From: Pseudobdellovibrionaceae bacterium
GTDB lineage: Bacteria; Bdellovibrionota; Bdellovibrionia; Bdellovibrionales; Bdellovibrionaceae
NCBI GenBank assembly: GCA_947370945.1
Contig: CANBND010000003.1
Location: 1-33,980 of the forward strand
Length of the DNA: 33,980 nt
Reading direction: 5' to 3'
Positions within the stretch are counted from its first letter, which is position 1. Every line of letters begins with the position of its first letter. Positions 1 to 33,980 of the stretch are shown in pieces. The notes beneath the pieces were generated by a model. That model saw only the letters and a list, made by a program, of their open reading frames with translations. It was not told the origin of the DNA and made no database searches. The translations under genes and the position numbers were made by a program.

Positions 1-95
1 ACACAGCCTGACATTTTTTTGTCATTTTAAAAAAACAATAGCGCTAAATTGTCTATATTCAATTTAACAAGCACGCAATTTGAAGTTATCACTGT

Positions 96-1532
96 ATGAC
101 TAAAACACTATGTCTCATTTTGATATTATTCACTCAGGCTGTATTTGCGAATAAAAAAACTGTTTGCTCAATGACAATCAATTCAAATCACGAAATTGAA
201 TTGTTTAAAAAACATTTGCCAGCAACCGATTGGAATTTTATCGAACTGGTACCTGGCCCAGCTGAAACTGAAAATCAAAATTGGTTTGCAGAATCGTGTC
301 AGAAAAAAATTGAATGTGATATTTTAGTGATTTCGGGCCATTTTGGTGGAGCATTCTTTGGCGCCAGCAAGTACAAATTGCCGATTCAAGATCTTGAAAC
401 AAAATCATGTGATGAAAATTGTTCTGGCATCTTACATCAACCCAAAGAAGTTTTTTTGTTCGGATGTAATACTTTGGCCACCAAACAAAAGGACCACAGG
501 TCACCCGAAGAATATTTGCAAATTTTAATTGCCGATGGGTTTTCAGCCACACAAGCCAGCCAAATTGTCAGCTTCAGATACAGTGGCTTTGGCGATTCAT
601 TTCAAAGCCGAATGTCGCAGGTATTTGCGAAAACTCCGAATGTGTATGGGTTTTCTTCGGTCGGTCCAGCGGGAAACACCGTCGAGCCACTATTAAATAA
701 TTATCTGCTTTCAAGTCAAAATGAATATAAAAATTTTGAGCTTACGAAATCAAATCCACAAAAAAATACGAAATTATTTTCAAGCCTGAAAGAAACCAGC
801 TTGACTCAGACAAAAGGTGCCATCCTGAATTTAAAAACAGCCGAAGAAAAGCCATATTGTTATTTAAAAAGTTCACGTGTGAATCATTTATCTAAATTAC
901 GTTATATCGAAAAGTTATTTAAAGAAAATAAAGCGATGGGATTGCTGGACCACATTCAGACTTATTTGCACCCCGTTATTGCTGATTTAAAATCTTTGTC
1001 TGCAGAAGAATTGGCGGTTTTAAAATCGCTGTCGACAAATTTAAAAATCAAATCCGATTTGTTGAATTTAATGCAATTACAAGGCGATGTTTACATTCCA
1101 TTAAAAGCCAACGTTATACAAACGCTGAATGATTTACAATTTATTAATGACGATTATGCAACGTCATCGTTTCAAAAATTACTGGACCTAAATAAAGTTT
1201 TTTCAGATCAGAAAAAAGATATGCTCTGTTCATCACAGCTGACTTTGAATTTGCCGGCAAAAGCTGTACCCGCAGCACGTTGGAACGAAATGAATTTTTT
1301 AGTTTCGTTGATGTGTTTAAAACCCAAAGACATCACGATTCAAAATAAATTTGCAGAAATTATGCTAACGCATTCAGATCCTGTTATGCGTGGCACGGCG
1401 GTTTGGTTTTTTAATAGTATTCAAGCCCACGATGAATTGATTTTACAAAAAATTTCAGATGTTTTTAAAAATGACGTGGACGAAAATGTCAGATCAAGTG
1501 CTCGTTTAGTTTTAAAGGCCTTAAAAAAATAA
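96..1532 (+). CDS. Exported protein with caspase/CHAT-like His-Cys signature and helical C-terminal repeats
   Basis: The 478-aa product starts with a signal peptide (basic MTK, hydrophobic core to about residue 16, cleavage near VFA-N), so it should leave the cytoplasm. Residues 75-130 carry DILVISGHFGG (His82) and, 42 residues later, VFLFGCNTLA (Cys124). Each follows a hydrophobic beta-strand, which is the arrangement and approximate spacing of the catalytic His and Cys in clan CD peptidases (caspases, CHAT domains). The motif is H-F-G-G rather than the usual H-G. The C-terminal half (about 270-478) is helical; its last segment (LTHSDPVMRGTAVWFFNS, DVDENVRSSARLVLKAL) resembles HEAT repeats. 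The ATG at 96 is chosen because it begins the signal peptide; no strong Shine-Dalgarno is visible. The gene converges on the flagellin gene. Protease activity is inference; it could be an inactive or structural relative. Confidence 0.85.
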   Translation: MTKTLCLILILFTQAVFANKKTVCSMTINSNHEIELFKKHLPATDWNFIELVPGPAETENQNWFAESCQKKIECDILVISGHFGGAFFGASKYKLPIQDLETKSCDENCSGILHQPKEVFLFGCNTLATKQKDHRSPEEYLQILIADGFSATQASQIVSFRYSGFGDSFQSRMSQVFAKTPNVYGFSSVGPAGNTVEPLLNNYLLSSQNEYKNFELTKSNPQKNTKLFSSLKETSLTQTKGAILNLKTAEEKPYCYLKSSRVNHLSKLRYIEKLFKENKAMGLLDHIQTYLHPVIADLKSLSAEELAVLKSLSTNLKIKSDLLNLMQLQGDVYIPLKANVIQTLNDLQFINDDYATSSFQKLLDLNKVFSDQKKDMLCSSQLTLNLPAKAVPAARWNEMNFLVSLMCLKPKDITIQNKFAEIMLTHSDPVMRGTAVWFFNSIQAHDELILQKISDVFKNDVDENVRSSARLVLKALKK

Positions 1533-1550
1533 TTGAAAATAAAATAGATT

Positions 1551-1581
1551 TACCCCAGTTTGAATCCTTCAAACCAGGGTA
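1551..1581 (-). terminator. Hairpin terminator after the flagellin gene
   Basis: Arms 1551-1564 (TACCCCAGTTTGAA) and 1568-1581 (TTCAAACCAGGGTA) pair at 12 of 14 positions around a TCC loop. On the minus strand the hairpin is followed by a T-rich tract, 42 nt past the flagellin stop. It lies between convergent genes and may also help end the plus-strand transcript, although there is no T-run on that side. Confidence 0.55.
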
Positions 1582-1622
1582 AAAATCGGATTATAAAATG
1601 TAGTACGTGTTTAAAGAAACAA

Positions 1623-2459
1623 TTATCCTGGAAGCAACTTCAGGGCTAATTGTTGTTGTGTGTTTGCTTGACCCAAAACTGCTGTTGCAGCTTGCATCAA
1701 AATATTTGTTTTCGCCAATGTTGTTGATTCTGCTGCAACATCCGTATCACGAATTCGTGAATTGGCTGCCGATAAATTTTCATCAGAGATCATCAAATTT
1801 GACGAAGCGGATTGCAATCGACTTTGGAACGCACCGATGTTGGCGCGCATTCCACTGACGTTGTTAATCGCATCATCAACAAAAGCCAGACTGCTTTGTG
1901 CAGAAAGTTTATCTGAAACTGATAATTCAGTTAATCCTAAACCTTCAAGTGTTGAATTTGTAGCCGTCGAATCAAAACTGATTCGATCGTTAAATTGATC
2001 ATTTTTAACACCGACTTGGATATCAAAAAGTCCGCCGACACCATTAATTAACGGAACACCGTTAAATTCTGTCGTCTGAGAAACTCGCTCGATTTCTTCT
2101 TTGAGCTGTTGATATTCCACATCAGTATAGCCTCGTTCGCGATCACCGATTGTATCCGATGACGCTTGAATTGCTAGTTCACGTAAACGTGTCAGCATAT
2201 TCGAGACTTCGTTCAGACCACCTTCGGCGATTTGCACCAAAGATATTCCATCGTTCGCATTTCTGTTTGCTTGTCTGAAGCCGCGAATATTCGCTTTCAT
2301 ACCTTCAGAGATCGCCAGACCTGCTGCATCGTCAGATGCATTGTTAATTCTATAACCCGAGGCTAATCGTGCCATCGTGGTCCCTTGTTGATTACTCAAA
2401 GAATACAGATTCTTATGAGCGTTCAGAGCAGATACGTTTGTTGCTATACGTAATCCCAT
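1623..2459 (-). CDS. fliC: Flagellin, downstream paralogue
   Basis: The 278-aa protein is the structural subunit of the flagellar filament, secreted through the flagellar type III apparatus. It has the conserved N-terminal D0/D1 helices (MGLRIATNVSALNAH, SGYRINNASDDAAGLAIS, ISLVQIAEGGLNEVSNMLTR) and the C-terminal partner helix (NSRIRDTDVAAESTTLAKTN, QQQLALKLL). A short central segment of about 70 residues replaces the large D2/D3 domains of enterobacterial flagellin. The ATG at 2459 follows a strong AGGAGG Shine-Dalgarno. The gene lies 141 bp downstream of a second flagellin gene in the same direction. I find no sigma-28 motif in that gap, so it may be read from the upstream promoter or from its own unidentified one. 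Family assignment is secure; multiple flagellins are typical of Bdellovibrio. Confidence 0.97.
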   Translation of the reverse strand: MGLRIATNVSALNAHKNLYSLSNQQGTTMARLASGYRINNASDDAAGLAISEGMKANIRGFRQANRNANDGISLVQIAEGGLNEVSNMLTRLRELAIQASSDTIGDRERGYTDVEYQQLKEEIERVSQTTEFNGVPLINGVGGLFDIQVGVKNDQFNDRISFDSTATNSTLEGLGLTELSVSDKLSAQSSLAFVDDAINNVSGMRANIGAFQSRLQSASSNLMISDENLSAANSRIRDTDVAAESTTLAKTNILMQAATAVLGQANTQQQLALKLLPG

Positions 2460-2515
2460 TTTATCCTCCTTGTTTGTTCATCATCCTTGACGATAACCTT
2501 TCCTTGGTTGCAATC

Positions 2516-2526
2516 AGAATCCATCC
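2516..2526 (-). repeat. Flagellin-leader 11-mer, copy 1
   Basis: GGATGGATTCT on the minus strand, 57 nt upstream of the flagellin ATG at 2459. The same 11-mer occurs in the leader of the other flagellin gene (3531-3541). It could be a residue of gene duplication or a shared leader element; function unknown. Confidence 0.4.
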
Positions 2527-2600
2527 CGACTATTTTAAAAAATATAAAATCTCTATTAAAAAAATTTACTAAAGTATAAATATTAAATAAGTTCTTCATC

Positions 2601-3440
2601 TTAACCCTGCCTCATTAACTGCATGGCTAATTGACCCTGCTGATTTGACTGAGCTAGAACCGCAGTTCCCGCTTGCATCAAAATATTTTGCTTGGCCATA
2701 TTTGTACTTTCTTCAGCGACGTCTGCATCACGAATTCTTGAATTTGCCATCGCGTTGTTTTCAACACTTTGCTGTAAATTTTCAACTGTCGAACTTAAGC
2801 GTGATTGAACTGAACCAAAATTTGATCGCAATGCAGCCACATGTTGAATCGCTGAATCAACCATCGCTAAAGATTCTTGCGCTGAAAATTTATCATTCAC
2901 ATTCGCTTGATCTAAACCCAACGTTTGCGTTCTGATATCTGACGCTGTTCCATCAAAAGAAATTCTGTCCGCCAGCGGAGAATTTTTTGTATTAATTTGA
3001 AAATCAATATTATCTGCTGTGCCTGATAATAAATTTGTTCCGTTAAATTCTGTTGTTGCTGCGATACGATCCACTTCACTTAATAATTGTGAATATTCAA
3101 CGCCAACCAATTTTCTTTCACGATCACTAATCGTATCTGATGCCGATTGAATTCCTAATTCACGTAAACGAATTAAAATATTAGATACCTCATTCAAACC
3201 GCCTTCTGCGATTTGAATTAATGAAATGCCATCTTGTGCATTTCTGTCAGATTGTTTCAAACCACGAAGTCGTGCTTTGAGTCCTTCAGAAATAGCCAAA
3301 CCAGCAGCGTCATCTGACGACTTGTTGATTTTACTTCCTGAAGATAATCTGTTCATTGCCATGTCTAACTTTCCTTTATTTCCTGAAAGTGTATTCAATG
3401 TATTCATCGAAGCCACATTCGCGTTAATTCTTAAGCCCAT
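2601..3440 (-). CDS. fliC: Flagellin, upstream paralogue
   Basis: A 279-aa flagellin with the same architecture as its downstream neighbour: N-terminal MGLRINANVASMNTLNTLSG and SGSKINKSSDDAAGLAISEG, C-terminal NSRIRDADVAEESTNMAKQN ending AMQLMRQG. The central region is short. The frame stays open 45 codons further upstream, but the ATG at 3440 is the real start: it begins the canonical MGLRI N-terminus and is preceded by GGAGG at normal spacing, while the extension has no flagellin similarity and no ribosome site. A sigma-28 promoter at 3577-3603 implies a leader of about 130 nt. The two paralogues are clearly divergent, so they may play different roles along the filament; that is inference. 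Confidence 0.97.
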   Translation of the reverse strand: MGLRINANVASMNTLNTLSGNKGKLDMAMNRLSSGSKINKSSDDAAGLAISEGLKARLRGLKQSDRNAQDGISLIQIAEGGLNEVSNILIRLRELGIQSASDTISDRERKLVGVEYSQLLSEVDRIAATTEFNGTNLLSGTADNIDFQINTKNSPLADRISFDGTASDIRTQTLGLDQANVNDKFSAQESLAMVDSAIQHVAALRSNFGSVQSRLSSTVENLQQSVENNAMANSRIRDADVAEESTNMAKQNILMQAGTAVLAQSNQQGQLAMQLMRQG

Positions 3441-3530
3441 TTGTTTCCTCCTTGAAACTTTGAGAATCCGATTTTTATTTTGTGTCTCGCTTTTAAACGT
3501 CTCACTCGTAAAATTCTTTTTCTCACTCTG

Positions 3531-3541
3531 AGAATCCATCC
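3531..3541 (-). repeat. Flagellin-leader 11-mer, copy 2
   Basis: GGATGGATTCT on the minus strand, 91 nt upstream of the ATG at 3440; identical to 2516-2526. The shorter core GGATTCTCA recurs in the same leader at 3461-3469. Confidence 0.4.
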
Positions 3542-3576
3542 ATGAATTCCCAAAAAACGTAAAACTCTTGTACACT

Positions 3577-3603
3577 TTTTCGGCTCATCTTGAGAAAACT
3601 TGA
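3577..3603 (-). promoter_or_regulatory. Sigma-28 (FliA) promoter of the flagellin gene
   Basis: On the minus strand: TCAAGTTT, an 11-nt spacer, then GCCGAAAA. The known sigma-28 consensus is TAAAGTTT-N11-GCCGATAA, so each box matches at 7 of 8 positions with exact spacing. The predicted start is near 3570. It lies upstream of a flagellin gene, where this sigma factor is expected. Confidence 0.8.
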
Positions 3604-3682
3604 GGGCATTGTTTCAAATAGATTCAAATTTGGCCCTAAGTACTGCTTTACTTTGATTCAGGACCTTAGTATTTTGTGTCTC

Positions 3683-4975
3683 ATGGAAATCAGAGATCCC
3701 ATCCACGGTTCGATAAACTTGACTGACGGCGAGGTCGCCATCATTGAATCGGTCGAGTTTCAACGTCTGCGCGAAATTAAACAGCTTGGCTTTGCCGAAT
3801 TCAGCTTCCCCGGAGCAACTCACAATCGTTTTTTACATTCGATTGGCGTTAGTCACGTTGCCGGACTGGTCTTTGATAGTGTTTTTCGAGCGTTCCCGTT
3901 TAAAAAATCACAAAATAAAAATCGCTTCCGCCAACTTGTTAAATTGGCAGCTCTTCTGCACGACATTGGTCACGGACCCTTAAGCCACACAACAGAACTT
4001 GTGATGCCGCAACTGAAAAAATTAAATATTAAACTTTATAACGATCAAAAAATTTCTCAAGACAGACAAGCCAATCACGAAGATTACACGATCAAATTCG
4101 TGACTGATTCCGAGATCTCGAAAATAATTCAGAAATACTTCCCCGATATCACGGCCGAGCACGTCGCATGTTTGATTGATAAAGATTTAAAGTGTGATGA
4201 ATTTATTTTTCTGGATGGAGTCATTAATTTCAGACCGCTGTTATCACAAATTGTTAGCTCTGAATTAGATGCTGACCGCATGGATTATTTAGAACGTGAT
4301 TCGTACTTCTGCGGAATCAATTACGGAAAAATTGATCGTGATTGGTTAATTCAAAATTTAACCTTGCACATTAAAAATAGCACGGCCTATCTGGCACTGA
4401 ATCGCAGGGCATTGTATGCCTTTGATGATTTTTTAATTTCACGTCACCATATGCATTTGATGGTTTATTTTCATCACAAGAGCATTATTTACGAAGAAAT
4501 GCTGAACAGATATTTAACTTCGCCGGATTGCAAATTCTTTTTACCTGCGGATTCAAACGAATATATTTCATATACAGATTACAAACTGTACGAACATCTG
4601 GATACAGTTGATAATCAATGGGCCCAGCGTATTGCAACTCGAAAACCCTATCGCGTGGCGATTGAATTACATAACCAAGAACAAATTCGTACTGAAAATG
4701 TACAAGCCCTTTTAGAAAAAAAAGGGATCGATACAATTTGGGCCAGTTCAAATGTCCGACTTTCAAAATATCATCAAACTGTTCAAGACATTTCAGAGAA
4801 TCCAAATCAAATTTATGTCATTGATCAATATGACAAATGGGATACGCCATCACCGATTGGTAACGCCACACAAATTTTCAGTAAATACGAAGGTGCGCGC
4901 GTGATTGATCGCGTTTACGTTGCACCTGAAAATTTTGATCATGCGAAGATTTTGTTATCTGAAGCGAAGTACTAA
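3683..4975 (+). CDS. HD-domain phosphohydrolase (COG1078, SAMHD1/dGTPase-like)
   Basis: A 430-aa soluble metal-dependent phosphohydrolase of the HD superfamily, related to dNTP triphosphohydrolases. In order: EIRDPIHGSINL at the N-terminus, FLHSIGVSH (His52), the metal-binding LAALLHDIGHGPLSH (His93-Asp94), and ELDADRMDYLERDSYFCG (about 194-211) carrying the last metal-binding Asp. These segments are characteristic of the COG1078 family; the substrate cannot be read from the sequence. The frame extends upstream to a TTG at 3590, but that extension overlaps the flagellin promoter and lacks family similarity, so the ATG at 3683 is preferred even though its Shine-Dalgarno is weak. The stop codon abuts the stop of the opposing gene with no gap. 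The gene is divergent from the flagellin pair. Confidence 0.9.
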   Translation: MEIRDPIHGSINLTDGEVAIIESVEFQRLREIKQLGFAEFSFPGATHNRFLHSIGVSHVAGLVFDSVFRAFPFKKSQNKNRFRQLVKLAALLHDIGHGPLSHTTELVMPQLKKLNIKLYNDQKISQDRQANHEDYTIKFVTDSEISKIIQKYFPDITAEHVACLIDKDLKCDEFIFLDGVINFRPLLSQIVSSELDADRMDYLERDSYFCGINYGKIDRDWLIQNLTLHIKNSTAYLALNRRALYAFDDFLISRHHMHLMVYFHHKSIIYEEMLNRYLTSPDCKFFLPADSNEYISYTDYKLYEHLDTVDNQWAQRIATRKPYRVAIELHNQEQIRTENVQALLEKKGIDTIWASSNVRLSKYHQTVQDISENPNQIYVIDQYDKWDTPSPIGNATQIFSKYEGARVIDRVYVAPENFDHAKILLSEAKY

Positions 4976-5659
4976 TTAACTTGCCTTCAAATTCAAATAT
5001 TTAAAATCTTGAATAACATCCCAAGCTGTCGCAAAAGATCCATAAGTTTTTTGTGCTAACTCGGTCGCTGTTAAAGTTGGATTCAAACTCAGTTGCGCCA
5101 CCATGTCTGCCCGATATGACGGACCAATAAGCAATCGATAATAATACGTTGTGTGATATTTTGACAATTGTTGGACTGACAAAATATCATCTTTACGATC
5201 TCGCAATGTGTGCTTTGCTACGACCAATTTACTTTTTTCAAATCGCAAATCTTCACCATGTTTTTTAACTAAAAAACTATACTCACTGGTCAATCCTAAT
5301 AAAATACGATCACCTTTATGCAAAGATTTAAATTTATTAAATCTTGAATCCGTCTTTAATAAATAGGCCAAGGCCGAAAAATAGCACTTTACTTTTATAT
5401 CTTTTAAAATTTTGGTGGCTCGATATAAACGATCTACATTTATTCTTTCAGCGTGAATTTCAATCCAGTTTGTAATTAATGACAGTGTTCGATAGTCACC
5501 GGATAAGCCCTCAATAACTCCGGCAATAAGCGCATCTTCGATATTCACATTTTCTTTTGTGTTTCGATCTCCAATTTTTATACCAACAGCAATCATTGAT
5601 CTGGTTAATAACAGTCCAGTCTGATAAGCATCCGTCGCAATAATTCTTTTAAAACTCAT
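4976..5659 (-). CDS. Unrecognised partner of the nucleotidyltransferase-fold protein; possible winged helix at C-terminus
   Basis: A 227-aa soluble protein that I do not recognise. It is mostly helical, with no signal peptide or membrane segment. The C-terminal 40 residues (ADMVAQLSLNPTLTATELAQ, then YGSFATAWDVIQDFKYL) look like a helix-turn-helix or winged-helix DNA-binding unit. Its ATG lies inside the end of the upstream nucleotidyltransferase-fold gene (11-nt overlap), so the two are almost certainly translationally coupled and likely to work together. The arrangement recalls toxin-antitoxin pairs such as AbiEi/AbiEii, where one partner is a wHTH antitoxin that represses the operon. There the antitoxin gene usually comes first; here the order is reversed. 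Function is inferred from context only. Confidence 0.75.
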   Translation of the reverse strand: MSFKRIIATDAYQTGLLLTRSMIAVGIKIGDRNTKENVNIEDALIAGVIEGLSGDYRTLSLITNWIEIHAERINVDRLYRATKILKDIKVKCYFSALAYLLKTDSRFNKFKSLHKGDRILLGLTSEYSFLVKKHGEDLRFEKSKLVVAKHTLRDRKDDILSVQQLSKYHTTYYYRLLIGPSYRADMVAQLSLNPTLTATELAQKTYGSFATAWDVIQDFKYLNLKAS

Positions 5660-6188
5660 AGCCTAATTTTTTCGTTAAAATCTGAACTTGCGAATCTACA
5701 TAATTTGGCCAATCAGGATTCGCATCATAGTTTTTAACCCAATCAATAATTTCTAAAAGTTCAGATTTTGTAATTTTTAAATCAATGCAGTCTTGTAAAT
5801 CAAAACCACGGTCACAATAGGCCAGAACCTTTGTGCCAATCAGATCAATTCGACCAAGTGTTTGAAAATGAATGGCCTCTCCAATATAAAGTGGCTCAAG
5901 ACGTTTTTTCCAATCTGTACGTAAATATTTCCGAAGTGATTCAGGGCCATGATTTAACCAATTTTCTTTAAGCGATGTTTGCTCTAGATTGAATTGCACC
6001 GCAAATTCTTTCGAGGCTTTTAAAATATATTCTGGAACAAGCGGATCTAAAACATCAACATCTTGGGTTTGCCTTGTAATAACACCTAATATTGAAAGTG
6101 CAGCGCCGCCAATAACAACCGCAGAAAAGCTAAGTTTTTTATTTTTTAAATAGAGATCAAAATTTTCAACGATCAGTTTTGGCTTCAT
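5649..6188 (-). CDS. Nucleotidyltransferase-fold protein (DUF6036/AbiEii-like)
   Basis: A 179-aa protein with a minimal nucleotidyltransferase core: VVIGGAALSILG, then TRQTQDVDVLDP (residues about 24-50). The GG motif followed by an acidic D-x-D about 15 residues later is the hallmark of the Pol-beta-type superfamily. A later RIDLIGTKVLAYCDRGFDLQDCIDL segment (about 113-137) matches the region bearing the conserved Lys/Asp in DUF6036-like proteins. Such proteins transfer nucleotides to tRNA or protein in known toxin systems, but many are uncharacterised. The ATG at 6188 has an AAGG Shine-Dalgarno seven bases upstream. It is the first gene of a two-gene operon, overlapping the next by 11 nt, and its promoter lies in a long palindrome. 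Fold call is good; toxin role is inference. Confidence 0.8.
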   Translation of the reverse strand: MKPKLIVENFDLYLKNKKLSFSAVVIGGAALSILGVITRQTQDVDVLDPLVPEYILKASKEFAVQFNLEQTSLKENWLNHGPESLRKYLRTDWKKRLEPLYIGEAIHFQTLGRIDLIGTKVLAYCDRGFDLQDCIDLKITKSELLEIIDWVKNYDANPDWPNYVDSQVQILTKKLGYEF

Positions 6189-6196
6189 AAAATTAC

Positions 6197-6237
6197 CTTT
6201 TAAAATAGTATCATTTAAAATGATACTATTTTAAAAG
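6197..6237. repeat. 41-bp perfect palindrome, probable operator
   Basis: Two 20-nt arms (CTTTTAAAATAGTATCATTT and its exact complement) flank a single central A. It ends 8 bases before the ATG of the nucleotidyltransferase-fold gene, overlaps that gene's -10 box and includes its ribosome-binding AAGG. It could bind a dimeric repressor or form a hairpin at the 5' end of the mRNA. A terminator role for the upstream thiolase is possible, but the stem is very AT-rich and lacks a following T-run. Confidence 0.85.
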
Positions 6238-6248
6238 CAATTTAGCAA
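6220..6248 (-). promoter_or_regulatory. Promoter of the nucleotidyltransferase-fold operon
   Basis: On the minus strand TTGCTA, 17 nt, TATCAT (4/6 and 5/6 matches to the housekeeping consensus). The -10 box lies inside the palindrome at 6197-6237, so a protein bound there would block RNA polymerase. Confidence 0.5.
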
Positions 6249-6259
6249 GATTAAAGACC

Positions 6260-7441
6260 CTAAACTCGCTTCAAAATCACAGCGACACCTTGTCCGCCAC
6301 CAATACACGCAGAACCCAGACCATACTGAACACCACGTCTTTGCATTTCGTAACATAAATGATTTAAAATACGTGTGCCCGAGGCGCCCAACGGATGTCC
6401 AACAGCGATAGCCCCACCATTCACATTTGTTTTTGCCAAATCTAATTTTAATTCTTTGGCCACTGATAAAAATTGTGCGGCAAACGCTTCGTTCACTTCG
6501 ATCAAATCCATTTGTTCCAACGTCATATTTGCCTTTGTCAGAGCTTTGCGAATTGCAGGCGCTGGACCAATGCCCATGATTTTTGGATCACATCCGACAC
6601 TGGCCCACGAAATAATTTCGGCCATCGGTTTTAGGTTATTTTTTTTAACGAAAGATTCACTGGCCACAATTGTACACGCGGCACCATCAACAACACCGGA
6701 TGCTGTTGCCGCAGTGACAAGGCCGTCTTTTTTAAATAAGGCCTTCATCGCAGAAATTTTTTCAAGTGTTGCATCTGGTTTTGGGTGTTCGTCTTTGTTA
6801 ATGATCACTTCACCTTTTTTTGTTGTGACTTTCACATCGCAAATTTCTGTTTCGAAAAATTTTTGATCAAGTGCGTTTTTGCAGCGACGTTGAGTTTCAA
6901 TTGAATACTGATCACAGTCGTTTCGTGTGATTTGATATTTTTCGCCAAGGTTTTCGGCCGTGATTGCCATTGGAATTCCGGCATAAGCGTCAGTTAAGGC
7001 GCTGGTCATGTAATCTTCTAATTCAAAATTACCTAAGCGCATTCCATCAAAACGAACTTTGCGTGCGACATAAGGAATTTGCGACATCTGTTCGACGCCG
7101 CCGGCTAAAATTGCTTGTCCGTCGCCAGATTTTATCATTTGCACGGCGTTGATGACGGATTCAAAACCTGATCCACACAAACGATTCACGATGTATGCTC
7201 CGCGATCAACGGGGATATCACTTTTTAGACCGACGTGTCGTGCCAAATAGGCCGCGTCGGCGCCGCTTTGAATCACGTTACCAATAATCACGTGATCAAT
7301 TTGATCTGGATTTATGTTTGATGCCTGCATTGTGCTTTTTGCGGCAGCCACTGTTAAATCTGTGGCTGAAATATCTTTCAGGCTTCCACCGAATGAACCA
7401 AATGCTGTGCGTTTACCTGTTAATAAATAAATTTTTTCCAT
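6260..7441 (-). CDS. Thiolase (acetyl-CoA C-acetyltransferase type)
   Basis: A 393-aa thiolase catalysing Claisen condensation or thiolytic cleavage of acyl-CoAs. All catalytic residues are present: Cys89 in NRLCGSGFESV (acyl-enzyme nucleophile), His349 in GGAIAVGHPLGASG, and Cys379 in SACIGGGQGVAV. Length and start (MEKIYLLTGKRTAFGSFGG) match the family. The ATG at 7441 follows an AGGAG Shine-Dalgarno. It stands alone: no hydroxyacyl-CoA dehydrogenase, CoA-transferase or polyhydroxybutyrate gene is adjacent, so I cannot say whether it serves fatty-acid breakdown, ketone-body use or polyester synthesis. It is divergent from purD with 69 bp between. Confidence 0.95.
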   Translation of the reverse strand: MEKIYLLTGKRTAFGSFGGSLKDISATDLTVAAAKSTMQASNINPDQIDHVIIGNVIQSGADAAYLARHVGLKSDIPVDRGAYIVNRLCGSGFESVINAVQMIKSGDGQAILAGGVEQMSQIPYVARKVRFDGMRLGNFELEDYMTSALTDAYAGIPMAITAENLGEKYQITRNDCDQYSIETQRRCKNALDQKFFETEICDVKVTTKKGEVIINKDEHPKPDATLEKISAMKALFKKDGLVTAATASGVVDGAACTIVASESFVKKNNLKPMAEIISWASVGCDPKIMGIGPAPAIRKALTKANMTLEQMDLIEVNEAFAAQFLSVAKELKLDLAKTNVNGGAIAVGHPLGASGTRILNHLCYEMQRRGVQYGLGSACIGGGQGVAVILKRV

Positions 7442-7510
7442 TTTGCATACTCCTGTATTTTTTTATTTTAATAGCGTAAAAAGAAATAACAACATCTGCA
7501 AGGATATCTT

Positions 7511-8755
7511 ATGAACATACTGGTTATCGGCTCAGGCGGACGCGAACATGCGCTGATCAAAAGTTTTAAAAAGTCTGCGACCAGTAAAAATATTTTTGTT
7601 CTTCCGGGCAATGACGGAATGGCGGACGATGCAACCCTGGTTGATATTCCACAAAATAATTCTGAAAAAATAGTTTCATTTTGTAAATCTGAAAAAATTA
7701 ATTTTGTTTTCATTGGCCCCGAAGATCCTTTAGTAAATGGATTATCTGATGCGCTTCGAGAAAACGATATCCTCTGCGTTGGCCCATCAAAAACAGCAGC
7801 TCAGCTTGAGGGATCAAAAATTTTTGCCAAAAATTTTATGAACCAAGCCAACATTCCCACCGCAAAATCATACGTGGTTACAACAGTTGAAAACACTGTT
7901 GATAAAGCACAGTTTTTTTCCGCACCCTATATTTTAAAAGCCGATGGTCTGGCCGCTGGCAAAGGTGTTTTTATTTGTAAAACCATCGACGAGTTAAAAT
8001 CGGCAGCCACCGATTTATTTGTTCATAAAAAATTAGGAGCCGCTGGCGACTCCGCGTTGCTTGAAGAAAATTTACCTGGTAAAGAACTGAGTTTTTTGAT
8101 TTTAACCAACGGAAAAAATTATGAAGCCTTACCGTTGGCACAAGACCACAAACGCTTGCTGAATAACGATCTGGGGCCGAACACCGGTGGCATGGGCACA
8201 GTTGCACCAATGAAAATTTCAGATACCTTACACCAAAAAATTGTTGATCAAATAATTAAACCCAGTGTTTCACAAATCCAAAATCAAAATTTATTATTTC
8301 GCGGAATTTTATTTGTCGGCATCATGGTTGTTGACGATCAGCCGTATGCGCTTGAATACAACACCAGATTTGGCGACCCCGAAACTCAGGTGATTTTACC
8401 ATTGATCGAAAACGATACCTGTGAATTATTTTTTGATTTATCGAAAGGAATTCTAAATCCGATTCAGAAAAATAATTTACATGCCGTGTGCATTGTGAAT
8501 GCTGCAGAAGGCTACCCAGATCATCCTGTTAAAAATACGCCGATATTTTTTAATTCAGAAATAAAAAATCATTTACTGTTTGCCGCTGTCAAAAAAACGA
8601 ATGATTGTCTTGTGACAAACGGCGGTCGAGTTTTAAATGTCGTTGCGACGGCAGCAAATCAAACTGAAGCTTTGGAAAAAATTTATATTTTGAATCAGAA
8701 AATTGAATTTTCAAATCGCCAATATCGATCGGATATTGGTTTGAAAATATTTTAA
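7511..8755 (+). CDS. purD: Phosphoribosylamine--glycine ligase
   Basis: PurD joins 5-phosphoribosylamine and glycine using ATP, the second step of de novo purine synthesis, in the cytoplasm. The 414-aa protein begins with MNILVIGSGGREHALI, the PurD N-domain signature. Next comes an ATP-grasp core with LKADGLAAGKGVFI (ATP binding) and DLGPNTGGMGTVAPM, and then LEYNTRFGDPETQVILPL with the metal-binding residues. Length is normal for the family. AAGGAT lies eight bases before the ATG. No other purine gene is adjacent, so it is probably a single-gene unit. It converges on the next gene with only eight bases between stops. Confidence 0.97.
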   Translation: MNILVIGSGGREHALIKSFKKSATSKNIFVLPGNDGMADDATLVDIPQNNSEKIVSFCKSEKINFVFIGPEDPLVNGLSDALRENDILCVGPSKTAAQLEGSKIFAKNFMNQANIPTAKSYVVTTVENTVDKAQFFSAPYILKADGLAAGKGVFICKTIDELKSAATDLFVHKKLGAAGDSALLEENLPGKELSFLILTNGKNYEALPLAQDHKRLLNNDLGPNTGGMGTVAPMKISDTLHQKIVDQIIKPSVSQIQNQNLLFRGILFVGIMVVDDQPYALEYNTRFGDPETQVILPLIENDTCELFFDLSKGILNPIQKNNLHAVCIVNAAEGYPDHPVKNTPIFFNSEIKNHLLFAAVKKTNDCLVTNGGRVLNVVATAANQTEALEKIYILNQKIEFSNRQYRSDIGLKIF

Positions 8756-8763
8756 TTTTAAAC

Positions 8764-9309
8764 TTACCAGTTCCAACGATAGCCGACTTGTGATTTGCTT
8801 TCAGCCGTGGTCATTGATTCAGAAATAACTAAGTCTTGCTTAGCATTTATTTTTTCTGTGATTTCAGCTTCGGTTTTTGCCGCACGCGCATCATAACTTA
8901 AAGTTGCATGCACCCAGCCTTTGTATTCAATACGAGCCAGCGCCTGCATTGCTAAAACTTTAAAATTAAAAGTGTGTTTCACTTTGTTATTATCTTCGAA
9001 ATCCGCCTGAACGTTTAATTTTTTTTCTGCAGCATCTGCAGTTTTACCAAAAGAAGTTTGACGTAGTGGTGTTGTGCTCCACCAAAGCGAAACTGTATTA
9101 TCTGCCATTTTGGCCAAGACTTCATTTGCTGAAGCATCGTTTGCAATTGTTGACGGCAAAATTTTATTTTTTTCTTCTTCAGTGATTAATGATGACGACA
9201 TTTCAGTAGGTAAACTTAAGACCTTCGTTGTTTTCAAATCAACACGGCCCCAGCAAAATGTGCTGGCGATCATAACAAATAAAAAGTGCGCAATTTGCTT
9301 TTGATTCAT
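8764..9309 (-). CDS. Small exported protein of unknown function
   Basis: A 181-aa protein that I do not recognise. The ATG at 9309 is chosen over an upstream one at 9432 because it starts a clear signal peptide (MNQKQ, then hydrophobic AHFLFVMIAST, cleavage near residue 20) and has GAGGT at good spacing. The mature part is rich in Thr, Lys and Glu. It contains alternating patterns such as LARIEYKGWVHATLSYDARA and ends KSQVGYRWNW, with aromatic residues at the C-terminus. This may indicate a small beta-structured periplasmic or outer-membrane protein. A candidate promoter lies about 60 bp upstream. No partner is evident. Confidence 0.8.
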   Translation of the reverse strand: MNQKQIAHFLFVMIASTFCWGRVDLKTTKVLSLPTEMSSSLITEEEKNKILPSTIANDASANEVLAKMADNTVSLWWSTTPLRQTSFGKTADAAEKKLNVQADFEDNNKVKHTFNFKVLAMQALARIEYKGWVHATLSYDARAAKTEAEITEKINAKQDLVISESMTTAESKSQVGYRWNW

Positions 9310-9369
9310 AAGTACCTCTATAGAATAACAGATACAAAACGTAGGCCAAAGATAATCATTGCAATAGCG

Positions 9370-9375
9370 ATTATA
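9370..9375 (-). promoter_or_regulatory. Candidate -10 box for the small exported protein
   Basis: A perfect TATAAT on the minus strand, 60 bases before the ATG at 9309. The -35 region at 17-nt spacing (CAGACT) is poor. The 188-bp gap 9310-9497 holds nothing else convincing except short words shared with other leaders (see findings). Confidence 0.35.
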
Positions 9376-9497
9376 AGCGAAATTTCTGGACCAGTCTGGG
9401 ACATTTTGGGCAACACGTGACAGATCTGGCATCCATGAAAAAAATTTATGCAGGTGACTTATTTTGAGACGCTCTACAGGCGTGTTTTGATAGATAC

Positions 9498-10529
9498 TTA
9501 TTCGTCGTCTAAAATATAATTCGACGGATCAACTGGAATACTGTTCACACGAACTTCGTAATGCACGTGCGGCCCCGTTGACCGACCCGTTGAACCCGAT
9601 GCTGAAATCACGTCGTATTTTGAAACTTTTTGTCCGACCTGAACATACAATTGTGAATTGTGTCCGTATCTGGTTAATACGCCGAATCCGTGATCGATTG
9701 AAACTAATTTTCCGTACTGTTCGTCCCAACCGGCGAAACTAACAATGCCATCAGCGGGCGACCTGACAGGCGTTCCCGGCGATACAACAAAATCCAATCC
9801 TGCATGCATTCGCTGTTTTCCGTTGAACGGATCAACTCGAAAACCAAAACGTGACCCTATGGGCCCGCGCACCGGACGAATGCTGGGCGTGGCTGCTAAT
9901 AAACTTTGACGATCAGATAATAATTCCCACAGTTCGATAACGGATTGTTCTTTCAGATTTGAATCTTTGATTGCATCATCAATGCGGATCACAAGCGTTG
10001 CGTAATTCGAAGTTGATTTTTCAGAAGCCAGTTCACCCTTCATCGGATTTAACGCCGCTTCAGATTGAACGACAGGGTCTGACTTTTCCAGATCTGATAA
10101 GCTCATTCGTTGGTTTTTAATTTTGTCAGTTGCGGATTCTTTGATTTCGTCTTGTAAATTCTGTGCGATTTGATTGGCCGAAAAATTTAATTTTTCTGGA
10201 CGATCTTGCAATTTGGTATCGGTAATTAATTTTAATTTATTTGAAATATTTGTCACACGATCCAGTGCGGATTGTAAACCATCCAGCTTTCCTTCGACGA
10301 CTTGAAATTGTTTTTTCAAATTTAAATTTTCAATTTTTAATTTTTTATTTTCAAGTGATTGCGCCAACAGTCCAAAATAATCAATGAATCCCGCCATAAA
10401 AGCCAAAACAACAACCGCCATAAAAAAGGCCGTTAATTTAAAATACGCCACTGGTAAAACCAGACGCTTTGTTGATTTGTCATCACTGGTGACAAAATAA
10501 ATTGTTATTGTTTTACGAAGTTCGCTCAC
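9498..10529 (-). CDS. Membrane-anchored M23 family metallopeptidase
   Basis: A 343-aa cell-wall endopeptidase of the lysostaphin/LytM type (M23). Residues 1-24 are cytoplasmic. Residues 25-50 (LPVAYFKLTAFFMAVVVLAF...) form a single membrane anchor. Residues 55-105 are predicted coiled coil. The peptidase domain occupies about 220-340. The zinc-site residues are all present: His242 and Asp246 in MHAGLDF, His290 in YGHNS, and His321/His323 in GPHVHYEV. The protein should therefore be catalytically competent, unlike degenerate EnvC-type relatives. It would cleave peptidoglycan cross-links in the periplasm, in its own wall or, if the organism is a predator, perhaps prey wall; the latter is speculation. 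It follows the PP2C phosphatase gene with a 2-nt gap, so the two form one operon. Confidence 0.95.
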   Translation of the reverse strand: MSELRKTITIYFVTSDDKSTKRLVLPVAYFKLTAFFMAVVVLAFMAGFIDYFGLLAQSLENKKLKIENLNLKKQFQVVEGKLDGLQSALDRVTNISNKLKLITDTKLQDRPEKLNFSANQIAQNLQDEIKESATDKIKNQRMSLSDLEKSDPVVQSEAALNPMKGELASEKSTSNYATLVIRIDDAIKDSNLKEQSVIELWELLSDRQSLLAATPSIRPVRGPIGSRFGFRVDPFNGKQRMHAGLDFVVSPGTPVRSPADGIVSFAGWDEQYGKLVSIDHGFGVLTRYGHNSQLYVQVGQKVSKYDVISASGSTGRSTGPHVHYEVRVNSIPVDPSNYILDDE

Positions 10530-10531
10530 AG

Positions 10532-11248
10532 TTAAAAGCTTAATACCAAAACTGTGACATTGTCATCGCCGCCATTGGCTAAAGCATTTTCAATAAATAA
10601 TGGCGTGGTTTTATCAATGGGTTGTTCATTAAAAATTTGGCTCATTCGTTCATCTGTAATCATGCCCGTTAAACCATCTGAACAAAGTAAAAAAGTATCC
10701 CCCACAGAAACTTCACGTTCCATAATATCCGGAAATACATCGCGCTCGAAACCTACACTGCGTGTGATGACATTTTTGCCGATAGTTTTTTTAGCTTGTT
10801 CTTCGGTTAATAATCCCAAACGAATTTGTTCATTAATCAAGGAATGATCTTCGGTCACCTGCCAAACATAAGGCTTCCGATACAAATAGGCGCGGCTGTC
10901 GCCAACATTGGCGATAAATAATTTACCTTCGCGCAAATAAGCCATGACCATTGTTGTACCCATACCATTTAATCGCGGCTCTTGCGTTGCACGATCAAAT
11001 ATTCTGTGACTGGCTTCTGTATAGGCTTGCAGTAAAACTTCTTTTGGCGAGAATTGATGTGCTTTGACATGCCCTGCAACCTCACGAACAGTCTCAACCG
11101 CAATTGCAGAGGCGACTTCACCGCCCATGTGGCCGCCCACACCATCAGCAACAACAAAAACACCCACTTTTTCGTCAACTAAAAACGAATCTTGGTTTCC
11201 TTGTCGTTTCAAACCTTTATCTGTTAAACACCAAACTTGAAATCTCAT
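10532..11248 (-). CDS. PP2C-family Ser/Thr protein phosphatase (Stp/PrpC-like)
   Basis: A 238-aa cytoplasmic metal-dependent phosphatase that reverses Ser/Thr kinase signalling. All bacterial PP2C motifs are present: KGLKRQGNQDSFLV (Asp20), VVADGVGGHMGGEVAS (Asp35-Gly36), GMGTTMVMA, NVGDSRAYL, EDHSL, VITRSVG, LLCSDGLTGMI (Asp191) and GGDDNVTVLVL (Asp228/229). In many bacteria the gene sits beside a PASTA kinase; here no kinase is adjacent and the partner is an M23 peptidase gene 2 nt downstream. This suggests a link between phosphorylation and cell-wall remodelling. The ATG at 11248 has no Shine-Dalgarno. A promoter with its -10 box seven bases before the ATG predicts a leaderless mRNA. Confidence 0.96.
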   Translation of the reverse strand: MRFQVWCLTDKGLKRQGNQDSFLVDEKVGVFVVADGVGGHMGGEVASAIAVETVREVAGHVKAHQFSPKEVLLQAYTEASHRIFDRATQEPRLNGMGTTMVMAYLREGKLFIANVGDSRAYLYRKPYVWQVTEDHSLINEQIRLGLLTEEQAKKTIGKNVITRSVGFERDVFPDIMEREVSVGDTFLLCSDGLTGMITDERMSQIFNEQPIDKTTPLFIENALANGGDDNVTVLVLSF

Positions 11249-11256
11249 TAGTAAAC

Positions 11257-11285
11257 ATTGTCACAACCCTATGAATTGAAGTCAA
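11257..11285 (-). promoter_or_regulatory. Promoter of the PP2C-M23 operon
   Basis: On the minus strand TTGACT, 17 nt, GACAAT (5/6 and 4/6 matches). The -10 box ends 8 positions before the ATG at 11248, so transcription would begin at or next to the start codon. Confidence 0.55.
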
Positions 11286-11397
11286 ACGAGACCGCACCTA
11301 GACCAATGTCTAATTCTAAAAAATCTGACAGTTCACACTGACCAAAGGCTCAATTTCAAATGTCTTACCTCCGATAGTCTAGATATCAGGAGCAACT

Positions 11398-12339
11398 ATG
11401 AAACATAAAAAAAATCAGACTACATCAAAATCAAGCCTGCAAAAATTTATCATCGGGTCTTTGTTCGTTCACTTGATTGCAGCCTTGACCATTGTCGCAT
11501 TTCCGTATTTAAAACCTGAAAAAAAATCTGAAGTCGAAGTTGTTCTGATCGAACAACAACCTGAACCTGAGGATTCAAAGCTACAAAAAAAATTAGTCAT
11601 CGAAACGAAACCTGAACAAATTGTTCAAACAGATGAAAATCAATCCAATAATCAATTGGATGAAAAAGCCAAATACCTGAGCGCAAAAAATAACACTGTT
11701 CAAAAAGAAACTGTCGCGAAAAATATTGGCCAATTTAAAAATTCAAATTCAAAACAAAACGCTCCTCAACAAGCAGCTGTCGCAGAAATTGACAAACAAA
11801 TTGCAAATCACAAAAATGATTCGACTCCAAAATCTAAATTATTTGATTCAGGCTTTGATGCTTACGCTTCATTAAATAAAAACGAAGTCGTGAAAAAAAT
11901 GGCGCAGAAAGAACATTCTTTTCAAAATGGATCAGCGCTGCAACAGGCATCCAGCACGAATGATAATATTGAAAACACCGAACCCAGTTTAATGACTCAG
12001 TTAAACACGCGCGAATATAAATATTATGGGTATCACAAACGCATTCGCACACAATTAGACCAATGGTACGAAACAAAATTGCGTGATCAAATGAAAAAAA
12101 TTATGTCACAGGGGCGTACTATTGCTGCCGAAGAAAATAAAACGACACAGCTGTTAATTATTTTAAATGACAAAGGCAATCTGGTTAAAATTCAGGTTTT
12201 GGGTGCTTCTGGCGTCCGCGAACTTGATGACGCAGCCGTAGAAGCTTTCCGCAAAGCCGCTCCATTTCCAAATCCGCCGAAGGGTATGATCGATAACGAC
12301 GGAACCATCAAGGTTCGCTGGGATTTTGTGCTTTCATAA
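11398..12339 (+). CDS. TonB-like energy-transducing protein
   Basis: The 313-aa protein has a short cytoplasmic tail, one membrane segment (about residues 18-38, KFIIGSLFVHLIAALTIVAF), then EVEVVLIEQQPEPED. A long, low-complexity, Gln/Lys/Asn-rich periplasmic linker (about 60-200) follows, and a C-terminal TonB domain of about 85 residues that ends APFPNPPKGMIDNDGTIKVR. TonB passes proton-motive-force energy from ExbB/ExbD to outer-membrane transporters. The Pro-rich spacer of classical TonB is replaced here by a Lys/Gln-rich one. No exbB, exbD or TonB-dependent receptor gene is adjacent, so its partners are elsewhere; AglT/GltJ- or TolA-like roles cannot be excluded. AGGAG lies five bases before the ATG. 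Confidence 0.85.
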   Translation: MKHKKNQTTSKSSLQKFIIGSLFVHLIAALTIVAFPYLKPEKKSEVEVVLIEQQPEPEDSKLQKKLVIETKPEQIVQTDENQSNNQLDEKAKYLSAKNNTVQKETVAKNIGQFKNSNSKQNAPQQAAVAEIDKQIANHKNDSTPKSKLFDSGFDAYASLNKNEVVKKMAQKEHSFQNGSALQQASSTNDNIENTEPSLMTQLNTREYKYYGYHKRIRTQLDQWYETKLRDQMKKIMSQGRTIAAEENKTTQLLIILNDKGNLVKIQVLGASGVRELDDAAVEAFRKAAPFPNPPKGMIDNDGTIKVRWDFVLS

Positions 12340-12364
12340 TCAAAATATTTGAACCAATTCTCAG

Positions 12365-12392
12365 TTGAAATTAGCTCCTATTTCAGTATAGA
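12365..12392 (+). promoter_or_regulatory. Promoter of the AceE-like gene
   Basis: TTGAAA, 16 nt, TATAGA (5/6 and 4/6). Predicted start near 12399 leaves a leader of about 30 nt to the ATG at 12430. Confidence 0.5.
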
Positions 12393-12429
12393 GTCTTCAT
12401 TCTAAATGACTCGAACCGCGGAGAAAAAA

Positions 12430-15231
12430 ATGTCTTCAATCAAAGACCTTAAAAATCTGAATAAAACCACTTTAGATTCCATCGCACGTCGTGCACATTA
12501 CCTAGCGACGCAAATGATTTTTCAAGCGAACAACAGGCCGGATAAAGAAAAAGGCGACCCCAAAGTCGGCGGTCACCAATCAGGTTCCGCATCGGCATTG
12601 CACATCATGGGCGCTTTGCATTTAATTGTAAAAACTGGTTTCGATCACATCGCGAATAAACCGCACGCAAGCCCGACAGATCATTCATATAATTATTTAT
12701 TAGATTTATTTTTAAATTCTGATTTTTCAAAATTAACCGAAGATCAAAAAAATACGGCGATGATGAATCTGCGTAAGTATTCAAAAAATGGCGAACACGT
12801 TTTTCAATCTTATCATTCAGCCTACGATTCAGATCATCACAATTTTTTTCCGTCAGGTACGGTCGGTATTCCACCCGTTCAAGCTGGATATTTAGCATTA
12901 GCTTACCGATTTGCCAAAGAACATAATTACGATGTGCCCGAAGCTCATTTTTGGGCGCTGTCAGGCGATTCTGAATTCCGCGAAGGTTCGATGTACGAAG
13001 CTGTTCCCGATTTTGCCGAACGTGAAATCGGAAATTTAACTTGGATCGTCGATTACAATCGACAATCGCTGGATGGTCACCGTGTCGTGAACCAAAAAAT
13101 TCTGGCCGGCACAGATGCTGATCGTATTGAAAAATCAATGGCTGCAAACGGTTGGGAAGTCATTCAACTTCGTCATGGATCAAAACGAATTGCCTTATTT
13201 AAAAAACCGGGTGGCGAAGATTTTAAAAATTTCTTAGAAAAAGAACTTTATGATTATGAATTACAAGCGTTGCTTTTAGTTCAAGACATGAAGGCTTTAA
13301 AAAAAGGAATCGCCAAAGAACATCCGAACATGAAAAAATTTATGGATTCAGTCAGCGACATTGAACTGTACGAAGCACTTCGTGATTTCGGTGGCCACGA
13401 TATGGTCGGCATCGCCGAAGCCATGTTGAAATCCAAAGAATCAAAACGCCAACCCACAATTATTATTGCACACACATTAAAAGGTTGGGGCCTAAAGATG
13501 GCCGCGCAACCCGGAAATCATTCGTCATTAAGCTCAAATGATGAAATCGACGAAATGCAAAAAACCCAAGGCATTAACGGAGCATCGTTATTTTCTGGTT
13601 TTGATGCAAAATCTGTCGAGGCTCAATTTTTAAAAACACGCGGTGATAAATTATTTTCTGAAATCAAAGCGCAAAATAATTTAAAAATAAAAAATCAGAA
13701 ATTTTTTATGGATGCGATTTCAAGCATTGGCGAAATTCCAGAAAAATTAGACATCAATACAAAAATGGCCAGCTATCCGCACACACAATGGATGTTGGGT
13801 CAATTGACCGCCAAATTAACTCGGATCGCAAATGCGGACAGCGCAAAATTAAATGATTTTGAAAAAAAATGGAAAACCGCCGGCGAATTATTTATGACAA
13901 TGGCTCCTGACGTGGGCACATCGACAAATTTAAATCCTGCGATGGATGGTAAAATTTTTGGTGCTCCGACTGTCACTGACCTTGAAACAGATCTTGGCGT
14001 GAAAGATACCAAATTACCTGACTTGGTTCCGGGCGAAGAAGTTTCTGACAGGTTTCTGCGATTTGAAATTGCCGAAGGCAACGTGATGACATGTGTGGGA
14101 TCATTCGGAAAAATGCGCGATATCACGGGTGTTCCGATTATGCCACTGATGACTGTGTATGATTTCTTTATCAAGCGCGCGATGGATCAATATTTTTACA
14201 ATCAATACTGGAAATCAAGTTTCATCTGCGTGGGAACTCCTTCGGGCGTAACGCTCTCACCAGAGGGTGCTCAGCACGGATGGAAATCTGATTTTCAAAT
14301 TCCAAATCAAATCACATGGGAACCATTTTTCTGTATCGAAGTCGATTGGATTTTATCAGACGCATTCAAACGCCACATCATGAATGATAACACCGGCCGA
14401 ACAGGCGTGTTGTTGCGTTTAGTCACGCGCGGTGCTGAACAAAAAGATTTAATGAAATATTTAACCAAGCAAACACGATTCAAAACAAATTCGCAAGTCC
14501 TGTTAACACGCGCTGAATTTTCAGTCGCCGGCGGAACAAACGAAGAAGAAATTTCTGCGATTTCTGAATCAGAAATTTTAACCACTTTGCGCGCCGACGT
14601 GCTGGCTGGTGCATATTACCTGATTGATTATCGTGGTTATGCAGGTTTTGAACCCGGCGATAATGTTGTCAATATTTTTGCGATGGGTTCGATGTGCACC
14701 GAAGCCATCAAGGCTTCTGAAAATTTATTGTCTCGTGGAATTTATGCGAATGTCATTGTTGTGACATCGCCGGATTTATTGTGCGGAATTCAAGGCCACG
14801 AAAATGATTACGATTATCTAAGAAACGGTTTGAAAATTAATTCTGATTTGTATTTAAATCGCCAAGGTCACGTCGAGTCTGCGGATCTGATTATGGCATC
14901 TGGTCGTCGTATTCCGGTGGTCAGCGTGCACGACGGCGAAGCTGGTTTATTAGATAATATCGGTTCTATCGTTGGCGTCAGACAAGAATCATGTGCTGTA
15001 CGTAAACATTCTAAGTGCGGCCGTCCGGTTGAAATTTACCATTACCACAGTATTGATGATGCGGCCGTTATGGATGCGTGCGGAAAAGTTTTATCTGAAA
15101 CAGCACTTGAAAAAGTAATTGTCAGTAAAGAAACATTTCAGCAAACCGCAGACAGTGCGCACACGAATCACCAAGATCGCCCACACTGGACTGAATTATG
15201 GCCGACGAAAAATCAAAGCCATAAGCATTAA
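12430..15231 (+). CDS. aceE: AceE-like homodimeric pyruvate dehydrogenase E1 (ThDP enzyme)
   Basis: A 933-aa transketolase-fold enzyme resembling the single-chain E1 of pyruvate dehydrogenase, which decarboxylates a 2-oxoacid on thiamine diphosphate. The cofactor site is GDSEF...IVDYNRQSLDG (Asp180 and Asn210 bind metal); it reads GDS where AceE has GDG. Downstream, AceE-type segments follow: AHTLKGWGLKMAAQPGNHS, then FICVGTPSGVTLSPEGAQHG (compare the TTLNGEGLQH region of AceE), and a C-terminal transketolase domain with FAMGSMCTEAI and VVTSPDLL. The ATG at 12430 is preferred to one at 12406 because GGAG sits six bases upstream of it and the promoter would put 12406 almost at the transcript start. 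No E2 or E3 gene is adjacent. It is followed by an alpha/beta hydrolase gene after five bases. The 2-oxoacid substrate is not proven. Confidence 0.85.
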   Translation: MSSIKDLKNLNKTTLDSIARRAHYLATQMIFQANNRPDKEKGDPKVGGHQSGSASALHIMGALHLIVKTGFDHIANKPHASPTDHSYNYLLDLFLNSDFSKLTEDQKNTAMMNLRKYSKNGEHVFQSYHSAYDSDHHNFFPSGTVGIPPVQAGYLALAYRFAKEHNYDVPEAHFWALSGDSEFREGSMYEAVPDFAEREIGNLTWIVDYNRQSLDGHRVVNQKILAGTDADRIEKSMAANGWEVIQLRHGSKRIALFKKPGGEDFKNFLEKELYDYELQALLLVQDMKALKKGIAKEHPNMKKFMDSVSDIELYEALRDFGGHDMVGIAEAMLKSKESKRQPTIIIAHTLKGWGLKMAAQPGNHSSLSSNDEIDEMQKTQGINGASLFSGFDAKSVEAQFLKTRGDKLFSEIKAQNNLKIKNQKFFMDAISSIGEIPEKLDINTKMASYPHTQWMLGQLTAKLTRIANADSAKLNDFEKKWKTAGELFMTMAPDVGTSTNLNPAMDGKIFGAPTVTDLETDLGVKDTKLPDLVPGEEVSDRFLRFEIAEGNVMTCVGSFGKMRDITGVPIMPLMTVYDFFIKRAMDQYFYNQYWKSSFICVGTPSGVTLSPEGAQHGWKSDFQIPNQITWEPFFCIEVDWILSDAFKRHIMNDNTGRTGVLLRLVTRGAEQKDLMKYLTKQTRFKTNSQVLLTRAEFSVAGGTNEEEISAISESEILTTLRADVLAGAYYLIDYRGYAGFEPGDNVVNIFAMGSMCTEAIKASENLLSRGIYANVIVVTSPDLLCGIQGHENDYDYLRNGLKINSDLYLNRQGHVESADLIMASGRRIPVVSVHDGEAGLLDNIGSIVGVRQESCAVRKHSKCGRPVEIYHYHSIDDAAVMDACGKVLSETALEKVIVSKETFQQTADSAHTNHQDRPHWTELWPTKNQSHKH

Positions 15232-15236
15232 TTCAT

Positions 15237-15992
15237 ATGGCTGATTTTTCTTTTCCTGATGAAGGTGAATTATTTAAAGCCCCGCAAAGAAAATCAGAGA
15301 CCCTGATTTTCTTTGCTCATTTTTTTCAGGGTCACAAAAAAGCTTTACGCAGACATATTGAATTTGTGAACGAATTAGGTTTTGATGCTTACGCCTTTAA
15401 CCTAAAAGATTCACCCAAGGACCATTATTTTGTTCCGTACAGCCCTATTTCGAAAAAATTCGGCATGAAGCATGCGCTGGCGGATCAAATTGAAGAACAT
15501 TTTAATTTACAGACTGAATACAAAACAAAAATTATTTTTGCATTTTCAAATGTCACCGGATGTTGCATGGAATTCATGGCCAGACATTTTTTAAATGGCC
15601 GCAATGAAATCAGTGCTATGATTTGTGATAGTGGCCCAGGTAAAAATTTTGTGTATTCTTCGTTTAAATTATTAGAACACCAACTCAATGTAAAATCATT
15701 GCCGCTTAAAATTTTAGGCACACCGTTCGTAGCCCTTGGATGGACGCCGTCTTTACACAAAGACATTAAAACAGATCTTGAAAAATTTCCGAAAGATTTT
15801 CCATTATTAAGTATTCGTGGCTGGAAAGACCCGATGATTTCGCCAAAACACATCGATGAAATTTTCGATGTGGCTACAAATTTAAAATGGCAAAAATGTG
15901 GCTTACCACAAGCAGGTCATTTGAATGGCCTGCGTGATTTCCCGAGCGAATATAAACCTGCTGTTGAAAAATTTTTAACAAAACTAATTTAA
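15237..15992 (+). CDS. Alpha/beta-hydrolase-fold protein (DUF829/TMEM53-like)
   Basis: A 251-aa soluble protein with alpha/beta-hydrolase features: ETLIFFAHFFQGHKK (oxyanion-strand region), a nucleophile elbow IIFAFSNVTGCC with Ser104, a D-loop LLSIRGWKDPMISPKH with Asp198, and QAGHLNGL with His228. Spacing fits a Ser-Asp-His triad. The elbow reads F-S-N rather than G-x-S-x-G, as in DUF829-type proteins. The substrate is unknown. Five bases separate it from the AceE-like gene and no good Shine-Dalgarno is visible, so it is probably cotranscribed and coupled. A role in handling thioesters or acyl products of that enzyme is conceivable but unsupported. Confidence 0.75.
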   Translation: MADFSFPDEGELFKAPQRKSETLIFFAHFFQGHKKALRRHIEFVNELGFDAYAFNLKDSPKDHYFVPYSPISKKFGMKHALADQIEEHFNLQTEYKTKIIFAFSNVTGCCMEFMARHFLNGRNEISAMICDSGPGKNFVYSSFKLLEHQLNVKSLPLKILGTPFVALGWTPSLHKDIKTDLEKFPKDFPLLSIRGWKDPMISPKHIDEIFDVATNLKWQKCGLPQAGHLNGLRDFPSEYKPAVEKFLTKLI

Positions 15993-16011
15993 GTGGTCGT
16001 TTTAATATTTT

Positions 16012-17853
16012 TTAAAATAAATAACTGCACTGAAGTTTGGTTTGCTGCTTAATTTCGGCTACGTTTTTAAAGGCAGCTGATGATTTACCGTCTTGAAATT
16101 TTTTATATTTTTTTTCTTCAAGCGCGCGACTGATGTTTTCGACTTCGTGATCACGTGCATGAGCTTTTGCTTCTTTCAGTAATTTTTTAACATATCTGTA
16201 ACCTATAAATAAGGGTATGGCTGGAGCCGTGTATGACGCCAGTTTAATAAATGCATTCAATTTATTCTTGAAGTTATAAGTAATTTTTTGTGCAAATTCT
16301 GACGACGGCGTCACAAGTCCAGTGAATAAATTTTCAGCCGCTTGATCTGCTAATTTTTCCCAAACTTCTTTTCGAGCTTCGACATTTGGTAAACCTAAAA
16401 TAAAATTTTTAAATTTTTTAATTGAAATTTTAACTTGTTCTGTGAACTTTACATCGGCAAGAACCCAATTTGTACCCCACGCTACTGAAAAAAATCTGCG
16501 GAAAGCTTCGTCTTTGTATTTCACTTCGAATTTACGGTTGATCGTTTCTCCTTCGAAATTTTGCTTAACATATTCAGAGTACTTGCGTGGATCCATCGGA
16601 ATAAAATCTTTTGTTAATTTTAAAACGAAATATTCAGCGATGCGCTCTTCAGCCAACTGCTGTGCACGCTGTTGAATCATTTCTTCCGACAAAATTCGAT
16701 CTTCTGAATCTGGAACAACGCCTGTCAATAACACTTCAGCTTCTTGGGTCATACGCTCTGCCATAGCAGAATCCAGAATTAGCCCATTTTTAATTTTTTC
16801 TAGAATATCTAAATGCTGTCTAAGGCGATCTTCGTATCGTTTTTTTTCTGTGGCAATTTTCAATAAAAAATTATCTAGATTTGTAACTCCTAAAAATCGT
16901 TTTAAATCAAAAACACGTGTTTGGTTCACATCTGCCAAGAAACCTGAATGAAAAGTTTTAATAATACATAACCGAATCACATCGTTCACATCCAAAGACG
17001 TATCTTTAACCCATTCATTTAAAAATAATTGCGAAAATTTTAAATCCCCATGAATAATTTTTTGGGCTTTAAAACTGTCGAAAATTCGATTCAACGCAAT
17101 CCATTTATATTCAAACTTTTTAAACATATCTTCGCGCACAATATTTTGTAATTTCGAATCAGACAAGACAACTGTTGAAATCAAAGTTGCATCGTTCATG
17201 TCCGCTGCTGTCAGCTGGCGTTTTAAATAAGTGTCTGGCGCCAAGGTATTTAAATATTTTAATGAACCTTCGATATCAAGCATTTCTTCAGGCAATAATT
17301 GACGCGCCTGAATCAGCGACTGCAATAACGATCTAACCATATTTTCAAATTTGGCCGGCTCCAAAAAAACGCGATCGGGGTTGTGACCATCCGTTAAATG
17401 ACCCAACATATTTGAATATCCGACGTGTGCTCCTGTGCCATCAATTTTTGTGTGAAAACCGAAACCAAAAGTTTGCAAATCGCCGTTTTTCATTCCTTTA
17501 TAAATTAAATAATTTGCCAATGGATGATTGCGTTCCGCCAATGCTAATTTGCTTTCAAAAATACGCGACATTAAACCAAAACTTCCGTGGCCATCGACAT
17601 TAATTTTTTCTAAATCACCAGGAAAGTGAAACAACTGGCGCTGAGCTGAAAACAACATCGGAGAACTTGCTGCAGACATATCAATATATTGGTTTGTGAT
17701 CGAAAGATATTTACTGACTTCGTCATTATAACCAGCCGCGCGGTACAGATGATACGAAACTCTCAAGTGCACATCGGCTTCGTTCGCCACAGCCGTCGAG
17801 GCCCCTGTCAAAGAAATTAACACTAAACAAAAAATGGCAAACAGGTGTCTCAT
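16012..17853 (-). CDS. Large exported protein of unknown function
   Basis: A 613-aa protein that I do not assign to a family. It begins with a clear signal peptide (MRHLFAIFCLVLISLTGAST, cleavage near AVA-N). The start at 17853 is chosen over 17892 because it begins this signal and has AGAAGGAAG upstream. The mature part is largely helical and rich in Lys, Glu, Phe and Leu, with charged helices around 320-400. A short hydrophobic segment near 535-555 (YTAPAIPLFIGYRYV) may cross or touch a membrane, followed by a charged tail and a final Cys (LQCSYLF). KIIHGDLKFSQLFL (about 270-283) superficially resembles a kinase catalytic loop, but I see no ATP-binding motifs. A promoter at 17881-17910 separates it from the upstream methyltransferase gene. 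Confidence 0.8.
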   Translation of the reverse strand: MRHLFAIFCLVLISLTGASTAVANEADVHLRVSYHLYRAAGYNDEVSKYLSITNQYIDMSAASSPMLFSAQRQLFHFPGDLEKINVDGHGSFGLMSRIFESKLALAERNHPLANYLIYKGMKNGDLQTFGFGFHTKIDGTGAHVGYSNMLGHLTDGHNPDRVFLEPAKFENMVRSLLQSLIQARQLLPEEMLDIEGSLKYLNTLAPDTYLKRQLTAADMNDATLISTVVLSDSKLQNIVREDMFKKFEYKWIALNRIFDSFKAQKIIHGDLKFSQLFLNEWVKDTSLDVNDVIRLCIIKTFHSGFLADVNQTRVFDLKRFLGVTNLDNFLLKIATEKKRYEDRLRQHLDILEKIKNGLILDSAMAERMTQEAEVLLTGVVPDSEDRILSEEMIQQRAQQLAEERIAEYFVLKLTKDFIPMDPRKYSEYVKQNFEGETINRKFEVKYKDEAFRRFFSVAWGTNWVLADVKFTEQVKISIKKFKNFILGLPNVEARKEVWEKLADQAAENLFTGLVTPSSEFAQKITYNFKNKLNAFIKLASYTAPAIPLFIGYRYVKKLLKEAKAHARDHEVENISRALEEKKYKKFQDGKSSAAFKNVAEIKQQTKLQCSYLF

Positions 17854-17880
17854 AATAAAACTTCCTTCTAGATTGTATGC

Positions 17881-17910
17881 TCTATAATTCATAAAGAATT
17901 AATAAAGCAA
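17881..17910 (-). promoter_or_regulatory. Candidate promoter of the 613-aa exported protein
   Basis: On the minus strand TTGCTT, 18 nt, TATAGA; each box matches the housekeeping consensus at 4/6 or so. It leaves a leader of about 20 nt carrying the AGAAGGAAG ribosome site. Confidence 0.4.
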
Positions 17911-17925
17911 AACCAGAACCAAGTT

Positions 17926-18579
17926 TTATTTTTTGCGCAGAATCAACAAGCCTTCAGTCGTCGGCACAAATGTTGACATGAAATCAGACGCTGCAAATAT
18001 CTCGGCAGTCATTTTTTTCATTCCGGAAATTTGTTTGTCATTAAATTTTTGCAGTGTTTGATCGCCCCACACGGCTCCGGCTAAAAAAACATTATCAATA
18101 ATAATCATACCACCATCAGAAATATTTTTTTCGGCCCATTTATAATAATCATAATAGGCGGCCTTGTTGCCATCGATAAAAATACAATCAAAGGGACCTT
18201 GATCTGATATTTTTGGCAAATTCAAAAGCGCATCGCCTTCGACGATTTCGCATTGACCTGATAAAATATATTTTTGCAAAGTCTGTTTTGATTTTTCAAC
18301 ATGCAACGGCGATTTTTCAAACGTCCACAGCTTTCCATATGGTGGCAACAGTTCTAAAAAATACACGGCAGATAATCCTGTCAATGTACCGATCTCGATC
18401 ATTTTTTTAGGTTTTACAGCCGCCGCTAAAAATTGAATCAGATGAGCTTCGGTCTGCGATACTGAAATGGCCGAAAGGCCCAACTCTGTAGATGCAAGCC
18501 GTGCCTGTTTTTTTAAATCTGATTCGGCTGGCAGTACAGATTCGATGTAGGAATAAATGGGGCTGATTTCTTTACGCAT
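17926..18579 (-). CDS. SAM-dependent O-methyltransferase (caffeoyl-CoA OMT family)
   Basis: A 217-aa class I methyltransferase of the COG4122 family. KKMIEIGTLTGLSAVYFLEL (about 53-72) is the SAM-binding motif I. LWTFEKSPLHVEKSK gives the acidic residue contacting the ribose. FDCIFIDGNKAAYYDYYKWA (about 128-147) is the metal-binding Asp region, and GGMIIIDNVFLAGAVW contains the following Asp-Asn pair. Length is typical. Bacterial members methylate catechols or tRNA hydroxyuridine (TrmR); I cannot tell which here. No Shine-Dalgarno precedes the ATG at 18579. A -10 box eight bases upstream suggests a leaderless transcript. It is divergent from the ABC-transporter genes. Confidence 0.92.
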   Translation of the reverse strand: MRKEISPIYSYIESVLPAESDLKKQARLASTELGLSAISVSQTEAHLIQFLAAAVKPKKMIEIGTLTGLSAVYFLELLPPYGKLWTFEKSPLHVEKSKQTLQKYILSGQCEIVEGDALLNLPKISDQGPFDCIFIDGNKAAYYDYYKWAEKNISDGGMIIIDNVFLAGAVWGDQTLQKFNDKQISGMKKMTAEIFAASDFMSTFVPTTEGLLILRKK

Positions 18580-18587
18580 GCGCTTAA

Positions 18588-18614
18588 TCTATACGAAATT
18601 TTGGGTGTTTCCAA
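18588..18614 (-). promoter_or_regulatory. Candidate promoter of the O-methyltransferase gene
   Basis: On the minus strand TTGGAA, 15 nt, TATAGA. The spacing is short, so the -35 call is weak. The -10 box is 8 nt before the ATG. It abuts the divergent promoter at 18615-18643. Confidence 0.35.
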
Positions 18615-18643
18615 TTGCTGAATTCAAATTTTGTGACTAGAAT
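18615..18643 (+). promoter_or_regulatory. Promoter of the OppD/DppD-like gene
   Basis: TTGCTG, 17 nt, TAGAAT (4/6 and 5/6), then seven bases to the ATG at 18651. No Shine-Dalgarno is present, so the transcript is predicted to be leaderless. Confidence 0.6.
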
Positions 18644-18650
18644 TTCAAAC

Positions 18651-19637
18651 ATGTCTGAAACATTACTTGAAGTCCAAAATTTACGTACACGCTATATCAC
18701 TGACGACGGCACAATATTTCCGGTCGATGATATCTCTTTTCGAGTCAAAAAAGGCCAAACACTGGGTATCGTCGGCGAATCTGGTTGCGGAAAATCGCAA
18801 ACTGCGCTGTCGATCATGGGTTTGATTCAATCACCAGGAAAAATTGTTTCAGGTGATGTTTTATTTAAAGGCGAAAGTCTTTTGAAAAAAACTGAATCGC
18901 AAATGCGTGAAATTTTGGGTAACCAAATGGCCATGATTTTTCAAGAACCCATGACTTCATTAAATCCAGTTTATACAATTGGAAATCAAGTCGAAGAAAG
19001 CATTCATCTGCATCAAAAAAATTTAACAAAACAACAGATGAAAGAAAAAACAATCGACATGTTAAAACTTGTCGGCATTCCTGCACCTGAAAAAAGATAC
19101 GACGAATACCCGCACCAATTATCGGGCGGTATGCGCCAACGTGTGATGATCGCTATGGCCATGAGCTGCAATCCCCAATTATTAATTGCCGATGAACCAA
19201 CGACCGCACTTGATGTAACTATTCAGGCGCAAATTTTAGATCTGATGCGCAAAGTTCAAAAAGAATTCCAAGCCGGCATGATTTTAATCACGCATGATCT
19301 GGGTGTGGTCGCTGAAATGTGCCAAGACGTTTTGGTGATGTACGCAGGCAAAGTCGTCGAATACGGAACAGTCGAAGATATTTTTTATCGCCCTCGCCAC
19401 CATTATACTCGCGGATTATTAGATTCAATTCCGCATTTTGAAACGGGACACAGACTGGAACAATTAAATACTATTCCAGGATTAGTTCCGAATCTTTATA
19501 AATTACCAACAGGTTGCAGATTTTTAGATCGCTGCACATTCGCAACTGATCTTTGTCGCACACAAGAACCTAATCTTGAAAATCTGCGTGGCACTCATCG
19601 CGTGGCCTGCTTCAACCCTGTGGCTGCGAAATCGTAG
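18651..19637 (+). CDS. Peptide/nickel-type ABC transporter ATP-binding protein (OppD/DppD-like)
   Basis: A 328-aa ATPase subunit of an oligopeptide/dipeptide importer, acting on the inner face of the membrane. It has Walker [11 protein letters not shown] (about 42-51), Q-loop [10 protein letters not shown], signature LSGGMRQRV, Walker B LLIADEP, D-loop SALD-equivalent TTALD, and switch His in LITHDLG. The C-terminal extension TGCRFLDRC...LCRTQEP is the Cys-containing oligo_HPY region of this subfamily. The start at 18651 is chosen over a TTG at 18615 because the latter lies in the promoter. It is followed 11 bp later by the paired OppF-like gene. Permease and substrate-binding-protein genes are not nearby, so the other subunits must be encoded elsewhere. 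Confidence 0.95.
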
Positions 19638-19648
19638 AAAGAATAAAT

Positions 19649-20617
19649 ATGTCTGAAGTTTTACTAAAAGCCGAAAATATTATTAAGCACTTCCCGATTC
19701 ACGGTGGCTTGCTATCACGCCAAGTTGCGGCCGTGAAAGCCGTACAAAATATTTCTTTTGAATTAAAAAAAGGGGAAACACTGGGTTTGGTTGGCGAATC
19801 CGGTTGCGGAAAATCAACATTGGGCCGCTGCCTGATTAAATTAATTGAACCGTCATCTGGTAAAATATTTTTCAAAGGCCAAGACATCACAAATGCTACC
19901 GGTGAAAAATTGCGGGATCTTCGTAAACACATGCAAATTATTTTTCAAGATCCGTACGCTTCATTGAATCCGCGGATGACCATCGGTTCAATCTTAGAAG
20001 AACCTTTAATTATTCATAACCTTTATAAAACTGAAGCTGAAAGATTAATTCGCGTTCGTGAATTGATTGATCTGGTCGGATTACGTCCTGAACATTTATC
20101 ACGTTACCCGCATGAATTTTCAGGTGGCCAACGTCAACGTGTGGGTATCGCCCGCGCCTTGGCCGTGAATCCAGAATTAATTATTTGTGACGAACCCGTT
20201 TCTGCATTGGATGTTTCAATTCAAGCCCAAGTGATTAATTTATTGATGGAGTTGCAAAAAAAATTAGGCTTAACGTATGTTTTTATTGCACACGATTTAA
20301 AAGTCGTTGAACACGTTTCAACAAAAGTGGCCGTGATGTATTTAGGCGAAATCGTTGAATACGCAGACGCCGAAGAACTGTATAAAAATCCGAAACATCC
20401 GTACACAAAGGCCTTGTTATCGGCGATTCCTGTGCCTGACCCAAAACCCCGCGAACAACGAATTATATTAACCGGAGACGTCCCCTCGCCGATCAATCCA
20501 CCATCGGGCTGTTATTTTCATCCACGCTGTCCAATTGCTACAGATGAATGTAAAATAAATAAGCCTGAATTGAAATCTGTGGGCACCAATCATTTCGCCA
20601 GTTGTTTGAAGGTTTAG
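19649..20617 (+). CDS. Peptide/nickel-type ABC transporter ATP-binding protein (OppF/DppF-like)
   Basis: The 322-aa second ATPase of the pair. It has Walker [14 protein letters not shown]-loop IIFQDPYASLNPRM (the classic OppF/DppF form), signature FSGGQRQRVGIARAL, Walker B LIICDEPVSALD, and H-loop FIAHDLKVVEHV. The C-terminal oligo_HPY region has PSGCYFHPRCPIATDECK with its conserved cysteines. OppD- and OppF-type ATPases act as a heterodimer. It begins 11 bp after the OppD-like gene, with a weak AGAAAG ribosome site, and is clearly cotranscribed with it. Substrate (oligopeptide, dipeptide or metal) cannot be read from the ATPases. Confidence 0.95.
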   Translation: MSEVLLKAENIIKHFPIHGGLLSRQVAAVKAVQNISFELKKGETLGLVGESGCGKSTLGRCLIKLIEPSSGKIFFKGQDITNATGEKLRDLRKHMQIIFQDPYASLNPRMTIGSILEEPLIIHNLYKTEAERLIRVRELIDLVGLRPEHLSRYPHEFSGGQRQRVGIARALAVNPELIICDEPVSALDVSIQAQVINLLMELQKKLGLTYVFIAHDLKVVEHVSTKVAVMYLGEIVEYADAEELYKNPKHPYTKALLSAIPVPDPKPREQRIILTGDVPSPINPPSGCYFHPRCPIATDECKINKPELKSVGTNHFASCLKV

Positions 20618-20676
20618 GCTCGGTTTCGACCAATTGAACTGATACCAGACCAAAGCCTTGAAATAATCACGAAACT

Positions 20677-20703
20677 TAAGGCCAGCTAAAAATCTGCCGA
20701 TCA
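20677..20703 (+). promoter_or_regulatory. Sigma-28-like promoter of the PilZ gene
   Basis: TAAG, 15 nt, GCCGATCA. The sigma-28 core is TAAA-N15-GCCGATAA, so the -10 matches 7/8, the -35 core 3/4, and spacing is exact. Only six bases separate it from the ATG at 20710, implying a leaderless mRNA. The rest of the 20618-20709 gap shows nothing else. Confidence 0.5.
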
Positions 20704-20709
20704 TACAGT

Positions 20710-21519
20710 ATGTCTGAAGCCAATGCTTGGGTCTTGTTTGACTCAGTTACACAAATACAATCGAAATCGCTGTCACAAGAACAGCTCCAATCAGCCATTT
20801 TCAAAATGAAAAAATCTGATCTGGTCCGATTTCACGTTTGGACAACCGGATGGCAAAACTGGCAAGCATTAAATATCTTTTTGGACAGTGATCAAACTGT
20901 TTTTATTAAAAATATTGAAACTGCTAAAAAATTAGATGAAGAAAAAACAGTCCGACGCGTAAAAAAAGAAGCTACACAAGCAAATACGCAAACGAAAAGT
21001 AAATCCATTACAAAATCGATGACGATGATTAAATTATCTGATGAGTTAACAAAAACATCTAATAAATTAAAACCAAAAGAAGAGAAATTTAATTCTGAAA
21101 ATTTAACATGGTCAGGTTCGACTCCTCCAACAGACTTAAATTTTGCAAAAACAAAAGCTACCGAGTATTCAAACCGCGCCGCCCGACATGAATTAAAAAT
21201 TGAAATTTTATTAATATCTGTAAAAGGAAAAACTTTTCGGAGTCATTCAAAAAACATTTCATTATCTGGATCAATGCTGGAAGACAACGTGCCCTTTGAT
21301 TATTATGGGACCACATTTGATATCGTCGTTGTTAATCGCCATGCTGACAAACCTGCAAATTCGCGTGTACAAATGAAAGCGAAAACAATTGGCGATGGTC
21401 TTACGTCACGTATTCAATTTCAGAACGCGACTGAAGATCAAAAAAAACGACTGACTTTGATGCTGAACGAATATATTGAAAAACAAAAAGCACAAGCCAC
21501 TAAAAAATCTGCTGCCTAA
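20710..21519 (+). CDS. GYF_2-like plus PilZ domain protein (probable c-di-GMP effector)
   Basis: A 269-aa cytoplasmic protein. Residues 1-65 resemble a GYF_2 domain: NAWVLFDSVTQIQSKSLSQE, followed by a W-x-x-G-W-x-x-W pattern (VWTTGWQNWQAL). A Lys/Thr-rich linker runs to about 150. Residues 153-260 are a PilZ domain with YSNRAARHELKIEI (Arg156 and Arg159) and the second c-di-GMP motif NISLSG (Asn182, Ser184, Gly187). The Arg pair is spaced RxxR rather than RxxxR, so ligand affinity is uncertain. Such proteins are numerous in Bdellovibrio. A sigma-28-like promoter immediately upstream suggests expression with motility genes. The final 4 nt overlap the end of the opposing outer-membrane-protein gene. 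Confidence 0.85.
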   Translation: MSEANAWVLFDSVTQIQSKSLSQEQLQSAIFKMKKSDLVRFHVWTTGWQNWQALNIFLDSDQTVFIKNIETAKKLDEEKTVRRVKKEATQANTQTKSKSITKSMTMIKLSDELTKTSNKLKPKEEKFNSENLTWSGSTPPTDLNFAKTKATEYSNRAARHELKIEILLISVKGKTFRSHSKNISLSGSMLEDNVPFDYYGTTFDIVVVNRHADKPANSRVQMKAKTIGDGLTSRIQFQNATEDQKKRLTLMLNEYIEKQKAQATKKSAA

Positions 21520-22187
21520 AAACCAAAGCCCATAATAAAATTAATTGATTTAACTTGAAAATCTTCGCGACCAGCCATTTGCGCAATTTGATCTCGAAAA
21601 CCAACTTCGCCGTAAATTGATTTTATAAATGGACGTGATCGCTCACCAAAAAAAATATCAAATCCAATTCCACCGCCACCACCGTAACCATAACCCTGAT
21701 CGCGATTTTTTAATTTAGAATAACTTGTAACGGATGTCGTCGCCCCGCTGACGACTGATGATATCGGTGTCAAATCAACAAACTGATATGTTGCAATTCC
21801 GACGGCCCATACGTATAAATTCAGACCCGATTTTTTTTTCGGAACTGGGTACAATGTAAATCCAAATTCTGGTGCAACTTGTGTGAATTTATAATCAGAT
21901 TTAACTTCAACGCCATTGTCTAAAAAATTTTGTGTGCCTGCTGAATAAATCATTTTAGCTTTCATGAAATATCTGAATACATCGCCGCCAGAATCTATAG
22001 TCATCTCTAGGCCATAGCCGGCTGCGCCCTCAGCCAATGAAATATCTTTGTCACCCGAATACGTCTGATAAATAAAACCTATTTTAGAAAATTTCGCATT
22101 TCGCAATTTTGATTGCGCCCATAGGCTGCCGCTGGTGATGGTCACTAAAATTAGAATCAAAAATAATCTGATGAATTGCAAACGCAT
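21516..22187 (-). CDS. Outer-membrane beta-barrel protein
   Basis: A 223-aa exported protein. The signal peptide (MRLQFIRLFLILILVTITSG, cleavage after SLWA) is followed by alternating polar/hydrophobic strands rich in Gly and Tyr. It ends SINFIMGFGF, the C-terminal aromatic residue recognised by the BAM complex. A Gly-rich stretch, GYGYGGGGGIGFDIFF, and size suggest an eight-stranded barrel of the OmpA/OmpW class, but no family signature is clear. The start at 22187 is the only ATG giving the signal peptide; AAGG lies close to it. It converges on the PilZ gene with overlapping stop codons. Confidence 0.8.
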   Translation of the reverse strand: MRLQFIRLFLILILVTITSGSLWAQSKLRNAKFSKIGFIYQTYSGDKDISLAEGAAGYGLEMTIDSGGDVFRYFMKAKMIYSAGTQNFLDNGVEVKSDYKFTQVAPEFGFTLYPVPKKKSGLNLYVWAVGIATYQFVDLTPISSVVSGATTSVTSYSKLKNRDQGYGYGGGGGIGFDIFFGERSRPFIKSIYGEVGFRDQIAQMAGREDFQVKSINFIMGFGF

Positions 22188-22312
22188 ACCTTGATTTCTA
22201 TTTTATATCTTATTTTGAGACACCTGATAGTGATTTTTAAGGCAATGAATCATATCAAGATCGTACAAAAGTCTAGAAATTTAATTATTTTTTTAAATTG
22301 GCTAAAGTATTT

Positions 22313-22340
22313 TCAAGTTTTAGAGACTTTGATCCGATCA
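22313..22340 (+). promoter_or_regulatory. Sigma-28-like promoter of the lipoprotein gene
   Basis: TCAAGTTT, 12 nt, TCCGATCA. The -35 octamer is identical to the one before the flagellin gene; the -10 matches 6/8 and the spacer is one longer than ideal. The predicted leader of about 45 nt carries AAAGGAG before the ATG at 22394. Confidence 0.45.
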
Positions 22341-22393
22341 GATCGACGTAATGCATATTTATTTATGTTTAACTAATTTAAAGGAGAAAACAC

Positions 22394-23677
22394 ATGGGAC
22401 GTAATTTTACACAAAAATTGGTGATCACGACGGTGACCGGAATGGCTTTGTTTCTAACCGGATGTCCAAAAGCCTCAACGGCTGCAGCCACAGTGGCAGC
22501 ACCTAAAACATTATATGTTTCATCGGGCCTTTGCTACTCAGGCAGTGGTATCACAACATATACTCAAACAACTGCATCTCGTGCAGTGACAAAGTGGAGC
22601 TCATCAAATGGTGCCGCACAGGGTGTATTTACAGATCTAAATCAAGCGTCCAGCGTTTCAGTAAACACGGTGCCACAAGCATTAATAGATAAAGGCGACT
22701 ACGTTTTGATGTTAACTGAAAATGCGACGACAATGGGTGACCGTAAAATTTTTAAAATTAAAAAGAATGATCCCGGTACTTATATTACCTACGCTAATGA
22801 TCCGACAGCTTTCAATGCTGTTGCTGCCAATATCACTCGTTCAATGGCGATGGATGTCGATGGAACTGTTATCTTTAGTAAATCTATTGGTGCAGAAAGA
22901 TTAAATACTGTTGGCGCACGTTTAGTTAAGGGTGGTGGTAATGCATGGGTCAATCCATTAGCCGCAACAGGTAACTGTTTTACAGCTGCAGGTACATTAA
23001 TTCCGAAGTTAACTACGATTGCACCGTTCACTGGTCAAAATCAAGGTAAGACAATTTACCTTCATGCCGGAGCAACGGCCGTACTTAATCGCATCGGCGC
23101 AGTTCAAAGAACTGGTTTAACTTCGGCAACAGCAGCCGATTGCGCAGGATCAAGTGCCGCCGGTGGAGCCTCGACGACAGCTCATGTCAATGGTGGTACT
23201 TTGACTGGTGTCGTGGGTATGGCAGCAACGGGAGCTTCATTAACAAGTTTTGTTTATATACCGACAGCATCACCCGCAGTAACAACTGGTAAATTATTAG
23301 TTACATATGCTCCTTCGATTAATACTCAGTTTGATAACTTAACAACTTTTAATACTGGAATTGTTTCTTGGGATGTGACTGAAACATCTGATACTGCAAT
23401 CACATTTACAAATCCAACTATTATTTGGCGTGATGATTCAATTGTTTGGGCGCCATCAGCTATTGCTTATGACTCAACAACAAATTCAATTTATGTTGCT
23501 GTCGGTGGAGCGCCAGGTGTTATCAATCAAACAACTGGTAACTATGGTTACAACATTGAAAAATTCACTTTAGACACTTCAACATTTTTACTGACTCGCG
23601 TATCTACAAATAACCAACCATTTATTATCGGTAACGGTTACACGAAATGTATTTCTGATATCTCAATCGGCGATTAA
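22394..23677 (+). CDS. Secreted lipoprotein, possibly beta-propeller-like
   Basis: A 427-aa protein with a lipoprotein signal peptide: MGRNFTQKLVITTVTGMALF then LTGC, with lipidated Cys24. No Asp follows the Cys, so outer-membrane sorting is likely. The mature part is rich in Thr, Ala, Ser, Gly and Asn. It has recurrent short strand-turn units (KTLYVSSGLCYSGSG, RSMAMDVDGTVIFSKS, SIVWAPSAIAYDSTTNSIYV) that suggest a beta-propeller or surface beta-solenoid. I recognise no named family. An AAAGGAG ribosome site, a strong terminator right after the stop, and a sigma-28-like promoter suggest a well-expressed monocistronic gene of the motile phase. It could be an adhesin or surface-layer component; that is inference. 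Confidence 0.88.
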   Translation: MGRNFTQKLVITTVTGMALFLTGCPKASTAAATVAAPKTLYVSSGLCYSGSGITTYTQTTASRAVTKWSSSNGAAQGVFTDLNQASSVSVNTVPQALIDKGDYVLMLTENATTMGDRKIFKIKKNDPGTYITYANDPTAFNAVAANITRSMAMDVDGTVIFSKSIGAERLNTVGARLVKGGGNAWVNPLAATGNCFTAAGTLIPKLTTIAPFTGQNQGKTIYLHAGATAVLNRIGAVQRTGLTSATAADCAGSSAAGGASTTAHVNGGTLTGVVGMAATGASLTSFVYIPTASPAVTTGKLLVTYAPSINTQFDNLTTFNTGIVSWDVTETSDTAITFTNPTIIWRDDSIVWAPSAIAYDSTTNSIYVAVGGAPGVINQTTGNYGYNIEKFTLDTSTFLLTRVSTNNQPFIIGNGYTKCISDISIGD

Positions 23678-23700
23678 TTTAATCTTTATAATTAATATTA

Positions 23701-23732
23701 AAAAACCGTTAGCAAATGCTAACGGTTTTTTT
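23701..23732. terminator. Strong intrinsic terminator, usable from both sides
   Basis: Perfect 13-bp stem (AAAAACCGTTAGC / GCTAACGGTTTTT) with an AAAT loop and a T-run on each exit strand. It lies between the stops of the convergent lipoprotein and response-regulator genes. Confidence 0.93.
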
Positions 23733-23756
23733 ATTTTCATCATTTGCTTTTTAATT

Positions 23757-24254
23757 CTATTTTTCACCACTCAAAAGCTCTTTGATCCGAATTTTTAATT
23801 TATCAATATCAAAGGGTTTTTTAATGTAATCATTCGCACCCACTTCGCGGGCGCGTTCGAAATCGGATTCTTCGGCCTGAGCCGATAAAAATATCAACGG
23901 AATTTTTTTCAGATCGCGGTGATCTTTAATCATCTGAGCCAATTCAAAACCATTAATCCACGGCAAACCCACATCCATAATAATAAAATGAATTTCATGA
24001 TCTTCGTCTAAAATTTGCGTCAACTCGGGCCCATCAGCAGCCATACGCGTAACGTAGCCTTCGGCTTCAAGAATTCTTTTCAATGAATTTCTTTGAGTCT
24101 CGTCATCTTCGATCACTAATATGTTTATTGGATTTAATTTATTTTTAACATCACGAAATTGATTTAATTCAACCACGGGCTGTTCGGCCATACGTTGTTT
24201 TGTCAGACGTTCAATTTTTTTAATCAGATCTTCGGTGCTTAATTTTTTTGTCAT
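23757..24254 (-). CDS. Single-domain response regulator (REC)
   Basis: A 165-aa protein. A 40-residue charged N-terminal helix (LSTEDLIKKIERLTKQRMAE) precedes a complete receiver domain. It has acidic pair Asp50/Asp51 in ILVIEDDE, phospho-acceptor Asp94 in IIMDVGLPWINGFEL, Ser124 in LIFLSAQ and Lys146 in DYIKKPF, so it should be phosphorylatable. There is no output domain and no histidine kinase nearby; output is presumably protein-protein interaction. It follows trxB by two bases on the same strand and is surely cotranscribed with it, which is an unusual pairing. The N-terminal extension could mediate dimerisation or partner binding. Confidence 0.93.
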   Translation of the reverse strand: MTKKLSTEDLIKKIERLTKQRMAEQPVVELNQFRDVKNKLNPINILVIEDDETQRNSLKRILEAEGYVTRMAADGPELTQILDEDHEIHFIIMDVGLPWINGFELAQMIKDHRDLKKIPLIFLSAQAEESDFERAREVGANDYIKKPFDIDKLKIRIKELLSGEK

Positions 24255-24256
24255 AA

Positions 24257-25201
24257 TTAATGTGATTCTCCGTTAGCATCCATCCAGCGTTCCGCATCCA
24301 AGGCCGCCATGCAACCCGTGCCCGCTGCTGTTATCGCTTGACGATAAATTGCATCTTGCACATCGCCACAAGCAAACACGCCCGGAATATTTGTGTACGT
24401 TGAATCTGATTTTGTATTTAAATAACCGACATCATTCATATCCAAAATATCTTTGAATAATTTTGTGTTCGGTTGGTGGCCGATAGCGATAAATAAACCA
24501 TCTAATTTTTTTTCTGTGATTTCATTTGTAATCGATGATTTTAATTTTATCCCTGTCATTGATTTGCCATCACCTAAAACTTCATCAACAGTCGCATTCA
24601 CAATAAATTCAATTTTTGGATTGTTCCTTGCGCGATCTAACATAATTTTAGAGGCTCTGAAATTTTCACTTCGGTGAATAATATAAACCTTGCTGGCAAA
24701 TCGAGTTAAAAAATTAGCTTCTTCCATCGCGGTGTCGCCTGCACCTACAACGCCGACTTCGACATTCTTAAAAAAGGCACCGTCACATGTCGCACACGCA
24801 GAAACTCCGCGGCTCATGTATTGTTTTTCGGATGGTAATCCCAATAATTTTGCGCTGGCGCCAGTTGATACGATCACTGATTTTGCCAGATGCAATTTAT
24901 CGCCAATGAAAATTTTAAACGGACGCGATGTGAAATCAACTTTTGTCACGTTACGTGTGATAAAGCGTGTACCGAAACGTTCGGCTTGTTTTCGCATCAC
25001 TGAAATTAAATCTGGGCCCGTGATACCGTGTTCAAATCCCGGAAAATTTTCAACTTCAGTTGTAATCATCAACTGACCGCCGGCCTCTTCGCCTTCGATC
25101 ATCAGCGGCTTTAAATTCGCACGCGCAGCGTACACCGCCGCCGTTAACCCAGCAGGACCAGATCCGATGATAATCATATTTTCGACTGTTTGATTTTCCA
25201 T
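24257..25201 (-). CDS. trxB: Thioredoxin-disulfide reductase
   Basis: A 314-aa FAD/NADPH flavoenzyme that reduces thioredoxin in the cytoplasm. It has the FAD-binding IIGSGPAGLTAAVYAARA, the redox-active ACATCDGAFF (Cys136 and Cys139), the NADPH-binding GVVGAGDTAMEEA, and the C-terminal FAD motif GVFACGDVQDAIYRQAITAA. All are canonical for low-molecular-weight TrxB. The frame extends upstream to 25267, but the ATG at 25201 gives the normal N-terminus and has AAAAGGAT upstream. It lies between a short-chain dehydrogenase gene (89 bp upstream) and a response-regulator gene (2 bp downstream), all on the same strand. Confidence 0.97.
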   Translation of the reverse strand: MENQTVENMIIIGSGPAGLTAAVYAARANLKPLMIEGEEAGGQLMITTEVENFPGFEHGITGPDLISVMRKQAERFGTRFITRNVTKVDFTSRPFKIFIGDKLHLAKSVIVSTGASAKLLGLPSEKQYMSRGVSACATCDGAFFKNVEVGVVGAGDTAMEEANFLTRFASKVYIIHRSENFRASKIMLDRARNNPKIEFIVNATVDEVLGDGKSMTGIKLKSSITNEITEKKLDGLFIAIGHQPNTKLFKDILDMNDVGYLNTKSDSTYTNIPGVFACGDVQDAIYRQAITAAGTGCMAALDAERWMDANGESH

Positions 25202-25290
25202 AAATATCCTTTTCAAAATATAAGAATGATTTAACGTAGCTTGTTCGCAGAGTATCGAAAAGGCCAATTTACGTCTAACGCTGATTGTTT

Positions 25291-25962
25291 TTATCTATTT
25301 GCGGATATAGAACATAACAAATGATCTGAGCCTATAAATTCGATCAATTTTTCCGCAACATGCACAGGATCAGCGGCTTTACTTTCAATTCTTGGCCGAC
25401 TGTTCGCTGGCAAAAGGTCGGTCTGCATATACCCCGGAGAAAATAATTTAATTTGAATATTTGATGTATTTTCAATTTGCAAGGTCATGATTAATCCACG
25501 CAAAGCATGTTTTGCCGCAGCATAACTGGCTGCATTCACATCTGGTTTATTTTCCGCGATGTCAGAACCCACACAGGTTATTGATTTTAAATTTTTAAAT
25601 TCAGACCTTACATTTAAAATTCTATGAATAAATTGAGCTGGGTATAAAAAATTAACACTGAGAGCCCATTCGTGATCTGACCATTTTTTATTTTCAAAAA
25701 CGCCATACGGCCCACCACCTGCGCAATAAATAATTTCAGTCGGATTAAATTCTATGATTTGCTTTAAAAAATCTACATCGATCGAATTTTTTGAAAAATC
25801 TTCGGTTATTTTTTTTGTATTTTTTGTAACTTTATTATTTTGAATTTTTCTGGAAACCAATAAAAATTCATTTTCTAAGTTCGTATTTAATTGCTGATAT
25901 GTGGCCCAGCCCAGTCCCCGACTGGCACCCAGAATCACAATTTTTTTGGCAGACTTTTGCAT
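25291..25962 (-). CDS. Short-chain dehydrogenase/reductase (SDR)
   Basis: A 223-aa NAD(P)-dependent oxidoreductase with a Rossmann fold. It has the dinucleotide-binding VILGASRGLGWATYQ, an IIYCAGGGPYG strand (NAG equivalent), Ser133 in CVGSDIAENK, and the catalytic Tyr147-x3-Lys151 in ASYAAAKHALRG. The SPGYMQTDLL segment is the usual P-G loop after the active site. It is short for the family, ending soon after the last helix. Substrate unknown. There is no Shine-Dalgarno; TTGACA at 25992-25997 (minus) supports a promoter that would start transcription almost at the ATG. Confidence 0.93.
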   Translation of the reverse strand: MQKSAKKIVILGASRGLGWATYQQLNTNLENEFLLVSRKIQNNKVTKNTKKITEDFSKNSIDVDFLKQIIEFNPTEIIYCAGGGPYGVFENKKWSDHEWALSVNFLYPAQFIHRILNVRSEFKNLKSITCVGSDIAENKPDVNAASYAAAKHALRGLIMTLQIENTSNIQIKLFSPGYMQTDLLPANSRPRIESKAADPVHVAEKLIEFIGSDHLLCSISANR

Positions 25963-25968
25963 AGACTA

Positions 25969-25997
25969 TTGATCTTTCAGTTGCTGTATTCTGTCAA
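25969..25997 (-). promoter_or_regulatory. Candidate promoter of the SDR gene
   Basis: On the minus strand a perfect TTGACA, 17 nt, GATCAA (weak -10), six bases before the ATG at 25962. It overlaps the divergent promoter of the ferredoxin gene. Confidence 0.4.
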
Positions 25998-26009
25998 GAT
26001 GACTATGCT
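25981..26009 (+). promoter_or_regulatory. Candidate promoter of the ferredoxin gene
   Basis: TTGCTG, 17 nt, TATGCT (each 4/6), eight bases before the ATG at 26018. There is no Shine-Dalgarno, so a leaderless mRNA is predicted. Confidence 0.45.
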
Positions 26010-26017
26010 TTTTAAAT

Positions 26018-26293
26018 ATGCCTGTGATCAAAATCGCGCAAAAAAATAAAATTATTTCTGTCGAATCAGGAAAAAATCTGATGGATGCGTTACTTGAAGC
26101 CGAATTGCCCGTGGCGTCTTCGTGTCATGGCCAAGGTGTTTGTTCAAAATGTTTTGTGACTGTTTCACCGATTGGAGCCCACACCGAACTTGAATTAAAA
26201 ACTTTAGAAAAAAATAAACTGGATTTGTCAAAACGACTTTGCTGTCAAATTTTTGTGACTAATGACTTAAGTGTTGAAACGACGTATTGGTAA
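26018..26293 (+). CDS. 2Fe-2S ferredoxin
   Basis: A 91-aa electron carrier with a beta-grasp fold. Cluster cysteines are Cys36, Cys42 and Cys45 in SSCHGQGVCSKC (C-x5-C-x2-C), and one of Cys75/Cys76 in KRLCCQI. The x5 spacing is that of adrenodoxin/Isc-type rather than plant-type (x4) ferredoxins, though the protein is shorter than IscFdx (about 110 aa). The redox partner is not evident: no iron-sulfur-assembly or oxygenase genes are adjacent. Its stop is three bases from the stop of the convergent trmB gene. Confidence 0.93.
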   Translation: MPVIKIAQKNKIISVESGKNLMDALLEAELPVASSCHGQGVCSKCFVTVSPIGAHTELELKTLEKNKLDLSKRLCCQIFVTNDLSVETTYW

Positions 26294-26296
26294 AAT

Positions 26297-26998
26297 CTAT
26301 TTCACCAATTTAATATAATTAATCTCAATTCCTTGATTCACAAATATTTTTTCAAACGATGTTTGAAAATTATTTTGTTTATACACATTATCTTGGTCAT
26401 ACAGATTCAAAGTTTGATATTCAATTTTATATTTGGTTTCTTTGATTTCTTCCAAGGCCCATAAAAAATATTCGCGTGAATCAGTTTTGAATTCCAGAAA
26501 TGATCCTGAACGTTGCATTTGATAAATTTCATTTAATAAAACGCGGCTGGCTACGCGATTTTTGGGTTTTCTTGGAGTTACCCACGGATCAGAAAAATGA
26601 ATATACATATTATTAATTTCATTTTCTGCAAATAATAAATCTAAATTGAATGCATGATATCTGCAAATGGCATTATGAACACCACCTTGAAATTTGGCGC
26701 GCTTGATCGACTGAATCAATGGTTTATATTTCAATTCAAGTCCGACCAAACAGCGGTCTTTGTGTTTTGCTGCGTGATGCGCGAAATGCATTCCTGCGCC
26801 TGTACCCACCTCGACATCCATCGGTGTAACATCTGAAACTTTAAACACATCACTGCGCCATTTGCTTTTATTCAACGGAGCTCGCTCTTCGTTAAAGGCA
26901 ATGTCTTTGTATTCATTATCAATCGCCATCGCGTAAGGGTTGGGCTTTGGCAATGTGCGAGTCAAATTAATTTTAGGACGAATTTTTTCTTCAGACAT
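26297..26998 (-). CDS. trmB: tRNA (guanine-N7)-methyltransferase
   Basis: A 233-aa SAM-dependent enzyme that makes 7-methylguanosine at position 46 of tRNA. It has MDVEVGTGAGMHFAHHAA (SAM motif I), CLVGLELKYKPLIQSIKRA (the family's G-x-E motif), MYIHFSDPWVTPRKPKNR and SFLEFKTDSREYFLWALE. The catalytic loop usually reads F-P-D-P-W followed by K-x-H; here it is SDPWVTPRKPKNR, so the His is missing and Pro/Lys-rich sequence takes its place. The active-site Asp and the TD...Y segment remain. No clear Shine-Dalgarno precedes the ATG at 26998. Confidence 0.92.
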   Translation of the reverse strand: MSEEKIRPKINLTRTLPKPNPYAMAIDNEYKDIAFNEERAPLNKSKWRSDVFKVSDVTPMDVEVGTGAGMHFAHHAAKHKDRCLVGLELKYKPLIQSIKRAKFQGGVHNAICRYHAFNLDLLFAENEINNMYIHFSDPWVTPRKPKNRVASRVLLNEIYQMQRSGSFLEFKTDSREYFLWALEEIKETKYKIEYQTLNLYDQDNVYKQNNFQTSFEKIFVNQGIEINYIKLVK

Positions 26999-27025
26999 AG
27001 TATTTATTTTCTGTATTATTTTTGT

Positions 27026-28039
27026 TTATTTTTCAGTGTATATTGGGCCGCTGATCAGATGGCGATCGCTCATAGGTCTGCGTGATTTGAATTCTGCTAG
27101 TCGCAAACTGCAACTTTTCATCTCGCAGGTCGAGCAATACTTTTGATAACAAGGATCTGTGTGAAATGCAAATTCGCCGTCAAATTTATAATCGTTAACG
27201 ACTTTTTTTTCAAAATCATGAATCAGTTCATGTACCAAATGTATTTCTAAAAACTGAGGCACAACTAAATGCGCATCGATATGGTGAAATGAGCCTGATC
27301 TGATAATTCTTAAATTATGTATGTCAATAATTTCGGGCACCAAATGTTTTTGAATTTTTTCTGACAATTGACTGACGCTGGATAAATCAGTTTGATCTAA
27401 TAATCCGCCGATGTTGTCTTTGATGATCTGAACAGATTCGTAGACAAGCCACAAACCAACAACAATACCAATCAAAGGATCGATCCAGGTAATTCCTGTG
27501 ATCTTATACAAAAATAATCCAATGATAATGCCCACTGTTGTTTTTACATCGGCCATCAAATGCGAGCCACTGGCTTTCAGTGCCTCTGAATTTTGTTTTT
27601 TTCCAACAGATTTTAAATACGCGCCGGCTATAAAATTAATAATTGAAGCGACAATAATATAAAATAAACCCACATTAATATTATCAACAGAATTGCCCAT
27701 AATTAATGATCGAACAGATTCAAAAATAATGGCCAAGGCTGCAAATAAAATAATTCCACCCTCGAAAGAAGCCGAAAAATATTCTAATTTTCCGTGACCA
27801 TAAGGATGCTCTTCGTCAGCCGGTGCTAATGCATATTTTAACAAAATGAGCGCAACAACTGCAGTGACTACGTTCGTAATTGTTTCGATAGCATCAGACA
27901 AAATCGCAGTTGAGGATGTTTGAAAGTACGCAATAAATTTCAAGGCTAAAACAAAAACACTGACAGCCAACGATATTCGCGCGGCGTTTCGAGTTTGTGA
28001 TATTTTCTCAGAAGTTATATTTGAATTTGTATATGACAT
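27026..28039 (-). CDS. Cation diffusion facilitator transporter with Cys-rich tail
   Basis: A 337-aa metal/proton antiporter of the CDF family with about six membrane helices (residues 20-205) and a cytoplasmic C-terminal domain. HPYGHGKLEYF (78-88) is the conserved loop. The TM5 metal site is His160-x3-Asp164 (HLMAD), as in YiiP. In TM2, where YiiP has Asp-x3-Asp, this protein has Glu52-x3-Asn56 (AIETITN), so metal preference may differ. The tail contains FHTDPCYQKYCSTCEMKSC (Cys297, Cys302, Cys305, Cys310), a possible metal-binding cluster. It lies 25 bp downstream of the diguanylate cyclase gene on the same strand. The metal (Zn, Fe, Mn, Co) cannot be told from sequence. Confidence 0.93.
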   Translation of the reverse strand: MSYTNSNITSEKISQTRNAARISLAVSVFVLALKFIAYFQTSSTAILSDAIETITNVVTAVVALILLKYALAPADEEHPYGHGKLEYFSASFEGGIILFAALAIIFESVRSLIMGNSVDNINVGLFYIIVASIINFIAGAYLKSVGKKQNSEALKASGSHLMADVKTTVGIIIGLFLYKITGITWIDPLIGIVVGLWLVYESVQIIKDNIGGLLDQTDLSSVSQLSEKIQKHLVPEIIDIHNLRIIRSGSFHHIDAHLVVPQFLEIHLVHELIHDFEKKVVNDYKFDGEFAFHTDPCYQKYCSTCEMKSCSLRLAEFKSRRPMSDRHLISGPIYTEK

Positions 28040-28064
28040 AGACTAAATATATGCCCTAATAGAG

Positions 28065-29072
28065 TTAGGCTGTCTTTCTTTTTTTATCGAACAAACTGAT
28101 CACCGCTGATTTTTCAAGCGTACGTCCGCCCGTATGCAGGCGATCGTGATCTATTTGATAAGCCATAACTCGGTTTCGACCTTGACGTTTCGCTTCGTAC
28201 AGCGCCATGTCGGCTCGACGTACAAGCTCTTTAGGTTGCACGTTTTCATTATGATCAATCGTTGCAAAACCAATTGAAAGCGTTAATCTAATCGCATCTT
28301 TGCCTTGCGCAAAAACCATATCCTCAACACGCTTTCTTAATCTTTCACAGAAGAATTCAATTCCTGATAACGGGGTCTCCGAAAGGACAATTAAAAATTC
28401 ATCGCCACCATATCTGGCTGGAATATCCACTGTGCGAGTGCTTGATCTAATAATTTTTCCGACTTCAGATAAAATATAACTTCCGAACAAATGATCATGA
28501 CCATCATTCACAGATTTAAAACGATCCATGTCCATCATCACAACAGTGACGGGTCTTGAAAATCGTTTCGATCTTTCAATTTCAAATTCTAATTTTTGAT
28601 ACAGCGAACGCATATTAAATAAACCCGTCAAATCATCGATTTCGACAAGGTTTTGTAATTTTTGATTCGTTTCTAAAAGTTCTTCTTGCATATCACGCAC
28701 GCGCAATTGCGTACGCACACGCGCCAAAAATTCAAGCGGCACAAACGGCGAAGAAATAAAATCCGTCGCACCTAAATCCAAATACTGAGTTATTTTTTCT
28801 GTCGTCACATCGCTGGATGTGATCATTACCGGAATTGTTTGCAACGTCGGAATTAAACTTTCTAAAAAAGCGACTCCATCATTTTCAGAAAAATCAGGAT
28901 CAATAATCACCAACTGCGGACGCAAATAATTTAAAGCTTCGCTGGCTATTTGTGGCGAAGTAAATCCGCGCACATCGTAACCTTCCCAACGCAGTGGCTC
29001 CATCAAAAGATCAAGTGTATCTTGATCTTCATCCAGCACTAAAATGCATCTGTTTTTAGGGTCGCGCTTCAT
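28065..29072 (-). CDS. REC-GGDEF diguanylate cyclase
   Basis: A 335-aa cytoplasmic enzyme making c-di-GMP from two GTP. Residues 8-125 form a receiver domain with acidic Asp14/Glu15 and candidate phospho-acceptor Asp58 (LVIIDPDF), but the invariant Lys of the KPF motif is Ser108 (FISSPF). A linker helix (about 125-145) leads to the GGDEF domain (146-310), with DDLTGLFNMRSL, the intact active site YGGDEFLIV (222-226) and an inhibitory I-site RTVD (213-216). It should be active and product-inhibited. The start at 29072 is needed for a whole receiver domain; there is no Shine-Dalgarno, and GCCGATAA lies seven bases upstream. Bdellovibrio has several cyclases of this layout with roles in predation and gliding; I cannot assign orthology. 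Confidence 0.95.
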   Translation of the reverse strand: MKRDPKNRCILVLDEDQDTLDLLMEPLRWEGYDVRGFTSPQIASEALNYLRPQLVIIDPDFSENDGVAFLESLIPTLQTIPVMITSSDVTTEKITQYLDLGATDFISSPFVPLEFLARVRTQLRVRDMQEELLETNQKLQNLVEIDDLTGLFNMRSLYQKLEFEIERSKRFSRPVTVVMMDMDRFKSVNDGHDHLFGSYILSEVGKIIRSSTRTVDIPARYGGDEFLIVLSETPLSGIEFFCERLRKRVEDMVFAQGKDAIRLTLSIGFATIDHNENVQPKELVRRADMALYEAKRQGRNRVMAYQIDHDRLHTGGRTLEKSAVISLFDKKRKTA

Positions 29073-29079
29073 AGGTATC

Positions 29080-29105
29080 TTATCGGCAAAATGACTGATT
29101 TTTTA
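29080..29105 (-). promoter_or_regulatory. Sigma-28-like promoter of the diguanylate cyclase gene
   Basis: On the minus strand TAAA, 14 nt, GCCGATAA. The -10 is a perfect match to the sigma-28 consensus; the spacer is one base short of N15. The -10 ends seven bases before the ATG, implying a leaderless transcript. Confidence 0.5.
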
Positions 29106-29208
29106 AAGGGCATTTTCAGTAATTCTGGACCAAAACGAGACAGTTTTATTGAATTTAATTCTCCACTCAATTACTGTTTAAAGCTACGAGCCAGACAAAG
29201 GACTAACA

Positions 29209-31635
29209 ATGAACGAAACACAACCGAACAAACATAAAGTGATCGAATCCAAATGGCAAAAAATTTGGGATGATCAAAAAGCGTATTTTGCAGATAATAA
29301 TTCAAAAAAACCAAAATATTATGCGCTGGATATGTTTCCGTATCCATCGGGTTCAGGTTTACATGTGGGGCACATTGCTTCGTACACGCCCAGCGATATT
29401 ATTTCACGTTACAAACGTGCCAATGGATTTAATGTTTTACACCCAATGGGTTTTGATTCGTTCGGTTTACCCGCCGAACAATATGCCATACAAACCGGAG
29501 TTCACCCAACTGTCACAACTGAAAAAGCGATCGCTGATTACAAGGCCACATTAAAAAGTTATGGATTCAGTTTTGATTGGTCACGACAAATTTCAACGTG
29601 CGATTCTTCGTATTACAAATGGACTCAATTTATTTTTTTAAAACTTTTTGAAAAAGGATTGGCTTATCAAAAAGAAGTTCCCGTAAATTGGTGCGCGGGT
29701 TTAAAAACAGTTTTGGCCAATGACGAAATTGTTGATGGAAAATCAGAGCGCGGTGGTCACCCCGTCATTCGTGTTCCAATGAAACAGTGGATGTTAAAAA
29801 TCACGGATTATGCCGAAAGATTATTAGCAGACTTGGATAAAATTGACTGGCCCGAACGCACCAAAGAAGCCCAAAGAAACTGGATCGGTAAATCCGAGGG
29901 GGCTATGGTCAATTTTAAAATCAAAGATCATTCTGATATTTTAGAAATTTTCACAACCCGACCCGATACAATTTTTGGTGTCAGTTTTATGGTTTTGGCG
30001 CCGGAACATCCGTATGTGAAAAAAATAACAACACCCGCACAGCAAAATGAAATTACAAAATACGTCGACGACACCAAAAAGAAATCTGACCTTGATCGAA
30101 AATCATCGACAGAAAAAACAGGAATTTTTACGGGAGCCTTCGCCATAAATCCTTTGAATCAAAAATTAATTCCAATTTGGATCGCAGATTATGTCATGAT
30201 GGATTACGGCACAGGCGCTATCATGGCGGTTCCTGGGCACGACGAACGCGATTTTGATTTTGCAAAAAAATTCGGTCTTGAAATCACCAGAGTCTTGCAA
30301 GCCAAAGATGAATCAGAAACTGATTTGCCGTTCATAGGCGATGGCACAATTTGTAATTCAGATTTTTTAAATGGTCTTGATAAAACTTCAGCGATCAAAA
30401 AAATGAATTCCTATCTCGAAGAAAAAAATCTGGGCAAAAAACAAATTCAATATCGTCTGCGCGATTGGCTTTTCAGTCGTCAACGTTATTGGGGCGAACC
30501 GTTCCCCGTGTATCAAGATCATGATGGCAATTTAAAACCCATTCCTTACGACGAGCTTCCAGTTGAATTACCACAGGTTGCAAATTACGAACCGTCCGAT
30601 TCGGGCGAAGCTCCACTGTCGAATAACAAAGATTGGGTTAACTATACACATGCAGGTAAAAGTTTAGGTCGCAGAATAACAGACACCATGCCCGGCGCGG
30701 CTGGTTCGTCGTGGTATTTTTTACGCTACACAGATCCGCAAAATCAAACCGAAGCCTTCAACAAAGACGTCGCAAATTATTGGATGCCCGTTGACTTGTA
30801 CGTCGGTGGGCCAGAACACACGGTTGGTCATTTATTATACGCGCGTTTTTGGACGAAAGTTTTGTTTGATGCCGGAATGGTTAACGCCGATGAACCGTTT
30901 CAAAAATTAGCTCATCAAGGAATTATCTTGGCACCCAACGGTGAACGCATGTCGAAATCACGCGGCAATGTGATTCCTGCAGATCAAGTCGCAAAAAATT
31001 ATGGCGTCGATGTGATGCGTGTTTATATTTGTTTTTTAGGCCCGTTGGACAAAGACAAAGCATGGGTTGAAACCGGTATCGACGGCGTCAAAAGATTTCT
31101 GGATCGCATCGGCAGGTTGGTGTTTGACGAAAACAGCGGCCAAAATATTTTCAACGACGATATTTTAATTCCCGAGGTCGAAAAATCTGTTCATAAAACG
31201 ATCAAAAAAATTACCGAAGATATCGAAAATATGAGCTTTAACACAGCGATCAGTCAGATGATGATTTTGGTCAACGATCTTTACAAACATAATTGCAAAT
31301 CCAAAAAAGCATTGATGCCCTTATTGCAAGTTTTGCAACCATTTGCTCCACACATCTGTGAAGAGCTTTGGCAAAAACTTGAAGGTGAAGGTCTGATCGT
31401 CACTGCCGCTTGGCCGAAATACAGTGCTGAACTTTGCAAGGACGACGTCGTTTCTATGGGGGTCCAAGTGAACGGTAAAATGCGCGGCACGATTGATTTA
31501 GCCATCGATGCGAACGAGGCCACCGCCGTCACCGAGGCTTTAAAAATCACAACTGTTCAAACGGCACTCAACGGAAAAACTCCGTCGAAAGTTATTTTTA
31601 AAATCGGAAAAATTTTAAATCTGATTGTCAGCTGA
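29209..31635 (+). CDS. leuS: Leucyl-tRNA synthetase
   Basis: An 808-aa class I aminoacyl-tRNA synthetase charging tRNA-Leu. The HIGH motif is PYPSGSGLHVGH (residues 52-55). The CP1 editing domain is seen in TTRPDTIFGVSF and GTGAIMAVPGHDERDFDF, with the catalytic Asp of the latter intact. The KMSKS loop is GERMSKSRGN (580-584). The tRNA-binding C-terminal region ends with KVIFKIGKILNLIVS. Slightly shorter than the E. coli enzyme (860 aa). AAAGGA lies eight or so bases before the ATG. It is a monocistronic gene with a terminator downstream. Confidence 0.98.
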   Translation: MNETQPNKHKVIESKWQKIWDDQKAYFADNNSKKPKYYALDMFPYPSGSGLHVGHIASYTPSDIISRYKRANGFNVLHPMGFDSFGLPAEQYAIQTGVHPTVTTEKAIADYKATLKSYGFSFDWSRQISTCDSSYYKWTQFIFLKLFEKGLAYQKEVPVNWCAGLKTVLANDEIVDGKSERGGHPVIRVPMKQWMLKITDYAERLLADLDKIDWPERTKEAQRNWIGKSEGAMVNFKIKDHSDILEIFTTRPDTIFGVSFMVLAPEHPYVKKITTPAQQNEITKYVDDTKKKSDLDRKSSTEKTGIFTGAFAINPLNQKLIPIWIADYVMMDYGTGAIMAVPGHDERDFDFAKKFGLEITRVLQAKDESETDLPFIGDGTICNSDFLNGLDKTSAIKKMNSYLEEKNLGKKQIQYRLRDWLFSRQRYWGEPFPVYQDHDGNLKPIPYDELPVELPQVANYEPSDSGEAPLSNNKDWVNYTHAGKSLGRRITDTMPGAAGSSWYFLRYTDPQNQTEAFNKDVANYWMPVDLYVGGPEHTVGHLLYARFWTKVLFDAGMVNADEPFQKLAHQGIILAPNGERMSKSRGNVIPADQVAKNYGVDVMRVYICFLGPLDKDKAWVETGIDGVKRFLDRIGRLVFDENSGQNIFNDDILIPEVEKSVHKTIKKITEDIENMSFNTAISQMMILVNDLYKHNCKSKKALMPLLQVLQPFAPHICEELWQKLEGEGLIVTAAWPKYSAELCKDDVVSMGVQVNGKMRGTIDLAIDANEATAVTEALKITTVQTALNGKTPSKVIFKIGKILNLIVS

Positions 31636-31670
31636 TAATCTTTTAAAGCTTTCAGTTATTTCACAAAATC

Positions 31671-31704
31671 AGGGTTGCAATTAATTGTTGATTGCAACCC
31701 TTTT
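31671..31704 (+). terminator. Intrinsic terminator of leuS
   Basis: An 11-bp stem (AGGGTTGCAAT / ATTGCAACCCT, 31671-31681 and 31691-31701) with a 9-base loop, followed by a short T-run, 35 nt after the leuS stop. Confidence 0.85.
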
Positions 31705-31767
31705 CTATGTGAAAAAATCTCTATCAAAATAAAGTGCTAACTTTTTTAAACTGATCGAGGTTTTTTT

Positions 31768-33735
31768 ATGGAAACAACAACATCTGTACCGAACGCAAAT
31801 TCTTCACAAACTTATGCTCATGAAAAAGCAAGCTCTTGGAACGCAGAAAAAAGCGCCAAAGTTTACGGAATTAATAACTGGGGCAATGGCTATTTCAAAG
31901 TCAATCCACAGGGTCACGTTGTTGTAACTCCAAAAGGCGACAAAGGCCCATCGGCTGATTTGTATGAACTGACTCAAGAATTACAAGACCGCGGTCTGCG
32001 TATGCCGATCATGATTCGCTTTCCAGATATCATTAACGAACGTGTTCAACTTTTATATTCTTGTTTTCAAAAAGCATTCGTCGATCACAATTACAAAGGT
32101 AATTATTGCGGCGTTTACCCAATCAAAGTGAATCAACAACGTCACTTGGTCGAAGAACTTGTGAAATTCGGCAAGACTTGCAATTTAGGCCTCGAGGCTG
32201 GTTCAAAACCAGAATTATTAGTTGTTCTTTCGTTAATGAATAATCCAAATGCTGTGATTATTTGTAACGGATTCAAAGACGCTGAATATATTGAAACGGC
32301 ATTGCTCGCACAAAAATTAGGTCGCGAAATTATTATCGTTGTTGATCGTAAAGACGAATTAAAAATCATCACTGATTGTGCAAAAAAATTAAATATGCGT
32401 CCTAAAATTGGATTCAGAGCCAAATTAAATACTCAAGGCGCTGGCAAATGGGTTGATTCTGCAGGGGCTCGCTCAAAATTCGGTTTAACTGCTGTTGAAA
32501 TTGTTGAAGGTATCGAATTTTTAAAATCAAATGACATGCTGGATTGTCTTGAATTACTTCATTACCATATCGGATCACAAGTTCCATCGATTCAAAGTAT
32601 TAAATCATCACTCAAAGAAGCCGCACGTTTTTATATTGAATTTCATGCGCTTGGTGCAAATCCGAAATACATCGACGTGGGCGGCGGCCTTGGTGTGGAT
32701 TACGACGGTACAGGCTCTTCAGATTCGTCTGTGAATTATTCTGAACAAGAATATGCAAACGATGTTGTATCGACGATTCAAACTTTGTGTGATGAAAAAA
32801 ATATTCCACATCCAAATATTATTACTGAATCAGGCCGATCACTTGTGGCACATCACTCGGTTCTCATTTTCAACGTGATTGGTGTAAATAATTTGTATCG
32901 CCAAAAACCGCCATTTCCTGCGACTAAAAAAGATCCAACGATTATGCAAGAGATGCAGTACATTCACGAAAAATTAAATGTTGAAAACATGAATGAATGT
33001 TTCAATGATTTACTGCAGGCGAAATCTGAAACATTGAATTTATTTACTTACGGCGTATTAAGCCTTGCACAACGCGCATGGTGCGAAAGCATGCATTTTG
33101 CTATCGCTACAAAAATGTTGGAACTAGGACGCATCACTCCTGATTACGAAGACATCGTCGAACAGTTGCGTACAGAATTATGCGATACATATTTTTGCAA
33201 TTTTTCTGTGTTTCAATCCGTTCCCGACTCATGGGCTGTGGGTCAATTGTTTCCAGTGATGCCAATTCATAATCTGGAAAAAGAACCACATCACGAAGCA
33301 ACGATTGCAGATTTAACTTGTGATTCAGACGGTAAAATCGAAAAATTTATCGACACTGAATCTGGCGAAGTGAAAAAAACTTTGCGCGTTCACCCGTACA
33401 AAGAAGGCGACGCTCCTTATTACATGGGAATATTTTTGACAGGTGCGTACCAAGAAATTTTGGGCGATCTGCATAATTTATTTGGCGATACAGATGCCGT
33501 TCATATTTCGATTCATGATTCAGGCTATACTGTTGATCATTATATTCCAGGCGACACAGTGACCGAAGTCTTAACATACGTTCAGTACGGTCGCGCCGAC
33601 ATGGTCGACAAAGTCCGCCAATACACCGAAGAATCCATCGCCGCTGGAAACATTTCAAAACAAGAAGCCAAATCTTTGATTAAACATTACGAAGAAGGTT
33701 TGTCTGGTTATACCTATTTAGAAGAAATGGAATAA
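31768..33735 (+). CDS. speA: Biosynthetic arginine decarboxylase
   Basis: A 655-aa PLP-dependent enzyme of the alanine-racemase-like fold III that converts arginine to agmatine for polyamine synthesis. It has YCGVYPIKVNQQRHLVEEL with the PLP-binding Lys120, LLHYHIGSQVPSI, and the phosphate-binding YIDVGGGLGVDYDG. The catalytic-Cys segment CDTYFCNFSVFQSVPDSWAV and GIFLTGAYQEILGDLHNLFGD also follow. Length fits SpeA. The ATG at 31768 has GAGG upstream. speB (agmatinase) is not in the window; the next gene may lie beyond its right edge. Confidence 0.97.
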   Translation: METTTSVPNANSSQTYAHEKASSWNAEKSAKVYGINNWGNGYFKVNPQGHVVVTPKGDKGPSADLYELTQELQDRGLRMPIMIRFPDIINERVQLLYSCFQKAFVDHNYKGNYCGVYPIKVNQQRHLVEELVKFGKTCNLGLEAGSKPELLVVLSLMNNPNAVIICNGFKDAEYIETALLAQKLGREIIIVVDRKDELKIITDCAKKLNMRPKIGFRAKLNTQGAGKWVDSAGARSKFGLTAVEIVEGIEFLKSNDMLDCLELLHYHIGSQVPSIQSIKSSLKEAARFYIEFHALGANPKYIDVGGGLGVDYDGTGSSDSSVNYSEQEYANDVVSTIQTLCDEKNIPHPNIITESGRSLVAHHSVLIFNVIGVNNLYRQKPPFPATKKDPTIMQEMQYIHEKLNVENMNECFNDLLQAKSETLNLFTYGVLSLAQRAWCESMHFAIATKMLELGRITPDYEDIVEQLRTELCDTYFCNFSVFQSVPDSWAVGQLFPVMPIHNLEKEPHHEATIADLTCDSDGKIEKFIDTESGEVKKTLRVHPYKEGDAPYYMGIFLTGAYQEILGDLHNLFGDTDAVHISIHDSGYTVDHYIPGDTVTEVLTYVQYGRADMVDKVRQYTEESIAAGNISKQEAKSLIKHYEEGLSGYTYLEEME

Positions 33736-33750
33736 GCGAGCAACGCTCGC
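33736..33750 (+). other. Small GC-rich hairpin right after speA
   Basis: GCGAGC-AAC-GCTCGC forms a 6-bp stem immediately after the stop codon. No T-run follows, so it is not itself a terminator; it may stabilise the 3' end of the mRNA. Confidence 0.4.
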
Positions 33751-33805
33751 CGGATAAGACGTTCGACGGCAATCAGTTTTAAATAAATTTCTGGCTTAAA
33801 AAATG

Positions 33806-33842
33806 TAAAAGCTAATTCTGCTTCCCGCAGAATTAGCTTTTA
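33806..33842 (+). terminator. Intrinsic terminator of speA
   Basis: Perfect 16-bp stem (TAAAAGCTAATTCTGC / GCAGAATTAGCTTTTA) around a TTCCC loop, with A- and T-rich flanks, 70 nt after the speA stop. It could work in both directions. Confidence 0.85.
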
Positions 33843-33844
33843 GT

Positions 33845-33874
33845 GGATCTACCGTCCGAGAAAGGACGGTATCC
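33845..33874 (+). other. Second hairpin near the right edge, possible leader element
   Basis: TACCGTCC-GAGAAA-GGACGGTA forms an 8-bp stem (33850-33857 / 33864-33871), extended by GGA/TCC outside a 2-nt bulge. It lies just after the speA terminator. The rest of 33875-33980 holds only a 27-codon frame starting at 33877 and no recognisable gene. Confidence 0.4.
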
Positions 33875-33980
33875 GGATGACACATACCAAACATATGCGT
33901 TTTCGTAAGTTTTTAATGATAACTTTAATGGTTTTGAAGATTATATCTATGCAAAGTTAAAATGTCCCTTATTCCGCCCA

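Follow-up and report, generated by a model that had tools for sequence, protein, structure and literature searches.

A predicted exported protein with a caspase-fold domain and a HEAT-like tail in a Pseudobdellovibrionaceae bacterium

Does a gene at the edge of a contig from a Pseudobdellovibrionaceae bacterium encode an exported caspase-type peptidase, and if so, to which family does it belong and what might it do? The gene lies in a stretch of 33,980 nucleotides (the window), i.e., one entire contig of a 2.59-Mb genome that is 99% complete, and it starts 95 bases from the left contig end. The open reading frame has an ATG start and represents the whole gene. Its 478-residue product consists of a signal peptide (residues 1–18), a domain some 225 residues long and a C-terminal helical part (Table 1). 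The original prediction had described an exported, caspase- or CHAT-like His-Cys domain fused to a helical repeat region and had called a periplasmic or secreted caspase-like enzyme notable, above all in a suspected predator.

Table 1. Features of the gene for the predicted exported caspase-fold protein in the window.
Feature	Position	Strand	Basis
Whole gene, predicted exported caspase-fold protein, 478 aa	96..1532	+	ORF call; 61 further homologues aligned
Predicted signal peptide, residues 1–18 (MTKTLCLILILFTQAVFA), predicted cleavage before Asn19	96..149	+	sequence; crude signal-peptide test
Predicted caspase-fold domain, residues 19 to about 242, six main β strands	150..821	+	AF2 pLDDT 93.0, pTM 0.91; 50/50 listed PDB matches caspases
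Cys24, proposed disulfide with Cys74 (315-317)	165..167	+	both near-invariant; jointly lost in one divergent row, L057
Cys68, proposed disulfide with Cys109 (420-422)	297..299	+	paired loss
His82, proposed catalytic base, just after β3 (residues 76–80)	339..341	+	62/62; 95/96
Cys105, proposed disulfide with Cys255 (858-860)	408..410	+	five rows without Cys105 also without aligned residue at Cys255
Cys124, proposed nucleophile, just after β4 (residues 118–122)	465..467	+	62/62; 96/96
Predicted C-terminal helical (HEAT/ARM-like) solenoid, residues 253–478	852..1529	+	AF2 helices, high pLDDT; armadillo/HEAT designs among PDB matches; HEAT_2 in 17/81

We analyzed the predicted fold with AF2. Residues 19–478 were modeled from 81 sequences with a pLDDT of 93.9 and a pTM of 0.88, and the domain alone from 96 sequences with the values given in Table 1. 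The modeled strands cover residues 21–27, 46–50, 76–80, 118–122, 182–186 and 236–239, with a short strand at 86–88, and follow the order β1-α-β2-α-β3(His)-short strand-α-β4(Cys)-α-β5-β6. Peptidases of clan CD carry their catalytic dyad at the ends of β3 and β4 and have a small β section after β3 (PMC4357240). Judged from the AF2 secondary structure and the residue positions along the sequence, the same arrangement is found here.

In a Foldseek search with the isolated domain, caspases made up all 50 of the PDB matches listed, with probabilities of up to 1.00; the structural similarity to clan CD seen in this way comes with moderate scores (best E 1.0e-3, TM about 0.26–0.47, large rmsd). With the full-length model, entries for Raptor or mTORC1 took the first seven places among the listed matches (E 2.9e-3 to 1.5e-2); below them stood armadillo/HEAT designs, caspases and further proteins with helical repeats. 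As these scores are modest, it is the agreement among the matches, taken together with the confident model and the position of the dyad, that carries the fold assignment. The caspase-haemoglobinase core, for which the original prediction had proposed structure prediction and a fold search, is present in the predicted fold, and the model supports a clan CD-like N-terminal domain.

The dyad itself was found as originally described, i.e., His82 in ISGHFGG and Cys124 in FLFGCNTLA, 42 residues apart, and each residue directly follows a hydrophobic strand (DSSP strands 76–80 and 118–122, respectively). A conservation check of the dyad had been set beforehand, and neither residue varies freely among homologues. 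Both are invariant in the alignment of 62 homologues, and in a second domain set of 96 sequences, which overlaps the first in part, His82 is kept in 95 and Cys124 in all. The domain profile gave 174 matches, 149 of them distinct: 169 had His and Cys, one had Glu and Cys, and four were incomplete; Cys124 is hence present in every complete copy and His82 in all complete copies but one. In the homologue at L096:5728-8250, Glu replaces the catalytic His while the Cys is kept, and this may possibly be an inactive form. The dyad persists in homologues down to about 20–27% identity. As the other domain histidines of the window protein (32, 40, 114 and 134) vary in the same 96-sequence alignment, conservation of the dyad is far beyond chance. 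Little or no variation is seen at Ser80, Gly123, Thr126, Glu33 and Glu50 either. Gly81 directly precedes His82 in 94 of 96 sequences and the residue after His82 is Phe, Tyr or His, i.e., the usual His-Gly form is absent; published accounts place the Gly beside the clan CD catalytic His differently (PMC4357240, PMC12445089).

Export of the protein, part of the original prediction, was borne out at the level of sequence. The N-terminal segment MTKTLCLILILFTQAVFA has the appearance of a Sec signal, including a cleavage site of the A-x-A type. Moreover, a crude signal-peptide test, in which a hydrophobic stretch after a basic residue was sought just upstream of the domain, was positive in 148 of 171 homologues compared with 8 of 165 control positions, and many of the misses lacked nothing but the basic residue or fell just short of the hydrophobicity threshold. 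The protein would be exported through Sec, to the periplasm or beyond. In the homologues L072 and L016, a Cys follows the signal stretch (L072, which has L015 as a twin, carries LFGC near its start); some homologues thus appear to be lipoproteins, and part of the family may be anchored in a membrane.

Besides Cys124, six more cysteines are conserved in the 62-homologue alignment (Cys24, Cys68, Cys74, Cys105, Cys109 and Cys255). They probably form three disulfides, as would be expected for a location outside the cytoplasm. The pattern of loss points most clearly to a Cys68–Cys109 pair: of the 12 distinct rows without Cys68, 9 have also lost Cys109, which all other rows retain. The Fisher p of this joint loss is 3.6e-12, calculated on non-independent sequences, and the tree offers three independent contrasts, which run in the same direction or are neutral, with none opposite, and are too few for significance. 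The putative pairs Cys24–Cys74 and Cys105–Cys255 are less securely assigned, the latter being the weakest of the three.

The C-terminal 226 residues are all-helical in the AF2 model from about residue 253. The window protein itself matches a HEAT profile weakly (PF13646, E 0.11), and 17 of the 81 homologues scanned carry Pfam HEAT_2 at E≤0.01 (best 6.5e-42), L008 clearly so (4.1e-18). With the helical model and these homologues, the proposed HEAT-like C-terminus holds. Tail length differs widely among homologues. In the same Pfam scan, a HATPase_c domain was apparent in one of the 81 homologues and was absent on examining L122.

We then compared the domain with known families. It has no model in Pfam, NCBIfam, PHROGs or PADLOC, and a role as a defence system was rejected for lack of a PADLOC match; a sequence-profile search against PDB sequences also returned nothing. 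Membership in C14 (PF00656) was rejected, as there was no Pfam match and an hhalign comparison with 12 same-phylum C14 proteins, run without a positive control, gave a probability of 1.9%. The alteration of the usual clan CD His-Gly to S-G-H-[FHY] likewise speaks for a separate family that is a member of neither CHAT nor C14. The best reading is a new exported clan CD-like family, set apart from C14 by profile and from CHAT by family match.

Homologues were found in 50 of 148 related genomes searched. A profile search of the phylum detected the family in 97 of 369 genomes and in 72 of 235 good-quality ones, i.e., in roughly one in four of the Bdellovibrionota sampled. A plasmid search yielded no family member. 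In a scan limited to a single genome for each species, 126 relatives were obtained; the 80 retained come mostly from Bdellovibrionota and Betaproteobacteria, with a few bins labeled otherwise. Betaproteobacterial carriers include Ramlibacter, Piscinibacter, Aquabacterium and Rubrivivax, and in a quick tree the 44 rows with the label Betaproteobacteria cluster together on a single long branch, fully supported by SH-aLRT. By six-frame search we located an adjacent second copy at 28 loci, nearly all Betaproteobacterial (including L112, L113, L117, L120 and L132); three whole genomes have exactly two adjacent copies each. Both copies of these Betaproteobacterial pairs keep His and Cys. The tandem pair is old, because most first and second copies group separately across genera on the tree.

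The genome studied here has a second family member (L002, C13:14311-14925) with 41% identity over the domain in an ORF of about 524 residues, with both dyad residues and without Cys105. It also holds a separate C14 (caspase/metacaspase) match (L154, C80:7684-8304, E 2.1e-9) within a 433-residue frame with the motif NYSGHGG. Genome G045, probably that of B. bacteriovorus HD100, has one family copy at about position 3,116,275, flanked by genes of the universal-stress and 2-hydroxyacid-dehydrogenase types (neighbor names read from sequence).

Neighbors of the window gene on its own contig are ordinary, i.e., two flagellins, a thiolase, GARS, an M23 peptidase, PP2C, leucyl-tRNA synthetase and arginine decarboxylase. 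The flagellin genes lie side by side (1623-2459 and 2601-3575, −) and adjoin the caspase-fold gene on the opposite strand. Further along, a DUF6036 nucleotidyltransferase-type gene (5649-6188, −) overlaps a 227-residue ORF without a Pfam match (4976-5659), and the two are possibly a two-gene unit. No shared neighborhood was found around homologue loci, except among close relatives and in the Betaproteobacterial tandem pairs. As the neighbors are not conserved, the caspase-fold gene appears to act alone.

What would such a protein do? We consider it likely that it is an exported cysteine endopeptidase with a disulfide-locked caspase-haemoglobinase domain and a HEAT-like solenoid that sets target and timing. 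Sec would carry it into the periplasm or farther out, where probably three disulfides would lock the N-terminal domain. His82 at the end of β3 would activate Cys124 at the end of β4, and the solenoid may bind a substrate or regulator and thereby control the choice and timing of cleavage. That the dyad is invariant in two phyla and in both paralogues favors an enzyme, and our analysis suggests that the family member is probably an active peptidase. As a guess, taken from the invariant Glu33 on helix α1 and from Ser80, a basic residue might be preferred before the cut (P1). The proposed pocket of TbMCA2 is built from residues on helix α1, loop L3 and loop L4, and Ser80 lies two residues before His82, where TbMCA2 has Ser156 of this pocket. 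The acidic L4 residue Asp211 of TbMCA2, however, finds no acidic counterpart just before Cys124, which speaks against a full match.

A markedly less likely explanation, although one with a real chance, is a Raptor-like recruiter, i.e., a caspase-fold non-protease in which the His82/Cys124 pocket would recognize a peptide motif while a partner protein sits on the HEAT solenoid. In its favor, Raptor leads the full-length fold matches and has the same order of parts, and the His-Gly signature is altered in the family. Human Raptor moreover retains both residues, yet failed to show caspase activity with a DEVD substrate (PMC5205667); conservation alone hence does not prove proteolysis. That assay, however, covered one caspase substrate only, and the near-perfect conservation of the dyad in very divergent homologues, in at least two phyla and in both tandem paralogues, exceeds what folding or peptide binding would need.

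We regard as improbable that the same dyad makes the protein an active hydrolase or transpeptidase whose envelope target is something other than protein, such as peptidoglycan cross-links or isopeptide bonds. Predicted export would fit this, and sortases and L,D-transpeptidases are envelope enzymes with a His-Cys dyad that act on such bonds; predators, too, remodel prey walls. The clan CD families described are peptidases, however (PMC4357240, PMC12445089). The predicted fold, moreover, is caspase-like and not that of a sortase or L,D-transpeptidase. A CHAT-family protease carrying a signal peptide is very improbable, as the His-Cys order and a GCNT motif that loosely resembles the CHAT Cys motif are opposed by the lack of a Pfam CHAT (PF12770) match, by a search of 114 Bdellovibrionota genomes that found no CHAT and by best listed fold matches to caspases (domain) and Raptor (whole protein), so that the 'CHAT-like' part of the original prediction is unsupported.

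For an exported cysteine endopeptidase, the most likely physiological role would be to process envelope or extracellular proteins in a regulated way, rather than to serve as a weapon for predation alone. We rejected a predation-specific role as the main reading, and the originally suggested tie to a predatory life is weak, as many Bdellovibrionota genomes lack the gene and Betaproteobacteria not known as predators keep it; the tandem pairs of the latter show that the family is not predator-specific.

With this locus the caspase-fold proteins gain a family that is well defined and so far has no name. In a search of open-licence papers, performed without a locus tag, we found no description of the family or of a bacterial architecture of signal peptide, disulfide-locked caspase domain and HEAT solenoid. 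The probable homologue in the model predator B. bacteriovorus HD100 makes deletion and activity tests feasible.

How does the family relate to known systems? CHAT proteases have a caspase-related His-Cys domain, often beside helical repeats; the window family differs in lacking a family match, and CHAT is absent among the 50 listed domain fold matches. Like clostripain (C11) and gingipain (C25), the window protein would be an exported His-Cys peptidase of caspase fold, but neither it nor its homologues have a Pfam match to either family, and no HEAT tail is known in C11 or C25. Clostripain is a secreted clan CD enzyme (PMC12445089), and possible signal peptides were reported for prokaryotic metacaspases (PMC3501461), so that export alone is not new.

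With caspases and metacaspases (MEROPS C14) the family shares the predicted fold and the order of His and Cys at the ends of β3 and β4, and with the same-phylum C14 proteins (FSGHG) also the S-G-H at the catalytic His. In contrast to C14, it has no sequence-profile link, carries Phe, Tyr or His after the His, where C14 has Gly, and shows Gly-Cys-Asn-Thr in place of Asp-x-Cys-x-Ser-Gly. A signal peptide, probable disulfides and a HEAT-like tail further distinguish the window family.

Raptor, a subunit of mTORC1, resembles the protein in that a HEAT solenoid comes after an N-terminal caspase-like domain and in its conserved His and Cys (H153 and C196, 43 apart; PMC5205667). Unlike the predicted exported bacterial protein, Raptor is eukaryotic and cytosolic and ends in WD40 repeats, for which the window protein has no Pfam match, and identity in the fold alignments is 8–12%. 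That both share the module by descent, Raptor's inactive part stemming from such a bacterial peptidase of which predators would have kept the active secreted form, seems to us a very long shot. The Raptor-like order of parts nonetheless provides a bacterial comparison for the question of enzyme or recruiter.
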